NCBI GenBank assembly: GCA_036275915.1 | Contig: DASUCV010000018.1 | Span: 186,001-250,000, forward strand | Length of the DNA: 64,000 nucleotides | Source: Candidatus Polarisedimenticolaceae bacterium | GTDB lineage: Bacteria; Acidobacteriota; Polarisedimenticolia; Polarisedimenticolales; DASRJG01 | Direction: 5' to 3' | Shown here: positions 1 through 64,000 of the stretch, one piece after another | Numbering within the stretch: position 1 is the first letter of the stretch | How the letters are laid out: the number at the start of each line of letters is the position of its first letter | The notes under the pieces: model-generated | Told to the model about the DNA's origin: nothing | Databases searched by the model: none | What the model saw: only the letters and a program-made list of their open reading frames with translations | Position numbers and translations under genes: made by a program

Positions 1-166
1 CTGGGCGGTCGCGGCGAAGGAGCAGGCGGTCCGCGACGCGCAGGCGCGCGCCGACGCCGAGGCCGCTCGCGCGGCCGGCGTCCTCATCGAGGCGACGGAA
101 GCGCCCGCGCCGCGCGGCCGCGGCGAGCGCGACGAAGACGACGGCGAATTCGACGAGAGGGATTGA
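1..166 (+). CDS. rpsF: 30S ribosomal protein S6, C-terminal fragment
   Basis: Only the last 54 codons are inside the window, read from base 2 to the TGA at 164-166. The visible part is an Ala/Arg/Glu-rich, charged tail ending in an acidic stretch (EFDERD), typical of the disordered C-terminal extensions on S6 in high-GC bacteria. No S6 core is visible. The assignment rests on position: the stop lies 2 bases before rpsR, which is followed by rplI, the classic rpsF-rpsR-rplI order. S6 binds S18 on the 30S platform. In some bacteria ssb lies between rpsF and rpsR; it does not here. Confidence 0.6.
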
Positions 167-168
167 CG

Positions 169-480
169 ATGGGCTACGCACGAGAGAACGGCGGAGGCGG
201 ACCTCGCGGTGGCGGAGGCGGCGGCAGGCCGGGCGGCGGTCCCCGCGCGGGCGGACGGCGCCGCTTCTTGTTCCGCCGGCGGAAGTACTGCAAGTTCTGC
301 GAGGACAAGGCGAAGTGGATCGACTACAAGGACCTCCGGACGCTCCAGAACTACATCCCGGAGCGCGCCAAGGTCCTGCCGCGCCGGATCTCGGGGACCT
401 GCGCGACGCACCAGCGCCAGCTCATGCAGGCGATCAAGCGCGCGCGCAACCTCGCGCTCATCCCGTTCACGTCCGACTAG
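169..480 (+). CDS. rpsR: 30S ribosomal protein S18, zinc-binding form
   Basis: S18 of the small ribosomal subunit, 103 residues from the ATG at 169. A Gly/Arg-rich N-terminal arm of about 38 residues precedes the conserved core, which contains [22 protein letters not shown]-like sequence and ends [10 protein letters not shown]. The core carries C41-X2-C44 and a later GTCATHQ motif, the Cys/Cys/Cys/His pattern of the zinc-binding (C+) version of S18. A TTG at 163 is in frame but overlaps the rpsF stop, and the ATG is the better start. It is translationally coupled to rpsF upstream and lies 12 bases before rplI. Confidence 0.95.
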
Positions 481-492
481 GCGGAGGCAGCC

Positions 493-945
493 GTGAAGAT
501 CGTCCTCAGGCAAGACGTCGACAATCTCGGCGACCGCGGGCAGGTCATGACCGTCAAGCCGGGCTACGCACGAAACTTCCTGTTCCCGAAGGGCCTCGCA
601 CTCGAGGCGACGCCGGGGAACATGCGGCAGATCGAGCTGCAGAAGAAGGTCTGGGCGGTGCGCGAGGCCCACGAGGCCGACGACGCCCGCAAGCTCGCGG
701 CGCACATCGCGGGGATCACGCTCACGGTGAAGAAGAAGGTCGGCGAGGGCGGCGCGCTCTACGGCTCGGTCACCGGGCAAGAGATCGCGGACCTCATGGC
801 GGCGCGAGGCGTCTCGATCGATCGCCGGAAGATCCAGCCCCACGATCCGATCAAGACCTTGGGCGTGCACACCGTCGGCATCAAGGTCCATCGCCAGGTC
901 ACGGCGCAGGTCACGGTGCAGGTCGAGGCCGAGGCGGCCGAGTAG
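493..945 (+). CDS. rplI: 50S ribosomal protein L9
   Basis: L9 of the large subunit, 150 residues, normal length, starting at GTG 493. The N-terminal domain has the signature GYARNFLFPKGLA at about residues 24-36, followed by the long connecting helix and a C-terminal RNA-binding domain (LYGSVTGQEIADLM, then HTVGIKVH). It is third in the ribosomal operon. Its TAG stop directly abuts the ATG of the next membrane-protein gene, so that gene is probably cotranscribed. Confidence 0.96.
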   Translation: MKIVLRQDVDNLGDRGQVMTVKPGYARNFLFPKGLALEATPGNMRQIELQKKVWAVREAHEADDARKLAAHIAGITLTVKKKVGEGGALYGSVTGQEIADLMAARGVSIDRRKIQPHDPIKTLGVHTVGIKVHRQVTAQVTVQVEAEAAE

Positions 946-1398
946 ATGGCCGAGGCCGAGGTCTCGAACGGCCGGACGGCGCTCGCGATCGCGCTCGGGT
1001 GGCTGGTTCCGGGAGCCGGCCACGCGTTTCTCGGCCGGATGCGGCGCGGCATCTTCTTTTTCGTCCTCATCGGCGCATCGTTCACGCTCGGGCTCGCCCA
1101 CGACGGACGCCTCGCCCTCTACAGCCCGGGCGATTCGTTCCTCACTGGGCTGCAGGTCGTCGCGAACGTCGGCGTCGGGCCGGCGGATGCCGCGGCGCGG
1201 CTCGCGGTCTACGGGGAGCCGGCCTACGAGCTTCCCGACCAGAACGATCCGGACTATCCGCGCCGCGCGAACATCTTCCGCGACCGGCAGCGCTCGGCGG
1301 TCTCGGCGTACGGTACGGCGTACCTCTGGACCGCGGGCCTCATGAACCTACTTCTCCTCCTCGACGTGTGGGACATCGCGAAACGGCGGAAGGACTGA
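946..1398 (+). CDS. Small integral membrane protein, DUF6677/TM2-like
   Basis: A 150-residue protein starting at the ATG immediately after the rplI stop. It has a hydrophobic N-terminal segment with LGWLVPGAGHAFLGRMRRG at about residues 17-35, a Gly/Pro turn motif shared by TM2/DUF6677-type small membrane proteins, then a second membrane segment (IFFFVLIGASFTLGLA) and a third near the C terminus (AGLMNLLLLLDVWDIA). The middle part (about residues 65-115) is polar. It is cotranscribed with rplI and the two following small membrane proteins. The function is unknown. The family assignment is from memory of the motif and is tentative. Confidence 0.75.
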   Translation: MAEAEVSNGRTALAIALGWLVPGAGHAFLGRMRRGIFFFVLIGASFTLGLAHDGRLALYSPGDSFLTGLQVVANVGVGPADAAARLAVYGEPAYELPDQNDPDYPRRANIFRDRQRSAVSAYGTAYLWTAGLMNLLLLLDVWDIAKRRKD

Positions 1399-1400
1399 CC

Positions 1401-1574
1401 GTGAGGAGCCACTTCGGCCACCTCCTCGTCTACTCGGGCATCGTCGCGGCGTTCTTCGCGGTGCTCACGCGCCGCGACCGTACCGACCAGATCAAGTTCC
1501 TCGCGTGGTCCTGGCTCGCGATGACCGGTGGCGTCCTCCTGCTCGCCTATCTGATGTTGCCGTTCCCGAGGTGA
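1401..1574 (+). CDS. Small membrane protein (57 aa), unknown
   Basis: A 57-codon frame opening with GTG at 1401, two bases after the preceding stop, and ending in TGA at 1572-1574. It encodes two hydrophobic stretches (LLVYSGIVAAFFAVLT and WSWLAMTGGVLLLAYLML) separated by a charged loop containing RRDRTDQIKF, so a two-helix hairpin in the inner membrane is likely. The stop overlaps the GTG of the next gene. Tight coupling on both sides and the clear amphipathic organisation support a real gene. I do not recognise a named family. Confidence 0.7.
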   Translation: MRSHFGHLLVYSGIVAAFFAVLTRRDRTDQIKFLAWSWLAMTGGVLLLAYLMLPFPR

Positions 1575-1948
1575 TCGGCCGGCGGCTCACGCTGTGGGGG
1601 CCGCTCGTCCTGGTCCTCGCGGTGAGTTTCACCCTCTCCTCGATGTCGCGGGTCCCCGGGGCGGAATACTTCTGGGACAAGCTGCTCCACGTCATCGAGT
1701 ACTCCGGGATCGGCCTGTTCGCGTTGCGCGCGTTCCATGGCGCCCTGACGCGGCCGCGTCTCCGCCCGACGCTCGCGGCGAGCGCCTTCGTGATCCTCTG
1801 GGGTGCCTCCGACGAGTTCCATCAATCGTTCGTCCCCGGCCGCGACGCGTCGCTCCTGGACCTGTGCGCGGACGTCGTCGGGGCCGGCGTGGCCGTCCTC
1901 TTGACCTTCGTTCTCGCGTGGATCCGGGAGCCTCGCGGGGCGGGATAG
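1571..1948 (+). CDS. VanZ-like family membrane protein
   Basis: A 125-residue protein from GTG 1571, which overlaps the preceding stop (GTGA). VanZ-like features are the early segment LSSMSRVPG, the motif WDKLLHVIEYSGIGLFALRA at about residues 40-60, and ILWGASDEFHQSFVPGRDAS at about 80-100, in which the D-E-F-H-Q and P-R motifs are conserved in the family. About four membrane segments are expected. VanZ itself gives low-level teicoplanin resistance, but most family members have no known role. The TAG stop falls inside the small inverted repeat that precedes the next gene. Confidence 0.85.
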   Translation: MIGRRLTLWGPLVLVLAVSFTLSSMSRVPGAEYFWDKLLHVIEYSGIGLFALRAFHGALTRPRLRPTLAASAFVILWGASDEFHQSFVPGRDASLLDLCADVVGAGVAVLLTFVLAWIREPRGAG

Positions 1949-1956
1949 AATCCCGG
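1942..1956 (+). other. Short inverted repeat with -10-like core before the dehydrogenase gene
   Basis: CGGGAT-AGA-ATCCCG forms a 6-bp stem with a 3-base loop, overlapping the VanZ stop codon and followed by CTTT. The centre also reads TAGAAT (1946-1951), a plausible -10 hexamer about 21 bases before the ATG at 1973, which has its own GGAGG at 1962-1966. It could be a weak terminator, a promoter core or chance. I see no matching -35 element. Confidence 0.3.
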
Positions 1957-1972
1957 CTTTCCGGAGGGATCG

Positions 1973-3025
1973 ATGGAGCGTCGGTACGCGATGGTGCCGG
2001 GCGACGGCATCGGGATCGACGTCACGCGCGAGGCGGTGCGCGTGCTCGAGGCGGCGGCGAAGGCGTTCGGCTTCGGCCTGGCGCTCGAATCGTTCGACTA
2101 CGGTGCCGAGCGCTACCTGAGAACGGGGGAGACCCTCCCCGAAGGAGCGCTCGAGACGTGGGAAGGGTTCGACGCCATCTTCATGGGGGCGTTCGGCGAC
2201 CCGCGCGTGCCCGACATGCGGCACGCCGCCGACATCCTCCTCGGCACGCGGTTCCGGATGGACCTCTACGCGAACCTCCGGCCGGTGCGATGCCTCGCCG
2301 AGCGCCTGTGCCCGCTCCGGAGCTACCGCGCGGACGACGTCGACTTCGTCGTCTTCCGCGAAAACACCGAAGGCGCCTACGCCGGCGTCGGCGGCATCTT
2401 CAAGAAGGGCACGCCCGACGAGATCGGCATCCAGGAGGACGTGAACACCCGGAAGGGGGTCGAGCGGATCATCCGCGCCGCGTTCGAGCACGCGAAGGCG
2501 ACCGGCAAGACCAAGGTCACGATGTCGGACAAGTCCAACGCGCTCCGGCACGCCCACGACATCTGGCAGCGCGTCTTCGCGTCGGTCGCGAAGGAGTACC
2601 CGGGGATCAAGACGAATCATCTCTACGTCGACGCGCTCACGATGCAGATGATCAAGGACCCTTCGCAGTTCGAGGTCATCGTGACCTGCAACATGTTCGG
2701 CGACATCGTCACCGATCTCGGCGCCGCGCTGCAGGGCGGCCTCGGGATGGCGGCGTCGGGCAACCTCCACCCCGGCAAGACCTCGATGTTCGAGCCGGTG
2801 CACGGCAGCGCCCCGAAGTACGCGGGGACCGATACGGCGAACCCGTTCGGCGCGATCCTGACCGCGGCGATGATGCTCGAGCACACCGGTCTCGCCGACG
2901 CCGCGAAGGGGATCGAATCCGCGGTCGTCGCGTGCCTGGACGCGCACGAGTGCACGGCGGACGTCGGCGGGAGCGCGGGGACGCGCGCCGCGACGGACGC
3001 AGTTCTCAGGAGGATCCTCGCGTGA
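1973..3025 (+). CDS. Isopropylmalate/isocitrate dehydrogenase-family enzyme (NAD-type)
   Basis: A 350-residue beta-decarboxylating dehydrogenase, ATG at 1973 after GGAGG. It shows the opening PGDGIG motif (about residues 9-14), the NLRPVRC substrate-arginine segment (about 101-107), FRENTEGAYAG (about 128-138), the catalytic Lys/Asp region ending in NMFGDIVTD, and EPVHGSAPKYAGTDTANP near the C terminus, where the residues after HGSAP resemble NAD- rather than NADP-specific members. Family members oxidise 3-isopropylmalate, isocitrate, homoisocitrate or tartrate. The sequence alone does not settle which, and no leuC/leuD or TCA genes are adjacent. It overlaps the enoyl-CoA hydratase gene by 4 bases. 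Confidence 0.85.
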   Translation: MERRYAMVPGDGIGIDVTREAVRVLEAAAKAFGFGLALESFDYGAERYLRTGETLPEGALETWEGFDAIFMGAFGDPRVPDMRHAADILLGTRFRMDLYANLRPVRCLAERLCPLRSYRADDVDFVVFRENTEGAYAGVGGIFKKGTPDEIGIQEDVNTRKGVERIIRAAFEHAKATGKTKVTMSDKSNALRHAHDIWQRVFASVAKEYPGIKTNHLYVDALTMQMIKDPSQFEVIVTCNMFGDIVTDLGAALQGGLGMAASGNLHPGKTSMFEPVHGSAPKYAGTDTANPFGAILTAAMMLEHTGLADAAKGIESAVVACLDAHECTADVGGSAGTRAATDAVLRRILA

Positions 3026-3804
3026 CCAAGATCCGCTACGAGCCCAAGGACGGGATCGCCTGGATCACGCTCGTCGATCCGCCGGCGAACACCTACAGCT
3101 ACGCGATGATGCGCGACCTCGACCACGCGATCCTCGAGGCGCGCATGGACCCCGCGGTCCACGTGCTCGTCCTGACGGGCGAAGGGGACAAGTTCTTCTG
3201 CGCCGGCGCCGACATCAAGATGCTCACGGAGGCCGACCCGACGTTCAAGTACTACTTCTGCCTCCATGCCAACGAAACGCTGATTCGCCTGGAGCAGACG
3301 CCGAAGGTCGTCATCGCGGCCTTGAACGGCCACTGCGTGGGCGGGGGCCTCGAGATCGCCCTCGCGTGCGATCTCCGCGTCGCGCGAGCCGGCGGCGGCA
3401 AGATCGGCCTTCCCGAGATCAACCTCGGCGTCCTCCCGGGAACGGGTGGCACGCAGCGTCTCGCACGGACGCTCGGTCGCGCCAAGGCGTTCGAGCTCAT
3501 GGCGACGGGACGGACGTTCGCGGTGGAGGAGGCGCTCGCGCTCGGCCTCGTGAACGAGGTCCTGCCCGGAGCCGACTTCGGCGCCGAGGTCGCCGCCTAC
3601 GCCGCGAAGTTCCTGCCGCCGGCGCGCGCCTCGAAAGCGGCGGGCCTCATCAAGCGCGCCGTCGTCTCCGGCCTCGAGGCGGGATTCGCGGAAGGGCTCG
3701 CGATCGAGCGCGAGCTGCAGCAGCGCCTCTTCGAGTCCGACGACGCCCGTGAAGGGCTGGCGGCCTACGTCGAGAGGCGCCCGCCGAAGTTCAAGGGGCG
3801 CTAG
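3022..3804 (+). CDS. Enoyl-CoA hydratase/isomerase family protein
   Basis: A 260-residue crotonase-fold enzyme starting at GTG 3022, overlapping the previous stop. The oxyanion-hole segment FFCAGADIKM is at about residues 57-66. GHCVGGGLEIALACD supplies the first catalytic-type glutamate and GLPEINLGVLPGTGGTQRL the second, so a true hydratase is likely rather than an isomerase lacking one. Acting on trans-2-enoyl-CoA thioesters in fatty-acid oxidation is the usual role. The neighbours (a decarboxylating dehydrogenase and, further on, acyl-CoA carboxylase and ETF) suggest acyl-CoA metabolism but do not fix the substrate. Confidence 0.9.
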   Translation: MTKIRYEPKDGIAWITLVDPPANTYSYAMMRDLDHAILEARMDPAVHVLVLTGEGDKFFCAGADIKMLTEADPTFKYYFCLHANETLIRLEQTPKVVIAALNGHCVGGGLEIALACDLRVARAGGGKIGLPEINLGVLPGTGGTQRLARTLGRAKAFELMATGRTFAVEEALALGLVNEVLPGADFGAEVAAYAAKFLPPARASKAAGLIKRAVVSGLEAGFAEGLAIERELQQRLFESDDAREGLAAYVERRPPKFKGR

Positions 3805-3806
3805 CG

Positions 3807-4772
3807 ATGCCGCGGCGCGTCCTTCCCGCCGACCTGAGCCGCGTCAAGACCTACCCTCTCGCCGAGCGCGCGAGCAAGGTGCGCGTCGACGAGTTCGGCC
3901 GCGCCGTCAACGCATCGTCGTCGCTCGGCGATTTCCTCGACGGCCTCCCCGACGTGCTCGCGGCGAAGGTCTTGCGTGAGCTGGCGGCGGCGGTCGTGCA
4001 GGCGCGCGCCGAGGAGAGGCCCGTCGCCGTCGCGCTCGGGGCGCACGTCGTCAAGGTCGGCCTCGCCCCCGTTCTCATCGCGCTCATGGAGGAGAAGATC
4101 GTCACCTCGCTTGCGATGACCGGCGCGGGCGCAATCCACGACTGGGAGATCGCGGCGATCGGCGCGACGTCGGAGGACGTCGGCCGCGGCCTGCACGCGG
4201 GACGCTTCGGCATGGCCGAGGAGACCGGGCGTGCCTTGAACGACGCGGCGCGTGAGGCGGCGGCGTCGGGCTCCGGATTCGGCGAGACGCTCGGCCGGCG
4301 CATCGTCGCGGAGAAGCTCCCGCACCGCGCCAAGAGCCTCCTCGCGCGCGCCTTCGAGCTCGAGGTCCCCGTCACCGTGCACGTCGCGATCGGAAGCGAC
4401 ATCGTCCATCAGCACCCCAGCGCCGACGGCGGCGCGATTGGGGCCGCCACGTTCACCGACTTCCGGAAGCTCGTCACGCTCGTCGGCGAGCTCGCGGGCG
4501 GCGTCTGGATCAATCTCGGCTCCGCAGTCCAGCTCCCCGAGGTCTTCTTGAAGGCGCTCTCGATCGCCGAGAACCTCGGCCATGACGTGCGCGGTTTCGC
4601 GACCGCGAACCTCGACATGATCCGGCACTACCGCACCGACGAGAACGTCCTGCGCCGTCCGACGCTCGGGAAGGGAACGAGCTTCGCGCTGACCGGCCAC
4701 CACGAGATCAACGTCCCGCTCCTCGCCGCCGCGATCGGCCTGGAGCGCGCGCGGCGCGAGTCGGGCCACTGA
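3807..4772 (+). CDS. Conserved protein of unknown function, possibly deoxyhypusine-synthase-like
   Basis: A 321-residue soluble protein with ATG at 3807, two bases after the hydratase stop. Conserved-looking blocks are LGAHVVKVGLAPVLIALMEE (about 74-93), MTGAGAIHDWEIAAIGATSEDV (about 105-126), GRFGMAEETGR, VPVTVHVAIGSDIVHQHPSADG (about 190-211) and ALTGHHEINVPLLAAAI at the end. The GAGAIHDWE block recalls deoxyhypusine synthase, but the catalytic lysine region of that family is not evident, and eukaryal/archaeal eIF5A is absent from bacteria. The Gly-rich blocks suggest a nucleotide- or sugar-binding Rossmann-like fold. It overlaps the heptosyltransferase-like gene by one base, hinting at a lipopolysaccharide or sugar role. 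I cannot name the function. Confidence 0.6.
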   Translation: MPRRVLPADLSRVKTYPLAERASKVRVDEFGRAVNASSSLGDFLDGLPDVLAAKVLRELAAAVVQARAEERPVAVALGAHVVKVGLAPVLIALMEEKIVTSLAMTGAGAIHDWEIAAIGATSEDVGRGLHAGRFGMAEETGRALNDAAREAAASGSGFGETLGRRIVAEKLPHRAKSLLARAFELEVPVTVHVAIGSDIVHQHPSADGGAIGAATFTDFRKLVTLVGELAGGVWINLGSAVQLPEVFLKALSIAENLGHDVRGFATANLDMIRHYRTDENVLRRPTLGKGTSFALTGHHEINVPLLAAAIGLERARRESGH

Positions 4773-5779
4773 TGGAGATCCTCGTCGTCCAGACGGCGTT
4801 CCTGGGCGACATCGTGCTGACGACTCCGCTCCTCCGCGAGATCAAGCGCGCGAACCCCGGTTCCCGTACCACCGTCGCGACGACGCCGCTCGGCGCCGCG
4901 CTCCTCGCGGGCCATCCCGCCGTGGACGCGCTCCACGTCCTCGACAAGCGCGGGGCGACGAAGGGGCCGCTCGGCATGCTCACGGCCGTTCGGGAATTGC
5001 GAGGTAAGAGATTCGACGTGTCGATCGCGGCGCAGCGCTCGAGCCGCACGGGACTCATCGTCCGATTTGCGGGAGGCCTTAAGCGTGTCGGGTTCGGCGG
5101 CGCGGCAGGGCAGTGGGCGTACACGGACCGTGTGAAGTGGGACGGCGCCGTCCACGCGGTTCACCGCTATCTCGCCCTCGCCGGGCCGCTCGGCGGCCGT
5201 CCTGACGCGGACCCGCAGCCGATGCTCGCCGTCCATGAGGCGGCGCGGTCTCGTATTCACAAGCTGCTCGGCGACGGTGACGACCTTCTCGCGATTTCAC
5301 CCGGCTCGATCTGGGGCACGAAGCGTTGGACGCCCGAAGGCTTCGCTGCGGTCGCGCGCTCAGCGAAAGACATGGGGCTACGGCCGGTGCTCGTTGGCTC
5401 GCCCGACGAAGCGGACTTGTGCCGTTCGATCGCCGATCTCGCCGGCGGCGTCCCTGTCCTTGCGGGCACGACCAACATTCCCGATCTCGTCGCGCTGCTC
5501 GCGCGATCGAAGGCGCTCGTCGTCAACGACAGCGGGCCCGGCCACGTCGCGTCCGCGGTCGGAACGCCGGTCGTCGCGATCTTCGGCCCGACGGTGCCCG
5601 CGTTCGGCTACACGCCGTTCGGTCCGCGGAACATGATCGTCGAAAACCCGGGACTCGAATGCCGACCGTGTGACCGTCACGGGCCGCAAGTGTGCCCGCT
5701 CCGCCACCACCGCTGCATGACCGAGATCCCGCCGGCCCGCGTCGTCGACGCGCTCGCTCAGATCGTGCGGCCGGGGTAA
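4772..5779 (+). CDS. Glycosyltransferase family 9, heptosyltransferase-like
   Basis: A 335-residue GT9 enzyme resembling ADP-heptose:LPS heptosyltransferase II. The N terminus (LVVQTAFLGDIVLTTPLLRE) is the GT9 signature. The C-terminal half has ISPGSIWGTKRWTPEGFA (about 170-187) and NDSGPGHVASAVGTPVVAIFGPT (about 252-274), the nucleotide-sugar binding region. The C terminus carries several Cys (CRPCDRHGPQVCPLRHHRC), as in many WaaF homologues. It would act at the cytoplasmic face of the inner membrane in lipopolysaccharide core assembly. No other LPS core genes flank it. Its last 22 bases overlap the 3' end of the convergent aminotransferase gene. Confidence 0.85.
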   Translation: MEILVVQTAFLGDIVLTTPLLREIKRANPGSRTTVATTPLGAALLAGHPAVDALHVLDKRGATKGPLGMLTAVRELRGKRFDVSIAAQRSSRTGLIVRFAGGLKRVGFGGAAGQWAYTDRVKWDGAVHAVHRYLALAGPLGGRPDADPQPMLAVHEAARSRIHKLLGDGDDLLAISPGSIWGTKRWTPEGFAAVARSAKDMGLRPVLVGSPDEADLCRSIADLAGGVPVLAGTTNIPDLVALLARSKALVVNDSGPGHVASAVGTPVVAIFGPTVPAFGYTPFGPRNMIVENPGLECRPCDRHGPQVCPLRHHRCMTEIPPARVVDALAQIVRPG

Positions 5780-6966
5780 GCCGCGAGCGCCTTCGCGAAG
5801 ATCGCGAGCGCGCGCTCGAGCTTCGGCACGTCGAGGACGTAGGCGATGCGCGCCTCGTCCTTGCCGAGACCCGGTGTCGCGTAGAAGCCGTCGGCGGGGG
5901 CGATGACGACCGTCTCGCCGTCGACGTCGAAGTCGCGGACGAGGAACTCGGCGAAACCGTTCGCGTCGTCGACGGGGAGGCGCCCGCAAAGGTAGAAGGC
6001 GCCCTCGGGCTTGCGCACGACGACGCCCGGCATCGCCGCAAGCGCGCCGTAGACGGTGTCGCGGCGCTTCTCGTAACGCGCGACGACGTCCTCGACGTAG
6101 CTGTGCGGGACTTCGGTGAGCGCGGTGCAGGCGTACTGGCCGAGCGTCGGCGGGCAGAGGCGCGCCTGTCCGAAGCGCAGGATCGCGTCCATGAACTCAC
6201 GGTTCTTCGACACGATGTTGCCGAGCCGCGCGCCGCACAGCGAATAGCGCTTCGAGACCGAGTCGACGACGATGACCTGATCGGCGAGCCCCGGGAGCGT
6301 CAGCGCGGAGTGGTGCGTCGCACCGTCGTAGACGAACTCGCGGTAGACCTCGTCGGCGACGAGGTAGAGCCCGCGGTCGCGGCAGATCGACGCGAGCATC
6401 GCCATCTCGGCGTCGGTGTAAACCGTGCCGGTGGGGTTGTTCGGCGAGCAGAGGAGGAGCGCGCGCGTCTTCGGCCCGATCTTCGCCTCGATCGCGGCGC
6501 GGGAGGGCAAGTGGTAGCCGTCCTCGGCGCGCGTCGTGACCGGCACCGGTTCCACGCCCACCATCGTCGCGAAGCCGTTGTAATTCGTGTAGAACGGCTC
6601 GAAGACGAGGACCTGGTCGCCCGGATCGCAGATCGCGCCCAAGGTGAAGAGGATCGCTTCGCTGCCCGCGGTGGTGACGAAGATGTCCTCGGTGGCGAGC
6701 GTGAGACCGACCCCGCGGTAATAGGTGCGCAGCGCCTCGATGAACTCGGGAAGCCCTTGCGATGGGCCGTAGGGGATGAGCGCGGCGTCGTAGGTCTTGA
6801 GGCGATCGAGGATCGGCCGCGGCGTCTCGATGTCGGGCTGGCCGATGTTCAGGGAGTAGATCGTCTTTCCGGCCTTCCGCGCCGCTGCGACGAGCGGGGC
6901 GAGGCGCCGGATCGGGCTCGCGGGCATCGCCTGCGCCCTTGCGGAGAGGTTCGTGCGCGTCGTCAT
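5758..6966 (-). CDS. Class I/II pyridoxal-phosphate aminotransferase
   Basis: A 402-residue aspartate-aminotransferase-type enzyme read from the ATG at 6966. Key features are SLNIGQPDIETP (about 38-49), the YGPSQGLPEF substrate loop (about 66-75), CSPNNPTG with the active-site Asn (about 173-180), VADEVYREF (Asp at about 205) and the PLP lysine in DSVSKRYSLCGARLG at about residue 239. Family members transaminate aspartate, aromatic or branched amino acids, and the specificity is not evident here. The start codon sits 7 bases after an extended -10 element, so the mRNA is probably leaderless. It diverges from accC across about 40 bases. Confidence 0.92.
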   Translation of the reverse strand: MTTRTNLSARAQAMPASPIRRLAPLVAAARKAGKTIYSLNIGQPDIETPRPILDRLKTYDAALIPYGPSQGLPEFIEALRTYYRGVGLTLATEDIFVTTAGSEAILFTLGAICDPGDQVLVFEPFYTNYNGFATMVGVEPVPVTTRAEDGYHLPSRAAIEAKIGPKTRALLLCSPNNPTGTVYTDAEMAMLASICRDRGLYLVADEVYREFVYDGATHHSALTLPGLADQVIVVDSVSKRYSLCGARLGNIVSKNREFMDAILRFGQARLCPPTLGQYACTALTEVPHSYVEDVVARYEKRRDTVYGALAAMPGVVVRKPEGAFYLCGRLPVDDANGFAEFLVRDFDVDGETVVIAPADGFYATPGLGKDEARIAYVLDVPKLERALAIFAKALAAYPGRTI

Positions 6967-6973
6967 CCCGGCT

Positions 6974-6982
6974 AGTGTACCA
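6974..6982 (-). promoter_or_regulatory. Extended -10 promoter for the aminotransferase gene
   Basis: On the minus strand TGG-TACACT occupies 6982-6974. The hexamer ends 7 bases before the ATG at 6966, placing the likely transcription start at or next to the first base of the start codon. There is no clear -35, which is usual for extended -10 promoters. It is inferred from motif and spacing only. Confidence 0.5.
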
Positions 6983-6989
6983 GCGCGAA

Positions 6990-6998
6990 TGTTAGACT
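6990..6998 (+). promoter_or_regulatory. Extended -10 promoter for the biotin carboxylase gene
   Basis: TGT-TAGACT lies 8 bases before the GTG start at 7007, back to back with the aminotransferase promoter. The predicted transcript would start within about 2 bases of the start codon. An in-frame ATG at 6989 would overlap this element and lacks a ribosome-binding site, which favours the GTG. Confidence 0.45.
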
Positions 6999-7006
6999 CC
7001 CGCCCT

Positions 7007-8356
<1,350 letters not shown>

Positions 8357-8360
8357 GAGC

Positions 8361-10078
<1,718 letters not shown>

Positions 10079-10082
<4 letters not shown>

Positions 10083-10639
10083 GCCGGACGCTCGCGCTCC
10101 GTAAAGAAGCGGGAGAGAAGGGCCGTGTCGTGCTCCGCTCGCCGCTCGTCGGGATCTGGTCGGATCAGCCGGAAGCGGGAACGATGGTCGGCCCCGGCTC
10201 TCCGGCCGGCACGCTTCGACGTCTCGCGGACCGTGTGGCGCTCGTCGTCCCCGACGGCGTGACCGGCACGGTGGAGACCGTGGAGGTGCGGGAGCTGCAG
10301 GCGGCGATCGGGTTCGGCGATGTGCTCTTCGCCGTCCACGAGACCGTGGGAGCCGGATCCGCGAAGAAGAGTGACGCCGTCCGCCGCGACGGTCGCGCGG
10401 TCGTCGCGCCGACCGACGGCGTCTACTACCGCTCGCCGTCGCCCGGCGCCAAGGGCTACGTCGCCGTCGGCGACCGTGTCGTCGCCGGCCAGGCGGTCGG
10501 CCTCATCGAGGTCATGAAGACGTTCAGCCCGATCGTCTACGGCGGCGCCTCGCTGCCGGAGCGGGGGAAGGTCGTCGCCCTCCTCGCCCAAGACGGCGAG
10601 GAGGTTCGCGCGGGCCAGCCTCTGGTCGAGGTCGAGTAG
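10079..10639 (+). CDS. Biotin carboxyl carrier-type protein with two biotinyl-like halves
   Basis: A 186-residue protein from GTG 10079 (GTGA overlap). The C-terminal half, about residues 105-186, is a biotinyl domain with the target lysine at about 147 in the context EVMKTF. The canonical context is EAMKM, so this is a variant but acceptable site. The N-terminal half (about 14-85) repeats the same pattern: [24 protein letters not shown] and [10 protein letters not shown], but no Met-Lys pair, so it looks like a second, non-modifiable biotinyl/lipoyl-like fold. It carries carboxybiotin between the two preceding subunits in the cytoplasm. A biotin ligase is not in the window. Confidence 0.8.
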
Positions 10640-10644
10640 CGGCG

Positions 10645-11805
10645 ATGCCCGACGTACGGCGGTTCTACGACGCCCCGCACCTCGACCGGCTGACGACGCG
10701 CGTCGTTGCGGCGGGGACAGCGGACGGACGTCCGTTCGTCCGGCTCGACGAGACGATCTTCTACCCCGAGGGTGGCGGGCAGCCCGCCGACCATGGCCGC
10801 ATCGGCGAGGCCGCGGTCGTCGACGTGATCGCGCGCGGCGGCGAGGTCTTGCACTTCCTCGACCGTCCGCTCGGCGAGGGCGAGGCCGGCACCGTGCTCG
10901 ACACGGTGCGGCGCTTCGATCACTGCCAGCAGCACACGGCGCAGCATCTCCTCTCGGCGATCCTCCTCGACCGCCACGGTCTGCCGACGACCTCGTTCCA
11001 CCTGGGCGCCGCGTACACGGCGATCGAGGTCGCGGGCGCCGTTCCGATCGGCGCGCTCCGGACGTTCGAGCGGGAGGTCAACCTCCCCATCCGCGAGGGA
11101 CGCCGCGTCACGACACGCTGGGTCGAGCCCGAAGCCCTTGCCACGCTCCCGGTGCGCTCGCGTGGACTTCCCGACGGACATCGGGGCGCGGTGCGGCTCG
11201 TCGAGATCGAGGGGCTCGACCTCAACACCTGCGGCGGTACCCACGTGGACCATCTCGGCGAGATCCAGGCAATCGAGCTGCTGGACGCCGAGCCCGCGCG
11301 CGGCGGCACGCGCCTTCGCTTCCTCGCGGGGGAGCGGGTGTTCGCGAGCCTGGAGCGGCGGCGCGCCCTCGAAGCGGCGCTCAAGGAGCGCATCGGGACG
11401 GCGCCCGCTGAGTTCGTGAGCGTGCTCGACGGATGGGAGGCCGAGCGCCGCCGGCTCGACCGGCGCGTCCGGGAAGTCGGGGAGCAACTCGCCGACGCCG
11501 TCGCCGCGCAGATCGCCGGAGCGGCCGGCCCGTACCTCTGCGCCGTGCGTCCCGGGGCCACGCCGGACGAGCTGCGGAGCCTCGCCGCGGCGGTCGTGCG
11601 GCTGCGGCCCGACGCGGTCGCCGTCCTCGCCGGGGAGGGCTGCTTCCTCGTCCAGGCAGGAGCGGACGGACCGGGCGATGTCGCCGCAACGGGCGCGCGT
11701 GTGCGCGACCTCCTCGGCGCGAAGGGCGGCGGCCGTGGAAAGACTTTTCAAGGGAAGGGTGGCACGCAGCCCAGCCTCGACGATCTGATCGAGGCTACGG
11801 AATGA
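10645..11805 (+). CDS. Alanyl-tRNA editing protein (AlaX, long form)
   Basis: A 386-residue free-standing AlaX protein, ATG at 10645. The N-terminal beta-barrel has FYPEGGGQPADHGRI (about 43-57), as in the AlaRS second additional domain. The editing core carries the zinc ligands H97 and H101 in HTAQHLLS, and C196 and H200 in CGGTH. A C-terminal DHHA1-like part ends in LLGAKGGGRGKTFQGKG (about 353-369). AlaX hydrolyses Ser-tRNA(Ala) or Gly-tRNA(Ala) made in error by AlaRS. It is unrelated in function to the carboxylase genes before it and only 5 bases from them, so it is probably cotranscribed. Confidence 0.9.
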   Translation: MPDVRRFYDAPHLDRLTTRVVAAGTADGRPFVRLDETIFYPEGGGQPADHGRIGEAAVVDVIARGGEVLHFLDRPLGEGEAGTVLDTVRRFDHCQQHTAQHLLSAILLDRHGLPTTSFHLGAAYTAIEVAGAVPIGALRTFEREVNLPIREGRRVTTRWVEPEALATLPVRSRGLPDGHRGAVRLVEIEGLDLNTCGGTHVDHLGEIQAIELLDAEPARGGTRLRFLAGERVFASLERRRALEAALKERIGTAPAEFVSVLDGWEAERRRLDRRVREVGEQLADAVAAQIAGAAGPYLCAVRPGATPDELRSLAAAVVRLRPDAVAVLAGEGCFLVQAGADGPGDVAATGARVRDLLGAKGGGRGKTFQGKGGTQPSLDDLIEATE

Positions 11806-12818
11806 GCGAGCTCCAGGCGAAGCCGCCCAAAGATCCGTTCCTCCGGTTCCTCGGCGGATGCGCGCTCGTCGCCGGAGGTGTCCTCCTCCTCGTGATGATC
11901 GCCGCGATCGCGATCGGCTGGCGCCTGACGCGCGACGTCGCGCCCGGCCGTCCCGTGGAAGCGTTCCTGTCCGGCGATGAGACCCGCTACTGGTGCCTCG
12001 ATCTCAAAGCCGACGACCCGGGCATCGCCGCATTCGTCCAGAACGTGCAGCGCGCATCGGAGGAGATGCGCGAGGAGACGCTCGAGCATTCGCCGCTGCG
12101 CCTCCTTCCCTTCCGCCCGCGAGGGAACCGGATCGACGAACTCCTGCCGATCAAGCTCGAGCTGGCGCAGTCCGACGAAGGCTGGGTCGGCCGCGCGACC
12201 TTCTCGAAGCAGATTTTCCGGATCCGCGCCGCGGTCAAGCTCATCCGCTTCGTCATCGGGCGCGATCCGGCGGCACCGGCGGGACCCGACGGTATCCCGT
12301 TCGCGAGCTTTGGCGACAAGAGAACGGGGAAGCGGGTCGCGATGACGATGGTCGGGAACCGCTTGCTCGTGGCGAGCGCGCCGTCACGCCTTTCGAAGGC
12401 GCTCGCGACCGACCGGGCCGACGGCGCGGCGGTCGATCCGAAGGTTGCGGCGCTCCACACGTCGATCCGCCAGGACGGCGAGGACGGCTGGGCGTTCGCG
12501 CCGGGACCGTCGGTGGCGTCGTTCGACGTCACGGACGGCGACGCACTCAGGTTCCGCGTCGTCACGGTGCAGGATGCGGCGATGACCGCCGACGAGGCGC
12601 GCGCGCTCGCGCATCGCTGGATTCCTCTGGTCGAGGACGACGCAATCGAGCTCGATTCCGGGACGCCGAGCCGCCGCCCGGATGGGATGTGGCTCGTCGA
12701 GGGGCGGATCGTCAAGCTGTCCGAGCGCGTGCGCAGGGTGCTCCTGCACGCTACGGAGCGCGACGCGTCAGGATCACCTTCTGCCACCCCGACCCCGCCA
12801 TCTCCCCCGCGGCCGTGA
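11802..12818 (+). CDS. Membrane-anchored protein of unknown function
   Basis: A 338-residue protein, ATG at 11802 overlapping the AlaX stop (ATGA). A short cytoplasmic N terminus precedes one membrane segment at about residues 16-40 (LGGCALVAGGVLLLVMIAAIAIGW), then a periplasmic domain of about 270 residues with no motif I recognise. Scattered repeats of the type FASFGDK and ASFDVTDGD hint at a beta-rich fold. The last 25 residues are Ser/Pro/Thr-rich low complexity, and this part overlaps the 3' end of the convergent lipoprotein gene by 68 bases. The reading frame and codon bias match its neighbours. Function unknown. Confidence 0.7.
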   Translation: MSELQAKPPKDPFLRFLGGCALVAGGVLLLVMIAAIAIGWRLTRDVAPGRPVEAFLSGDETRYWCLDLKADDPGIAAFVQNVQRASEEMREETLEHSPLRLLPFRPRGNRIDELLPIKLELAQSDEGWVGRATFSKQIFRIRAAVKLIRFVIGRDPAAPAGPDGIPFASFGDKRTGKRVAMTMVGNRLLVASAPSRLSKALATDRADGAAVDPKVAALHTSIRQDGEDGWAFAPGPSVASFDVTDGDALRFRVVTVQDAAMTADEARALAHRWIPLVEDDAIELDSGTPSRRPDGMWLVEGRIVKLSERVRRVLLHATERDASGSPSATPTPPSPPRP

Positions 12819-13347
12819 GGTCGCCGAAGCGATACTCCCGCGGTGCCGACGCATGGAGGAACCCCCAGCCCTCCTCATTGAGGCAGCAAGGGGGAATGCG
12901 CGTCCCATAGGTGGCGAAGTGCGCGCGCGGATAGCCGAGCGCGACGTTGTAGCCGGTCCGCGTGACCGGTCCGTTCCGCCCCGAGAGCCAGTAGGGGTGG
13001 ACGTGCGCGCCGCAGAGCAAGAGAACGTTCTCGCGCGCATGGGGAAAGGCCGGGCCCGACGTCCGGTTCTTCGGGACGAAGACGTCGCCGTGGCCGTCGT
13101 CGTGCAGGATCCAGCCGACATGGCCGGTCAGGAAGTGGTCGAGGTCGTAGTTCGCCTCGTGGGTGAGACACCAGATCCGCTCGCAGGCGTTGTACGGACC
13201 GTCGGGAGCGCGCGCGGGGGCGCTGCGCTCGACGACTGCGGGTGGGGGCGCGGCGGGAGTCACCGGAGCGGAGCCTCCGCCGCAGGCAGCCACCAGCGCG
13301 ACGGCGATCATGAGAGCGGCGTGGACGCGGTAGGTCACGTCGCGCAA
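12751..13347 (-). CDS. Predicted lipoprotein, His/Cys-rich, unknown function
   Basis: A 198-residue exported protein. The N terminus has a basic start and a hydrophobic core ending in the lipobox LVAAC (Cys at about 22), then a Gly/Pro/Ala linker. The mature part is rich in His and Cys: WCLTHEANYDLDHFLTGHVGWI (about 59-80), a DDGHGDVFVP segment, LLLCGAHVHPYWLSG (about 109-123) and a Cys pair (PPCCLNE). This pattern would suit metal or heme binding, but I recognise no family. A TTG at 13347 has AGGA 6 bases upstream; a GTG at 13338 is the alternative start. It converges on and overlaps the preceding gene by 68 bases and diverges from ackA. Confidence 0.6.
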   Translation of the reverse strand: MRDVTYRVHAALMIAVALVAACGGGSAPVTPAAPPPAVVERSAPARAPDGPYNACERIWCLTHEANYDLDHFLTGHVGWILHDDGHGDVFVPKNRTSGPAFPHARENVLLLCGAHVHPYWLSGRNGPVTRTGYNVALGYPRAHFATYGTRIPPCCLNEEGWGFLHASAPREYRFGDLTAAGEMAGSGWQKVILTRRAP

Positions 13348-13378
13348 TATGGGTCCTCATTTCTCCGGGGGCAAAGCC

Positions 13379-14623
13379 ATGAACGTCCTCGTCCTGAACT
13401 GCGGCTCGTCGTCGGTCAAGTTCCAGATCCTGGCGACCGATCTCGACGCGATCGAGACAGGAGCCGACCGGCGTCTCGCGCGCGGGACGATCGAGCGCGT
13501 CGGCGGGCACGGCCTGATCACGCTCGAGGTCGCGGGAGGAGGCCGGACGGTCGAGGACGCGCCGATCCGCGATCACCGCGCCGCGGTCGATCGCATCCTG
13601 CGGTGGATCGTTTCGGAGGGCGCCGCGATCCCGGGCATCCGCTCGATCTCGAATCTCGACGCCGTCGGCCACCGCGTCGTGCACGGCGGCGAGCGGTTCC
13701 GTCGATCGGAGAAGATCGACGCCGCGGTCATCGAGGGGATCGAGGCGTGCATCGAGCTCGCGCCGCTCCACAATCCCGCCAACCTCAAGGGGATCCGCGC
13801 CGCGACCGAGCTGCTCGGCTCCGGCGTCCCGCAGGTCGCCGTTTTCGACACCGCCTTCCACGCGGAGATGCCGGAGACCTCGTACCTTTACGGGCTGCCG
13901 TACTCGCTCTACCGGCGCTACCGGATCCGCCGTTACGGGTTCCACGGGACGTCGCACCGCTACGTCGCCTACCGCTACCGGACGATGCAGGGGCTGGCCC
14001 GCGAGCAGGTGAACCTCATCACCCTCCACCTCGGCAACGGTTGCTCCGCCTGCGCGATCCGCGGCGGCGCCTCGGTCGACACCTCGATGGGGTTCACGCC
14101 GGTCGAAGGGCTGATCATGGGCACGCGGTCCGGCGATCTCGACCCGTCGATCCTCGACTTCCTCGCGCAGAAGGAGGGGATGGGCTTCCAGGAGATCGAC
14201 GCCCTGCTCAACAAGCAGTCGGGGCTCCTCGGGATCTCGGGGCTGACCGGCGACATGCGCGATCTCCTCGCCGAGGAGGCGGAGAATGGCGACCGGCGCG
14301 CGCGCCTCGCGATCGACCTCTTCTGCCTGCGCGTGCGGAAGTACATCGGGGCGTACTGGGCGTCGTACGGCGCGGACGCGGTCGTCTTCGCGGGAGGGAT
14401 CGGTGAGAATTCGGCACCGGTGCGCGAGCGCATCCTCTCCGGGCTCGAGCGGATCGGCATCGTGCTCGACCGTGAGGCGAATGCGAAGCTCCCGCAGGGC
14501 GAGGCGGGGCGGATCTCGACGGAAGGATCGTCGCTCGGGGCGTGGGTCATCCCGACCGACGAGGAGCTCCTGATCGCGCGGGACACGGTGCGCGTCGTGC
14601 GCGGAGCACCGCGCCGTTGGTGA
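13379..14623 (+). CDS. ackA: Acetate kinase
   Basis: A 414-residue ASKHA-family kinase starting at ATG 13379 behind a G-rich Shine-Dalgarno-like stretch. The N-terminal signature NVLVLNCGSSSVKFQI is at residues 2-17. VGHRVVHGGERF (about 97-108), FDTAFHAEMP (about 160-169), YGFHGTSHRYV (about 188-198), HLGNGCSACAIRGG (about 219-232) and FAGGIGENS (about 341-349) follow. It interconverts acetate + ATP and acetyl phosphate + ADP. No phosphotransacetylase gene is adjacent. It ends 3 bases before the convergent E1 dehydrogenase gene. Confidence 0.96.
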   Translation: MNVLVLNCGSSSVKFQILATDLDAIETGADRRLARGTIERVGGHGLITLEVAGGGRTVEDAPIRDHRAAVDRILRWIVSEGAAIPGIRSISNLDAVGHRVVHGGERFRRSEKIDAAVIEGIEACIELAPLHNPANLKGIRAATELLGSGVPQVAVFDTAFHAEMPETSYLYGLPYSLYRRYRIRRYGFHGTSHRYVAYRYRTMQGLAREQVNLITLHLGNGCSACAIRGGASVDTSMGFTPVEGLIMGTRSGDLDPSILDFLAQKEGMGFQEIDALLNKQSGLLGISGLTGDMRDLLAEEAENGDRRARLAIDLFCLRVRKYIGAYWASYGADAVVFAGGIGENSAPVRERILSGLERIGIVLDREANAKLPQGEAGRISTEGSSLGAWVIPTDEELLIARDTVRVVRGAPRRW

Positions 14624-14626
14624 CGG

Positions 14627-16729
14627 TCAGAACCGGACGAGATCGACTGCGGCCTTCAGGATGTCGTCGACCTGCGGCAGGATGAAGTCCTCGAGCTCGG
14701 GAGCGTAGGCGACGAAGGTGTCGGTCGCCGCGAGGCGGCGCACCGGACCGTCGAGTTCGGTGTAGTGCTCCTCGCCGATCCGTGCGGCCAGCTCCGCGCC
14801 GTAGCCCCACGAGAGCGAGTCTTCCGTGAGGACGAGGACCTTCGACGTCTTCTTGACCGAGCGGCCGATCGTCTCCCAGTCGACGGGGGAGAGCGAGCGG
14901 AGGTCGATCACCTCGATCGAGATCCCCTGCGCTTCCGCCTGCCGCGCAGCCTGGAGCGCGCGGTTCACGGTCGCGCCGTAAGTCACGACGGTGAGGTCGG
15001 TCCCTTCGCGGACGACCGAGGCGCTTCCGAACGGGATCATGTAGTCGGGCCCGGGGTAGACCCCCTTGTTGTAGGTCTGCCGGTAGAGATGCTTGTGCTC
15101 GAGGAAGAGCACGGGGTCGTCGCAGCGGATCGCGGTGCGAAGGAGACCGTTCGCTTCGAGCGCCGTGGCGGGACACACCACCCGCAGGCCGGGCTGCGCG
15201 GTGAAGAGCGCGGCGCCGGACTGGCTGTGGTAGATCGCGCCGCCCGTGATGTAGCCGCCGTAGGCGACCCGGATGACGAGGGGGCACGAGAAATCGTTCC
15301 CCGACCTCCAGCGCATCGTGACGAGCTCGTCCCGGATCTGCATGAACGCCGGCCAGATGTAGTCGAAGAACTGGATCTCCACGACCGGCTTGAGGCCTCG
15401 CAGGGCCATGCCGATCGCGCGCCCGACGATGTTCGCCTCGGCGAGCGGCGAGTTGAAGACGCGGTCGCTGCCGAACGCCTTCTGGAGCCCCCACGTGACC
15501 TTGAAGACCCCGCCCTTGCCCTTGACGTTGGGGAGCGCCGCCTCGCGCGACGCGTCGGCGACGTCCTCGCCGAAGACGACGATCCGGGAGTCGCGCGTCA
15601 TCTCATCCTTGAGGCAGGCGTTCAGGAGGTCGACCATCGTCGTCGGGTCGCCCGCCGGCGAAGGCGCGCTCGCGAACGCCGGAGCGGTCGGGTCGACCTT
15701 CGGCGACGTGACGTAGTCCAGGGCAGATTCGGGCCGCGGCCGCGGGGCGGCGAGCGCCGTCTCGACCGCGCGGGCGATCTCCTCGTCGAGCTGCGCGTTC
15801 ATCGCGTCGAGCACCTCGCGCTCGACGATCCCCTCGCGCACGAGGGTTTCGGCGAAGGTTTTCACCGGGTCGCGCTTGCTCTCCGCGTCGCGCTCGTCCT
15901 TCGTCTTGTACCAGGCTTCGTCGTCGGACAACGAGTGGCTGTACGGGCGGATGACGTGGGCATGGACGAGCGCCGGTCCGCGGCGTGCACGCGCATGCGC
16001 CGCTGCGGCGCGGTACGCCTCGACGGTCGCGAGCGGGTCGCAGCCGTCGACCTCGCGGAGGAGGAGATCGGGGAACGACTGCACGAGCTTCGAGATGCTG
16101 CCGCCCGGCGTGTTGACCTCGACCGGGACCGAGATCGCGTAGCCGTTGTCCTCGACGACATAGACGACCGGGAGCTTGCGGTTCGACGCCGTGCTGATCG
16201 ACTCCCAGAACTCGCCCTCGCTCGTGGTGCCGTCGCCGGTCGTCACGACGACGACCTCGTCGGCAGCGGCGGGCACACCCGCGTCACGGTGCTTCGCGGC
16301 GTAGAGCCCCGCTTCGGCCGCGCCGCAGGCCTGGAGGAACTGGGTTCCCGTCGGCGAGCTGGTGTTCGCGATGTGGAGGCGCGAGGAGGAGAAGTGCGAC
16401 GGCATCTGGCGCGCGCCGCTCTGCGGCTCGTTCTCGGCGCCGACGGCTTGGAGGAACATCTCGAGCGGGGTGATCCCGAGCGCAAGGGACGCCGCGCGGT
16501 CGCGGTAATAGAAGAAGAACCAGTCGTGCCCCGGCTTGAAGACCTGCCCCATCGCCGCGCCGACCGCCTCGTGACCGACGCCGTTGATCTGGAAGTAGAT
16601 CTTGTTCTGGCGCTTGAGCTGGATCTCCTTGTCGTCGATCTTCCGGGAGAGGAGGATCGTCCGGTACATCGACAGGAGCGCGTTCCTGTCCAAGCCGGCA
16701 AGGCTCGGCGATTCGGTCTTCTCGGCCAC
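14627..16729 (-). CDS. 2-oxoacid dehydrogenase E1, fused alpha and beta subunits
   Basis: A 700-residue single-chain E1 of the branched-chain/pyruvate type. The alpha part (about 1-345) has the TPP-binding motif [11 protein letters not shown] (165-175) with its partner Asn at about 195 (VEDNGYAIS) and the phosphorylation-loop region ending YSHSLSDDE. An Ala/Pro linker of about 25 residues leads into the beta part (about 365-700), with [36 protein letters not shown] and [10 protein letters not shown]. It decarboxylates a 2-oxoacid and passes the acyl group to a lipoylated E2. No E2 or E3 gene is in the window, so the complex is encoded elsewhere. It follows the PQQ-like gene by 3 bases. Confidence 0.92.
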
Positions 16730-16732
16730 GAC

Positions 16733-17650
16733 TCACCTCCCGGACGACGCTTGGGGCTTGGGGGAGGGGCCATTATAGGGCACGGGCGTCGCGGGCTTCG
16801 CCTTGGAGGGCGTCAGCCGGAGCAGCACGAGCGCGGCTTCCTTGTCCTCGTATCCCTTGCGGGCGAGCGCGATCCGGTCCCCGGGGACGACGAGGGCGGG
16901 GGACGCGAACCTGCGTGGGGCCGGGAGGTCGAAGACGGCGACGCGCGTCCCGTCGTAGGCGTCGAGCGCGATGACCGACGCTCCGTCATCCGGAACCACG
17001 AGCAGGATCTCGCCCTCGACCCCGCGGTCGCCGGCGGCGTGCTTCGGGTCCGGCGGAAGGGTCGGCCAGCGGGAGATGGGACGGCTGATGCGATCTCCCA
17101 CGTCCTGGGCCCACAGGCGGTGGCCGTTCGAGGCACGCACGCAGGTGACGAGGTCATCGAGACCCGCGTAGCAGAGGCGCGGACCGACGAGCACCGGCGG
17201 CGCCAGGAAGGCGTTGGGGGCCACGATCTTCCATCGGCGGACCCATCGCTTCCTGGCCTTCGACCACGACTGCGCCTCGACGATCCCCTCGAGCGTCGAC
17301 CGGTACCGGCGCTTGCCTCCGGGATCGACGATCCACTCCGACGGTGCGGGGACCGCGGAGGTGTCGACGCGAGGCTCCGCATCGAGCTCCGCTTTCACGC
17401 GCGCGACCCCGGAGGCGACCGGGATCGCGACCTCGTCGCCGGCGAGGTACGCCGGCGCCTCGCCGAGAGGTCCCGGAAGCGCGATCTCGCCGAGCGGCTC
17501 GAAGGTGTAGCGCGGCGCGGGGCCGTGCCGCTCGGGAAGCGCCGGAGGGTAGTTGTTCGGCTCGACCTGCTGGCCGGCCGGGGAGCCGTACTGAGCGAAG
17601 GCGGCGAGGGGCGCTAGGACGGCGATCATCCACACGATCACGCGGCTCAC
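16733..17650 (-). CDS. Exported PQQ/beta-propeller-like protein
   Basis: A 305-residue protein from GTG 17650. It begins with a cleavable-looking signal peptide (VIVWMIAVLAPLAAFAQ) and continues as repeated beta-rich segments, including VTCVRASNGHRLWAQDVGD (about 174-192) and VIALDAYDGTRVAVFDLP (about 228-245), which resemble PQQ/BamB-type propeller blades. There are too few blades for a full propeller by eye. The C terminus is Pro/Ser-rich. A periplasmic or outer-membrane-associated binding role is plausible. It lies upstream of the fused E1 gene with a 3-base gap, though the two have no obvious functional link. A -10 element 7 bases before the start suggests a leaderless mRNA. Confidence 0.7.
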   Translation of the reverse strand: MSRVIVWMIAVLAPLAAFAQYGSPAGQQVEPNNYPPALPERHGPAPRYTFEPLGEIALPGPLGEAPAYLAGDEVAIPVASGVARVKAELDAEPRVDTSAVPAPSEWIVDPGGKRRYRSTLEGIVEAQSWSKARKRWVRRWKIVAPNAFLAPPVLVGPRLCYAGLDDLVTCVRASNGHRLWAQDVGDRISRPISRWPTLPPDPKHAAGDRGVEGEILLVVPDDGASVIALDAYDGTRVAVFDLPAPRRFASPALVVPGDRIALARKGYEDKEAALVLLRLTPSKAKPATPVPYNGPSPKPQASSGR

Positions 17651-17657
17651 GTGATCG

Positions 17658-17666
17658 ACGATACCA
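17658..17666 (-). promoter_or_regulatory. Extended -10 promoter for the propeller-like gene
   Basis: On the minus strand TGG-TATCGT (17666-17658) ends 7 bases before the GTG at 17650. The layout is the same as for the aminotransferase promoter, including the TGG. It predicts a transcript starting at the start codon. Confidence 0.45.
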
Positions 17667-17735
17667 TGCGCGCCGCTCGACGCTCGGCGCCGTCCTGTGT
17701 TACAAACCGGCCTTTCCCCGGGAGCTTTTCTCAAC

Positions 17736-19013
17736 GTGGCCCTTCGCTATCAGGCCCTGCGCGGCACGCACGACATCCTTCCGGAGGAGATCGGCGCGTG
17801 GCAGCGGCTCGAGTCGGCGACACGCGAGGTCTTCGCGCGTTACGGCTTCCGTGAGATCCGCACGCCGGTCCTCGAGGCGACGGAGCTCTTCGCGCGCTCG
17901 GTCGGGGCCTCGACCGACATCGTCCGTAAGGAGATGTACACCTTCGCGGCCGGCGACGAGTCGGTGACGATGCGCCCGGAGAACACCGCGCCCGTCGTTC
18001 GCGCCTTCGTCGAGCACGCGCGACACCGCACCGTCGCGGCGGGCTATCCCGAGCGCCTCTACTACCTGGGTCCGATGTTCCGGTACGAGCGCCCGCAGAA
18101 GGGGCGCCAGCGGCAGTTCCACCAGATCGGCGCCGAGGTGCTCGGCGCCGCGGAGCCCGCCGTCGACGCCGAGACGATCGATATGATCGTGACCCTGCTC
18201 GACGCGGTGGGCGTGCGCGAGCGCGAGCTCCGGCTGAACTCCGTGGGCGATACGGCGACTCGCGCGCGCTACCGCGAGCTGCTCACCGCCTGGCTCGCGC
18301 CGCACCTCCCCACGATGTGCGACGACTGCCGGCGCCGCGCGGTCGAGAACCCGCTCCGGGTCTTCGACTGCAAGGTCGACGCCGACCGCAAGCGCCTCGA
18401 GGAGGCGCCGCGCGTCGTCGACCACCTCTCCGAGGAGAGCGCCGCGCACTTCGCCGCGGTGCGTCGGAGCCTCGACGCGTACGGCATCGCGTACGTCGTC
18501 GACCCCCGGCTCGTCCGCGGGCTCGACTACTACGAGCGGACCGTCTTCGAGATCGTCTCCGGGGCGCTCGGCGCGCAGAACGCGCTCGTCGGCGGAGGAC
18601 GATACGACGGTCTGGTCGAGGAGATCGGTGGGCCGAGCGTGCCCGGGTTCGGCTTTGCCGCCGGGATGGAGCGCATCGTCATGACGATGTCCGAGGAGGC
18701 GCGCGCGTCCGATGTTCCCGACGTCGCGCTCGTCGCGCTCGGCGACGCAGGGTTCGAAGCGATTCCCGCGCTCGCGCAGGAGCTCCGTCGCACCGGCCTC
18801 TCGGTCGTCGCGCCGGTGGCGCCGCGGCCCCTCGGCGCGCAGATGAAGCGCGCGGAGCGCGTCGGCGCGCGGTTCGCCCTCTTCGTCGGGGAGGGCGAGA
18901 TCGCACGCGGGAGCTACGGCTTGAAGGACCTGAGGACCGGTGAGCAGAAGGACGTCGCCCGCGCCGAGCTCGCCGGCGCCATCCGGGACGGGAGGATCGC
19001 GCATGGCCGCTGA
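17736..19013 (+). CDS. hisS: Histidyl-tRNA synthetase
   Basis: A 425-residue class II aminoacyl-tRNA synthetase. The GTG at 17736 gives the expected short N terminus (ALRYQALRGTHDILP). Motif 1 region LEATELFARSVG (about 46-57), motif 2 YLGPMFRYERPQKGRQRQFHQIG (residues about 110-132, with the histidine-binding Arg), the HisA motif LVRGLDYYERTVFE (about 257-270) and motif 3 GFGFAAGMERI are all present, followed by the anticodon-binding domain. It charges tRNA(His). It overlaps aspS by 11 bases, a pairing seen in many bacteria. Confidence 0.97.
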   Translation: MALRYQALRGTHDILPEEIGAWQRLESATREVFARYGFREIRTPVLEATELFARSVGASTDIVRKEMYTFAAGDESVTMRPENTAPVVRAFVEHARHRTVAAGYPERLYYLGPMFRYERPQKGRQRQFHQIGAEVLGAAEPAVDAETIDMIVTLLDAVGVRERELRLNSVGDTATRARYRELLTAWLAPHLPTMCDDCRRRAVENPLRVFDCKVDADRKRLEEAPRVVDHLSEESAAHFAAVRRSLDAYGIAYVVDPRLVRGLDYYERTVFEIVSGALGAQNALVGGGRYDGLVEEIGGPSVPGFGFAAGMERIVMTMSEEARASDVPDVALVALGDAGFEAIPALAQELRRTGLSVVAPVAPRPLGAQMKRAERVGARFALFVGEGEIARGSYGLKDLRTGEQKDVARAELAGAIRDGRIAHGR

Positions 19014-20799
19014 CGCGGGACGCCTGATGCAGCGCACCGCCGGCTGCGGCACGCTCACGGAAGCCGACGCGGCGAAGGGACGCGAGGTCGTGCTCACCGG
19101 TTGGGTCCACCGCCGGCGCGATCTCGGCCGCCTCATCTTCGTGGAGATGCGCGACGCCACCGGGCGCGTCCAGGTCGTCTTCGACCCCGACGCCCCCGAG
19201 ATCCACGCGCTCGCCGAGAAGCTCCACGCCGAGGACGTGATCGGTGTCCGGGGGACGGTCGTCCTGCGCGAGGCGCCGAATCCGCAGCATCCGACCGGCA
19301 CGATCGAGGTTCGCGCCGCGGACACCGTCCTCCACAATCCGGCCGTCGGCGTTCCGTTCCCCGTCGACGACGAGACCGAGGTGGGGGAGGAGCTTCGCCT
19401 CCAGCACCGCTACATCGATCTCCGGCGGCCGAAGCTGCAGCGCGCGCTTCGCCTGCGTCACCGGATCGCCGCCGCCGCCCGCGCCGCGCTCGACGCGCAG
19501 GGGTTTGTCGAGATCGAGACGCCGATGCTGACGCGCTCGACCCCCGAGGGCGCCAGGGACTACCTCGTGCCGAGCCGCGTGCACCCCGGGCATTTCTACG
19601 CGCTCCCGCAATCGCCGCAGCTCTTCAAGCAGCTCCTCATGGTCGCCGGGTTCGAGCGCTACTACCAGTTCGCGCGTTGTTTCCGCGACGAGGACCTCAG
19701 GGCCGATCGCCAGCCCGAGTTCACGCAGATCGACCTCGAGATGTCCTTCGCTTCTCCGGACACGATCTACGGGGTCATCGAGCCGCTCGTTCAGGGGATG
19801 TTCCAGGCGATCGGCGTCGAGGTTGCGGCTCCGTTTCCGCGGATGCCGTACGACGAGGCGATGCGCCGGTTCGGCGTCGACCGTCCCGATACGCGGTTCG
19901 GGCTCGAGCTGATGGACGCGGGCCCGCGTGCCTCCGCGTCCGGGTTCGCCGTCTTCGACGACGCGCTCGGTGCCGGCGGCGAGGTCCGCGGCATCGCGGT
20001 CCCGGGCGCCGGAGGCGCCACGCGCAAGCAGCTCGACGCGTGGACGGCCTCTGCGCGCGAGGCCGGGGCGAAGGGGCTCGTCTGGATCCGGCGCGAGGCG
20101 TCGGGCGCCACCGCGTCGTCCGCCCTCAAGATCCTCGGCGAGGAGCGGTGCCGCGACATCGCGGCCGCGATCGGCGCGACACCGGGCGATGCCGCGCTCA
20201 TCGTCGCGGACCGCCGCGCGACCGTCGAGCGCGTCCTCGGTACGCTCCGTCTCAAGATCGCCGCCGAGCTCGGCCTCATCCCGGCCGGCCGGTTCGACCT
20301 GCTCTGGGTCGAGGGGTTCCCGATGTTCCAGTGGGACGAGGGCGAAGGCCGCTTCCTCGCGATGCACCATCCGTTCACCGCCCCGCGGTGGGAGGAGGTC
20401 CCGAAGCTCGCGAGCGAGCCGGCGGGGGTCACGGCCCAGGCCTACGACCTCGTCCTGAACGGCACCGAGATCGCGGGCGGCTCGATCCGTATCCACCGGC
20501 GCGACGTCCAGGACCTCGTCTTCCGCGCCCTCTCGATCGGCACCGAGGAGGCGGAGTCGAAATTCGGCTTCCTCCTCCGGGCGCTCCAGTCCGGGGCGCC
20601 GCCGCACGGCGGGATCGCGCTCGGCTTCGACCGGATCTGCGCGATGCTCGCCGGCGCCGAGTCGATCCGCGACGTCATCGCCTTCCCGAAGACCACGAGC
20701 GCGACCGACCTGATGTGCGACGCCCCGGCCGAGGTCGACCTTCGCCAGCTCAAGGAACTCCGCATCGAGGTGGCCCGCCCCCGCGAAGACAAGGCGTGA
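19003..20799 (+). CDS. aspS: Aspartyl-tRNA synthetase (bacterial type)
   Basis: A 598-residue bacterial AspRS, starting at ATG 19003 (GGAGG at 18991-18995) inside the hisS 3' end. It has the N-terminal OB anticodon-binding fold (LTGWVHRRRDLGRLIFVEMRD at about 28-48), the class II core with RCFRDEDLRADRQPEFTQID (motif 2, about 225-244), the bacterial GAD-type insertion at about 290-420, and C-terminal motif 3 (GIALGFDRICAMLAG). Whether it discriminates against tRNA(Asn) cannot be read here. No gatCAB or asnS gene is in the window. Confidence 0.96.
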   Translation: MAADAGRLMQRTAGCGTLTEADAAKGREVVLTGWVHRRRDLGRLIFVEMRDATGRVQVVFDPDAPEIHALAEKLHAEDVIGVRGTVVLREAPNPQHPTGTIEVRAADTVLHNPAVGVPFPVDDETEVGEELRLQHRYIDLRRPKLQRALRLRHRIAAAARAALDAQGFVEIETPMLTRSTPEGARDYLVPSRVHPGHFYALPQSPQLFKQLLMVAGFERYYQFARCFRDEDLRADRQPEFTQIDLEMSFASPDTIYGVIEPLVQGMFQAIGVEVAAPFPRMPYDEAMRRFGVDRPDTRFGLELMDAGPRASASGFAVFDDALGAGGEVRGIAVPGAGGATRKQLDAWTASAREAGAKGLVWIRREASGATASSALKILGEERCRDIAAAIGATPGDAALIVADRRATVERVLGTLRLKIAAELGLIPAGRFDLLWVEGFPMFQWDEGEGRFLAMHHPFTAPRWEEVPKLASEPAGVTAQAYDLVLNGTEIAGGSIRIHRRDVQDLVFRALSIGTEEAESKFGFLLRALQSGAPPHGGIALGFDRICAMLAGAESIRDVIAFPKTTSATDLMCDAPAEVDLRQLKELRIEVARPREDKA

Positions 20800-20825
20800 C
20801 AACGACTTACGCGGGGCGGCTCCCC

Positions 20826-20843
20826 GGCCCGGCCATACGGGCC
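20826..20843 (+). terminator. Possible hairpin between aspS and phoH
   Basis: GGCCCG and CGGGCC form a perfect 6-bp stem around a 6-base loop, followed by TATCTTA. The short pyrimidine/AT tail makes it a weak intrinsic terminator at best. The same TATCTT could be a -10 element for phoH, which starts at 20873. The 73-base gap holds nothing else I can name. Confidence 0.35.
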
Positions 20844-20872
20844 TATCTTAGTGACGGCCCGACGGCCGCACG

Positions 20873-21847
20873 ATGAAGACGATCAGCCTCGACAGCAAGA
20901 CGATCGAAGCGCTCGCCGGACACCTGGACGAAGGTCTCAGGCTGATCGAGGACCGGTTCGACATCCGGGTCTCGGCACGCGGCTCGGAGGTGACGCTCGC
21001 GGCCGAGGGCGCGGCCGCGGGAGCGCGGGAGAGCCGGGTCGCCGACCTCCTCATGCAGCTCGCCTCCCTCCACGCGAAGGGCGTCGCCCTCGGACGCGAC
21101 GACCTCCGCACGGCCGTGGGGATCATCGAGCGCCAGGCCGACGCGAATCTCGAGGAGCACTTCCTCGATGCGCGCCTCAAGCCTTCGGCGCGCAAGACGG
21201 TCGTCGCGAAGTCGCCGAACCAGCGCCGCTACATCGAGGCGATCAAGGAGAGCGACCTCGTCTTCGGCGTCGGGCCCGCCGGAACCGGGAAGACCTACCT
21301 CGCCGTCGCGATGGCGATCACGCTCCTCAACGAGAAGCGGATCCAGCGCATCCTCCTCTGCCGGCCGGCGGTCGAGGCGGGCGAGCGTCTCGGGTTCCTC
21401 CCGGGCGATATCGCGGCGAAGGTCGATCCGTACCTGCGTCCGCTCTACGACGCCCTCTACGACATGCTCGAGCCCGATCGTATCGAGAGGCTGGTCGAGC
21501 GCGGCACGATCGAGGTCGCGCCGCTCGCGTTCATGCGCGGGCGCACGCTGAACGACGCGTTCATCATCCTGGACGAGGCGCAGAACACGACCCCCGAGCA
21601 GATGAAGATGTTCCTGACGCGCATCGGCCTCGACTCGAAGGCGGTCGTCACGGGGGACGTCACGCAGATCGACCTCCCGGCGCAAAAGACGTCGGGACTC
21701 GTCGAGGCGCAGGACGTCGTCGACGGCATTCCGGGGATCGAGGTCGTCACGTTCGACAAGGCCGACGTCGTCCGCCACCCGCTGGTCCAGCGGATCGTCG
21801 CCGCCTACGACGAGCGCGCCCGTCGCCTGAAGGACGCCGCGAAGTGA
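20873..21847 (+). CDS. phoH: PhoH-like ATPase
   Basis: A 324-residue PhoH/YbeZ-family protein, ATG at 20873. After an N-terminal KH-like region (about 1-105) it has the P-loop FGVGPAGTGKTYLAVAMAI (about 131-149), LCRPAVEAGERLGFLPGD (about 162-179) and the Walker B-type segment FIILDEAQNTT (about 230-240). YbeZ binds YbeY and helicase-like activities have been reported, linking it to RNA maturation. Its TGA overlaps the GTG of the c-di-AMP phosphodiesterase gene, and ybeY follows, reproducing the widespread phoH-pgpH-ybeY order. Confidence 0.93.
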   Translation: MKTISLDSKTIEALAGHLDEGLRLIEDRFDIRVSARGSEVTLAAEGAAAGARESRVADLLMQLASLHAKGVALGRDDLRTAVGIIERQADANLEEHFLDARLKPSARKTVVAKSPNQRRYIEAIKESDLVFGVGPAGTGKTYLAVAMAITLLNEKRIQRILLCRPAVEAGERLGFLPGDIAAKVDPYLRPLYDALYDMLEPDRIERLVERGTIEVAPLAFMRGRTLNDAFIILDEAQNTTPEQMKMFLTRIGLDSKAVVTGDVTQIDLPAQKTSGLVEAQDVVDGIPGIEVVTFDKADVVRHPLVQRIVAAYDERARRLKDAAK

Positions 21848-24063
21848 GCGAGAAGCCCCAAACCCCCGAGCGCCGCCTGGTGGCCCGCGCGCCGAAGTGG
21901 GCGATGCGCGCGCGCTCCGCGGTGCGCTCGTTCCTCGACCGGATCCTCGGCGCGCACCTCGTCTGGTCGTCGGCGTTCGTCGGCGTCGTCACCCTCCTCC
22001 TGGCGAGCCGCCAGTGCGGGACCGCGTACCCGCGCCTCACCCTGGGCGACGAGGCGGCCTACGACGTCCGCGCCGTCGACGACGTCGAGGTGCCCGATCC
22101 GGTCGCGACCGCCGAGAGGCGCGTCGCGGCGCGCGAGCTCGTTCCGGACGTCTACGTCCACGACTCACAGAAGGCCGGAGCGCTCGAGAAGGCGTTCCTG
22201 GAGCAGCTCGACGCCACGCCCTACGGCGTGACGCCGGCCGAGCGGCAGCTCCTCGCGGGGTGGCTCCGCGACGTCATGCAGGGGCTCGTCATCGCGAACA
22301 AGACGATGCTCGAGCGCGAGAAGACGATCACCGTCGTCCACATGCCGTCGGGCCGCGCGGAGCCGCTCGACAACTTCCGCTCCGTCTCCGATCTCGAGGC
22401 CGCACGGAACGAGGTGCGGCGGCAGGTGACGTCGCTCTCGACGATCGCGCCGTCGTCCCGTGCCGAGCTGGGCGACCTCCTCGCCTCGTTCTTGGACGCG
22501 AACGTCTCCGAGGACGTGGCCGCGACGGCGCAGAAGCGCGACCTCGCGGAGCGCGACGTCCTCCCGGTCCAGATGCGCGTGCCGAAGGGCACCGTGCTCG
22601 TGGGGCGCGGGCAGAAGGTGACGCCGGAGATCCGGCACCGGCTCGATCTCGTGGAGACGCAGTCGTCTCCCCGAGCCTCGGCGGGGCGGTTCGCGGGGGT
22701 CGTCGTCCTCACCGCGCTTCTCGCGTTCTTCCTCTACCGCTACGCCGCGTACCACCAGCGCGATTTCAAGCGCGTCAAGCACCTGCATGCGATGCTCGTG
22801 TCGATCCTGCTCGGAATGATCGTGATCGCGCAGTCGGTCCTCTGGATCGCGCTCCAGGTGACGCTCCGCTTCCGGAGCCCGTTCGGCGACCCTTCGGCGT
22901 ATGTGTATCTGGTCCCGTTCGGCGCGGGCGCGATCCTCGTGACGCTCCTCGCGAACGGCCGCATCGCGATGGTCTACTCGTCGTTCGCCGCGGTCCTCTT
23001 CGGTGCGCTCAACGGCTGGGATCTCCCGATCGCGCTCTGGGCGCTGCTCGTCCAGTGGGCGGCGATCTACGCGATCACGTCGTACCGGGAGCGCGCGGCG
23101 CTCCTCCGGGCGGGGCTCGTCGTGGGCGCCGTCTCCGCCGGGGTCGCGCTCGCGGTCGAGGCGATCGCGCGGACGCGCGAGTCGTGGCCGCACGCGCTCT
23201 ACGGCGCGGGGCTCGGCTTCCTCGGGGGCGCCGTCGGCGTCGGCCTCCTCGTCTCGTTCATCCTGCCGCTCCTGGAGGGCGTGTTCCGCGTCCTCACCGA
23301 CATCCGTCTCCTCGAGCTGTCGAACGTCAGCAACCCGCTCCTCTCGCAGCTCGCGGTCAAGGCCCCCGGGTCGTACAACCACTCGCTCGTCGTCGGGACG
23401 CTCGCCGAGGAGGCGGCGAAGGCGATCGGCGCGAACTCGCTCTTCTGCCGGGTGGCGGCCTTCTACCACGACATCGGAAAGATCCGGAAGCCGGAGTACT
23501 ACATCGAGAACCAGAGGGGCGTGAATCCGCACGAGCGCCTGCAACCCTCGATGTCGGCGCTCATCATCTCGTCGCACGTCAAGGACGGGATCCGGATGGC
23601 GCGCGAGGCGCGCCTGCCCGAGCAGATCATCGACATCATCCCGCAGCACCACGGGACGCGTCTCATGACCTTCTTCTACGAGAAGGCCAGGAAGCAGGCC
23701 GGCGCCTCCGGGACCGAGATCAACGACGCCGACTTCCGTTATCCCGGACCGAAGCCGCAGACGAAGGAAGCGGCGATCTTCATGCTCGCGGACGGTGTCG
23801 AGGCCGCGGCCCGCACGATCGACGAGCCGACCGCAGCACGGCTCACCGACGCGATCCACCAGATCGCTGGCCGCATCGTCCTCGACGGGCAGCTCGACGA
23901 GTGCGACCTGACGTTCGCCGACCTCGAGAAGATCGAGCAGGCGTTCCAGCGGACGCTCGTCGGCATGTACCATCACCGGGTCGACTATCCCGGCTTCGAC
24001 TTCGGGCGGCCGAAGCCCGAGCGCTCGGGGGGCGAGGTCCGCCCGTTCCGCCACAACGGCTGA
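21844..24063 (+). CDS. pgpH: 7TM-HD cyclic-di-AMP phosphodiesterase (PgpH type)
   Basis: A 739-residue membrane protein from GTG 21844. It has a first transmembrane segment at about residues 38-55, a large extracytoplasmic 7TMR-HDED domain (about 60-275), about six further membrane segments (about 278-475) and a cytoplasmic HD domain. The HD residues are H542/D543 in AAFYHDIGKIRKPEYY, preceded by GSYNHSLVVGTLAEEA and followed by IIPQHHGTRLMTFFY. Homologues hydrolyse c-di-AMP, and the enzyme is part of osmotic and cell-wall signalling. No diadenylate cyclase gene is in the window. It sits between phoH and ybeY. Confidence 0.92.
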   Translation: MSEKPQTPERRLVARAPKWAMRARSAVRSFLDRILGAHLVWSSAFVGVVTLLLASRQCGTAYPRLTLGDEAAYDVRAVDDVEVPDPVATAERRVAARELVPDVYVHDSQKAGALEKAFLEQLDATPYGVTPAERQLLAGWLRDVMQGLVIANKTMLEREKTITVVHMPSGRAEPLDNFRSVSDLEAARNEVRRQVTSLSTIAPSSRAELGDLLASFLDANVSEDVAATAQKRDLAERDVLPVQMRVPKGTVLVGRGQKVTPEIRHRLDLVETQSSPRASAGRFAGVVVLTALLAFFLYRYAAYHQRDFKRVKHLHAMLVSILLGMIVIAQSVLWIALQVTLRFRSPFGDPSAYVYLVPFGAGAILVTLLANGRIAMVYSSFAAVLFGALNGWDLPIALWALLVQWAAIYAITSYRERAALLRAGLVVGAVSAGVALAVEAIARTRESWPHALYGAGLGFLGGAVGVGLLVSFILPLLEGVFRVLTDIRLLELSNVSNPLLSQLAVKAPGSYNHSLVVGTLAEEAAKAIGANSLFCRVAAFYHDIGKIRKPEYYIENQRGVNPHERLQPSMSALIISSHVKDGIRMAREARLPEQIIDIIPQHHGTRLMTFFYEKARKQAGASGTEINDADFRYPGPKPQTKEAAIFMLADGVEAAARTIDEPTAARLTDAIHQIAGRIVLDGQLDECDLTFADLEKIEQAFQRTLVGMYHHRVDYPGFDFGRPKPERSGGEVRPFRHNG

Positions 24064-24064
24064 G

Positions 24065-24502
24065 ATGCAGGTCGAGGTCGTCGACGCCCAGCGGCGTCAC
24101 CCCGTCGGGGCCCGAGCGCTCGCGCGCTTCGTGCGGCGCGTCGCGTCTTGCGCTCCCAAGACGCCGTGCGACGAGGTGGCGATCCTCCTCTGCGGCGACA
24201 GGCGCATGCGCGCGCTCAACGCGCGGTTCCGCGGGAAGGACAAGACCACCGACGTCCTCTCCTTTCCGGCGTCCTGCGTGCGAGGCGCCGACGGGCGGCG
24301 CCCGCTCGGCGACATCGTGATCTCGATGCCTCAGGCGGCACGGCAAGCGCACCGTGCCCGGCACGGCGTCGAGCGGGAGGTGCGCCTGCTCCTCCTCCAC
24401 GGCTACCTCCACCTGCTCGGCTATGATCACGAGGTGGACGACGGCACGATGCGGAGGCTCGAGAACCGCCTCGCCCGACGGCTCTTCCGGGCCTCGCGAT
24501 GA
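24065..24502 (+). CDS. ybeY: Endoribonuclease YbeY, 16S rRNA maturation
   Basis: A 145-residue zinc-dependent RNase, ATG at 24065 one base after pgpH. The metal-binding signature HGYLHLLGYDH (about 112-122) is intact, preceded by DKTTDVLSFPA (about 58-68) and LGDIVISMP. It processes 16S rRNA 3' ends and takes part in late 70S quality control. It is slightly shorter than many homologues at the C terminus. The stop overlaps the CorC-like gene (ATGA). Confidence 0.95.
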   Translation: MQVEVVDAQRRHPVGARALARFVRRVASCAPKTPCDEVAILLCGDRRMRALNARFRGKDKTTDVLSFPASCVRGADGRRPLGDIVISMPQAARQAHRARHGVEREVRLLLLHGYLHLLGYDHEVDDGTMRRLENRLARRLFRASR

Positions 24503-25752
24503 GCGGCACCGTCGCTCTCTTGCTCGCCGTCGCCGCCGTCCTCTTCGCCGTCGATCTCGCGCTCTCCGTCGTCACGCTCTCCGCGTCCGCGCTGTCGCGC
24601 GTCGCGCTCCGGCGCATGAACACGGAATCGGGGAACCGCTTGCGCTTCCTCGAGGAGTTCAAGATGGTGCCGTCGGAGCACCGCGCGGCGGTCCACACGC
24701 TGCGCGAGGCGTCGCTCTTGGGCGCGGTCGCACTCGTCGCGTGGGCGGCTCGGGCGGGCGGGTGGCCGGGCGGGCTCCTGACCGGCCTCGTCGCGGGCGC
24801 CCTCTTCGGCGTCGTCCTCGTCGAGGGGATGCTCGCGCGGTTCCTCGCGCTCCAGGACCCGAAGATGGCGCTCCGGCTCGCGGCGGGGCTCGTGCGCGCG
24901 GCGCGCGTTCTCACGTGGCCGGTCCTCGTCCCGGTGCGCGCCGCGATGCGCCGCCGGGGGAACGCGCCTGCCGACGACGAGCGCGACGAGGACGACGACG
25001 AGGACATCGAGGCGTTCATCGAGGTCGGCGAGCGCGAGGGGATCCTCGAGAAGAGCGAAGGCGAGATGGTCCGCGGGATCGTCGATCTCGACCAGACGCT
25101 CGTCCGCGAGATCATGACCCCGCGCGTCGACGTCGTCATGCTGCCTGCCTCGGCGACGATCCCGCAGGCGCGCCGGAGCGCGCTCGAAGCCGGGCACTCG
25201 CGCTTCCCGGTCTACGGCGAGACGGTCGACCACATCGCGGGGATCCTGCACGTGCGCGATCTCCTCCGCGCGTGGGACGAGGGGTGGCGCGAGCCGGGGA
25301 TCGGCGGCCTCGTGCGTCCGCCGCTCTTCGTGCCGGAGACGCGCACGGTGAAGGAAGTGCTGGCGGAGATGCGCACACGCGCCCACGTCGCGCTCGTCGT
25401 CGACGAGTACGGCGGGTTCGCCGGGATGGTCACGCTCGAGGACCTCTTGGAGGAGATCGTCGGCGAGATCCGGGACGAGCACGAGCGCGACGAGGCGCCG
25501 CTGCGCGCCGAAGCGGGGGGCGCCTGGCTCGTGTCGGGGCTCGCGCACGCCGACGAGCTCGAGCGCCTCTTCGGCGTCGATCTCGGTGAGCGCGACTACG
25601 ACACGGTTGGGGGCTTCGTCACCGCCGCCCTCGGGCGCGTACCCGGCACTGGAGAGAAGTTCGCCAGTCGGGGCCTCGCCGTCGAGGTCGTCGAGGCCGA
25701 TCCGAAGCGGGTGTGGCGCGTGCGCGTGCGCGCCGCCGACGGACGGCCGTGA
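24499..25752 (+). CDS. CBS-domain transporter-associated protein, CorC/HlyC family
   Basis: A 417-residue protein. The N-terminal third has about three hydrophobic segments (residues 4-30, 70-90 and 92-115) in place of a complete DUF21 domain. A cytoplasmic acidic linker ([16 protein letters not shown] at about 157-172) leads to paired CBS domains with [15 protein letters not shown] (about 199-213), [10 protein letters not shown] and [29 protein letters not shown] (about 295-323). A C-terminal CorC_HlyC domain follows. Related proteins act in magnesium or cobalt efflux. In this ybeY-corC-era cluster it is the standard neighbour. It overlaps era by 4 bases. Confidence 0.88.
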
Positions 25753-26639
25753 GCTTCCGCGCCGGTCGCGCCGCCCTCGTCGGCTGGACGAACGTCGGGA
25801 AGTCGACGCTCCTGAACCGGCTCGTCGGCGAGAAGATCGCGGCGGTCGCGGCGGTCGCCCAGACGACGCGGCACAGGATCGTCGGCGTCCTCCCGGTCGA
25901 GGGAAGGGGACAGATCGTCTTCGTCGACACGCCGGGGTTCCACCGTCCGCGCGAGCGAATGAACCGCGCGATGGTCGAGTCGGCGCGCGCGACGCTCGCC
26001 GAGGTCGACGTCGTCCTCCTCGTCGTCGACGCTGCGGCGGGGACGCTCCCCGGCGATCGCGAGGTCGCGGCCGCCATTCGAGAGGCCAAGACGCCGGCGA
26101 TCGCCGTCCTCAACAAGGTGGACCTCGTGAAACCGAAGACGGGCCTCCTCCCGTTCATGAAAACGATCGTCGACGAGTGGGGGCTCGACGAGGTGGTCCC
26201 GGTGTCCGCGGCGACGGGCGAGGGGTGCGATCTCCTCGTGACGCGGATCCTGGAGCGCCTCCCCGAATCGGAGCCGCTCTTCCCCGACGACATGCTCACC
26301 GACCAGCCGGAGCGCCTCCTCGCGGCGGAGTGGGTGCGCGAGAAGCTGCTCCGTCACACGCGCGAGGAGCTGCCGCACTCCGTCGCGGTCCTCGTGCGCC
26401 GGTGGGTCGAGCGCGCCGACGGCCTCGTCGAGATCGAGGCGGTCGTGTTCGTGGAGCGGGAGTCGCAGAAGGGGATGGTGATCGGGAAGGGCGGGAGCCT
26501 CCTCAAGAAGGTCGGGGCGGAGGCGCGCGCCGACATCGAGAAGCTCCTCGAGCGGCACGTCTTCCTCGCGCTCACGGTCGAGGTGCGCCCCGACTGGCGC
26601 AACGACCCGCGCGCGCTCGGCGAGCTGGGGATCGTCTAG
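25749..26639 (+). CDS. era: GTPase Era
   Basis: A 296-residue Era, starting at GTG 25749 (GTGA overlap). G1 reads GWTNVGKSTLLN (about 9-20), where most Era proteins have GRPNVGKST. G2 contains the TTRHRI threonines, G3 is DTPGFHRP (about 59-66) and G4 is NKVD (about 121-124). The C-terminal KH domain has GMVIGKGGSLLKKVG (about 247-261), which binds the 3' end of 16S rRNA during 30S assembly. The Arg-Pro to Trp-Thr change in G1 lies outside the P-loop residues and should not block nucleotide binding. Confidence 0.95.
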   Translation: MSFRAGRAALVGWTNVGKSTLLNRLVGEKIAAVAAVAQTTRHRIVGVLPVEGRGQIVFVDTPGFHRPRERMNRAMVESARATLAEVDVVLLVVDAAAGTLPGDREVAAAIREAKTPAIAVLNKVDLVKPKTGLLPFMKTIVDEWGLDEVVPVSAATGEGCDLLVTRILERLPESEPLFPDDMLTDQPERLLAAEWVREKLLRHTREELPHSVAVLVRRWVERADGLVEIEAVVFVERESQKGMVIGKGGSLLKKVGAEARADIEKLLERHVFLALTVEVRPDWRNDPRALGELGIV

Positions 26640-26649
26640 CGAAAGACGC

Positions 26650-26658
26650 TGCTATGAT
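26650..26658 (+). promoter_or_regulatory. Extended -10 promoter for recO
   Basis: TGC-TATGAT ends 9 bases before the GTG start of recO at 26668, so the predicted leader is 3 bases or less. No convincing -35 is seen, and the upstream hexamer position still lies within the era coding end. It would let recO be transcribed apart from era. Confidence 0.45.
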
Positions 26659-26667
26659 GCGCGTTTC

Positions 26668-27417
26668 GTGAGGCAAAGGCGTGACGAAGCGTACGTCCTG
26701 GGCACGAGCGCGCTCGGCGAAGCGGATCTCATCGTGACGCTCCTCGCGGAGAACCAGGGGCGCGTCCGCGGCGTCGCGTCGTCGGCGCGGAAGAGCCGCC
26801 GCCGCTTCGGCGGCGCGCTCGAGCCGATGACGCGCGTGGCCGCTCAGTGGGTCGAGCGCGAGGGGATCGACCTCCACCGGATCGAGGCGCTCGAGCCGCT
26901 CCGCTCCTATGCCGCGATGCAGGCCGATCCCGCGCTGCAGGCGGCCTGCGCGGTGCTCGCCGAGATCACCGGCGCGATCGTGCGCGAGGAGCAGGCCGAC
27001 CCGACGACGTTCCGCCTCCTGGGCTCGGTCCTCGATGCGCTCGAGGGCGGCCTCGATCCGTGGACCGCGGTGCGCTACACCGAGTACTGGCTGCTCAAGC
27101 TCCACGGCGTCCTTCCGGACCTCGAGCACTGCGCCTCCTGCGGCGAGCCGTTCGACGAGCGCGATCTCCGCACGGCGGTTCCCGGCTCGGGTCTCGTCTG
27201 CCGCCGTTGTCCCAAAGACGAAGGCGGGATCGCGCTCACCGCCGCCGATCGCTCGGCGCTCCAAGGTTTCGACCGGACGGCTCCGGGGGCCCTCGGCTTC
27301 GAGGTGCGGCCCGGCGGCGCGCTCGACGCGCTCCTCCGCGGCGCGCTCCAGGCGTTCGCGGAGCGCGGCTTCAAGACGTACCGTCATCTCCGCGCGCTCC
27401 GGAGCGTCGGCCCGTGA
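26668..27417 (+). CDS. recO: DNA repair protein RecO
   Basis: A 249-residue RecO, GTG at 26668. The N-terminal OB fold starts [22 protein letters not shown] and contains the basic [11 protein letters not shown] (about 39-49). The helical part holds a zinc-type cluster CASCGE (about 155-160) with a distal CRRC (about 178-181). RecO anneals ssDNA-SSB complexes and loads RecA in the RecFOR pathway. It follows era, as in many bacteria, and its TGA overlaps the GTG of glyQ. Confidence 0.93.
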
Positions 27418-28298
27418 ACTTCCAGCGCCTCCTCCTCGGGATCCAGCAGTACTGGGCCGATCGTGGCTGCGTGATCCAGCAGCCGTACGACCTCGAGGTC
27501 GGCGCGGGCACGATGCACCCCGACACCTTCCTCCGCGTCCTCGGCCCCGAGCCGTGGCGCGTCGCCTACTGCCAGCCGTCGCGGCGTCCGGGCGACGGCC
27601 GCTACGGCGAGAACCCGATGCGCGTGTACAAGCACTTCCAGTTCCAGGTCATCCTCAAGCCGTCGCCGCTCGACGTCCAGGCGGAGTACCTGAGCTCGCT
27701 CCGCGCGTTCGGCATCGATCCGCTCGAGCACGACATCCGCTTCGAGGAGGACAACTGGGAGTCGCCGACGCTCGGTGCCGCGGGTGTCGGCTGGCAGGTC
27801 GTCATGGACGGCATGGAGATCTCGCAGTTCACGTACTTCCAGCAGGCCGGAGGGCGCGAGCTGTCGCCGATCTCCGTCGAGCTGACCTACGGCATCGAGC
27901 GGATCTGCATGTTCCTGAACGACATCCGGAACATCTTCGACATCCCCTGGAACGACGCCGGCGTCACGTACGGCGACGTCCGGCGCGCCGAGGAGATCGA
28001 GCACTCGATCTACTCCTTCAAGGAAGCCGACGTGGCGATGTTCCGGTCGCAGTTCGACGCGTGGGAGGCCGAATCCGGCCGCCTCCTCGCGCGCGAGGAC
28101 GGGCCGCTCGTCCTGCCCGCGCACGAGGCGGTCCTCAAGTGCTCGCACCTCTTCAACGTCCTCGACGCGCGCGGGGCGCTGTCGGTCACCGAGCGCGCCG
28201 CGTTCATCCAGCGCATCCGGCGTCTCGCGTGCCGCGTCGCCGACGCCTACGTCGCGAAGCGCGAGGCGGCGGGCTTCCCGCTCCTGGCGGCGCGATGA
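27414..28298 (+). CDS. glyQ: Glycyl-tRNA synthetase, alpha subunit
   Basis: A 294-residue alpha subunit of the tetrameric (alpha2beta2) GlyRS, GTG at 27414. Diagnostic blocks are [16 protein letters not shown] (about 9-24), [31 protein letters not shown] (about 51-67), [33 protein letters not shown] and [11 protein letters not shown] (about 152-162). It holds the class II catalytic core. The beta subunit gene follows with a 4-base overlap. Confidence 0.97.
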
Positions 28299-30394
28299 AG
28301 GCCCCGCTCCTCGTCGAGATCGGCTGCGAGGAGATCCCCGCGCGGATGATCGCGGCGGCGTCGCGCGACCTCACCGCGCGGCTCCTCGGTGTCCTCGACG
28401 GTGCGGGAATCCCGCACGGTACTGCGAGGGGCTGGGGCGGCACGCGCCGACTCGCGGTCCACGTCGCCGACGTCGAGGGCGCGCTCCCGGGTCGCGACGA
28501 GACGGTGCTTGGCCCGCCGGCGAGCGTCGCCTTCGACGCCGAAGGGAAGCCGACACAGGCGGGCGCCGGCTTCGCCAAGAAGCAGGGGATCGATCCCTCG
28601 GCCCTCGTCAAGATCGAAAACGAGAAGGGCGCGTACGCGGGCTTCCGCCGCTCCGCCCCCGGGAAGACGGTGGTCGGCGCCCTCGCGGATGCGCTCCCGT
28701 CGTCGGTCGCCGCGATGAGCTTCCCGAAGACGATGCGGTGGGGCGACGGAAAGCACCGGTGGGTACGGCCCGTCCACTGGGTCGTCGCCCTTCACGGCGA
28801 CGAGGTCCTCGATCTCGAGATCCTGGGCGCGCGCTCGGGACGCACGTCGGACGGCCACCGGTTCCTGGCGCCGGGACCGGTCACGATCGACCACGCCGAC
28901 CGCTACGTCGACGCTCTCCGCGCGGCACGCGTCCTCGTCGAGGCGGGCGAGCGGCGCCGCGTCCTCGCCGACGCGCTCGCGAAGGCGGCGGCGACCGCCG
29001 GCGGCGTCCCGGTCGCCGACGAGGCGCTCCTCGACGAGATCGTCGAGCTCGTGGAGTGGCCCGGCGTCGTGGTCGGCCGCTTCGAAACCGCATTCTTGAG
29101 CCTCCCGCGCGAGATCCTCGTCACGACGCTGCGCCATCATCAGAAGGCGTTCTCCGTCGAGGCCGGTGGCGCGCTCGTGCCGGCCTTCCTCGCGGTGGCG
29201 AACACCGACCGCGATCCCGCGGGGCACGTGCGCCGCGGCAACGAGTGGGTCGTCGTCGGCCGCTTGGACGATGCCAAGTTCTTCTGGGCGCAGGACGCGG
29301 AGCGATCGCTCGCGTCGCGCGTCCCCGACCTCGAGCGCGTGGTGTTCCATCAGAAGGTCGGTACCTACGCTGCGCTTACAGCAGGTATCGGAAAGTGGAC
29401 GAGTCTCATTGCAAACGAACTCAAGCTCGACAGCGCGGACAAGGAGCGAACGCGTCAGGCAGCGGAGCTGTGCAAGGCCGATCTCGTGACCGGACTCGTC
29501 GGCGAGTTTCCCGAGCTTCAGGGAGTGATCGGAGGGCTCCTGCTTCGCAATGAGGGCGGGGATGCGATCGTCGCCGACGCCGTCGCTGACCAATACCTTC
29601 CAACGGGTCCGGACTCCCCGTTGCCGCGCACCGATGTAGGGTGCGTGCTCGCGCTCGCTGAGAGGATTCACACGGTCCAGCAATTGCTTCGGGTAGGGGA
29701 GATGCCCACGGGGTCGCGCGATCCGTTCGGTCTGCGGCGTGCCGCGAATGCCATCCTTCGAATTCTTATTGAACGTCGGTGGCCGATTCAGTTCAGTTGG
29801 ATCTTGCAGAGTGAAACAGAGACCAGGTTCTGGATGGATCGCCTACCCAGTTTCCTCGTCGAACAGGGTTTCACGATTTCCGAGGTGCGGGCCGTCCTCA
29901 TGGTCGGCGATAGCGGTGCATCGTTCACCTGGCCACTACACGCGATCGTCGAGAGATTGAGAGCGTTGAGGTCGATGCGGCAAAGTCAGGATTTTGCCAC
30001 GCTGCTGCTCCTGACAAAGCGGATCCACAACATCGTTCCCCAAGTCGCGCAACTCGAGCTGAAGTGGATCGACGAGGGGTGGTTGCCACAACCAGCGAAT
30101 TACGACCAATACACCCATCCTGAGCCCGCCGCGCACGCTTTGCGCGAGGCGCTGGCGTCGCAACAGCCGAAGATCGAGCGGGCCGCCGATGCCGGCGACT
30201 ACGAGACGACGATCCTCGAGCTCGCGGCGCTCGCGGGGCCCGTGAGTAAGTTCTTCGACGACGTCCTCGTCATTGACGAGGCGCAGAGGAACGACACGCA
30301 CCACCGAAGCCAGCTCGTCGGGCGGCTCGGATCGCTCCTCACCAGGTATTTCGACATCCGAGAATTGGCGGGACAAGCCGATGCCAAACGCTAG
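28295..30394 (+). CDS. glyS: Glycyl-tRNA synthetase, beta subunit (compositionally mosaic)
   Basis: A 699-residue beta subunit. N-terminal [15 protein letters not shown], then [18 protein letters not shown] (about 148-165), LRHHQKAF (about 277-284), [12 protein letters not shown] (about 350-361), [19 protein letters not shown] (about 390-408) and [15 protein letters not shown] (about 470-484) match GlyS along its full length, ending in the DALR-like tRNA-binding part. From about base 29350 to 30180 the DNA is visibly less GC-rich (26 of 60 at 29761-29820, against about 42 of 60 at 29221-29280) and uses codons such as ATT, TCA and AAT that neighbours avoid. The frame stays open, so the protein is probably functional. 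Confidence 0.95.
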
Positions 30395-30410
30395 AAGACA
30401 GGAGAGCCCC

Positions 30411-33155
30411 GTGGAGAAGCTCGTCTACTTCTTCGCTCAGGACCAGGCCGAAGGCTCGGCCAAGATGAAGGACCTGCTCGGCGGCAAGGGCGCGAACCTC
30501 GCCGAGATGACGGCGATCGGGATCCCGGTACCGCCGGGCTTCACGATCTCGACGCGCGCGTGCAACCTCTACTTCGAGCGCGGGCGGACGATGCCCGAGG
30601 GGCTCGAGGGCGCGGTCGCGAAGGCGCTCGAACGCCTGGAAGAGCTGCAGGGCAAGAAGTTCGGCGATCCCGGCGACCCGCTCCTCGTCTCCGTGCGCTC
30701 GGGCGCGAAGTTCTCGATGCCGGGGATGATGGACACGATCCTGAACCTCGGCTTGAACGACGCGGCGGTCGCCGGATTGGCGGCGACGTCGGGCGACCGG
30801 CGGTTCGCGTTCGACTCCTACCGCCGGTTCATCCAGATGTACGGCGGGGTCGTCCTCGAGATCGAGAAGCACGCCTTCGAGGAGCGCCTCGCCGCGATGA
30901 AGAAGAAGCGTCGCGTCAAGGACGACACCGAGCTGTCGGCGAAGGACCTCGAAGCGCTCGTCGGCGAGTTCAAGGCGATCGTCAAGAAGAGGACCGGCCG
31001 CGCGTTTCCGCAGGAGCCGAAGGAGCAGCTCTGGGGCGCCGTCGCCGCGGTCTTCCGGAGCTGGGACAACGAGCGGGCGCGCCTCTACCGCCGCCAGTAC
31101 GGCATCCCCGACGACCTCGGGACGGCCGTCAACGTGCAGTGCATGGTCTACGGCAATCTCGGCGACGACTGCGCGACGGGGGTCGCGTTCACGCGCAACC
31201 CGGCGACCGGCGAGAACCTGTTCTTCGGCGAGTACCTCAGGAACGCGCAGGGGGAAGATGTCGTCGCCGGCATCCGGACGCCGCAGCCGATCTCGAAGGC
31301 GCAGGCTTCCGGGAATTTGCACACGTCGCTCGAGGAAGCCCTGCCCGAGTGCTACGCGCAGCTCCTCGAGATCCGCGCGATGCTCGAGGCGCACTACAAG
31401 GACATGCAGGACATCGAGTTCACGATCGAGCGCCGGAAGCTCTACATGCTCCAGACGCGCACGGGCAAGCGCACCGGCCTCGCGGCGATGAACATCGCGT
31501 TCGACCTCAAGGAGGATGGCGTCATCGACACGGGGACGCTGCTCCAGCGCGTCGAAGCCGACATGCTCGTCCAGCTCCTGGCCCCCGTGTTCGACCCGAA
31601 GGACGTCGCCGCCGCGTCGCAGTCGGGGCGCGTCCTCGGCAAGGGACTCCCCGCGGGGCCCGGCGCCGCATCGGGAGTCGCCGCGTTCACGGCGGAGCGC
31701 GCGGTCGAGCTGCGCGCCAAGGGGAAGACCGTGCTCCTCGTCCGCGCCGAGACGAGCCCCGAGGACCTCGCGGGCATGGTGGCGGCCGCCGGCATCCTGA
31801 CGAGCCGCGGCGGGATGACCTCGCACGCGGCGGTCGTCGCGCGCGGGATGGGGAAGCCCTGCGTCGTCGGCGCCGAGGCGATCCACGTCGACGTGGCCGC
31901 GAAGAAGCTCACGGCCGGCAAGAAGGTCGTCCGCGAGGGCGAGCCGATCTCGATCGACGGGACGACCGGCGCCGTCTACCTGGGCGCTCTGGGGACGCGC
32001 CCCTCCGAGATCCAGCAGGTCCTGGTGGAGCGGTCGATGAAGCCGGAGAAGTCGCGGCTCTACGGCCGCTACTCGCAGCTCATGCGATGGGCGGACGACG
32101 CGCGGCGCCTGAAGGTCCGCACGAACGCGGACACGCCCCATGACGCGAAGGTCGCGCGCGCGTTCGGCGCCGAGGGGATCGGGCTCTGCCGGACCGAGCA
32201 CATGTTCTTCGCCGAAGATCGCATCCGCGCCGTACGCGAGATGATCCTCGCCGACGATCTCGCCGGCAGGAAGAAGGCGCTCGTCAAGCTCCTCCCGATG
32301 CAGCGCAAGGACTTCGTCGGGATCTTCACGGCGATGAACGGCCTCCCGGTGACGATCCGGCTCCTCGACCCGCCGCTCCACGAGTTCCTGCCGACGACGG
32401 CGGAACAGTTCCGGCGTCTCGGGCGCGAGATGAAGGTTCCGGCGCGGCGCCTCGAGGAGAGGGCGGAGCATCTCCACGAGGTCAACCCGATGCTCGGGCA
32501 CCGCGGGTGCCGTCTCGGCGTCACCTTCCCCGAGGTCTACGAGATGCAGGTGCGTGCGATCCTCGAGGCGGCGGTGCTGTGCCTCAAGAAGAAGATCGAC
32601 GTGCGCCCCGAGATCATGATCCCGCTCGTCGGGACGGTGAAGGAGTACACGGAGATCGCCGCGCGGGTGCGTGCCGTCGCCGCGGAGGTCGAGGCGAAGT
32701 CGAAGACGCCGGTCGCACACCTCGTCGGGACGATGATCGAGATCCCGCGTGCGTGCCTCGTGGCGACGTCGATCGCGAAGGAGGCCGAGTTCTTCTCGTT
32801 CGGCACGAACGACCTCACGCAGATGACCTACGGGTTCTCGCGGGACGACATCGGCAAGTTCCTGCCCGACTACCTCGAGCGCCGCATCCTGCCGTTCGAC
32901 CCGTTCCAGTCGATCGACCAGGAAGGCGTCGGCAAGCTCGTCGCGCTGGCCGTGAAGGACGGACGCGAGGGGCGTGCTCAGCTCAAGGTGGGCGTCTGCG
33001 GCGAGCACGGCGGCGACCCCGCTTCGGTCGGCTTCTTCCACAGGACCGGGCTCGACTACGTGTCGTGCTCGCCCTACCGCGTTCCGATCGCGCGCCTCGC
33101 GGCGGCCCACGCCGCGCTCGCCGAGAAGGGCGGCGCCGGATCCGGGACGGCGTAG
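30411..33155 (+). CDS. ppdK: Pyruvate, phosphate dikinase
   Basis: A 914-residue PPDK. GTG 30411 is chosen because GGAG lies 6 bases upstream; an ATG at 30381 would overlap glyS without a ribosome-binding site. The N-terminal nucleotide-binding domain opens VYFFAQDQAEG and has LLGGKGANLAEMTAIG (about 24-39). The phosphohistidine is H472 in SRGGMTSHAAVVARG. The C-terminal PEP/pyruvate barrel has LCRTEHMFF, NPMLGHRGCRLG and the catalytic C863 in GVCGEHGGD. It interconverts pyruvate + ATP + Pi and PEP + AMP + PPi. The placement right after glyS is likely incidental. Confidence 0.96.
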   Translation: MEKLVYFFAQDQAEGSAKMKDLLGGKGANLAEMTAIGIPVPPGFTISTRACNLYFERGRTMPEGLEGAVAKALERLEELQGKKFGDPGDPLLVSVRSGAKFSMPGMMDTILNLGLNDAAVAGLAATSGDRRFAFDSYRRFIQMYGGVVLEIEKHAFEERLAAMKKKRRVKDDTELSAKDLEALVGEFKAIVKKRTGRAFPQEPKEQLWGAVAAVFRSWDNERARLYRRQYGIPDDLGTAVNVQCMVYGNLGDDCATGVAFTRNPATGENLFFGEYLRNAQGEDVVAGIRTPQPISKAQASGNLHTSLEEALPECYAQLLEIRAMLEAHYKDMQDIEFTIERRKLYMLQTRTGKRTGLAAMNIAFDLKEDGVIDTGTLLQRVEADMLVQLLAPVFDPKDVAAASQSGRVLGKGLPAGPGAASGVAAFTAERAVELRAKGKTVLLVRAETSPEDLAGMVAAAGILTSRGGMTSHAAVVARGMGKPCVVGAEAIHVDVAAKKLTAGKKVVREGEPISIDGTTGAVYLGALGTRPSEIQQVLVERSMKPEKSRLYGRYSQLMRWADDARRLKVRTNADTPHDAKVARAFGAEGIGLCRTEHMFFAEDRIRAVREMILADDLAGRKKALVKLLPMQRKDFVGIFTAMNGLPVTIRLLDPPLHEFLPTTAEQFRRLGREMKVPARRLEERAEHLHEVNPMLGHRGCRLGVTFPEVYEMQVRAILEAAVLCLKKKIDVRPEIMIPLVGTVKEYTEIAARVRAVAAEVEAKSKTPVAHLVGTMIEIPRACLVATSIAKEAEFFSFGTNDLTQMTYGFSRDDIGKFLPDYLERRILPFDPFQSIDQEGVGKLVALAVKDGREGRAQLKVGVCGEHGGDPASVGFFHRTGLDYVSCSPYRVPIARLAAAHAALAEKGGAGSGTA

Positions 33156-33164
33156 GACGAGGCG

Positions 33165-34061
33165 ATGCGGGCGCTCATCCTCTCGCGCAAGCCGTCGCTC
33201 TACTCGACGCGCCGCCTCGTCGAGGCGTTCGAGGCCCAGGGCCGGGAGGCGGTCGTCCTCGACCCGCTCGCGTGCTGGCTCGCGTGCGGAAGGAACGATC
33301 CGGCGGTCTACCACGGAGCCTCCGCGCGGCGGGTCGACGACATCGACGTGGTGATCCCGCGGGTCGGCCCCGGCGCCGCCGAGCACGGCCTCTCGGTCGT
33401 TCGTCAGTTCGGCGTCATGGGCGTCCCGGTTCTCAACGCCGCCCACGCGATCGCGCGCTCGCGCGACAAGCTCCGGAGCCTCCAGTTCCTCTCGCAGCAC
33501 GACGTCGACATCCCCACGACGGTCATGGTGCGAAGCCCCGACCAGATGCCCGCGGCGCTCCGCTGCTGCGCGGGGCCACCGGTCGTGCTCAAGCTCCCGC
33601 GGGGGACGCAGGGGATCGGGGTCATGCTCGCCGAGACGCAGGCGGCGGTGGAGTCGATCCTCCACACCGTCTGGTCGCTCGGTCACGATCTCATCGTGCA
33701 GGAGTTCATCGCGGAATCGCGCGGGCGCGACATCCGTGCGCTCGTCGTCGGCGGACGTGTCGTCGCCTCGATGCGGCGCGTCGCCCCGATCGGCGAGTTC
33801 CGCTCGAACATCCATCGCGGGGCCGCCGGCACCGCGATCGATCTCCCCGACACGTACGCGGAGGTTGCGATCGAGGCGACGCGGATCATGGGGCTTGACG
33901 TCGCGGGGGTCGACATGCTCGAGTCGTCCTCGGGGCCGAAGGTCGTCGAGATCAACTCCTCGCCCGGGTTCGAGGGCCTCGAGCGCGCGACCGGCATCGA
34001 CGTCGCGGGGGCCATCGTGGCCCATGCGGCGACGCTCGCCGCCGCCCGCGTGCACGCTTGA
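33165..34061 (+). CDS. rimK: RimK-family ATP-grasp glutamate ligase
   Basis: A 298-residue ATP-grasp enzyme, ATG at 33165. The N terminus (MRALILSRKPSLYSTRRLVEAF) and the internal DIDVVIPRVGPGAAEHGLSVVRQF (about 60-83), RDKLRSLQFLSQHDVDIP (about 101-118), VVLKLPRGTQGIGVML (about 142-157), VQEFIAESRGRDIRALVVGG (about 179-198), SNIHRGA and KVVEINSSPGFEGLE are the RimK signature. RimK adds glutamates to the C terminus of ribosomal protein S6. It overlaps the aspartoacylase-family gene, a recurrent partner of RimK. rpsF is also in this window, at the far end. Confidence 0.9.
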   Translation: MRALILSRKPSLYSTRRLVEAFEAQGREAVVLDPLACWLACGRNDPAVYHGASARRVDDIDVVIPRVGPGAAEHGLSVVRQFGVMGVPVLNAAHAIARSRDKLRSLQFLSQHDVDIPTTVMVRSPDQMPAALRCCAGPPVVLKLPRGTQGIGVMLAETQAAVESILHTVWSLGHDLIVQEFIAESRGRDIRALVVGGRVVASMRRVAPIGEFRSNIHRGAAGTAIDLPDTYAEVAIEATRIMGLDVAGVDMLESSSGPKVVEINSSPGFEGLERATGIDVAGAIVAHAATLAAARVHA

Positions 34062-35095
34062 CCGCGGCCCGCCGGAAGCGCCTGCCGCTCGTCGTCGGCG
34101 GGCGCGACGTCCGGCCCGGCACGACGGTCGAGTTCCAGCTCAAGATCTCGGAGTACTACACGGCGAGCCCCGTCAATGTCCCCGTCACCGTGATTCGCGG
34201 CGAGGAGGACGGGCCGGTCGTCTTCTTGACCGCGGCGATCCACGGCGACGAGCTGAACGGAATCGAGATCGTCCGCCGGACGATGCTCGGGATCGGGCAC
34301 GATCGCATCCGCGGCGCCCTCGTCTGCGTCCCCGTCGTCAACCGGTTCGGCTTCCTGAACCGCTCGCGCTACCTGCCCGACCGGCGCGACCTCAACCGCT
34401 CGTTCCCGGGGAGCGACCGGGGGCCGCTCGCGTCGCGGGTCGCGGCCACGATCTTCGGCTCGATCGTCGAGCCTGCGTCCGCCGGGCTCGACTTCCACAC
34501 CGCTGCGATCGGCCGGGTCAACCTTCCGCATCTTCGCGTGGACATGCGTGACGCGACCGCGCGCCGCTTCGCGCGCTGGTTCGGAGCCGAGATCATCGTC
34601 GACGGCCCGGGCCGCCGGAAGAGCCTGCGGGCTGCGGCCACGTCGTCCGGCCGCGCCTGCGTGGTCTACGAGGCGGGGGAGACCGCGAAGTTCCAGCCGC
34701 GCGCGATCCGGAAGGGGCTCGCCGGGGTCTACAACGTGCTCGCGGGGCTCGGGATGCTCGACATCCCGCGCCGTCCCCCGCGGTTCCAGATCGTGGTACG
34801 TCGCGCCGACTGGGTGCGGGCGGAGCGCGGCGGGATCGTCGACCTCCGGGTGAAGCCCGGCGATCTCGTCTACCGCGGTGACACCGTCGGCGTCATCTCG
34901 AACCCGTTCGGGAGAGAGGTCGTCAGCGTCACCTCGCACACCACGGGCGTCGTCCTCGGCACGTCGACCCTGCCGATGGTCAACCCCGGCGACGCGGTCG
35001 TCCACGTCGCGCGGCTCACGCGCACGCTGGCGACGGTGGAACGGCACGCGCACGTCGGCAGCTCGGGACGCGCGCGGATCAGGATCGACGTGTGA
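34058..35095 (+). CDS. Succinylglutamate desuccinylase/aspartoacylase-family zinc hydrolase
   Basis: A 345-residue M14-like zinc hydrolase starting at TTG 34058, overlapping the RimK stop (TTGA). The zinc site is visible as H-G-D-E in AAIHGDELNGIEI (about 58-70) and a later His in SAGLDFHTAAIG (about 145-156). The substrate-binding RDLNRSFPG motif lies at about 109-117. The C-terminal 85 residues form a biotinyl/lipoyl-like beta-barrel (GIVDLRVKPGDLVYRGDTVG). Members release amino acids from N-acyl or peptide-like substrates. Paired with RimK, it may remove or process glutamyl modifications. That is inference from the gene pair. Confidence 0.85.
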   Translation: MTAARRKRLPLVVGGRDVRPGTTVEFQLKISEYYTASPVNVPVTVIRGEEDGPVVFLTAAIHGDELNGIEIVRRTMLGIGHDRIRGALVCVPVVNRFGFLNRSRYLPDRRDLNRSFPGSDRGPLASRVAATIFGSIVEPASAGLDFHTAAIGRVNLPHLRVDMRDATARRFARWFGAEIIVDGPGRRKSLRAAATSSGRACVVYEAGETAKFQPRAIRKGLAGVYNVLAGLGMLDIPRRPPRFQIVVRRADWVRAERGGIVDLRVKPGDLVYRGDTVGVISNPFGREVVSVTSHTTGVVLGTSTLPMVNPGDAVVHVARLTRTLATVERHAHVGSSGRARIRIDV

Positions 35096-35135
35096 CGGCT
35101 AAGTTCCTTCGGCTCTTCCGCTTACCCGTCGCCGG

Positions 35136-35164
35136 TTGACGCTCCCGAAGGTGGCGGTTATAGT
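35136..35164 (+). promoter_or_regulatory. Sigma-70 promoter for the dksA-like gene
   Basis: TTGACG (35136-35141) and TATAGT (35159-35164) are separated by exactly 17 bases. The predicted start near 35171 leaves a leader of about 43 bases before the ATG at 35214. Both hexamers are near consensus in otherwise GC-rich sequence. Confidence 0.7.
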
Positions 35165-35213
35165 GGCGGGCTTTCGCCGGAGCGATTCGCTCGGCGTGTT
35201 TCGAGGTTTCCTG

Positions 35214-36068
35214 ATGAAAGCGAAGCCTTCGAAGGTCAAGACGGCCCCCGCCAAGGCGGGGAAGGTCATGGCGAAGAAAGTGGCACCCGCGAAACCCGCC
35301 GCCCTCAAGGCGGCTCCGAAGAAAGCGGCCGCGCCGAAGGCGCCGGTCAAGCCCGTCGCCGCGAAAGCCTCGGCGAAGCCGGTCGTGAAGGCAGGCGCCA
35401 AGGGCGCGCCGGTCAAGCCGCCGGCGAAGGTCGCCGGGAAGATCGTGCCGAAGATCGCGGTCAAGGTCCCGAAATTCGGCTCGAAGAAAGAGGCTGCCGC
35501 CCCGGCCGAGGCGCCGAGGGCCCCGATCCGCCGCATCCCGAAGCCCGCCTCCGTGGCGGCGCGTCGCAAAGAGGCGGCACACTTCCGCGAGATCCTGCTC
35601 CGGAAGCGGCAGCAGCTCATGCACGCCTACTCGATCAGCAAGGGCGATTCCCAATCGGACCTCGACAACGGCACCGAGGACTACGTCGACTACGCGGTCA
35701 ACTCCTACGCGCGCGAGTTCCTCCTCTCGCTCACCGAGCTCGACCGCAAGCAGCTCCTCATGGTCGAGGAGGCGTTGAACCGGATCGACCGCGGCGAGTT
35801 CGGTTACTGCCAGCAGTGCGGCGAGGAGATCAACAAGAAGCGACTCGAGGTGCAGCCCTGGGCGCGGCACTGCGTGCGCTGCCAGGAGCTCGAGGAGAAG
35901 GGCATCCTGCCGCAGTACCCGACCGCCGGCGGCGAGGACGAGGAGTTCGCAGAGGAGCCGGAAGAGGCCGCGCCGGCCGAGGAAGAGGCCGAGGCCGAGG
36001 CGGAGGTCGAGGACGACGCGCTCGAGGACGAGCCGCTCGTCGTGGACGGCGACGACTCCGAAGAGTAG
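35214..36068 (+). CDS. dksA: DksA/TraR-type transcription factor with histone H1-like N-terminal arm
   Basis: A 284-residue protein from ATG 35214. Residues 1-105 are Lys/Ala/Pro-rich repeats of the PAKPAALKAAPKKAA type, like the C-terminal tails of histone H1 or AlgP. The DksA core follows: a coiled coil whose tip carries the DxxDxA motif as D156, D159 and A161 (EDYVDYAVNSYAREF), and a zinc finger with C199-X2-C202 and C220-X2-C223. The last 50 residues are almost all Glu, Asp and Ala. DksA enters the RNA polymerase secondary channel and works with ppGpp. The basic arm should bind nucleic acid, and the acidic tail could mask it. It has its own promoter. Confidence 0.88.
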   Translation: MKAKPSKVKTAPAKAGKVMAKKVAPAKPAALKAAPKKAAAPKAPVKPVAAKASAKPVVKAGAKGAPVKPPAKVAGKIVPKIAVKVPKFGSKKEAAAPAEAPRAPIRRIPKPASVAARRKEAAHFREILLRKRQQLMHAYSISKGDSQSDLDNGTEDYVDYAVNSYAREFLLSLTELDRKQLLMVEEALNRIDRGEFGYCQQCGEEINKKRLEVQPWARHCVRCQELEEKGILPQYPTAGGEDEEFAEEPEEAAPAEEEAEAEAEVEDDALEDEPLVVDGDDSEE

Positions 36069-36074
36069 GGCCTC

Positions 36075-37250
36075 ATGACGGCGCCCGCGGTCACGCTGCA
36101 CCCGCGCGGTGTCCGGCGCCTCACCACCCGCCATCCCTGGATCTTCGCCGACGACGTCCGCTCGGCGGACGGCGCGGCCCACGGCGACGTCGTGCGGCTC
36201 GCCGATTCCCAGGGGCGCGGGCTCGGCTACGGGTTCTTCTCCTCGCGCTCCAAGATCACGCTACGCGTTCTCACCCTCGAGGACGCGCTCCCGGACGTGA
36301 CGTTCTTCGCGCGCCGGATCGACCTCGCCTTGGCACGGCGCGCGGCGCTCGAGCGGTGGGAGGCCCGGCGCCTCCTCTTCGCGGAGAGCGACGGGATCCC
36401 GGGCTTCATCGCCGACATCTACGGGACGCACCTCGTCGTCCAGGCGACGACCGCCGCCACCGAGCGTCTCCTCCCGTCGCTGGTCGCGCTGCTCAGGGAG
36501 CGCCTCCCGATCGACTCGGCGCTCGCGCGAAACGATGCCTCGGTCCGGCGCCTCGAAGGCCTCGGTCGCGAGGTCGTGCCGGTCTTCGGCACGACGCCGG
36601 AGCGCGTCGTCGTCGGCGAGGGCGCGATCCGCTATGCGGCGGACCCCTGGCGCGGACAGAAGACGGGGGCGTTCCTCGATCAGCGCGAGAATCGTCTGGT
36701 GTGCGGAACCCACGCCAAGGGGCGGGTCCTCGATGCGTTCTCCTACCACGGCTCGTTCGCGCTCCACGCGGCCCGCGCCGCCCGGGAAGTCGTCGCGGTC
36801 GACGCGTCGGCCGACGCGCTCGCGCGGGGGCGCGAGAACGCACGGGAGAACGGCCTGACGAACGTGACCTTCGTCGAGGGGAACGTCTTCGACGACCTGC
36901 GCGCGCGCGCCGACCGCGGCGAGCGTTTCGATCTCGTGCTCCTGGACCCGCCCGCCTTCGCCAAGAGCCGCGTCGACGTGCCGGCCGCGCGTCGCGGCTA
37001 CAAGGATGTCAACCTCCGCGGATTCCGCGTCCTGGCGCCGGGCGGCGTGCTCATGACCTCGTCGTGCTCGTACCACATGGACGAGACCGAGTTCGAGCAC
37101 GTCGTCCGCGACGCGGCGGCGGACGCCGGACGCGACGTCGTCGTTCTCGAGCGGCGCGGCCAGGCCGCCGATCACCCCGTGCGGCTCGCGTTCCCCGAGA
37201 GCCGCTATCTCAAGTGTCTCGTGCTGCGGGACGCGGGGGCCGCACCTTGA
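36075..37250 (+). CDS. rlmI: Class I SAM-dependent 23S rRNA methyltransferase, RlmI-like
   Basis: A 391-residue enzyme, ATG at 36075, six bases after dksA. An N-terminal PUA domain begins LHPRGVRRLTTRHPWIFADDV (about 8-28). The catalytic Rossmann domain has DQRENR (about 201-206), VLDAFSYHGSFALHAARA (about 217-234), DPPAFAKSR (about 294-302) and the active-site cysteine region MTSSCSYHM (about 330-338). RlmI methylates C1962 of E. coli 23S rRNA. The site in this organism is inferred. Its stop overlaps the TTG of the giant envelope gene. Confidence 0.9.
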   Translation: MTAPAVTLHPRGVRRLTTRHPWIFADDVRSADGAAHGDVVRLADSQGRGLGYGFFSSRSKITLRVLTLEDALPDVTFFARRIDLALARRAALERWEARRLLFAESDGIPGFIADIYGTHLVVQATTAATERLLPSLVALLRERLPIDSALARNDASVRRLEGLGREVVPVFGTTPERVVVGEGAIRYAADPWRGQKTGAFLDQRENRLVCGTHAKGRVLDAFSYHGSFALHAARAAREVVAVDASADALARGRENARENGLTNVTFVEGNVFDDLRARADRGERFDLVLLDPPAFAKSRVDVPAARRGYKDVNLRGFRVLAPGGVLMTSSCSYHMDETEFEHVVRDAAADAGRDVVVLERRGQAADHPVRLAFPESRYLKCLVLRDAGAAP

Positions 37251-40200
37251 GGCGTTTCGCCGCCCTCGCGGTCGCGGCGCTCGCCGCGGCCGGACCTTCA
37301 CTCGCGGCGCAAGACGACGCGCCGGAGCGCTCCGCGTCGTGGCTGCAACGCCGCCTCGAAGCGGGGCTCGAGAAGGCGCTCGGTGGAACGGTCCGCATCG
37401 GCCGCATGGACGTCGATTGGACCGGGCTTTCCGCCGACGTCGGCGACGTCGCGATCGAGATCCCCGCGGAAGGCGCGCCGCCTCTCACGGCGACGATCGC
37501 ATCGGGTCGCATCCGTCTCGCGTGGGAAGGGCTCGCCGGGATCGCCGGCGGCCGCATCCACATCTCGGACGTCGAGGCGAAGGGGGCGACGTTCTCTCTG
37601 AGCCGTGCGTGGATCGACGCGTGGCGCCCCAAGCCCGGCCCCGAGAAGGCGGGGGTCGAGGTCCGCATCGACCGCCTCACCGTCTCGGGCGCCACGGCGG
37701 TCTATGCCGACGAGGGCGTGCACACGATCGTCCGCGCGACCGACCTGAGCTTGAAAGGCGACTGGTCGACCGCGCGGCGCTCGCTCGTCGCGGAGGCGAC
37801 CACCCAGGCGACGGTCGAGGCGCCGTTCTTCAAGGTGCCGTGGACCGCGAGCGTCCGAAGCGGGCTCAGGCTCGGTCCCGGCCGCCTGGAGATCACCGGC
37901 GCGACCGCCGAGGGACCCGGCGTCTCGGGCGAGCTTCGAGGCAACGTGACGTGGGGAGCGGGGACGTCGTTCACCGCGGAAGGGCGCGTCGACGCCGAGC
38001 TGGCCCGGCTGCTCCCGTCGCTCACCGGGCCTCACGGGCTCGCGGGACACGCGACCGGTCCGTTCCAGATCGTCTTCGTCGGCGGAGCGCCGATCAAGGT
38101 GGCGCTCCAGGCGCAGACGACCGGCTTCGCGGTCGGCCCGGTGACGACGGCGAGCGCGGCCGCCTCCCTCACGCTCCGGCCGGGTCGCCTCGACGTCGAG
38201 GCGATCGACGCGCGCGCGTACGGCGGGCGGTTCACCGGCACCGTCGGGCTCGCGTTCGGGCAGGCGACGACCCTGACGCTCGACGTCGCGGGCAAGGGCG
38301 CCGACGCCGGCGCCGTGACCGCGCTCACCGGAAAGACGCTGCCTCTCGCCGCGGCAACCGACCTGACCTTGGCGCTCAGCGGCGATCCGGGAAGGATCGC
38401 GTCGTGGGTGGGCCGCGGCACCTTCCAGGCGTCGCCGCTGAAGGGCCCCGGAACGCGCGTGCCGGTCGGCGGGAAGGGCACGCTCGAATTCGCCTCGGGC
38501 CGCGTGACGCTCGCGAGCGGCAACCTCGTCTCCGGCCCCTCGTCGTTCGCGCTGTCGCTCGTCTCCGAGCTCGGCCTGTCGCCGGCGACGACCCATCTCG
38601 AGGTGTCGGGGACGACGGACGACGGGGCCGCGACCCAGCAGGACGTGATCCGGATCCTGGAGGCGCTCGGCGTGGGGGCCAACCGCATCGTCAGGGAGCC
38701 GGTCGCGGGAGCGGGAAGCTTCCGCACGGACGTCCGTTCGGGCGCGTCGACCCAATTCGGCCTCGGGCTCGATCTCGTCAACGGCTCGTGGTCGGGCGAG
38801 CCGTTCGATCACGCCGTCCTCGATCTCGCCGTCGACCCGAAGCAGATCGCGATCTCCCGCCTCACGGTCGAGCGGGGCCAGGAGCGGGCCGACGGCCACC
38901 TCCGGTTCGACGCGGCGACGGGGCATCTCGCCGAGGCCGCCATCAAGGCGAGCGGCGTGTCGATCGCGGCCGTGGCGCGGCGGTTCGGCCTCACGGTCCC
39001 CGTCTCGGGACGGCTCGCGCTCGACGTTGCCGGCGACATGATCGACGGGGCCTTCGCCGCGCAGGGGACGCTGCACGCCGAGGGGATCATCGTGGGGAAC
39101 GAGATCTTCGACACGGTCGACGCGCCGTTCGTCGTGGAGAACGGGATCGCGCATCTCGATCCCGTCACGGTCGTGAGCCACGGTCTCGAGGGGCGACTGC
39201 GCGTGGCCTACGACCTCGACGCCGCGCGCGCCGACGTCGACGTCCTCGAGGCGACGCTCGACCTCGCGTCGAGCCGCTCGCTCGCCGAGGCGGGACTCGT
39301 CGCGCAGGGCACGCTCCGCGCGCGCGGTCCGCTCTCGATCGGACGCGACGGGCCGTCGGGTTTCCTGACGGTGAGCGCGAACGAGTTCGTCCTCGACACG
39401 CGCAAGACCGGCGTGCGCGAGCTGAGGCTCGGCGACTTCTCCGGTGGCGCCGAGCTCGCGCCCTCCGGGCTGACGCTCGCCGTGGCGGCCGATCCCGAGC
39501 CGGTGTGGACGTTCGAGAGTGTCCTCGGCTGGTCGTCGGCGCTGCCGGTCTCCGCGGTCCTCTACTTCGACGACCTCACGGTCGGCGCGGGGGGGGCGTT
39601 CGGAGAGAGCGCGGATCTGCGCCTCAAAGGGCAGATCCAGGCGGACGGGGAGCTGACCTCGCCGAAGGCGCTCGAGGTCAACGGGGCGTTCGACGATGTG
39701 GCGGTGCGGGTCGGGCCGACGACCTTGAGGTCGGTCGCGGCATTCCCCCTCAAACTCGACAGCGGTCAGTTCGTCCTGGGCCCCAGCCGCTTCGAGGGGG
39801 AAGGCGCCAGCCTGAATCTCTCGGCGCAGGGGTCGGTCGAAGGCGGCGCCTTCTCCGCGCGCCTGGAAGGGCGGCTCGATCTCGCGATCGTGTCGTCGTT
39901 CTTGTCGGACCTGCGCGGTGCGGGACCGATGACGATCGACGCGACCGTGGGCGGCACGTTCGATCGCCCGGATCTGCGGGGGCGCGTCCTCGTCGAGGAC
40001 GGCCGCGTGCGGCTCATCGGTTATCCCCAGTCGCTCGAGCACATCGACGCCGAGGCGATCTTCGAAGGCCAGACCCTCCGCCTCGGCAACTTCCACGCGG
40101 CTCTCGGTGGGGGCGAGATCACCGCCACGGGGACGACGACGTTCACCGGGCTGACCCCGTCGTCCTACGAGGCGACGTTCGAGGTCGCGAACGTCAGCGC

Positions 40201-43200
40201 CACCTTTCCCGAAGGGTTCAAGGGGACCTACCAAGGGCGGGTGAAGGTCGCGGGCGCCCGCCGCGGGGCGAACGTCACGGGCCGCATCGAGGTCGTCCGC
40301 GGACTCTACGCGCGCGAGTTCGACCTCTCGTTCACGTCGGCGTCGCACCGCGAGTTCGGCGAGGCCGGCGAATCGCGCTTCCCGCGGAACATCTTCCTCG
40401 ATGTCGACGTCGTCGCTCCGGGAAACGTCTGGATCCGCAACGACATCGCCAAGCTCGAGATCGAGGGAAGCCTTCACGTCGGCGGCGAGGTGGCGCGGCC
40501 GGAGATGACGGGGAGGATCTCGCTCGTTCCCGGCGGGACGATCCGGTACCGCGACGTCGACTACCGCCTGGAGTACGGCACGCTCGACCTCACCGACACC
40601 CGCCGGATCAACCCCTACGTCGACATCCTCGGCACCACGCGCGTCGGCGAGTACAACGTGACGCTGCACGTCGAGGGGACGGCCGACAAGTTCGAGTACG
40701 AGCTGACCTCGCTTCCGCCGTTGTCGTCCCAGGACATCATCTCGCTGCTCGTCACGGGGAAGACCCTCGACGCGATCAATGCCTCGGGCGCCGCCGCGGC
40801 GCTGCCGACCGACATGGCGGCGTACTACTTCGCCGGCCTCTTGACCGAGACGTTCGGGCACACGATCCAGAGCTCGCTGGGGATCGACCAGTTCGCGATC
40901 ACGCCTCTCCTCCTCAAGGGCGAAGGCGACCCGACCGCGCGCGTGACCGTGGGCAAGCGCGTCAGCGACAAGGTCAAGGTCATCTTCTCCCAGGACATCG
41001 GAACGGCGCAGAAACAGACCTACCAGATCGTCACCGACGTGACGCGCCGCGTGCGGCTCATCGCCGAGAGCGACAGCGAGTCGGGCCTCGGCGGCGAGGT
41101 CCAGTATTCCCAGCAGTTCGGGGGTGCGCCGCGGACGAAGGACGCGGTCAAGGCCTCCGAGAGTGCGCTCCCTCCGGGGCCGATCGGGTCTGTCGCCGTC
41201 GTTCCGACCGACGGGCCCGCGCGCCCCGATCTGGCGAAGCGATCGAAGCTGAAAGCGGGCAAGCCGTTCGACCGCGCGAAGATGCTCGAGGGCGGCGACC
41301 GGATCCGGGCGGCGCTCGTGAAGGAGGGCTTCGTGCAATCGGACGTGCGCTCGGAGCCCGGACGCGACGAGACGACCGGCGTCTACAACGTCGTCTATCA
41401 CATCACCCCCGGTCCTCGGGTCGTCGTCCAGGTCGTCACACCCGACCACAAGAAGGAGAAGTCGATCCGGAAGAAGCTGCGCGCGTTCTGGCGGGAGACG
41501 CCCTACACCCCCGACATCTGGGACGAGGCGTCGAAGGCGCTCCTGGACGACCTCCAGGGGGACGGCTACTACGCGACCGACATCGCGTGGCACGCGATCG
41601 ACACCGCGGCCGGCCGCACGGTGAGGTTCAACGTCGATCGAGGGAAGCCGGTACGCCTTCGCTCCCTCACGTTCGACGGCGTGACCTCTCTTCCTCTCTC
41701 ACGGATCGAGTCGCAGATGGAGTCGCTCCGGAAGAAGAGCCTGACGAAGCGTCTCTTGCGCCCCGAGGTCCTCACGCAAGATGTGGGAACCGTTCGCGCC
41801 CTCTACCGCGACGAAGGGTTCGTGCAGGTCCGCGTGGCACTGCCGCAGATCACGCTCGCGGCGACCGGCGATGCCGCCGACGTCCGCATCGCGGTCGACG
41901 AGGGCACGCGGTTCAGCGTGGGCGAGATTGCGTTCCAGGGCGACGCTCCGTACGGCGACGACATCCTCACGGAGTGGTCGCCGCTCAAGGCGGGCACGAC
42001 CTTCTCGCCGCGCCGCCTCGCCGTGGCGGAGCAGGCGCTGCACGACAAGCTCGACGAGCGGGGTTACCCCGACGCGACCGTCGACTCCGGGGTCGTCCTG
42101 GGCGCGGATCGGGCCGACGTGTCGTTCGACCTCGGTGCCGAGGGGAAGAAGACCGTCGGCGCGGTCGTCTTCGAAGGCAACAAGGTGACGAAGCACCGCA
42201 CGATGGCGAAGGCGCTCACCTTCGGTGAGGGCGACCCGGTCTCGCGGAACGCGCTCCTCAAGACGCAGCAGAACCTCTACCGGACCGGTTTGTTCTCCTC
42301 GGTGAAGCTGACCTTCGAGCCGCTGCCGGGCGAGGACCCGTCGCTCCAGGAGGTCCGCGTGCGGGTCGAGGAGGCACCGCCGTGGAGCATGGGGTTCGGC
42401 CTCGGCTACGACTCCCAGGACGGCCCGCGCGCGAGCTTCCTGCTCGGCTATTCGAACCTGGGCGGGCGCAACGTCGGCGTCGCGTTCCAGGGCCTGGCGA
42501 GCCCGAACGACAGCCGCGCGCAGGTCACCGTCCGTCACCGGCGCGTCTTCCACAACTCGATCGATTCGCTCGGCTCGCTGCTGTGGGAGCGCACCGTGCA
42601 GGACGCGTTCACCGAGTGGCGGAACTCAGCGTCGGTCCGCCTCGAGCGCCGTCCGTCGCCGCGGTGGATCCAGTACATCCGTTACACGATCGAGGATGTC
42701 CGGATCGGAAACGATCCCGACGCGGTGGCGGCGATCGACGAGATCTTCGCCGACAAGCTCTCCGCGATCCGCCTCGGGAGCTTCGGGCTCGGGATCGTCC
42801 GCGATTCGCGGGACGACGCCTTCTCGACGACGCGCGGAGCCTACGGCTCGATCGAGACGAGCGTCTTCGCGCGTCCGCTCGGCTCGCAAGCGTCGTTCGC
42901 GACCCTCTTCCTCCGGGGCTCGTGGACCAAGAGCTTCCGCAACGGGACCCGCTTCGCGACCTTCCTCCGGATCGGCGCCGAGCAGCCGTTCGGGGACACC
43001 GACCTCGTCCCCCTGTCCGAGCGATACTTCGCCGGCGGCGCCTCCACGATGCGCGGCTTCTCCCTCGACTCGGTCGGCGGGCTCCACTTCTGCCTGGTGT
43101 CGAACCCGCCCGCCCCTGAGACCGTCGTGCAGTGCCAAGGGAACGATCCCAACGTGCGGTCGTTCAACGCCGGTGGCGAGGCCCTTCTGCTCGTCAACGA

Positions 43201-43435
43201 GGAATACCACTTCCCGTTGTGGAAGGCGCTCCACGGCGAGGTCTTCCTCGACGTCGGCAACGTCTACCCGACGATCTCCGACTTCGATCCGACCGACGTG
43301 CGCTCCGACGCCGGGCTCGGCCTCAGGCTCGACACCCCGATCGGGCCGATCCGGGTCGAATACGGATGGAAGCTCGATCGCCGCGAAGGCGAGAGCCCCG
43401 GCGAATTCGTGTTCGCGATCGGATTGCTGTTCTAG
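37247..43435 (+). CDS. TamB-like/Omp85 fusion: AsmA-type repeats, DUF490, five POTRA domains and outer-membrane barrel
   Basis: A single open frame of 2062 residues from TTG 37247 (TTGA overlap) to TAG 43435. Residues 1-22 form a signal peptide or anchor (RRFAALAVAALAAAGPSLAA). Residues about 25-950 are AsmA/TamB-type beta-helical repeats. About 950-1290 is the DUF490 domain, including ELTSLPPLSSQDIISLLVTG. About 1314-1710 holds five POTRA-like repeats. Residues 1711-2062 are a 16-strand-type Omp85 barrel with the conserved loop motif MRGF (R1936) and a terminal aromatic strand ending AIGLLF. In E. coli, TamB (inner membrane) and TamA (outer membrane) are separate proteins. Here DUF490 runs directly into the POTRAs. 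It likely builds outer-membrane proteins or carries lipids across the periplasm. Confidence 0.88.
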   Translation: MRRFAALAVAALAAAGPSLAAQDDAPERSASWLQRRLEAGLEKALGGTVRIGRMDVDWTGLSADVGDVAIEIPAEGAPPLTATIASGRIRLAWEGLAGIAGGRIHISDVEAKGATFSLSRAWIDAWRPKPGPEKAGVEVRIDRLTVSGATAVYADEGVHTIVRATDLSLKGDWSTARRSLVAEATTQATVEAPFFKVPWTASVRSGLRLGPGRLEITGATAEGPGVSGELRGNVTWGAGTSFTAEGRVDAELARLLPSLTGPHGLAGHATGPFQIVFVGGAPIKVALQAQTTGFAVGPVTTASAAASLTLRPGRLDVEAIDARAYGGRFTGTVGLAFGQATTLTLDVAGKGADAGAVTALTGKTLPLAAATDLTLALSGDPGRIASWVGRGTFQASPLKGPGTRVPVGGKGTLEFASGRVTLASGNLVSGPSSFALSLVSELGLSPATTHLEVSGTTDDGAATQQDVIRILEALGVGANRIVREPVAGAGSFRTDVRSGASTQFGLGLDLVNGSWSGEPFDHAVLDLAVDPKQIAISRLTVERGQERADGHLRFDAATGHLAEAAIKASGVSIAAVARRFGLTVPVSGRLALDVAGDMIDGAFAAQGTLHAEGIIVGNEIFDTVDAPFVVENGIAHLDPVTVVSHGLEGRLRVAYDLDAARADVDVLEATLDLASSRSLAEAGLVAQGTLRARGPLSIGRDGPSGFLTVSANEFVLDTRKTGVRELRLGDFSGGAELAPSGLTLAVAADPEPVWTFESVLGWSSALPVSAVLYFDDLTVGAGGAFGESADLRLKGQIQADGELTSPKALEVNGAFDDVAVRVGPTTLRSVAAFPLKLDSGQFVLGPSRFEGEGASLNLSAQGSVEGGAFSARLEGRLDLAIVSSFLSDLRGAGPMTIDATVGGTFDRPDLRGRVLVEDGRVRLIGYPQSLEHIDAEAIFEGQTLRLGNFHAALGGGEITATGTTTFTGLTPSSYEATFEVANVSATFPEGFKGTYQGRVKVAGARRGANVTGRIEVVRGLYAREFDLSFTSASHREFGEAGESRFPRNIFLDVDVVAPGNVWIRNDIAKLEIEGSLHVGGEVARPEMTGRISLVPGGTIRYRDVDYRLEYGTLDLTDTRRINPYVDILGTTRVGEYNVTLHVEGTADKFEYELTSLPPLSSQDIISLLVTGKTLDAINASGAAAALPTDMAAYYFAGLLTETFGHTIQSSLGIDQFAITPLLLKGEGDPTARVTVGKRVSDKVKVIFSQDIGTAQKQTYQIVTDVTRRVRLIAESDSESGLGGEVQYSQQFGGAPRTKDAVKASESALPPGPIGSVAVVPTDGPARPDLAKRSKLKAGKPFDRAKMLEGGDRIRAALVKEGFVQSDVRSEPGRDETTGVYNVVYHITPGPRVVVQVVTPDHKKEKSIRKKLRAFWRETPYTPDIWDEASKALLDDLQGDGYYATDIAWHAIDTAAGRTVRFNVDRGKPVRLRSLTFDGVTSLPLSRIESQMESLRKKSLTKRLLRPEVLTQDVGTVRALYRDEGFVQVRVALPQITLAATGDAADVRIAVDEGTRFSVGEIAFQGDAPYGDDILTEWSPLKAGTTFSPRRLAVAEQALHDKLDERGYPDATVDSGVVLGADRADVSFDLGAEGKKTVGAVVFEGNKVTKHRTMAKALTFGEGDPVSRNALLKTQQNLYRTGLFSSVKLTFEPLPGEDPSLQEVRVRVEEAPPWSMGFGLGYDSQDGPRASFLLGYSNLGGRNVGVAFQGLASPNDSRAQVTVRHRRVFHNSIDSLGSLLWERTVQDAFTEWRNSASVRLERRPSPRWIQYIRYTIEDVRIGNDPDAVAAIDEIFADKLSAIRLGSFGLGIVRDSRDDAFSTTRGAYGSIETSVFARPLGSQASFATLFLRGSWTKSFRNGTRFATFLRIGAEQPFGDTDLVPLSERYFAGGASTMRGFSLDSVGGLHFCLVSNPPAPETVVQCQGNDPNVRSFNAGGEALLLVNEEYHFPLWKALHGEVFLDVGNVYPTISDFDPTDVRSDAGLGLRLDTPIGPIRVEYGWKLDRREGESPGEFVFAIGLLF

Positions 43436-43448
43436 GAGGGGGTGCGCC

Positions 43449-43491
43449 CGCCGTCGGCGAAGCGGGGGATTGGGGGGGGGAGCCGACGGCG
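43449..43491. terminator. Convergent-gene hairpin with G-run loop
   Basis: CGCCGTCGGC (43449-43458) and GCCGACGGCG (43482-43491) are a perfect 10-bp inverted repeat with a 23-base loop that contains GGGGG-ATT-GGGGGGGGG. It lies between the ends of two converging genes, so a bidirectional transcription barrier is likely. No T-tract follows. The loop could also form a G-quadruplex. Confidence 0.5.
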
Positions 43492-43508
43492 GACGCTGGG
43501 GGACGGCC

Positions 43509-43527
43509 CGCGGGAGCAAGTCCCGCG
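43509..43527. terminator. Second hairpin in the convergent gap
   Basis: CGCGGGA (43509-43515) pairs with TCCCGCG (43521-43527) around a 5-base loop, immediately before the stop of the minus-strand sigma gene. It is a 7-bp GC-rich stem without a T-run. It probably acts with the larger hairpin beside it. Confidence 0.4.
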
Positions 43528-43533
43528 CGCCGA

Positions 43534-43893
43534 TCAGGCCAATGAGAATCTCAGGTTCGTGCGATGGGGCCGCAGCGAGGCGCGGAGTTTGTCCTTCGCC
43601 TCGCGCTCGAGCTGGCGGACCCGCTCGCGGCTCAGGTTGAGGTTCTTCCCGATCTCTTCGAGCGTCTGCTCCTGACCGCCGAGGAGACCGAACCGGTTGC
43701 GGATGATGTGGAGCTCACGCTCGTCGAGACGGTCGAGCGCACGATGGACGAGCGCGCCGACCTCTTGGTTGTAGATTCGCTCTTCCTGGCTTTCGGAGTT
43801 GGGATCGGCCAGGAGCGTCGCGAGACGACACTCTTCATCGCGGTCGACGTAATCGTCGATCGAGAGCTCTTTCTGCAGCAGCGGGAAGATCAT
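43534..43893 (-). CDS. Stand-alone sigma-70 region 3.2-4 protein
   Basis: A 119-residue protein from ATG 43893, with AAGGAG 6 bases upstream. Residues about 11-40 match the sigma region 3.2 linker, 45-70 region 4.1 (ALDRLDERELHIIRNRFGLLG at about 54-74) and 75-105 region 4.2 with the helix-turn-helix LEEIGKNLNLSRERVRQLE. Regions 1, 2 and 3.0, which bind core polymerase and melt the -10 element, are absent. The upstream minus-strand frame stays open to 44031 but shows no sigma-like sequence. It could be a remnant of an RpoS/RpoH-type factor or a working partner protein that supplies only -35 recognition. The Shine-Dalgarno site and intact frame favour expression. Confidence 0.75.
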   Translation of the reverse strand: MIFPLLQKELSIDDYVDRDEECRLATLLADPNSESQEERIYNQEVGALVHRALDRLDERELHIIRNRFGLLGGQEQTLEEIGKNLNLSRERVRQLEREAKDKLRASLRPHRTNLRFSLA

Positions 43894-44142
43894 CTCGGTC
43901 TCCTTCGCGACCCCTCGCAATCCCTTAAAGCAACTCGTGTGCCGGATGCGAATCCGTGTGCCGCCGGTTGCTGCAAAGGCGCGGCAGACCGTTTTTCCCC
44001 GTCGTGGCGCGTCGAATCGTGTAAGTCGCACGTTACGTTCGACTCCTCCGCTTCGATGGGGATTACGGCCCTTTCGGCGTCATGCTGCCTACCTGGCGTT
44101 CGGCTTGTCGGCCCCATGCAAGAATGGCGCGCCGGAGGCCGC
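43894..44142. other. Divergent intergenic region, sigma-4 gene / mutL
   Basis: About 250 bases between the minus-strand sigma-type gene and mutL. It has lower GC than the flanks and contains short AT-rich patches (for example CCCTTAAAGC and a run of five T at 43992-43996). I find no -35/-10 pair with good spacing in either direction and no convincing small gene, although the region presumably holds both promoters. Confidence 0.4.
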
Positions 44143-45852
44143 TTGGGCACGATTCGCGTTCTCGACGACCAGCTCGCCAATCGGATCGCCGCCGGCGAGG
44201 TCGTCGAGCGGCCGGCTTCGGTCGTCAAGGAGCTCGTCGAGAACGCGCTCGACGCGCGGGCAACCCGCATCGACATCGTCCTCGAGGACGGCGGCCGGCG
44301 GCGCATCGTCGTCGCCGACGACGGGATCGGGATGGACCGCGACGATGCGCTCCTCGCGCTCGAGCGTCACGCCACGAGCAAGCTCCGGCGCTTCGAGGAC
44401 TTGGACGCGATCGCGACGCTCGGCTTCCGAGGGGAAGCGCTGCCGAGCATCGCCTCCGTCAGCCGGATGCTCCTCCGGACCGCGGCGGTGGACGGCGAGG
44501 GCACAGAGATCGAGGTGCGCGGGGGACGGATCGCGTCGGTCGACGGGCACGCACGCGCGCGGGGAACGACGATCGAGATCGGCGGGCTCTTCTTCAACGT
44601 CCCGGCCCGCCGGAAGTTCCTCCGGGCCGCGGCGACCGAGCTCGCGCACGCCGCGCGGATCGTCGGCCAGCTCGCGCTCGCGCACCCGCAGGTCCGGTTC
44701 CGCCTCGAGCACGGCGGGCGGGCGGTGCTCGACGCGCCGTCCGCATCGAGCCTCGACGAGAGGGCGGCGCAGGTGCTCGGGCGCGAGAGGACGGCGTCGT
44801 TCGTTCCGTTCGAAACGCGCCCCGGAATGCTCCGTGTCTTCGGGCTCGCCGGCCGGCCGGTCGATGCCACGCCGCGGCGGGACACGCAGTATTTCTTCGT
44901 GAACGGCCGGCCCGTCGCCGACCGGACCCTCGCGCATGCGGTCACATCCGCCTTCGGGCAGACGGTGGCGCGCGGCCTCCATCCGGCGGCCGTGCTCTTC
45001 GTCGAGGTCGAGCCGTCCCGCGTCGACGTGAACGTGCACCCGCAGAAGACCGAGGTCCGCTTCGCCCGCGCGTCCGAGATCCACGACGCGGTCCGGGACG
45101 CAGTCGTCTCGGCGCTCGCGAAGGAAGGGGTCGTCCCGACGTACGCCGAGCTGCGCACGTCGTCGTCAGCGGTGGGCTCGGTCGCCGTCCTCGAGCCGCC
45201 GCGTGTCTGGTCCGCCCCGCCGGCCGCGGAGCGAAGCTTCCTCGACGACGACGGCCCCGCCGCCGAGCCCGGCCGCGTCGCCGTGCCTCTCGCGCAGTAC
45301 CGCGACTCCTACATCGTGGCGCAGGACGCGCAGGGGCTCGTCCTCGTCGATCAGCACGTCGCGCACGAGCGGGTCCTCTACGAGCGTTACCTCGACGACG
45401 CCGAGCGTGGCGAGGTCGCGGTCCAGCGCCTGCTGTTTCCGAAGACGATCGACCTCACCCCCGAGGAGGCGGCGATTCTCGAGGGCGAGTCTCCCGAGCT
45501 CGTGCGGCTCGGCTTTCCTCACGAGCCGTTCGGCGATCGCGCGGTGAAGCTCGACGGTGTCCCGGCATTCGCCAAGGACGTCGCGCCGGAGCGGCTGTTT
45601 CGTTCGCTCATCGGGGAGGCGGCCCGCACGAAGACCGCGGCGACCGGCGATCCGGATCTCAGGCGGCGCCTGGTGACCTCCGCCGCCTGTCAGGCCGCGA
45701 TCAAGGTCAACTACCCCCTGACGAGGGAGGGGATGCAGCGTCTTCTGGACGATCTGTTCAAGACGCAGAATCCGACGACATGCCCGCACGGACGCCCCAT
45801 TTTGTTCCGTTTGACCCTCGAGGAGATCGAGCGGGCGTTCCGGCGCCGTTGA
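44143..45852 (+). CDS. mutL: DNA mismatch repair protein MutL, endonuclease type
   Basis: A 569-residue MutL. TTG 44143 is preferred because GGAGG lies 5 bases upstream and it gives the standard N terminus (GTIRVLDDQLANRIAAGEVV); ATG 44116 is the alternative. The GHKL ATPase has ELVENALDA, VADDGIGM and FRGEALPSIASV (about 96-107). The dimerisation domain carries the endonuclease metal site DQHVAHERVLYE starting at D403 (the canonical motif is DQHAX2EX4E, here with Val for Ala), an AACQAAIK block and CPHGRP at about 547. It would nick the daughter strand, as in bacteria that lack MutH. No mutS is nearby. Confidence 0.94.
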   Translation: MGTIRVLDDQLANRIAAGEVVERPASVVKELVENALDARATRIDIVLEDGGRRRIVVADDGIGMDRDDALLALERHATSKLRRFEDLDAIATLGFRGEALPSIASVSRMLLRTAAVDGEGTEIEVRGGRIASVDGHARARGTTIEIGGLFFNVPARRKFLRAAATELAHAARIVGQLALAHPQVRFRLEHGGRAVLDAPSASSLDERAAQVLGRERTASFVPFETRPGMLRVFGLAGRPVDATPRRDTQYFFVNGRPVADRTLAHAVTSAFGQTVARGLHPAAVLFVEVEPSRVDVNVHPQKTEVRFARASEIHDAVRDAVVSALAKEGVVPTYAELRTSSSAVGSVAVLEPPRVWSAPPAAERSFLDDDGPAAEPGRVAVPLAQYRDSYIVAQDAQGLVLVDQHVAHERVLYERYLDDAERGEVAVQRLLFPKTIDLTPEEAAILEGESPELVRLGFPHEPFGDRAVKLDGVPAFAKDVAPERLFRSLIGEAARTKTAATGDPDLRRRLVTSAACQAAIKVNYPLTREGMQRLLDDLFKTQNPTTCPHGRPILFRLTLEEIERAFRRR

Positions 45853-45877
45853 CGGCGGCGGCTCAGCCCCGTATAAC
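45849..45877 (+). promoter_or_regulatory. Promoter of the lytic transglycosylase gene, leaderless layout
   Basis: TTGACG (45849-45854, overlapping the mutL stop) and TATAAC (45872-45877) are separated by 17 bases. The -10 ends 7 bases before the ATG at 45885, so the transcript should begin at or one base before the start codon. Confidence 0.65.
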
Positions 45878-45884
45878 CCTAACG

Positions 45885-46586
45885 ATGCGTCGCGGGGCAA
45901 TCATCCTGTCCACCGTCCTTCTCTGCTCGGCGCGGGCTCGCGCGACCGACCTCGTCATGTTCGAGGACGGGCGAGGGATCCGGGTTCGGGCGATCGACGT
46001 GGCCGACGGTGTCGCGCAGCTCACCCTTGAAGACGGCGGCACGGTCGGCGTGCCGCTGCTCTCGGTGGTCTCGATCGAGCGCGCGGTCGACCCGGGCGAC
46101 CTGCTCCCTCAAGCCCCGCCGCCCGACACGGAAGCCGCGGTGCGCCTCGCCGACGCCTTGCGGACAGGGGAGAAGTGGCGCGAGGCGGCGGGCAAGTACG
46201 CCGACATCCTCGCGGCGGCGGCCGACCGGCATTCGATCGATCGCGCGCTCCTCGCGGCGGTCGCCAAGATCGAGTCGAATTTCAATCCGTTCGCGATCTC
46301 GCCGCGCGGTGCCTGCGGGTTCCTGCAGCTCATGCCGAAGACCGCCAAACGGTTCGGCGTCAAGAGCGTCTTCGACGTCGAGCAGAACGTCGAGGGCGGC
46401 GCCGCCTACCTGCGCTGGCTGCTCGACCGGTTCGACGGCCGCATCGACCTCGCCCTCGCCGGCTACAACGCGGGTGAGGGGGCGGTCGACAAGCATCACG
46501 GGATCCCGCCGTTCGCCGAGACGCAGTGGTACGTGATCAAGGTCCTCGACAATGCGTCGAAGACCGGTCAGTCCGCGCCGCGCTGA
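45885..46586 (+). CDS. Exported lytic transglycosylase, SLT family
   Basis: A 233-residue periplasmic protein from ATG 45885. A signal peptide covers residues 1-20 (IILSTVLLCSARARA). A small beta-rich domain follows (about 21-75, VMFEDGRGIRVRAIDVADG), then the SLT domain with catalytic E130 in AKIESNFNPFAISPRGACG, GFLQLMPKTAKRFGV and AGYNAGEGAVDKHHGIPPF (about 188-206). It cleaves the MurNAc-GlcNAc bond of peptidoglycan with 1,6-anhydro product formation. There is no Shine-Dalgarno sequence before the ATG, consistent with a leaderless mRNA. The 3' end overlaps a convergent gene by 19 bases. Confidence 0.9.
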   Translation: MRRGAIILSTVLLCSARARATDLVMFEDGRGIRVRAIDVADGVAQLTLEDGGTVGVPLLSVVSIERAVDPGDLLPQAPPPDTEAAVRLADALRTGEKWREAAGKYADILAAAADRHSIDRALLAAVAKIESNFNPFAISPRGACGFLQLMPKTAKRFGVKSVFDVEQNVEGGAAYLRWLLDRFDGRIDLALAGYNAGEGAVDKHHGIPPFAETQWYVIKVLDNASKTGQSAPR

Positions 46587-47698
46587 GCCGCGCCGAGGAC
46601 CCCCCGCACGAAAGGCACGACCGGATCGGCGGCGATCGCCGGTCCGGGGCCGCTGCCGATCAGGCGCCAGCCCGTGCTGCCGTCGGCGAGGAGGAGCGAC
46701 TCGCCATGGGGCAGGTCGGCGGAGGCGCTCTCGCGCGCGAGACGCGCCCAGCCGTGGGTGACATAAGCCGATTCCGACACCGCGCACCACGTCGCGGAAA
46801 GCGCCTGGGCGCGAGCGACGAGCGGGCTCGTCGCCGGGGAACCGCGATGCGCGTCGATCGCCTCGTGGACGAGACGCTCGGAGCGGGCGACGAACGCCGC
46901 GTCTCCGTCGATCGCCATCGCGAGCCGCCCGCCCGCCGAGGCGGCCCTGAAGAGCCCGACGGGCACGTCGCGGTAGCGCGCGATCGAGGCGCGGTCGGTG
47001 AGGGCGGCGAGCGCGAAGACAGTGTCGAAGAGCGACCGCAGGCGATCGGAGCGCTTCAGCTCGACGGCGACGAGGGCCTCGGGGGCGCCCCCGGGCGGCG
47101 GCTCGTAGAGCGCGAACAGCACGAGCCCGCCGAGGTCCTCGGCGAGCTGCGCGCGGAGCGGACGTCCCAGCACACGCTCCGCGAGATCGGCGCGGGCGCG
47201 CCAGTCGTCGAGCGCAGCGCCGCCGAAGTCCGGGTCGGCGAGCCTCGCGGGCACGATGCGCGCGGCTTCGACGGCGCTGGGCGTGCCCGGAAGCGTGCCC
47301 CACAGCGCCGAGGACGAAGGTCCCCGAACGTCGCGATCGAGCAGGGAGAAGACGGCGGCGTCGTCGAGCCGCCAGCTCTCCCCGTTCGCGCGGATCTCAC
47401 CGCGCGCGCGAGCGGGCAATGCGTCTCCGAGCTTGGAGAGCCCGTGCTCGGTGAGGCGCTCGCGCAGGAGGGCCGGGGGCGCCAGGTCGAGACGGAGCGT
47501 TCCGTCGGACGTGCGCTCGGCGGCGAGGAGCGCCCCGGCGGGCACGATCGACCGGTAATAGGGCACGGTCCGGAGAAGCGCATGCGGATCTCCGGGATGT
47601 GCGTCCGGTGCCGTGCCGCGCACGGCGAACCGCCAGACGGCAACGGCGGCGATGACGAGAACGACGAGCGCGAGCGTCGCCGCGAGGCGACGGCTCAT
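46568..47698 (-). CDS. Membrane-anchored extracytoplasmic protein, unknown
   Basis: A 376-residue protein from ATG 47698. An N-terminal anchor (LAATLALVVLVIAAVAVWRFAV at about 5-26) is followed by an all-periplasmic domain of about 350 residues with no Cys-rich or catalytic motif I recognise. Repeated ALxARxR and ASAGGRLAMAIDGDAAFVAR-like segments give an Ala/Arg-rich composition resembling solute-binding or DUF3352-type bacterial proteins, but I cannot assign a family. It is translationally coupled to the TPR gene upstream (4-base overlap), so the two probably act together in the envelope. Confidence 0.65.
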   Translation of the reverse strand: MSRRLAATLALVVLVIAAVAVWRFAVRGTAPDAHPGDPHALLRTVPYYRSIVPAGALLAAERTSDGTLRLDLAPPALLRERLTEHGLSKLGDALPARARGEIRANGESWRLDDAAVFSLLDRDVRGPSSSALWGTLPGTPSAVEAARIVPARLADPDFGGAALDDWRARADLAERVLGRPLRAQLAEDLGGLVLFALYEPPPGGAPEALVAVELKRSDRLRSLFDTVFALAALTDRASIARYRDVPVGLFRAASAGGRLAMAIDGDAAFVARSERLVHEAIDAHRGSPATSPLVARAQALSATWCAVSESAYVTHGWARLARESASADLPHGESLLLADGSTGWRLIGSGPGPAIAADPVVPFVRGVLGAAQRGAD

Positions 47699-49011
47699 GC
47701 GCCGGCCCGGAACGGCGCCTGCTGGTAGAAGACCGCCGCGTCCTTCGCCGCGAAGCCTGGCGTGTCGGCCGCGCGCTTGTAGTACTCGATCGCTTTCGCG
47801 CGATCACCCATGAGATCCGCGGCCTGTCCCTGGCGGAGCTGGCATCCCGCTTTGACGGCGGGCGGCAGCGGCCCGTTCGCCGCGCGCTCGAGCAGGGTGA
47901 TCGCTTCGCCGGGTTTCCCCTGGCGCAGCTGCGCGTCGCCCGCGATGAGCGCCAGGACCGGCCGCTCGGGGGCGGCATCGGCGAGCGCGATCAGGTGACC
48001 CGCGTCGGCCGGAATCGTCTTCCAGTCGATCCCTTCCGCGAGCTTCTGCGCCGCCGCCTCGATCTGCAAGAGGTCTCTCGTGATCGACGCCGTCAGGCCG
48101 TTTCCCGACGCGAGGGCCGCATGCGCCGTCGCCCGCGCCCGATCGGGGCGGAGGGCGCCGAACTCGGCGCGCGCGCGCAGGAGGTCGATCGAGCGCAGGA
48201 CGACCGGATCGACGTCCCGGAGCGTCGCCGCACGCTCCGCCGCCTTCGTGAGCGCGGCGATCGCCGCGTCGTTGCGTCCGAGCGAGATGTCGAGGCGCGC
48301 GGAGGCGTAGAGGCTTGCGATCGCGTCGGGAGCCGCCTGGAGGAGGAGATCCCGCTGCTCGAGGGCGCGCGCGTACTGCTGCTCGTGGCGCTGCGCATAA
48401 AGGGTGATGAGAAGGATGCGTGCCTCGAACGCGAAGTGCGGGCTCTCGCGGGCGGCCGTTTCGAGCTGCTCGATCCCGCGCTCGCGGTTGCCGGCCGGAA
48501 TGAACAGGAGCGCGCGCAAGCCTTTGACGAACGACGGGAGCGCGTCGGCCATGTAGTTGTAGGTGCCGAGGCCGAAGTACGCGTCGCTGGCTTGCGCCCC
48601 GTCGCGGACCGCCTCCTCGAGGGTCTTCTTCGCCTTCTTCGCCTCGAACGCCGCCGCCATCGGCCGCTTCTGCCAGGCACGGAGCTGGGCGAGGAGCAGG
48701 TGAGCGTTCCCGCTCCACAGGAGCGTGTCGTCGTCCTCCGCGGCCACGACCCCGTTGAGCTGGTGCTCGAAGAGAGCCTGGAGCTCGAGATTGTCGTCGT
48801 CGAACACGAGGCGCCACCACGTGATGAATGCCGCGAGGAAGCGGCGCTCCACGTCGTCACCGGCCGCCGCGTTCTTCTCGACCGCCGCAGCGAATCGGGC
48901 GTCGTGGAGCAGGCTGGAATAGGCGGTTTGGTCGTGGTCGGCCGCCCGCGCCGGGGGGGCCGCCGCCGCACAAAACACCGCGCCCACGACAATCCAGGCC
49001 GCCGTTCTCAC
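47695..49011 (-). CDS. Exported tetratricopeptide-repeat protein
   Basis: A 438-residue protein from GTG 49011 with AAGGAAA upstream. It has a signal peptide (WIVVGAVFCAAAAPPARAA, about 5-23) and then a helical repeat array. Visible TPR-like units include FGLGTYNYMADALPSF, GIEQLETAARESPHFAFEARILL, RNDAAIAALTKAAERAATL, KPGEAITLLERAANGPLP and DRAKAIEYYKRAADTPGF near the C terminus. TPR arrays are protein-binding scaffolds. The gene precedes and overlaps the membrane-anchored unknown gene, suggesting an envelope complex. A TATAAT hexamer on the minus strand at 49064-49059 may be part of its promoter. Confidence 0.8.
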   Translation of the reverse strand: MRTAAWIVVGAVFCAAAAPPARAADHDQTAYSSLLHDARFAAAVEKNAAAGDDVERRFLAAFITWWRLVFDDDNLELQALFEHQLNGVVAAEDDDTLLWSGNAHLLLAQLRAWQKRPMAAAFEAKKAKKTLEEAVRDGAQASDAYFGLGTYNYMADALPSFVKGLRALLFIPAGNRERGIEQLETAARESPHFAFEARILLITLYAQRHEQQYARALEQRDLLLQAAPDAIASLYASARLDISLGRNDAAIAALTKAAERAATLRDVDPVVLRSIDLLRARAEFGALRPDRARATAHAALASGNGLTASITRDLLQIEAAAQKLAEGIDWKTIPADAGHLIALADAAPERPVLALIAGDAQLRQGKPGEAITLLERAANGPLPPAVKAGCQLRQGQAADLMGDRAKAIEYYKRAADTPGFAAKDAAVFYQQAPFRAGA

Positions 49012-49058
49012 GCGACTTTCCTTTCCGTCGGCGATCTCTATATTGTGATGCGGGGGAC

Positions 49059-49064
49059 ATTATA
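49059..49064 (-). promoter_or_regulatory. Candidate -10 element for the TPR gene
   Basis: A perfect TATAAT reads on the minus strand. It predicts a leader of about 40 bases before GTG 49011. No good -35 is found at 16-18 bases, so support is weak. On the plus strand TATATT (49039-49044) could serve the divergent DUF4388 gene. Confidence 0.3.
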
Positions 49065-49116
49065 GGTTCGTCGACGCGGGGGAGCCGGGCTCCTGCGCCA
49101 CTGGGGTGATGCCGGG

Positions 49117-50601
49117 ATGCAGGCCACGTTCAGCAGCCAGACGCTCGCGGAGATCTTCCGCGATCTCTACCTGGGAGAGCGCTCGGGAGTCCTCGAGCTC
49201 TCTCGCAGCGGCGTCGACAAGAGGATCTTCTTCGATCGCGGCATGATCCTCTTCGCTGAGTCGAACGCGGACGACGAAGACCTCGGCCGCCGGCTCGTCA
49301 ACGAAGGCAAGATCTCGCCGGGGGCGCTCGCCGAGGCGCGGCGCAACATCAGCGAGTCGAAGGATCTCGCCCAGGCCCTCGTCAACCGGGGTCTGATCGG
49401 CAAGGAGACCCTCTCGCACACGGTGAGGTATCTCGTCGAGCGGGTCGTTCAGTCCTCGTTCCAGTGGGAGGGCGGCACGGCCCGCTTCAGCGACGGCTGG
49501 CTGCTGCAGGAGATCTTCGAGAGCGACATCCTCCTCACCTTCGAGGTCATCCTCGGCGGGATCGGCTCGATGGTCGAATTCGGCCCGATCCAGGAGGCGA
49601 TGAAGGGGCTCGACAACCGGCTCAAGCTCCGCCGCCCGACGCCGGTGCCGATCGAGCGGCTCGCTCTCTCGCCGGCACACGGCTACATCCTGTCGCGCAT
49701 CGACGGCACGTCGAAGCTCGACGACATCCTGGCGCTCCTCCCTCCCGGAGAGGAGGGGCTGACGTGCCGGTTCCTGTACGGCCTCCTCGTCATGGGGGTC
49801 GTGGTCTACGACCCGCCGGTCGGGGAAGGGCCGTTCCGGGTCGGCGCGATCCTGCGCGACCACGCCGACGCGGTCGCGCTCGAGCGGGTGCAGGAGAAGC
49901 TCATCCTCGAGACCTACGAAGGGCTGAAGAACAAGAACCCCCAGGAGATCCTCGGCCTCACGTCGCAGAACGTCACGCGTGAGGCGGTCGAGCGCGCGTA
50001 CCAAGACGCCAAGGACCTCGTCAGCCGCGACCGCATCCTGCCGCGCATCCGCGAAAAACTGCGCTCGGAGCTCGGGCTCATCGAGAGCCGCCTCGTCGAG
50101 GCGTATCTGACCCTGACCCAGGCGCGCAGCGAGCCGAAGGCGGTGGAAGCGGGCAGCGGAGTCGGCGAGTCGCACGTCGACGGGATGCTCGTGCGCGTCG
50201 AGATGGACAAGACCCGGAACAAGATGGCGGTCGAGGAGAACGCGCGCCTGGCGGAGCAGTACTACGCGAAGGCGAAGAAGTTCCTCCGCGAGGCCGACTA
50301 CTACAACGCCATCCAGTACGGGAAGCTCGCGATCAGCTACGCGCCCGAGGACGCCCGCTTCTACTTCCTGCTCGGCGAGTGCCAGGTCAAGAATCCCGAC
50401 CAGCGGTGGCAGCGCATGGCCGAGCAGAACTATTTGAAGGCCGCCGAGCTCGACCAGTGGAACGTCGAGTATCGGGTCTCGCTCGGGAAGTTCTACAAGC
50501 GTCGCGGGCTCAAGCTCCGGGCCAAGAAGCAGTTCGAGGAGGCCCTCCAGCTCTCGCCGACGCACGAGGCCGCGCTCAAGGAGCTCGAAGCGCTCGCCTG
50601 A
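49117..50601 (+). CDS. DUF4388 (PATAN) and TPR protein
   Basis: A 494-residue cytoplasmic protein. The N terminus (SSQTLAEIFRDLYLGERSGVLELSR, about 6-30, with KRIFFDRGMILFAESN) is the DUF4388/PATAN fold found in regulators of gliding, secretion and two-component systems in Myxococcota, Acidobacteriota and cyanobacteria. A middle region of about 200-350 contains YILSRIDGTSKLDDILALLP and helical segments. The C-terminal 120 residues hold TPR-like repeats (AEQYYAKAKKFLREADYYNAIQYGKLAI; NYLKAAELDQWNVEYRVSLGKFYKRRG). Its output is unknown. A protein-binding signalling adaptor is likely. It precedes the DUF177-fab operon by 72 bases. Confidence 0.82.
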   Translation: MQATFSSQTLAEIFRDLYLGERSGVLELSRSGVDKRIFFDRGMILFAESNADDEDLGRRLVNEGKISPGALAEARRNISESKDLAQALVNRGLIGKETLSHTVRYLVERVVQSSFQWEGGTARFSDGWLLQEIFESDILLTFEVILGGIGSMVEFGPIQEAMKGLDNRLKLRRPTPVPIERLALSPAHGYILSRIDGTSKLDDILALLPPGEEGLTCRFLYGLLVMGVVVYDPPVGEGPFRVGAILRDHADAVALERVQEKLILETYEGLKNKNPQEILGLTSQNVTREAVERAYQDAKDLVSRDRILPRIREKLRSELGLIESRLVEAYLTLTQARSEPKAVEAGSGVGESHVDGMLVRVEMDKTRNKMAVEENARLAEQYYAKAKKFLREADYYNAIQYGKLAISYAPEDARFYFLLGECQVKNPDQRWQRMAEQNYLKAAELDQWNVEYRVSLGKFYKRRGLKLRAKKQFEEALQLSPTHEAALKELEALA

Positions 50602-50625
50602 TTTCCCCGTCCCGCCGCGCTTTTA

Positions 50626-50653
50626 TTGACAGCCGAAGGCCCCTTGCTATAAT
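50626..50653 (+). promoter_or_regulatory. Consensus sigma-70 promoter of the DUF177-rpmF-fab operon
   Basis: TTGACA (50626-50631), a 16-base spacer and TGC-TATAAT (hexamer 50648-50653) form a near-perfect promoter that also has an extended -10. The predicted start near 50660 leaves a leader of about 14 bases before ATG 50674, with GGAAAG as a possible Shine-Dalgarno. It is the strongest promoter by eye in the window. Confidence 0.8.
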
Positions 50654-50673
50654 CCGCGGTCTTCGGAAAGCAC

Positions 50674-51204
50674 ATGTTCATTGATATTAATAGTCTAGGG
50701 CCCGAAGGCCTCGCCTTCGAGCGCTCACTTCGCTTGGACGGTCTCGAAGGGCCGAGCCGCGAACGTTTGCCGGTCGTGCCGGCGCGCCTCGCGGGCTCGC
50801 TCAGTCCGGGAGGGCGCGGGCCGCATCTCGAGGGAAGCCTCGAGGCGGTCGTACCGCTCACGTGCAGCCGCTGCCTCGAGCCGTTTCCTTGGAGCGTCCA
50901 CTCGGACTTCGACCTGGTCGTAGTGCGGGAGGAACCGGCGCTCGCCGAGGACGACGACGAACTCGATGAGGACGCCGCGGAGGCGCTCGTCGCCCCCGAG
51001 GGAAAGATCGGGCTCGAAGACTTGGCCAAGGAACAGCTCTACCTCAACCTTCCCCTGAAACCGATCTGCCGGCCCGATTGCAAGGGGTTGTGCACCTCCT
51101 GCGGCGCCAACCGCAACACGACGACCTGCGGCTGCGCGACCGAAGCCGTCGACCCCCGCATGGCGCCGCTGCTCGAGTTCCGCAAGAAGAAGATCGACTC
51201 CTAG
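50674..51204 (+). CDS. DUF177 (YceD-like) 23S rRNA accumulation protein
   Basis: A 176-residue protein. DUF177/YceD proteins sit before rpmF in most bacteria and affect 23S rRNA levels. Visible features are VVPLTCSRCLEPF (about 60-72), an acidic run of about residues 90-107, and a C-terminal Cys cluster KPICRPDCKGLCTSCG (about 130-145), which probably binds zinc. The first nine codons after ATG are unusually A/T-rich (ATT, AAT, AGT, CTA) compared with the rest of the gene, which probably keeps the initiation region unstructured. It is first in the operon with rpmF and the fatty-acid genes. Confidence 0.87.
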   Translation: MFIDINSLGPEGLAFERSLRLDGLEGPSRERLPVVPARLAGSLSPGGRGPHLEGSLEAVVPLTCSRCLEPFPWSVHSDFDLVVVREEPALAEDDDELDEDAAEALVAPEGKIGLEDLAKEQLYLNLPLKPICRPDCKGLCTSCGANRNTTTCGCATEAVDPRMAPLLEFRKKKIDS

Positions 51205-51228
51205 CGCTCGCGCGCACGAGGTCCTCCG

Positions 51229-51411
51229 ATGCCGAATCCCAAGAGACGTCACTCTCGCGCGAGGCGCGACAAGCGTCGCGCGCACGACGCGCTGGCTCAG
51301 CCCGGCGTGTCCGTGTGCCCCAATTGCCAGGAGCGCAAGCTCCCGCACCGCGTGTGCCCGCACTGCGGCCACTACAAGGGCCGCGAGGTCGTCGAGCCGC
51401 CGTCAGCCTGA
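51229..51411 (+). CDS. rpmF: 50S ribosomal protein L32
   Basis: A 60-residue L32 with the N-terminal [19 protein letters not shown] and a zinc ribbon of two CXXC pairs: CPNC and CPHC in [14 protein letters not shown]. Length and both Cys pairs are standard, indicating the zinc-containing form. It is located 24 bases after DUF177 and 59 bases before fabH, the usual order linking ribosome and lipid synthesis. TATGAT at 51426-51431 may provide an internal promoter for fabH, but no -35 is apparent. Confidence 0.96.
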
Positions 51412-51470
51412 CCTGACGAGGGGGGTATGATCGGCCGCCGCGCCCGCTCCTTCGGCGTGGAGGAGGGTGG

Positions 51471-52457
51471 ATGGGGAGTCGCAGCGCCATCGTGACGGGG
51501 ACCGGTATGAGTGTCCCCGAGCGCGTGATGACGAATCATGACCTCGAGCGCATCGTCGAGACGAGCGACGATTGGATCCGCACCCGGACCGGCATCCGTG
51601 AGCGGCGGATCGCCGAACCGCACGAGTACATGTCGCAGTTCGCCATCGAGGCCGGCCGGCGCGCCGTCGACATGGCCGGTCTGACCCCCGAAGCGATCGA
51701 GATCATCATCTGCGCCACGGTGACCCCCGACGTCCCGATTCCGGCGACGGCCTGTTTCATCCAGCACGGGCTCGGCTGCAAGAACGCGGCCGCCTTCGAC
51801 ATGTCGGCAGGCTGCTCGGGCTTCATCTACGCGCAATCGGTCGCGAAGCAGTTCATCGTCAGCGGCCGATGCAAGCACGTGCTCGTCATCGGCGCGGAGC
51901 TCCTGAGCAAGTTCCTCGATTGGACCGACCGCACGACCTGCGTCATCTTCGCCGACGGCGCCGGCGCCGCGGTGATGAGCGAGGGCGAGGAGCCGCGCGG
52001 CGTCCTCGCCTCGGCCATGCACACCGACGGCAGCATGAGCGACTTCATCTGCATGGAAGGTGGCGGATCGCGGTATCCGGCGAGCGCCGAAACCGTCGCG
52101 GCGGGCAAGCACTTCATCACGATGCGCGGGAACGAGACGTTCAAGATCGCGGTGCGCTCGCTCGAGGACGTTTCGCGCGAAGTGCTCGCGAAGGCCGGAC
52201 TGACACCGGACGACGTCACGTGGTTCATCCCGCACCAGGCGAACCTGCGGATCCTCTCCGCGGTCGGCGATCGCCTCGGCATCCCGGCCGAGCGGTCATG
52301 GGTCAACGTCGACCGTTACGGCAACACCTCGGCGGCGTCGATCCCGATCGCGCTCGACGAGGCGGTGCGCGCGGGGAAGGTCAAGCGCGGCGACGTCGTG
52401 CTCATGGCGGCGTTCGGCGCGGGGCTGACCTGGGCGGCCTCGGTGGTGCGCTGGTGA
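51471..52457 (+). CDS. fabH: 3-oxoacyl-[ACP] synthase III
   Basis: A 328-residue KAS III, ATG 51471 after GGAGGAGGG. The catalytic triad is C115 (DMSAGCSGF), H255 (IPHQANLRI) and N285 (YGNTSAASIP). RTRTGIRERRI near the N terminus (about 38-48) lines the CoA-binding site. It starts fatty-acid synthesis by condensing an acyl-CoA with malonyl-ACP. plsX, which often sits between rpmF and fabH, is absent here. It overlaps fabD by 4 bases. Confidence 0.97.
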   Translation: MGSRSAIVTGTGMSVPERVMTNHDLERIVETSDDWIRTRTGIRERRIAEPHEYMSQFAIEAGRRAVDMAGLTPEAIEIIICATVTPDVPIPATACFIQHGLGCKNAAAFDMSAGCSGFIYAQSVAKQFIVSGRCKHVLVIGAELLSKFLDWTDRTTCVIFADGAGAAVMSEGEEPRGVLASAMHTDGSMSDFICMEGGGSRYPASAETVAAGKHFITMRGNETFKIAVRSLEDVSREVLAKAGLTPDDVTWFIPHQANLRILSAVGDRLGIPAERSWVNVDRYGNTSAASIPIALDEAVRAGKVKRGDVVLMAAFGAGLTWAASVVRW

Positions 52458-53389
52458 AGTCGTTCGTCGCGCTGTTTCCGGGCCAGGGATCTCAGTATCC
52501 GGGGATGGGGAAGGACCTCGCCGCCGATCCCGTGGCCGCTTCGGTGTTCGCCGAGGCCGACGCCGCGCTTGGCGAGCCGCTGAGCGAGACGTGCTTCGGC
52601 GGGACCGAGGCCGAGCTGGCGCGGACCGAGACGACGCAGCCGGCGATCCTCACGGTCGCCGTCGCGGCGTTCCGGCTCTACCTCGCGCGCGGCGGCCAGC
52701 CGCCTGCGGCGGCCGCCGGGCATTCGCTGGGCGAGTACGCGGCGCACGTCGCCGCGGGAACGCTCGGTTTCACGGACGCCGTGACGACCGTCCGCCGGCG
52801 CGGCCGTTTCATGCAGGAGGCCGTGCCCGCGGGCACAGGAGCGATGGCGGCGATCCTCGGGCTCGAACGTGCGATCCTCGAGCGTCTCTGTCTCGAGGAG
52901 GCGAAGGGTGAGATCGTCTCGTGCGCGAACTTCAACGGCGCGGGTCAGATCGTCGTCGCGGGCCATGCCGCGGCCGTCGCGCGCGTGGCCGCCGCGGCGT
53001 CGGCGGCCGGAGCGAAGCGGGCACTGCCGCTCCCGGTGAGCGCACCGTTCCATTGCGCCCTCATGGAGCCGGCGGCGCGGAGACTCTCCGAGGTCCTCTC
53101 CCGGATCGCGTTCGCCGATCCGTCGATCCCGGTCTACACGAACGTCGACGCCGCCCCGGTGGCTGCGGGCGACGTCGCGCGCGACGCGCTCGTCCGCCAG
53201 GTCGCCTCGTGCGTCCAATGGGAGGACGAGGTGGTGCGCATGGTCGACGATGGCCACGACACGTTCATCGAGTTCGGCCCCGGCAAGGTCCTCTCGAACC
53301 TCGTGCGCCGGATCCGGAAGGACGCGACGGTGCTCTCGGTGTCCGATCGTGCCGGTATCGACGCCGCCCTCGCGACCGTGGAGGCCTGA
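52454..53389 (+). CDS. fabD: Malonyl-CoA:ACP transacylase
   Basis: A 311-residue acyltransferase from GTG 52454. The start FVALFPGQGSQYPGMGKDL is standard, the catalytic serine is S91 in AGHSLGEYAAHVAAG, and the second catalytic residue, a histidine, lies in SAPFHCALMEPA (about 196-207). It moves malonyl groups from CoA to ACP. It lies between fabH and fabG with a 4-base overlap upstream and a 2-base gap downstream. Confidence 0.96.
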   Translation: MKSFVALFPGQGSQYPGMGKDLAADPVAASVFAEADAALGEPLSETCFGGTEAELARTETTQPAILTVAVAAFRLYLARGGQPPAAAAGHSLGEYAAHVAAGTLGFTDAVTTVRRRGRFMQEAVPAGTGAMAAILGLERAILERLCLEEAKGEIVSCANFNGAGQIVVAGHAAAVARVAAAASAAGAKRALPLPVSAPFHCALMEPAARRLSEVLSRIAFADPSIPVYTNVDAAPVAAGDVARDALVRQVASCVQWEDEVVRMVDDGHDTFIEFGPGKVLSNLVRRIRKDATVLSVSDRAGIDAALATVEA

Positions 53390-53391
53390 TC

Positions 53392-54138
53392 GTGGAACGA
53401 CCGTTCGAGGGGAAGACGGCGCTCGTCACCGGCGGCTCGCGAGGGATCGGGCGGGCGATCGCGGTCGAGCTCGCGCGGAAGGGCGCTTCGGTCGTCGTCG
53501 GGGCGAGGACGCGCGAGGCCGCGGCCGTGACAGCCGACGCCATCACGTCCTCCGGGGGGCAGGCCGTCCCCCTGGCCCTCGACATCGCGGACGCGGCATC
53601 GGTAGAATCCGCGCTCGGAGGGCTGCTCAAGGAGCGTGCTACACTCCCGCTCCTCGTCAACAATGCCGGGGTCACTCGGGACAATCTCCTCATGAGGATG
53701 AAGCCTGAGGAGTGGGCTCAAGTGATCGAAACGAACCTCACGGGGATCTACCGGCTGTGTCGCGCCGTCGTCCCCTCCATGGTCAAAGCGCGTTACGGGA
53801 GAATCGTGAACGTCACGTCGGTGGTGGCTCGTATCGGGAACGCAGGCCAGGTGAACTACGCCGCGTCGAAGGCGGGTATCGAGGGGTTCACCCGCTCGCT
53901 CGCCCGCGAGCTCGCGTCGCGCAACGTCACGGCGAACTGCGTCGCGCCCGGGTTCATCGACACCGACATGACGGCCGCGCTCACGGAGAAGCAGCGCGAG
54001 GCGCTCCTGGCACAGGTGCCGCTCGGCCGCCTCGGGACGGGAGACGACGTCGCCCACGCGGTATCGTGGCTCCTGAGCGACGCCGCTTCCTACGTCACGG
54101 GGATCACGCTGGACGTCAACGGCGGCATGGCGATGTGA
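53392..54138 (+). CDS. fabG: 3-oxoacyl-[ACP] reductase
   Basis: A 248-residue short-chain dehydrogenase from GTG 53392. The NADP-binding motif [12 protein letters not shown] is at about residues 14-25, [15 protein letters not shown] at about 87-101, and the catalytic Tyr156 and Lys160 are in YAASKAG. The PGFIDTDMT block near 185 completes the FabG pattern. It reduces 3-ketoacyl-ACP in the elongation cycle. Codons in the middle of the gene (53,700-53,850) are slightly less GC-rich than the flanks, but the effect is mild. Confidence 0.96.
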
Positions 54139-54194
54139 ATTTCCGCGCGCGGGGGGATGCCCTCGCACGCGATTCAGGACGGAGGATTGCAGGG

Positions 54195-54434
54195 ATGGCT
54201 TCCATCGAAGACAAGGTCAAGCACATCATCGTGGAGCAGCTGGGCGTCGACGAGGACGAGGTCAAGCCCGAGGCCCACTTCGTGGACGACTTGGGTGCCG
54301 ACTCGCTCGACGTCGTCGAGCTCGTCATGGCTCTCGAAGAGGCGTTCGGTCTCGAGATCTCCGACGAGGACGCCGAGAAGCTCACCACCGTGAAGCAGGC
54401 CGTCGATTACATCGGGGCCCACGCCAAGGTCTGA
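54195..54434 (+). CDS. acpP: Acyl carrier protein
   Basis: A 79-residue ACP, ATG 54195 with an AGGG Shine-Dalgarno-like sequence close by and GGAGG at 54180-54184. The phosphopantetheine serine is S37 in [16 protein letters not shown]. It is acidic and helical, of normal length. It carries the growing acyl chain for the enzymes encoded on both sides. A holo-ACP synthase gene is not seen in the window. Confidence 0.97.
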
Positions 54435-54436
54435 CC

Positions 54437-55678
54437 TTGCGCCGCCGCGTCGTCATCACCGGGCTGGGAGTGGTGTCTCCCCTCGGCCTGGACACGCCGT
54501 CCACCTGGGAGGCGCTCCTCGCCGGCAAGAGCGGGATCGGCCCGATCACCGGGTTCGACGCCTCCGCGTTCACCTCGCGCATCGCCGGAGAGGTCCACGG
54601 CTTCGTTCCGGAGAACTACGTCGACCGGAAGGAAGTCAAGAAGATGGACACGTTCATCCACTTCGCGATCGCCGCGTCGAAGGAGGCGATGGCCGATTCG
54701 GGCCTCGTCGTCGACGCGTCGAACGCCGAGCGCGTGGGCGTGTACATCGGGTCGGGGATCGGCGGCCTCCACATGCACGAGTCGACCCACAAGGACTACC
54801 TCGAGCGCGGGCCGCGGCGGATCTCCCCTTTCTTCATCCCGGGGATGATCATCAACCTCGCCGCGGGCCAGGTGTCGATCCTCTTCGGCGCCAAGGGACC
54901 GAACCTCGCCGTCGCGACCGCGTGCGCCACCGGCAACCACGCGATCGGCGAGGCGATGCGCCTCATCCGTGAAGATTACGCCGACGCGATGATCGCGGGC
55001 GGAACCGATGCCGGCGTCACGCCGCTCGCCCTCGGCGGGTTCTGCGCGATGAAGGCGCTCTCGACGCGAAACGACGACCCGCCGAAGGCCAGCCGTCCGT
55101 TCGACGCCGAGCGCGACGGGTTCGTCATGGGCGACGGCGCGGGGATCCTCGTCCTCGAGGAGCGCGACCGCGCGATCGCGCGCGGGGCGCGCATCTACGC
55201 CGAGCTCGCGGGCTACGGCCTGTCGGGCGACGCCTACCACATCTCGGCGCCCTCGGAGAACGGCGAGGGGGCCGCGCGCGCGATGCGCGGCGCCCTGAAG
55301 GACGCCGGCCTCGCCCCCGAGACGGTCGACTACATCAACGCCCACGGGACCTCGACGCCGGTCGGAGACAAGATCGAGACGCAGGCGGTCAAGACCGTCT
55401 TCGGCGACCATGCGAGGAAGCTGGCGGTGTCGTCGACGAAGTCGATGACGGGGCACCTCCTGGGCGCGGCGGGCGGCCTCGAGAGCGCGATCACGACCCT
55501 CGCCGTCTACCACGGCGAGATCCCGCCGACGATCAACTACGAGCACCCCGATCCCGCGTGCGATCTCGACTACGTGCCGAACGTGTCGCGCAAGGTCGCG
55601 CTCCGGGCGGCGCTCAACAACTCCTTCGGGTTCGGCGGGACGAACGCATCGCTCCTGACGATCCGGCACGACGCATGA
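54437..55678 (+). CDS. fabF: 3-oxoacyl-[ACP] synthase II
   Basis: A 413-residue KAS II. The start is TTG 54437, two bases after the acpP stop, giving MRRRVVITGLGVVSPLG. The catalytic triad is C163 (VATACATGNHA), H303 (NAHGTSTP) and H340 (KSMTGHLLGAAG). It elongates acyl-ACP and sets unsaturated chain length. It is the last fatty-acid synthesis gene of the run, with a 4-base overlap to etfB. fabZ and fabI are not present in the window. Confidence 0.97.
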   Translation: MRRRVVITGLGVVSPLGLDTPSTWEALLAGKSGIGPITGFDASAFTSRIAGEVHGFVPENYVDRKEVKKMDTFIHFAIAASKEAMADSGLVVDASNAERVGVYIGSGIGGLHMHESTHKDYLERGPRRISPFFIPGMIINLAAGQVSILFGAKGPNLAVATACATGNHAIGEAMRLIREDYADAMIAGGTDAGVTPLALGGFCAMKALSTRNDDPPKASRPFDAERDGFVMGDGAGILVLEERDRAIARGARIYAELAGYGLSGDAYHISAPSENGEGAARAMRGALKDAGLAPETVDYINAHGTSTPVGDKIETQAVKTVFGDHARKLAVSSTKSMTGHLLGAAGGLESAITTLAVYHGEIPPTINYEHPDPACDLDYVPNVSRKVALRAALNNSFGFGGTNASLLTIRHDA

Positions 55679-56439
55679 AGATCGCGGTCTGCATCAAGCA
55701 CGTCCCGGACACCGAGGCGAAGATCAAGATCGCCGCGGACGGCACGAGCCCCGACCTCGCCGGCGTCAAGATGATCATCTCGCCTTACGACGAGTACGCG
55801 CTCGAGGAGGCGCTCCTCCTCAAAGAGGCCGGCGCCGTGCAGGAGGTCGTCGTCGTCGGGGCGGGGGACGACGGAGCGGCGGCATCTCTCCGCCAGGCGC
55901 TCGCGATGGGCGCGGACCGCGCGGTGCACGTCCAGGCCCCCGCCCTCGCCGGCGCGGATGCTCTCGGACGGGCGTCGACCCTCGCCGCGGCGCTTCGCGT
56001 CGAGAATCCCGATCTCGTCTTCACCGGCAAGACGGGCGTCGGCGACGACGAGAGCCAGGTCGGCCCGATGCTCGGCGAGCTCCTCGACCGCCCGCAGGTC
56101 GGCTCGGTCTTCAAGATGACGCTCGCCGCCGGCCGCTTCACCGCCTTCCGCGGGATCGAGGGCGCGGTCGAGGTCGTCGAAGGCTCCCTGCCTGCCGTCA
56201 TCTCGTGGGACAAGGGCGAGCACGAGCCGCGCTACGCCTCCCTCAAGGGAATCATGGCGGCGAAGAAGAAGCCGCTCGCGGTGGTCGCCCCGGAGGCGCC
56301 TGCCAAGGCGCGCCACGTCGTGCGCGAATCGCTCACGCTCCCGCCGCCGAGGCCGCAGGGGAGGCTCCTCCCCGGCTCGCCGCAAGAGGCCGCGCGCGAT
56401 CTCGCGCGCCTCCTGCGCGACGAAGCGAAGGTGATCTGA
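55675..56439 (+). CDS. etfB: Electron transfer flavoprotein, beta subunit
   Basis: A 254-residue EtfB. The N terminus MKIAVCIKHVPDTEAKIKI, the block MIISPYDEYALEEALLLKE (about 33-51) and the AMP-binding TGKTGVGDDESQVGPMLGELL (about 116-136) are typical. The tail after GIMAAKKKPL (about 196-205) is normal. With EtfA it passes electrons from acyl-CoA dehydrogenases to a quinone oxidoreductase. It is unusual to find it directly behind fabF, and no acyl-CoA dehydrogenase is adjacent. It overlaps etfA by one base. Confidence 0.93.
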   Translation: MKIAVCIKHVPDTEAKIKIAADGTSPDLAGVKMIISPYDEYALEEALLLKEAGAVQEVVVVGAGDDGAAASLRQALAMGADRAVHVQAPALAGADALGRASTLAAALRVENPDLVFTGKTGVGDDESQVGPMLGELLDRPQVGSVFKMTLAAGRFTAFRGIEGAVEVVEGSLPAVISWDKGEHEPRYASLKGIMAAKKKPLAVVAPEAPAKARHVVRESLTLPPPRPQGRLLPGSPQEAARDLARLLRDEAKVI

Positions 56440-57413
56440 TGGGTGCGATCCTCGTCTTCCTCGAACGCCGGGAGGGGAAGGTCAAGCCCGCGGGCCTCCA
56501 GGCGCTGTCGCTCGCCGCACGTCTCTCGAGCGGCGATCCCGTCGCCGCTCTGGCGCTGGGCACGGGTGCCTCCGAAGCCGCGGCGGCGGCCGGCGCTCAC
56601 GGGGCGAAGCAGCTCGTGGTCGCGGAGGACGCGGTGTACGACGCGTTCCCGGTCGAAGCGATCGCGCACGCGCTCGCCGCCGCAGCGAAGCAGGTCTCCT
56701 CGGACACGATCCTCGTTCCCGGCACGACGCTCGGCCGCGACGCCGCCGCCCGCGCCGCGGCGCGGCTCGACACGGGACTCCTCTCGGACGTCGTCGAGCT
56801 CGAGCGGCAGTCGGGAGGCGCGCTCCGCGGCAGGCGGCCGATCTACTCGGGCAAGGCGGATGCCTGGGAGTCGATCCCCTCCGCGCGCCCCGCAATGGCA
56901 ACCCTGCGACCCAACGTCTTCCCGGCGGCTCCGGGCGCCGGCGGTCCGGCGGAGATCGTGCGCCTCGACCATCAGGCGCCCGCCGCCCGCGCCGTCGTCG
57001 TCCGCACCGAGCTTCCGGCCAGCCAGGAGATCGACGTCGCCGAGGCCTCGATCATCGTGAGCGGCGGGCGCGGCCTCAAGGAGCCGGCGAACTTCGCTCT
57101 GATCCGAGGGCTCGCGGACGCGCTCGGCGGCGCCGTCGGCGCCTCGCGCGCGGTCGTCGACGCCGGCTGGATCTCGCACGCCCACCAGGTGGGTCAGACC
57201 GGCAAAGTCGTCTCGCCGAGCCTCTACGTCGCGTGCGGGATCTCCGGCGCGATCCAGCACCTCGCCGGCATGTCGAGCTCGAAGGTCATCGTCGCCATCA
57301 ACAAAGATCCTGACGCGCCGATCTTCAAGGCCGCGACCTACGGGATCGTCGGCGACCTCTTCGAGGTGGTGCCGACGTTGACGGAAGAGATCAAGAAAGT
57401 TCGAGCGAGCTAG
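56439..57413 (+). CDS. etfA: Electron transfer flavoprotein, alpha subunit
   Basis: A 324-residue EtfA, ATG 56439 (TGATG junction with etfB). The C-terminal FAD-binding domain carries the signature [18 protein letters not shown] (about 206-223), [27 protein letters not shown] (about 233-259) and [35 protein letters not shown] (about 262-296). It holds the FAD of the heterodimer. It ends 5 bases from the convergent GAPDH-like gene with no clear terminator. Confidence 0.94.
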
Positions 57414-57418
57414 CTTCC

Positions 57419-58492
57419 CTAGACTTCATCGAAGAAGTACGGCCTCAAGCACTGGATCCGCTGCTCGTAGTCCTTCGGGTAGAGGAACCAGGTCGTGGCG
57501 GAGACCGAGGAGAGCAGAGAGTTTCCGTCCTGCGGCGTGAAGCAATAGCCGACGATCTCCGTCTCGTTCCGCACCGCGACCGTCGGCCACGACACGACCG
57601 TGACGTTCAAGATGCGCCCGTAATGGCCGTAGTCGCGCCCGAACGAGAACACGGTGTTCGCGGAGTTCTTGTAGGTCACCGACATCCGGTCGTTCCGCTT
57701 CACGAACTCGAGCAGGCGCTCCTTCGTCACCGCCTTCTTCAGGCGGATGTCGAAGAAGATCGTGTGCATGTACTGCGTGTTGAGCACGACGGCCGACGAG
57801 AAGACGTTGAAGTCGTACCCCATCGTGTTGAAGAGGTGCCAGGCGTCGCGCGCGTGGTGGGTTCCGAAACGGGGATCCTTGTGCTTGCCGACCTCGGGCG
57901 AGGCGACGAAGCTGTCGTCCTGGGAGAGGTCGGACGCGCGCCTCATGCACACGAATCGCCCCTCGACAAGGTTGTCGGGGCCGCCGTCCTGGAGCGCCAG
58001 GGTGTCGATCAGAATCGACAGGTTGTGCGTGTTGCACGAGACGACCTGGACGAACTGGTCCTCGCCGCGCTTGAGCGCGTTGTCGTTGATGCCGCGCGCG
58101 TAGGGCTTCCCGAAGCCGAACTCGCTTCCCTGCGCGATGAAGCCGAGCGTGTTGTGGGTGAACTTGCTGTAGAACTCGTTCTTGTTCGCGATGCCGACGC
58201 CCGACGGCGTGCAGTCGATGACGACGGCGGCGCGTTCGAGGGCCTCCATCGCCTCGTAGGTCGGGTTCATGCCGAGGTCCTGGAACCCCTTCTTCGCGCC
58301 GGCGTCGACGCAGAGCTTCGCGCCCCGCTTCATCAGGGTGACGACCTTCGAGCGATCGTGGAGGAGGGGGGTCCTCTTGTGAAAGGTCACCTCGTCGATG
58401 CCGAGGGGCTCTTTCATCTGCGTGAGGAGCCCGATCAGCGGCTCGCCGATGGTGCCCGTGCCGATGACATGAACGATCGCGTTGCCCGCCAT
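57419..58492 (-). CDS. Archaeal-type (class II) glyceraldehyde-3-phosphate dehydrogenase-like protein
   Basis: A 357-residue Rossmann dehydrogenase from ATG 58492 with GGAG upstream. Features follow archaeal GAPDH rather than the bacterial form: VIGTGTIGEPL (about 9-19), DCTPSGVGIANKNEFY (about 93-108), FIAQGSEF (about 118-125), the catalytic Cys153 in VVSCNTHNLSIL, then the RRASDL, HHARDAWHLFN and MHTIFFDIRLKKAV blocks. Archaeal enzymes read SCNTT and have a following Arg that is not seen here, so the substrate may differ. It has its own promoter and diverges from hprK. A phosphorylating or related aldehyde dehydrogenase activity is inferred. Confidence 0.75.
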   Translation of the reverse strand: MAGNAIVHVIGTGTIGEPLIGLLTQMKEPLGIDEVTFHKRTPLLHDRSKVVTLMKRGAKLCVDAGAKKGFQDLGMNPTYEAMEALERAAVVIDCTPSGVGIANKNEFYSKFTHNTLGFIAQGSEFGFGKPYARGINDNALKRGEDQFVQVVSCNTHNLSILIDTLALQDGGPDNLVEGRFVCMRRASDLSQDDSFVASPEVGKHKDPRFGTHHARDAWHLFNTMGYDFNVFSSAVVLNTQYMHTIFFDIRLKKAVTKERLLEFVKRNDRMSVTYKNSANTVFSFGRDYGHYGRILNVTVVSWPTVAVRNETEIVGYCFTPQDGNSLLSSVSATTWFLYPKDYEQRIQCLRPYFFDEV

Positions 58493-58547
58493 GGCGTTCT
58501 CCGGTCTCGAAGTGCTTTCGCGCGGTAAGCGTCCGCCGTGACGGGCG

Positions 58548-58577
58548 ACTATGACATCCGGCGGGAAGAGGCGTCAA
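58548..58577 (-). promoter_or_regulatory. Promoter for the archaeal-type GAPDH-like gene
   Basis: On the minus strand TTGACG (58577-58572) and CATAGT (58553-58548, preceded by TGT as an extended -10) are 18 bases apart. It predicts a leader of about 48 bases to ATG 58492. Confidence 0.5.
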
Positions 58578-58583
58578 GCGGGC

Positions 58584-58592
58584 TGCTAGAAT
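58584..58592 (+). promoter_or_regulatory. Extended -10 promoter for hprK
   Basis: TGC-TAGAAT ends 24 bases before GTG 58617, which has GAGGAGG at 58607-58613. There is no clear -35. It is placed back to back with the GAPDH promoter, and the two overlap in the same 45 bases, so they may compete. Confidence 0.45.
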
Positions 58593-58616
58593 CGGGGCGC
58601 CGTTCTGAGGAGGCAC

Positions 58617-59630
58617 GTGAGCGGAAACGACAGCAGCGCGATCCCTTCGATCACGATCGGCGAGATGCTCGTGGACGACGCCGCGTCGGCGCTCGGGCTC
58701 ACGCTCCTCGCCGGAGCGATGGGGCTCGAGAACGTCGTCGACCGGCCCCGCATCCAGAAGCCGGGCCTCGCCCTCGCGGGTTTCCTCGAGTACGTGCACC
58801 CCGGACGGATCCAGATCCTGGGCAAGTCGGAGATCAGCTACATCTCCGAGCGCGCCGCCGCCGAGCGCTCGCGGATCGTGTCGCAGTTCTGCCGGCAGGG
58901 GGCGAGCTGCTTCGTCGTCACCGCCGGCTTGACGCCGCCCGACGAGCTCGTGCAAGAGGCCGAGCGGAACGGAGTGCCGCTCCTCCGCACGGAGCTGTCG
59001 TCGTCGTCCGCGATCGAGCTTCTCACGCGCTACCTCGAAGACCGCCTGGCGCCCCGCGCCGTCGTCCACGGCGTCCTCCTCGACATCTACGGGCTGGGCG
59101 TGCTCCTCCTCGGCGACAGCGGCGTCGGGAAGAGCGAGTGCGCGATCGATCTCGTCGTGCGCGGCCACCGCCTCGTGTCGGACGATGTCGTCGAGATCCG
59201 CCGCCGCGGCGACGCCCTCGTCGGGACCGGCCCGGAGCTGACCCGCTACCACATGGAGCTGCGCGGGGTCGGGATCATCAATGTCAAGGAGCTGTTCGGG
59301 GTCGCCTCGGTGCGGCTCACGAAGTTCGTCGAGTTCGTCATCAAGCTCGACCCATGGAAGCCCGGGAAGCGCTACGACCGGCTGGGGCTGGACGAGCAGC
59401 GCCACGAGATCCTCGGGGCGCCGCTGCCGTACGTCGAGATGCCGGTCGGGCCCGGGCGCAACCTCTCGGTGCTCATCGAGGTGGCCGCACGGAACCATCT
59501 CCTCAAGCTCAAGGGTTACCACCCGGCGCGCGAGCTGGCGCGCCGCCTCGGCGAGCGAATGCAGCCGACGCCCTCGGACGCCGATTCCGACCCGATGCCC
59601 GACCGCGAGCCGGGGGACGGAGAGGCCTGA
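58617..59630 (+). CDS. hprK: HPr kinase/phosphorylase
   Basis: A 337-residue HPrK/P from GTG 58617. The N-terminal domain (about 1-135) is the DRTGG-like part. The kinase domain has the Walker A motif GDSGVGKSE (G166-S173), LVSDDVVEIRR (about 187-197), the capsular motif MELRGVGIINVKELFG (about 212-227) and the C-terminal P-loop partner region GPGRNLSVLIEVAARNH (about 280-296). It phosphorylates and dephosphorylates Ser46 of HPr. Both HPr, with Ser46, and EI are encoded just downstream. Confidence 0.95.
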   Translation: MSGNDSSAIPSITIGEMLVDDAASALGLTLLAGAMGLENVVDRPRIQKPGLALAGFLEYVHPGRIQILGKSEISYISERAAAERSRIVSQFCRQGASCFVVTAGLTPPDELVQEAERNGVPLLRTELSSSSAIELLTRYLEDRLAPRAVVHGVLLDIYGLGVLLLGDSGVGKSECAIDLVVRGHRLVSDDVVEIRRRGDALVGTGPELTRYHMELRGVGIINVKELFGVASVRLTKFVEFVIKLDPWKPGKRYDRLGLDEQRHEILGAPLPYVEMPVGPGRNLSVLIEVAARNHLLKLKGYHPARELARRLGERMQPTPSDADSDPMPDREPGDGEA

Positions 59631-59631
59631 G

Positions 59632-60495
59632 GTGGAGCGGCTCATCGTCATCACCGGGCTCTCGGGTTCGGGGAAGTCGCTCGCCGCCCGTTGTCTCGAG
59701 GACATGACGTTCTTCTGCGTCGACAACCTCCCGGTCAACCTGATCTTCCAGTTCTACGAGCTCCTCCAGCGATCGGGCGGCGCGATCCCGCGAGGTGCCA
59801 TCGTCGTCGACGCGCGCGAGCGCGAGTTCCTTCACGCGTTCCCAGAGACGCTCGCCTCGCTCAAGGCGAAGGGCGCGCCGGTCGCGCTCCTCTTCTTCGA
59901 GTGCACCGACGAGATCCTGAAGCGCCGCTTCAGCGAGAGCCGCCGCCCCCACCCGATGCAGGAGCCGGGTGGCTCGCTCGAGAAGGCGATTGCCGACGAG
60001 CGCTCGATCCTGAGGCCGCTTCGCGACGAGGCCGACCGCATCATCGACACGAGCCGCTTCACCGCACACGAGCTGCGCGCTTTTCTCAAAGCGGCGTTCG
60101 GGGAGAGCTCGTCGCCGACCTCGCTCAACGTGCACCTGGTGTCGTTCGGGTTCAAGTACGGCGTTCCCGCCGAGGCCGATCTCCTCTTCGACGTCCGCTT
60201 CTTGCCGAACCCGTACTTCGTCGAGCGCCTCCGCCCGCTGAACGGCATGGACACCGAGGTGAAGGCCTTCCTGGACGCCCTCCCGGAGACGCAGCCGTTC
60301 GTCCAGAAGGTGAACGACCTGCTCGATTTCCTCATCCCGCGCTACGCGTCCGAGGGGAAGAGCTACCTCACGATCACGATCGGCTGCACGGGCGGCAAGC
60401 ACCGCTCGGTGGCGCTCGCCGAGACGATCCGCGAACACTTGAACGCCGGCGGCGTGCCGGTCTCGGTGACCCATCGCGACCTCGGGAAGGAGTGA
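59632..60495 (+). CDS. rapZ: RapZ-family nucleotide-binding protein
   Basis: A 287-residue YvcJ/RapZ protein from GTG 59632. The N-terminal P-loop is GLSGSGKS (9-16) and CVDNLPVNL follows at about 28-36. The C-terminal domain has VSFGFKYGVPAEADLLFDVRFLPNP (about 163-187) and IGCTGGKHRSVALAE (about 250-264), the RNA- or metabolite-binding part. In E. coli RapZ controls GlmS and binds GlcN6P. Here the role is inferred from its stable linkage to HPr kinase and PTS genes. It starts one base after the hprK stop. Confidence 0.93.
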   Translation: MERLIVITGLSGSGKSLAARCLEDMTFFCVDNLPVNLIFQFYELLQRSGGAIPRGAIVVDAREREFLHAFPETLASLKAKGAPVALLFFECTDEILKRRFSESRRPHPMQEPGGSLEKAIADERSILRPLRDEADRIIDTSRFTAHELRAFLKAAFGESSSPTSLNVHLVSFGFKYGVPAEADLLFDVRFLPNPYFVERLRPLNGMDTEVKAFLDALPETQPFVQKVNDLLDFLIPRYASEGKSYLTITIGCTGGKHRSVALAETIREHLNAGGVPVSVTHRDLGKE

Positions 60496-60500
60496 CGGAC

Positions 60501-60932
60501 ATGGAAGACGGCGCTCCGGGACTCCTCGTCGTCACGCACGGCAAGCTCGCGGACGAACTCGCGCACGCGGTGCGGCGCATCGTCGGCGACGTGCCGGCCC
60601 TCGGCTCGATCTCCCTCGACTGGGACGACGACGTGGCCGACGCCACGCGCCGCATCGAGGAGGGAATCTCGCGGGTGGCGATCAACGGCCGGGTGCTCAT
60701 CCTCACCGACATGTTCGGAGGCACGCCGACGAACATCGCGCTCTCGATGCTCGACCCCGGGAAGGTCGACGTCGTCACCGGGGTCAACCTCCCGATGCTC
60801 GTCAAGTTCGCGAACCTGCGGAAGGTCGACGGCTTCGACGAGACCGTCAGGAGGATCGCGCAGCAGGGACGCGAGGCGATCCAGGTCGCCTCCGAGGTCC
60901 TCGAGCGCAAGGAGGGCGGGGAGTCGCGATGA
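60501..60932 (+). CDS. PTS EIIA component, mannose/sorbose family
   Basis: A 143-residue EIIA of the mannose type, ATG at 60501. The phosphorylated histidine is H13 in LLVVTHGKLADEL. LTDMFGGTPTNIALSML (about 72-88) and VTGVNLPMLVKFANLR (about 95-110) are the family signature. In permeases it passes phosphate to EIIB, but no EIIB, EIIC or EIID gene follows, so this EIIA is more likely regulatory. It overlaps the HPr gene by 4 bases. Confidence 0.92.
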   Translation: MEDGAPGLLVVTHGKLADELAHAVRRIVGDVPALGSISLDWDDDVADATRRIEEGISRVAINGRVLILTDMFGGTPTNIALSMLDPGKVDVVTGVNLPMLVKFANLRKVDGFDETVRRIAQQGREAIQVASEVLERKEGGESR

Positions 60933-61198
60933 CCGAGGCCGAGGTGACGATCGTGAACCGGCTGGGCCTGCACGCGCGGGCGGCGGCGAAGTTCGTCCAC
61001 CTCGCGAGCCGGTTCGCCGCCCGGGTCACGGTCGCGAAGGACGGGACGCGCGTCGACGGGAAATCGATCCTCGGGCTCCTCACGCTGGCGGCGGCGAAGG
61101 GAACGCGCCTCCACGTCATGGCGTCCGGCGACGACGAGGCCGCGGCCGCCGGCGCCCTGGTCGAGCTCATCCGCTCGCGGTTCGGCGAGGACGAATGA
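60929..61198 (+). CDS. ptsH: Phosphocarrier protein HPr
   Basis: An 89-residue HPr. The EI-phosphorylated residue is H15 in NRLGLHARAAAKF and the kinase site is S46 in DGKSILGLL, both intact. It therefore fits the HPr kinase encoded upstream and the EI encoded downstream (4-base overlap). It is slightly different from canonical HPr in the residues around 50-55, which is common in regulatory PTS systems. Confidence 0.95.
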   Translation: MTEAEVTIVNRLGLHARAAAKFVHLASRFAARVTVAKDGTRVDGKSILGLLTLAAAKGTRLHVMASGDDEAAAAGALVELIRSRFGEDE

Positions 61199-62910
61199 GC
61201 GCGCGCGTCCACCGCGGGGTCGGCGTCTCGCCGGGGGTCGCGGTGGGGCGGGCGCTCCCGTGGGATCCGGGATCGCCCGCGGCCCCGTCGGGACGCCGGC
61301 GCACGGAGAGCCCCGAGGACGAGCTGCGGCGATTCGCGGCGGCGCGGGCGAGGACGCGCGACGAGCTTCACGATCTCCGGGCGCGTCTCGCGGCGAGCCT
61401 CGGTGAGAGCTACGCCGCGATCCTCGAGGCCCAGACGCTGCTCGTCGACGACCCGCTCCTCGTCCAGGAGGTCGAGCGGCGCGTGACGCAGGAGGGCGCA
61501 TCCGCCGCCTGGGCCATCCACGCGACGCTTGGCGCGTTCCGCGCGCGGTTCGAGACCATCGAAGACGGCTACCTCCGCGACCGTGGCGGCGACCTGCACG
61601 ATTTCGAGCGCCGCCTCCTGCGCCTGATGGGCCCGGACCAGCCCGAGCCGGCGCCGCCGGACGGACCGCTCGTCGTCGTCGCCCATGCGCTCGGACCCTC
61701 GGACACGGTCGCGCTCGCCCAGGGCGGCGTCGTCGGGCTCGCGGCCGATCTCGGCGGCCCGACGAGCCACACCGCGATCCTCGCGCACGCGTTCGGCCTC
61801 CCCGCGGTCGTCGGTCTCGGCGATCTCGCGGGAGCGGTGGCCCGCGGCGCGACGGTCGTCGTCGACGGCGATCGCGGCGAGGTCATCGTCGATCCGAGCC
61901 CCGAGACGCTCGACGCGGCGCAGGCCCGGCGCGCCGCGTGGGCCGAGCGGGAGGCCCTGTGGGAGCGCAGCCGCGACGTTCCGACCGTCTCGAAGGACGG
62001 CGTCGAGGTCGTCCTCCGCGCGAACGTCGAGTTCCCCGACGAAGCCGGCGCCGCGCTCCGTTACGGTGCGCGTGGGATCGGGCTCTACCGCTCCGAGTTC
62101 CTCTTCGTCGCCTCGGCGCCGCGGATCCCCGACGAAGACGACCAGTATCGAACTTACCTGGAGCTGGCGCAGCGGGTCGCGCCGCATCCGGCGATCATCC
62201 GCACCCTCGATCTCGGCGGCGAGAAGTACTTCCACGACGTCCTGGGCGGCCGTGAGGATCACCCCGCCCTCGGGGCCCGCGGCCTTCGCCTCTCCCTCAT
62301 GCGGCCGGAGCTCCTCGTGCCGCAGGTCCGCGCCCTCCTCCGCGCCGCGGCCGAGGCCGACATCCGCGTTCTCCTTCCTCTCGTCACGTCGCTCGATGAG
62401 ATCGTCGAAGTCCGCCGCATCGTCGCGCGCGAAGCGGAGGCGCTCCGCGCGCAAGGCGTTCCGTGCCGCCAGGGGGTTCCGCTCGGCGCGATGGTCGAGA
62501 CGCCCGCCGCCGCGATGACCGCCGACCTCCTCCTCCGCGAGGCGGACTTCCTCTCCATCGGCACGAACGACCTCATCCAGTACTCCCTCGCGGTCGACCG
62601 CGGGAGCTCGGCGGTCGCGTCGCTCTACGATCCGCTCCACCCGGCGATCCTCCGCATGATCCGCTTCGTCGTCCGCGCGGGACGCGCGCGCGGCGTGCCG
62701 GTGTCCTTGTGCGGCGAGCTGGCGGCGGTGCCCGAGCGCGTGCCGGCCCTTCTCGGACTCGGCCTTCGCGAGCTATCCTGCCCGCCGCGCTCCGTCCCGG
62801 CGGTCCGCGAGGCGATCCGCGCCACCGACGTGGCCGCCATGGCGCGGGCGATGGAAGAAAGGTGCTCGGGGCCGGACCGGGCCGCAGTCGGAAAGGACGA
62901 TCGCACGTGA
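61195..62910 (+). CDS. ptsI: PTS enzyme I
   Basis: A 571-residue EI. The phosphohistidine is H192 in LGGPTSHTAILAHAFGLP, followed by the PEP-binding barrel with GIGLYRSEFLF (about 294-304), NDLIQYSLAVDR (about 460-471) and C506 in VSLCGELAAVP. It has no N-terminal GAF domain, so it is a canonical EI rather than PtsP (EI-Ntr). It takes phosphate from PEP and gives it to HPr. It precedes the cupin gene by a 4-base overlap. Confidence 0.95.
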   Translation: MSARVHRGVGVSPGVAVGRALPWDPGSPAAPSGRRRTESPEDELRRFAAARARTRDELHDLRARLAASLGESYAAILEAQTLLVDDPLLVQEVERRVTQEGASAAWAIHATLGAFRARFETIEDGYLRDRGGDLHDFERRLLRLMGPDQPEPAPPDGPLVVVAHALGPSDTVALAQGGVVGLAADLGGPTSHTAILAHAFGLPAVVGLGDLAGAVARGATVVVDGDRGEVIVDPSPETLDAAQARRAAWAEREALWERSRDVPTVSKDGVEVVLRANVEFPDEAGAALRYGARGIGLYRSEFLFVASAPRIPDEDDQYRTYLELAQRVAPHPAIIRTLDLGGEKYFHDVLGGREDHPALGARGLRLSLMRPELLVPQVRALLRAAAEADIRVLLPLVTSLDEIVEVRRIVAREAEALRAQGVPCRQGVPLGAMVETPAAAMTADLLLREADFLSIGTNDLIQYSLAVDRGSSAVASLYDPLHPAILRMIRFVVRAGRARGVPVSLCGELAAVPERVPALLGLGLRELSCPPRSVPAVREAIRATDVAAMARAMEERCSGPDRAAVGKDDRT

Positions 62911-63281
62911 GCATCGCACGCGTCGACAAGCCGTGGGGATACGAGCTGCGCTTCGCGCGCACCGACCGCTACGCGGGCAAGGTCCTCTTCATCAAGGCGG
63001 GCTCGCAGCTCAGCCTCCAGTACCACGACGTCAAGGACGAGGCGTTCTTCGTCCAGTCGGGAACGCTCGACCTCGTCCTCGGACGCGGCGCCGACCAGCG
63101 CGTCGTCCGCATGGAGCCCGGATCGTCGCAGCGGATCACGCCCACGACCGTCCACCGCTTCCGCGCCGTCACCGACGTCCTCCTCTTCGAGGTCTCGACG
63201 CCCGAGCTCGAGGACGTCGTCCGTCTCGAGGACGACTACGGCCGGAAGGGCCAGAGCGACGCTCCCGGCGCGCCGCGCTGA
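62907..63281 (+). CDS. Cupin protein, mannose-6-phosphate isomerase-like
   Basis: A 124-residue small cupin from GTG 62907 (GTGA overlap). KPWGYELRFARTDRYAGKVLFIKAG (about 8-32) and YHDVKDEAFFVQSGTLDLVLG (about 39-59) contain the His/Glu metal-binding pattern, with the final HRF in TTVHRFRAV. The family is the type II phosphomannose isomerase C-terminal cupin, here as a stand-alone domain. The location behind EI suggests sugar-phosphate metabolism, but isolated cupins vary in activity. Confidence 0.8.
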   Translation: MSIARVDKPWGYELRFARTDRYAGKVLFIKAGSQLSLQYHDVKDEAFFVQSGTLDLVLGRGADQRVVRMEPGSSQRITPTTVHRFRAVTDVLLFEVSTPELEDVVRLEDDYGRKGQSDAPGAPR

Positions 63282-63287
63282 AAACGG

Positions 63288-63316
63288 TTTACGGCGCGTT
63301 CCCGCACGGTTAAACT
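63288..63316 (+). promoter_or_regulatory. Promoter of the MerR-family gene, leaderless layout
   Basis: TTTACG (63288-63293) and TAAACT (63311-63316) are 17 bases apart. The -10 ends 6 bases before the ATG at 63323. The transcript should start at about the start codon. Confidence 0.6.
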
Positions 63317-63322
63317 TCGCGC

Positions 63323-63949
63323 ATGGAGCCTAAAGCGATACCCGACAAGCTCTACTACAAAGCTACGGAAGTCTGTCAGATCACCGATACACAGCCGTAC
63401 GTCCTGCGCTTCTGGGAGAGCGAGTTCCCGCAGCTCGCCTCCGAGAAGAACCGCGCGGGCCAGCGCGTCTATCGCAAGGAAGACATCGACCTCATCCTCC
63501 GCATCAAGAAGCTCCTCTACGAAGAGGAGTACACGATCGCGAGCGCGAGGAAGGCGATCGAGGGAAACGAAGCCACGATCGTCGAGGAGCGTCCCGTCAG
63601 GCCGCGCCGTCCGCCGGTCACCGTCGCGCCCGAGATCCTCGACGACGCCCCGATCGTCGTCCCCGACGCGGTCGAGCCTCCCGCCGCTCCGGCGAGCCTG
63701 TTCGAAGGGCGCGAGCGCGCGGCCGAGACCACGGAGGCCGCCGCGGTCGAGGTCGGCGCCGAGCGGGCGGAGCACCACGCCGCGCTGGGCGCGATCGAAG
63801 ACCTGAAGCGCGAGCTGATCGCCCTCAGCGAATCCCGCGATGCCGCGCAGAGCCGCTGCACGGCGCTCAGCGAAGCCAGGGACGCCGCTCAGCGCCGGTG
63901 CCGGCGGGTTGCCGACAGGCTCCAGGCGGTCCTCGAAGGCTCCGTCTAG
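63323..63949 (+). CDS. MerR-family transcription regulator
   Basis: A 208-residue protein from ATG 63323. The N-terminal winged helix-turn-helix (about residues 8-75) contains YYKATEVCQITDTQPYVLRFWESEFPQL and GQRVYRKEDIDLILRIKKLL, typical of MerR proteins that follow ribosomal or tRNA genes in high-GC bacteria. After it comes a Pro-rich linker (about 90-130) and a C-terminal coiled coil (about 150-205) with heptads such as LIALSESRDAAQSRC. There is no Cys cluster of the metal-sensing kind. Its target is unknown. It has its own promoter next to its start codon. Confidence 0.85.
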   Translation: MEPKAIPDKLYYKATEVCQITDTQPYVLRFWESEFPQLASEKNRAGQRVYRKEDIDLILRIKKLLYEEEYTIASARKAIEGNEATIVEERPVRPRRPPVTVAPEILDDAPIVVPDAVEPPAAPASLFEGRERAAETTEAAAVEVGAERAEHHAALGAIEDLKRELIALSESRDAAQSRCTALSEARDAAQRRCRRVADRLQAVLEGSV

Positions 63950-64000
63950 GGGTTCACGGCCACGTCGGCCGGCCGCACCATGATCCGCTCCATGCGAAGC
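63946..64000 (-). CDS. C-terminal end of a minus-strand gene (partial)
   Basis: On the minus strand the last bases of the window read an open frame ending in TAG at 63948-63946, with the terminal residues RMERIMVRPADVAVNP. The stop overlaps the MerR stop by about 4 bases in the convergent CTAG. The composition looks protein-like (MVRPADVAVNP), but only about 17 codons are visible. I cannot name a product. Confidence 0.4.
   Translation of the reverse strand, partial: LRMERIMVRPADVAVNP

Follow-up and report, generated by a model that had tools for sequence, protein, structure and literature searches.

Nearly all outer-membrane-bearing bacteria possess TamB, but TamA is confined for the most part to Proteobacteria. 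Whether TamB has a partnership with five-POTRA Omp85 proteins outside the TamA lineages was left open in 2015 (PMC4494059), and the only biochemical test of such a pair in the open-access literature searched used Borreliella and Salmonella domains (PMC11361582). The locus described here places this question within one gene: in a 64,000-nucleotide stretch of DNA from a Candidatus Polarisedimenticolaceae bacterium (the window), a first-pass annotation read a TamB-like protein and an Omp85 protein as joined in one polypeptide. Is the join genuine, is its barrel half a BamA or a TamA, how often has it arisen, and what would a peptide link between the two halves mean for the TAM?

Domain architecture of the fusion protein

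The frame is uninterrupted from a TTG codon, which overlaps the stop codon of the upstream methyltransferase gene, to its stop (Table 1); translation could alternatively begin at an in-frame GTG at 37214. In order, the chain comprises TamB (DUF490), a linker some 20 residues long, five POTRA domains and an Omp85 barrel of 16 strands. A Pfam scan matches DUF490, POTRA and Omp85 in this frame, and the proposal that TamB, five POTRAs and Omp85 lie in one chain is borne out by the frame itself, by Pfam, by the AlphaFold2 model and by relatives. No stop or frameshift is present between 41110 and 41190, where the first-pass annotation had placed its possible refutation, and independent genomes carry the junction in frame too.

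Table 1. Features of the TamB-Omp85 fusion locus (positions in the window; residues of the fusion protein).
Feature	Position	Strand	Basis or remark
DksA/TraR zinc finger protein	35136..36068	+	conserved synteny
PUA + SAM-dependent methyltransferase (RlmI-like)	36075..37250	+	overlaps fusion start; conserved synteny
TamB-Omp85 fusion CDS	37247..43435	+	2062 aa; TTG start; homologous frames in relatives
N-terminal hydrophobic segment FAALAVAALAAAGPSLAAQ	37256..37312	+	signal peptide or signal anchor; hydropathy scan
AsmA/TamB-type repeat region, residues 25-950	37319..40096	+	almost all beta strand (beta-taco groove); AlphaFold2
TamB/DUF490 domain PF04357, residues 951-1291	40097..41119	+	complete to last profile position; Pfam
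Former TamB C-terminal strand LGGEVQYSQQF, residues 1281-1291	41087..41119	+	beta-signal-like end, now internal
Linker, residues 1292-1311	41120..41179	+	predicted disordered; AlphaFold2 and profile gaps
POTRA 1, residues 1312-1387	41180..41407	+	model secondary structure and structure comparison
POTRA 2, residues 1392-1464	41420..41638	+	model and structure comparison
POTRA 3, residues 1470-1551	41654..41899	+	model and structure comparison
POTRA 4, residues 1557-1630	41915..42136	+	Pfam, model and structure comparison
POTRA 5, residues 1636-1709	42152..42373	+	model and structure comparison
Omp85 beta-barrel, 16 predicted strands, ends GEFVFAIGLLF (beta-signal-like)	42386..43432	+	Pfam, model and structure comparison
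Sigma-70 region 4-only gene, downstream, convergent	43534..44031	-	conserved synteny
mutL, downstream	44095..45852	+	conserved synteny

The PF04357 match has an E-value of 4.7e-43, covers profile positions 5-381 of 381 and scores 148.3 bits against a curated Pfam cut-off of 22.4. The fusion scores far below the cut-off of the NCBIfam equivalog model for TamB. The AlphaFold2 model of the N-half (residues 1-1010; six input sequences, pTM 0.49) is nearly all beta strand with a mean pLDDT of 78.7. Its nearest solved folds in a Foldseek search are ApoB100 and LptD, both of which are lipid-binding extended beta sheets; no TamAB chains are among the matches listed for this half, an absence that carries no evidence. 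The TamB part ends with YSQQF at residues 1287-1291, an OMP-like last strand whose homologue in separate TamBs forms the free end.

The C-part (residues 863-2062) was modelled from seven sequences, those of the window protein and six relatives, with a mean pLDDT of 67.9 and a pTM of 0.40. In the model, residues 1312-1709 form five POTRA-like units, and 16 barrel strands lie past residue 1714. The five POTRAs of the first-pass annotation are thus seen in the model, whereas Pfam alone passes four stretches (PF07244, E 1.3e-34); Omp85 is matched at residues 1737-2061 (PF01103, E 6.6e-36). Local folds are confident, but the placement of TamB relative to the POTRAs is of low confidence in these models (pTM 0.40 and 0.49). 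The pLDDT is about 30 in the linker and about 30-55 over the linker and the TamB C-terminal strands together. Fold prediction had been suggested to reveal whether DUF490 and POTRA1 form a continuous groove: the parts fold locally, but a continuous groove is not seen with confidence.

A probable grouping of the barrel half with TamA

The best structural match of the C-part is BamA (Foldseek E 3e-40), and residues 449-1198 of the model align with the E. coli BamA barrel and all five POTRAs with a Z-score of about 20. The sequence scores 279.2 with the NCBIfam BamA equivalog TIGR03303, slightly under the cut-off of 297.15, and 118.5 with the TamA equivalog model against a cut-off of 625. In the Omp85 tree, the BamA of the host genome (L002) and 12 BamAs of the class group with E. 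coli BamA, and the fusion stands apart; its Omp85 half and the Omp85 partners of separate TamBs group with E. coli TamA. The split between BamA and the rest has an SH-aLRT of 93, with E. coli TamA on a long branch. We therefore place the Omp85 half with TamA and not with BamA, with moderate confidence. Accordingly, the first-pass remark that five POTRAs match BamA and not the three of TamA stands for the count in the model and fails for BamA identity, given the separate BamA and the tree position. The TamA-side placement would fit the proposal that an extra acidobacterial copy of BamA gave rise to TamA (PMC4494059). A role of the fused Omp85 half as a replacement for BamA is rejected by the genome's own BamA.

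Host genome and gene neighbourhood

The host genome is 4.5 Mb in size and 98% complete. Besides the fusion it encodes one other Omp85 protein, in a frame of 887 residues. A search for separate bamA and tamB genes, which had been proposed as a check, found a canonical BamA elsewhere in the genome and no second TamB, the fusion being its only PF04357 protein. LptD and two more frames with AsmA-family matches are also present.

The fusion lies in a conserved setting of DksA-like, RlmI-like, fusion, sigma-region-4 and MutL genes, which is found across the order and partly in two more families. This conserved synteny implies that the fusion has been inherited vertically, and it rejects a recent horizontal import. 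The neighbours are housekeeping genes, and no substrate or lipid-transport gene adjoins the fusion. At its N-terminus the DksA/TraR protein carries a histone-H1-like tail that is rich in Lys, Ala and Pro and more than 100 residues long. The convergent sigma-70 region 4-only protein has 165 residues, is conserved at 49-65% identity beside the fusion in related genomes and is possibly a small transcription regulator.

Distribution and repeated origins of the fusion

Matches to the fusion protein were found in 39 of 41 near genomes, mostly as a single frame of 2029-2441 residues at 28-38% identity. Across 21 distant rows the alignment varied too much to give patterns, and seven closer rows gave a usable one. 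Ca. Polarisedimenticola svalbardensis and Acidobacteria bacterium Mor1 are the relatives with names, and they place the group in the class Ca. Polarisedimenticolia of the Acidobacteriota.

Among 26 class genomes that are at least 90% complete, 23 have a PF04357 match, and at least 21 of these 23 carry the TamB-POTRA junction in one frame; 19 of these frames reach 2000 aa or more, and those of G020 and G023 are shorter. The exceptions are G026, in which the junction falls at contig ends, and G029, in which the frame is broken. In the latter (G029:C305), a stop lies between the TamB and Omp85 parts, which may reflect re-separation, a pseudogene or a sequence error. In 22 of the 23 genomes the fusion has no other PF04357 protein beside it; G027 alone adds an unfused TamB.

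A junction-region profile was run over 197 Acidobacteriota genomes, followed by domain checks on the fetched loci. Outside the class, fused TamB-POTRA-barrel frames are present in at least 27 of 174 genomes, so that the survey of related genomes called for at the first pass finds the same fusion beyond the window's own class. A separate TamB accompanies the fusion in many of these genomes, and usually a separate Omp85 frame comes immediately after it on its strand; some pairs are reversed. In one such pair (L119, G054:C214, 5177-11959) the TamB and Omp85 frames are in phase with a single TGA between them; it is apparently one codon away from a fusion. Three genomes carry two fused TamB-Omp85 paralogues each, G175 (L089/L106), G179 (L084/L100) and G196 (L099/L102), and G175 and G196 have a separate TamB-Omp85 pair besides.

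The tree of the TamB half and that of the Omp85 half give the same groups, and this agreement between the trees of fused and separate halves indicates that the two halves have been inherited vertically together. One clade (SH-aLRT 98 in the Omp85 tree) unites the class fusions with the fused paralogues of other classes, and two more fusions, in families f33 and f20, nest inside separate pairs. A constraint that holds all fusions together is rejected (p-AU 3.7e-15), and with it a single origin. By these trees, the fusion arose at least three times, always as TamB then Omp85, in one old main clade and two younger ones. The independently arisen fusions of family f33 (L097 and L114) have longer linkers and apparently extra POTRA-like repeats. 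Because fusion arose at least three times in one phylum in the same order, the trees provide strong evidence for an obligate 1:1 partnership of the TamB and Omp85 halves.

A probable TAM in one polypeptide

Because all parts of TamAB exist in the fusion chain, a covalent 1:1 TAM is, by analogy, the natural reading. We consider it probable (roughly 0.6) that the fusion is a TAM with its TamB-like and TamA-like halves in one polypeptide, likely acting as an inner-to-outer-membrane bridge for lipid and for OMP assembly. Sec would export the chain, the N-terminus would stay at the inner membrane (in most relatives through an anchor), and BamA would insert the barrel into the outer membrane. Between the membranes, the hydrophobic groove would carry phospholipid outward and the POTRA/barrel end would help OMP insertion, both as in two-chain TamAB, and the covalent link would set a 1:1 stoichiometry and permanent docking. 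Since the genome also encodes other AsmA-like proteins, the fusion need not be the only lipid bridge.

In the cryo-EM structure of E. coli TamAB, TamB meets POTRA1 with the end of its repeat groove and POTRA2 with a coupling loop, and its last strand runs into the barrel, where it pairs with the first barrel strand; phospholipid is thought to move along the TamB groove (PMC12800296). The first-pass view that the peptide link simply replaces a contact between DUF490 and POTRA1 is contradicted by this structure, in which the last TamB strand reaches the barrel. Because the TamB end, at the barrel in E. coli, is tied back to POTRA1 in the fusion, the link would constrain the hybrid barrel, a point missing from the first-pass reading. 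The last TamB strand would be tethered to POTRA1 by a stretch of about 20 residues, which by simple extension could span no more than about 70 Å. A hybrid of TamB strand and barrel would then form within the chain only with the POTRA arm curled back, or in the barrel of a neighbour, or the state would be unused. More tentatively, and at less than even odds, the fusion could be a permanent, covalently closed bridge from the inner to the outer membrane that works without the hybrid of TamB strand and barrel or with an inter-molecular one, and hence a mechanistically distinct form of TAM that evolved repeatedly.

The inner-membrane end of the one-polypeptide TAM was judged by a simple hydropathy scan. 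Almost every complete fusion starts with a clear hydrophobic anchor in which no cleavage site is evident, most complete relatives reach a mean N-terminal Kyte-Doolittle hydropathy of 2.1 to 3.4, and separate TamBs also have clear N-terminal anchors. In most of the fusion group, one chain is likely to span both membranes. The window protein does have the hydrophobic segment that had been read as a signal peptide or anchor, but the segment is ambiguous, being Ala-rich and weaker (mean 1.58) than the anchors of the relatives, and it ends in an AxA-like site. The sole same-family relative has an Ala-rich segment with an AxA-like site as well (mean 1.42). It is uncertain whether the window protein spans both membranes; its own N-terminus may be cleaved, and the inner-membrane end would then be freed. 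These two weak segments favour an arrangement in the window's family in which the signal is cleaved and the TamB groove, lacking an inner-membrane anchor, is suspended from the barrel. We regard this arrangement as doubtful, given the clear anchors of nearly all other complete fusions and of separate TamBs and the frequency of Ala-rich anchors in high-GC genomes; equally doubtful is the contact that it would entail, in which the groove would meet the inner membrane only transiently or via a partner.

Several other Acidobacteriota genomes keep a separate pair together with at least one fused copy, which suggests a division of labour, and the TAM helps to insert some autotransporters (PMC12800296, PMC4494059). 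The fusion might then be a specialised device for OMP assembly or secretion, a fused paralogue that serves particular substrates and not a general phospholipid bridge. This is unlikely: because the fusion is almost always the only TamB in the window's class, it must cover the general TamB role there, and no adjoining gene encodes a substrate.

The linker bears on whether the chain stays in one piece. The profile gap between TamB and POTRA1 is 18 residues in the window fusion, which is also the median of 51 fusions; it is 10-30 residues in most main-clade fusions and longer in the young ones (45, 68 and 124). At the alignment column where fusions continue into the linker, 28 separate TamBs stop. 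This terminal column is aromatic in 25 of the 28 separate TamBs, in 14 of 21 class fusions, in 19 of 29 other main-clade fusions and in all three young fusions; where it is non-aromatic in the main clade, the residue is mostly Leu or Ile. If a periplasmic protease cut the disordered linker, the product would be an ordinary two-chain TAM with its parts in equal amounts. A short, predicted disordered linker of variable sequence and length would suit such a cut, as would a TamB end kept nearly as in free TamB, aromatic residue included, as if it were still to become free. We nevertheless hold processing to be quite unlikely: no conserved cleavage motif is visible in the fusion linkers, linkers of 10-15 residues between folded parts leave scant room for a protease, and the end residue is non-aromatic in about a third of main-clade fusions, as would be expected once it has ceased to be a free C-terminus.

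An artefact, in which an error removed a stop or frameshifted two genes into one, could arise from one base change where adjacent genes are ordered TamB then Omp85, as the relative with a single stop between the two frames illustrates, but it is dismissed because in the survey of relatives dozens of independent assemblies, spread over many families with identities of 28-38%, show the junction in frame, and the short linker is conserved among them.

The interest of the one-polypeptide TAM lies in its repeated origin, and it makes both the TamB-Omp85 partnership and the hybrid-barrel step testable. As the sole TamB in nearly the whole class, it allows the partnership question to be addressed by deleting one gene, and having the TAM in one chain could make this fragile trans-envelope complex easier to study structurally. 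As the fusion leaves no free TamB end, the protein is a natural test of the hybrid-barrel mechanism (PMC12800296).

Comparison with known systems

The fusion resembles the E. coli TAM in the length of its TamB part (about 1291 vs 1259 aa), in DUF490 and the OMP-like last strand, and in a 16-stranded Omp85 barrel, which groups with TamA at moderate support. However, it is one polypeptide and not two non-covalently docked proteins that sit one in each membrane and help to build the outer membrane, its TamB end is internal, TamB comes first whereas tamA precedes tamB in E. coli, and the model has five POTRAs instead of the three of TamA. With BamA (TIGR03303) it shares the five modelled POTRAs and the 16-stranded barrel, but it falls under the equivalog cut-off, groups away from BamA and coexists with a BamA of the same genome. 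In chloroplasts, TIC236, a TamB homologue, is joined functionally to the POTRAs of the Omp85 protein TOC75 across two membranes; these are two proteins, and they serve protein import.

In the same phylum, Heinz et al. (2015) described a second-copy BamA of Acidobacteria that is in an operon with TamB and branches with TamA (PMC4494059). The separate TamB-Omp85 pairs found here are probably these second-copy BamA-TamB operons, which likewise combine an extra Omp85 with TamB; unlike the fusion, they are reported as separate genes in the order BamA-TamB, and no fusion is mentioned there. In the spirochaete Borreliella, DUF490 binds the POTRAs of a five-POTRA Omp85 without TamA, but the proteins are separate and the partner is the only, canonical BamA (PMC11361582). 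No described TamB-Omp85 fusion was found in the open-access literature searched. For a single-chain trans-envelope bridge there is one precedent, the long MlaD of Veillonella parvula, a single polypeptide with an inner-membrane anchor and an outer-membrane barrel that is proposed to be a lipid bridge (PMC10665443). It differs from the fusion in having an MCE domain, of which a Pfam scan (E up to 0.1) found none in the fusion, and in its small barrel, hexameric state and proposed retrograde traffic (PMC10665443). The two single-chain proteins are thus built from unrelated parts.

Follow-up and report, generated by a model that had tools for sequence, protein, structure and literature searches.

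A lone sigma-70 region 3.2-4 protein with a predicted sigma-54 promoter in the class Candidatus Polarisedimenticolia

The window, i.e., the whole 64,000-nucleotide stretch of DNA that was analysed, corresponds to G000:C18:186001-250000, in which G000 denotes the draft genome of origin (4.53 Mb, 98% complete). It encodes on the minus strand a protein of 119 amino acids that corresponds to the end of a sigma-70 factor, flanked by the following features:

37217..43435 (+), TamB-POTRA-Omp85 fusion gene, convergent neighbour, recognised by Pfam; the start is our choice and is not established
43534..43893 (-), coding sequence of the lone sigma region 3.2-4 protein, 119 aa, based on the open reading frame, Pfam, NCBIfam, the family profile and the structure model
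43900..43905 (-), Shine-Dalgarno sequence AAGGAG, with 6 nt between AAGGAG and ATG
43929..43944 (-), predicted sigma-54 (-24/-12) promoter CGGCACACGAGTTGCT, its first base 51 nt ahead of the start codon
44116..45852 (+), mutL, divergent neighbour, Pfam MutL, kept in 14 of the 20 relatives that were fetched
45885..46586 (+), lytic transglycosylase (SLT) gene, conserved neighbour beyond mutL, Pfam SLT

The start codon of the lone gene is an ATG at 43893-43891 (-), and the open reading frame (43534-43893) and the Shine-Dalgarno sequence 6 bases ahead of it lie exactly where a sequence-only reading of this DNA had placed them. That reading had also limited the similarity to sigma-70 to regions 3.2 to 4, with region 2 missing, and Pfam, NCBIfam and profile alignments agree with it. 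Residues 52-105 match Sigma70_r4 (PF04545) with an E-value of 2.9e-17 and 62.3 bits against a curated cut-off of 24.1, which places the protein in the sigma-70 region 4 family, and neither region 2 (PF04542) nor a receiver domain is found in it by Pfam. The RpoS and RpoD models of NCBIfam align by their C-terminal ends only, positions 172-276 of the 285 of rpoS_proteo corresponding to residues 5-109, and the family profile aligns to regions 3.2-4 of solved SigA, RpoD and RpoS structures, from about residue 5-11 in most full-length chains. With region 2 absent and all 35 copies found at 117-119 aa, the protein is not a complete sigma-70 factor of any of groups 1-4. Using subregion borders that we set ourselves, it consists of region 3.2 or finger (about residues 9-40), region 4.1 (about 41-71) and region 4.2 (about 72-105), the latter including the recognition helix (87-96).

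The AlphaFold2 model of the 119-aa protein has a mean pLDDT of 74.3, with block means of 79-95 for residues 41-110, which cover region 4, and of 46-63 for residues 1-40; the low confidence of the latter is as expected for a modelled region 3.2 linker. Its top matches in the PDB are sigma-A chains and region-4 fragments, and it superimposes on region 4 of Thermus aquaticus SigA bound to -35 DNA (1ku7) with an rmsd of 1.7 over 63 columns. The frequency of the majority residue, averaged over the 35 copies, is highest in the recognition helix (0.97) and falls from there through region 4.2 (0.78) and region 4.1 (0.61) to the finger/linker (0.58) and finally the tail (0.49). The full-length paralogue reaches 0.95 in the recognition helix and 0.70 in the finger/linker by the same measure, so that the looser finger of the lone protein (0.58 vs 0.70) lends no special support to a role of this element inside the polymerase. 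In the profile alignment the residues RERVRQ line up unchanged with the SigA residues that read the -35 element. Further positions are specific to the family, i.e., R23 (34 of 35 copies), I63, L95 and L6 near the hydrophobic start. The near-invariant recognition helix and the region-4 fold support the earlier proposal of a lone -35 recognition module; we infer that the protein binds -35 DNA, and contact with the beta-flap tip helix would be expected from the modelled fold. The same conservation pattern, with a recognition helix at 0.97 next to a looser finger/linker, could also be that of an ordinary DNA-binding regulator which re-uses the region-4 helix-turn-helix on specific operators without any dealings with RNA polymerase. 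The unchanged -35-reading RERVRQ argues against such a regulator, the targets of which would then be sigma-70-type -35 boxes, and we consider this explanation unlikely.

The statement of the sequence-only reading that nothing sigma-like lies upstream is confirmed, as the divergent mutL at 44116 and the shortness of the leader to be expected from the sigma-54 site leave no room for a region 2, and an upstream source of this region, whether hidden or separated by a frameshift, can therefore be ruled out. The only other in-frame start within the inferred leader would extend the protein by 9 residues; the length of this leader, about 25 nt from the site at 43929-43944, presumes the usual geometry of such promoters. 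Single-sequence searches against 60 relatives and profile searches against 41 genomes of the class Ca. Polarisedimenticolia (Acidobacteriota), most of them multi-contig drafts, yielded 35 orthologues (E ≤5e-34), each 117-119 aa long and together spread over 33 of the 41 class genomes, with one copy clipped by a contig end and two copies each in G035 and G037. All but one of these 35 align from profile position 1, the one in G006 (GTG start) aligning from position 2; full-length sigma factors score 3e-29 or weaker, enter the profile no earlier than position 3 and are encoded in longer frames. A chance open reading frame is ruled out by these orthologues of equal length. A copy is missing from eight of the 41 class genomes (G004, G015, G016, G017, G020, G025, G038, and G039), some of which are nearly complete (G004, 97%; G016, 96%). 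Outside the class, no lone copy was seen in 355 genomes of a phylum sample of 396 among the best candidates, at most 11 per genome, and the strongest match among the candidates scored (9.6e-27) lies in a long frame.

The lone gene is under strong purifying selection: of 25 listed close pairs, 24 have Nei-Gojobori dN/dS values of 0.012-0.094 and one a saturated dS, although the same genomes recur among the pairs, which are thus not independent of each other. In a tree of 53 rows, comprising 26 of the 35 lone copies and sigma factors of these genomes with no RpoS or RpoD from outside and with a midpoint root, the 26 lone sequences form one clade (98/95), although the program warned of long branches and an unsettled bootstrap. 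Sister to this clade are 13 full-length group-2-like sigma factors (fork 94/84), while RpoD and another sigma group stand apart. The simplest history is that a group-2-like sigma-70 factor was duplicated and one copy was truncated, a single time and early in the class. The sequence-only reading had considered a degraded sigma factor, which would have been borne out by a full-length sigma gene at this locus in close relatives; these encode the same 117-119-aa protein there instead. It speaks for degradation, or for a chance frame, that the 119-aa protein is truncated relative to full-length sigma factors. Equal length in 33 of 41 genomes, purifying selection, a single clade and a conserved promoter argue against both, so that we reject this explanation as extremely improbable.

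In its commonest context, the lone gene is flanked by a tamB-bamA fusion gene on one side and by mutL on the other. In the relatives with an adjacent mutL, the tamB-bamA gene lies on the other side of the lone gene in 7 of 14; in G013 only the bamA side is seen before the contig ends, and in G012 mutL is about 4 kb away from the lone gene. Four genomes have other neighbours around it (G014, G019, G022, and G028), and in two of these, G014 and G019, it precedes genes for lipoprotein-like and TonB/ExbB/ExbD-like proteins; the gene names in these neighbourhoods (TonB, ExbB, ExbD, and Mpl; f8 and f12) were assigned by eye.

The most informative feature of the locus, which the sequence-only reading had missed, is the promoter: the lone gene has a predicted sigma-54-type promoter, judged by the sigma-54 consensus and the usual start-site distance. 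The strict -24/-12 pattern occurs within 100 nt of the start codon, a suitable distance for a gene of the sigma-54 regulon, in 29 of the 35 copies, compared with a mean of 0.08 and a maximum of 2 in 1000 dinucleotide shuffles. A further copy (G035b) has its site at -107, those of G005 and G036 fit a relaxed pattern only, and no site was found upstream of the remaining three of the 35 (G021, L047; G035a, L048; G037b, L165), each of which is either a divergent copy or the second one of its genome. The same pattern is found in 1 of 35 cases on the opposite strand of the same 200 nt, ahead of mutL in 1 of 15, ahead of the lytic transglycosylase gene in 0 of 15 and ahead of p49 in 0 of 8, and it is absent from the 350-nt stretch around the start of the full-length paralogue (0 of 13). 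In the two genomes read with another gene neighbourhood (G014 and G019), the lone gene is likewise preceded by the site. The gene for sigma-54 itself, rpoN, is present in 38 of 41 class genomes, while in G023, which has the lone gene with its site, no rpoN was found.

Genome-wide, the pattern is enriched over a reversed-pattern control in G005 (27 sites vs 12), G013 (14 vs 6) and G018 (27 vs 7), and it is not enriched in G003 (18 vs 18) or in G000, the genome of the window (9 vs 15); since it is not enriched in its own genome, the case for sigma-54 rests on positional conservation. The pattern precedes genes recognised by eye as type IV pilin-like in G000 and G005, which speaks in favour of its marking genuine sigma-54 promoters. 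We read the nine sites of G000 and 30 loci out of the 86 sites of G003, G005, G013 and G018; the open reading frames 3' of the sites, which were picked mechanically, often appeared secreted- or envelope-like by eye, and nine of the 30 loci had none. Such a site also stands ahead of an open reading frame that looks by eye like a signal peptidase or LexA (L131 in G000, L223 in G005). In G011, G018, G023 and G035b (L050, L044, L046, and L110), a palindrome of the GCGCCA-n-TGGCGC type precedes the sigma-54 site of the lone gene by about 55-58 bp and is possibly a candidate site for an enhancer-binding protein; palindromes near -106 to -165 occur upstream of the lone gene in some f5 genomes.

Our preferred explanation is a sigma-54-induced -35/beta-flap module, truncated once from a group-2-like sigma-70 factor, which competes with or adds to other sigma factors, a reading to which we give somewhat less than even odds (about 45%). 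The sigma-54 polymerase would transcribe the lone gene once an enhancer-binding protein is active. The product retains an intact -35 recognition helix, together with the fold by which region 4 ordinarily holds on to the beta-flap tip, but has lost the section of a sigma factor responsible for clamp-helix binding and promoter melting. Whenever sigma-54 is active, the protein might then occupy -35-like elements and/or the beta flap with the RNA-exit path and displace region 4 of sigma-70-type factors, by which sigma-70-type initiation would be lowered or re-targeted during a sigma-54 programme that, by eye, comprises pilin-like and envelope genes. The protein is thus probably a competitor or modulator on an RNA polymerase that carries another sigma factor, the effect of which would be either repression or re-targeting. 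A variant that we hold to be possible but doubtful is a cross-talk subunit between the two sigma classes, which are unrelated to each other. The detached region 3.2-4 would settle on the beta flap and along the RNA-exit path, either in a polymerase with another sigma factor or in the core. If true, this would imply that parts of two sigma factors share one holoenzyme, the -35 preference of which is altered, and a coupling of sigma-54 activation to the reprogramming of sigma-70-type promoters across a bacterial class.

On its own, region 4 has a weak affinity for core and DNA, and the lone protein may therefore need a partner unlike region 2. The sequence-only reading had suggested a pairing with a region-2 subunit as in SigO/RsoA, i.e., a two-subunit sigma factor in which a separate protein supplies core binding and promoter melting. 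Its architecture, a -35 module without region 2, suits this explanation, and precedents are given by SigO/RsoA (PMC8103513) and by T4 gp55/gp33 (PMC7892883). A lone region-2 partner, the search for which the sequence-only reading had proposed, was not encountered: none of the 76 region-2 matches by PF04542 in three genomes (39 in G000, 14 in G013, 23 in G002) is a region-2-only protein, and the proposed pairing is not borne out. All 14 proteins of G013 and all 23 of G002 have at least 85 residues beyond region 2. By our reading of coordinates, 30 of the 39 matches in G000 share a gene with a PF04545 match, and the other nine are followed by at least 80 residues, six of them with Pfam region 4_2, two of these below the cut-off. 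The one candidate followed up, an ECF sigma factor with a degenerate C-terminus (L095), was rejected as a partner owing to its wrong distribution: it occurs in 14 of the 41 genomes, among them G016, where the lone gene is missing. No partner gene stands beside the lone gene in a common operon at the loci of the fetched relatives, and no candidate was noticed among the sigma-54-pattern loci (nine in G000, 30 of 86 elsewhere). A partner without a region 2 visible to Pfam (PF04542) is possible; overall, we regard a two-subunit sigma factor as rather improbable. A further small protein of G000 (L101, G000:C22:469200-471300; open frame of 107 aa) shows a region-4 helix-turn-helix that scores below the threshold, and it lacks region 2.

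In SigO-RsoA, the sigma-4 and sigma-2 functions reside on separate polypeptides according to PMC8103513, SigO having about 22.5 kDa and its dedicated partner RsoA 9.0 kDa in PMC10141391, and the two papers disagree on which subunit holds which region. The sigma-4 function on a polypeptide of its own is shared with the lone protein, whereas the latter has 119 aa, a sigma-54-type promoter and no partner gene that was found; SigO-RsoA is thus an architectural precedent, and the lone protein is not a member of this type, since no partner was found. The T4 protein gp33 holds the flap tip in the manner of region 4 and represses when alone, but it has no structural relation to region 4 and does not bind DNA unaided (PMC7892883). 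Both are small separate proteins, and gp33, which acts with gp55, substitutes for region 4 at the beta-flap tip helix; the lone protein, by contrast, is genuinely homologous to region 4, has its -35 helix intact and is hence not of the gp33 type. By analogy, gp33 can guide ideas on how a lone flap binder might act. The closest relatives of regions 3.2-4 in our tree (fork 94/84), full-length group-2-like sigma factors such as that at G000:C4:400472, differ by carrying regions 2 to 4 and by the absence of a sigma-54 site (0 of 13).

A last explanation is a decoy that mimics region 4 and soaks up an anti-sigma factor or another region-4-binding regulator, by which a full-length sigma factor is freed in the style of PhyR-NepR. 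A sigma-like domain without full sigma functions behind an inducible type of promoter would fit this role, for which PhyR, a response regulator whose sigma-like domain has degenerated promoter- and core-contacting parts, is the precedent (PMC8103513). In PhyR, and presumably in the lone protein, a sigma-like domain does not initiate transcription. The lone protein has no receiver domain and keeps its -35 contacts, the recognition helix being its best-conserved part, whereas these contacts degenerated in PhyR; it is thus not a mimic of the PhyR type, and no anti-sigma gene was noticed at its locus. A PhyR-like decoy is possible, but less likely because the DNA contacts are the best kept, and we rank it low.

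Lone region-4 proteins are already known, namely SigO in part and phage open reading frames. In IMG/VR viral contigs, seven of the 44 loci read among 80 hold region-4-only frames of 103-151 aa (L247, L251, L254, L263, L273, L283, and L284). They resemble the lone gene as single frames with region 4 only, but the identity is 41-53% over region-4 segments and no common N- or C-terminal motifs were noticed; a phage origin was rejected, as the viral scan gave weaker region-4 matches only (44 of 80 loci read). In a literature search with most subscription papers outside its coverage, we recognised no report of a stand-alone region-4 protein in Acidobacteriota and found none of a cellular one that spans a whole class and is linked to sigma-54.

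Ordinarily, region 4 acts only within a sigma factor that also has region 2, and a lineage with a lone region 4 under purifying selection, here a little-studied group of Acidobacteria, would be a natural test of what this region does alone. Behind a sigma-54 promoter, the lone gene would be an inherited wire from sigma-54 to the sigma-70 system, which suggests a link between the two main transcription-starting systems that has so far gone unrecognised. The protein is small, and it allows one to ask whether a detached region 4 redirects or blocks the polymerase in the cell.

The convergent neighbour of the lone gene is also of note. Within 37217-43435 (+) (L072, 3414-9620), Pfam finds TamB, four POTRA domains and Omp85 in one unbroken frame, by which both halves of a TAM-like pair are united in one protein, and a relative has a single open reading frame of 2068 aa at the same position.
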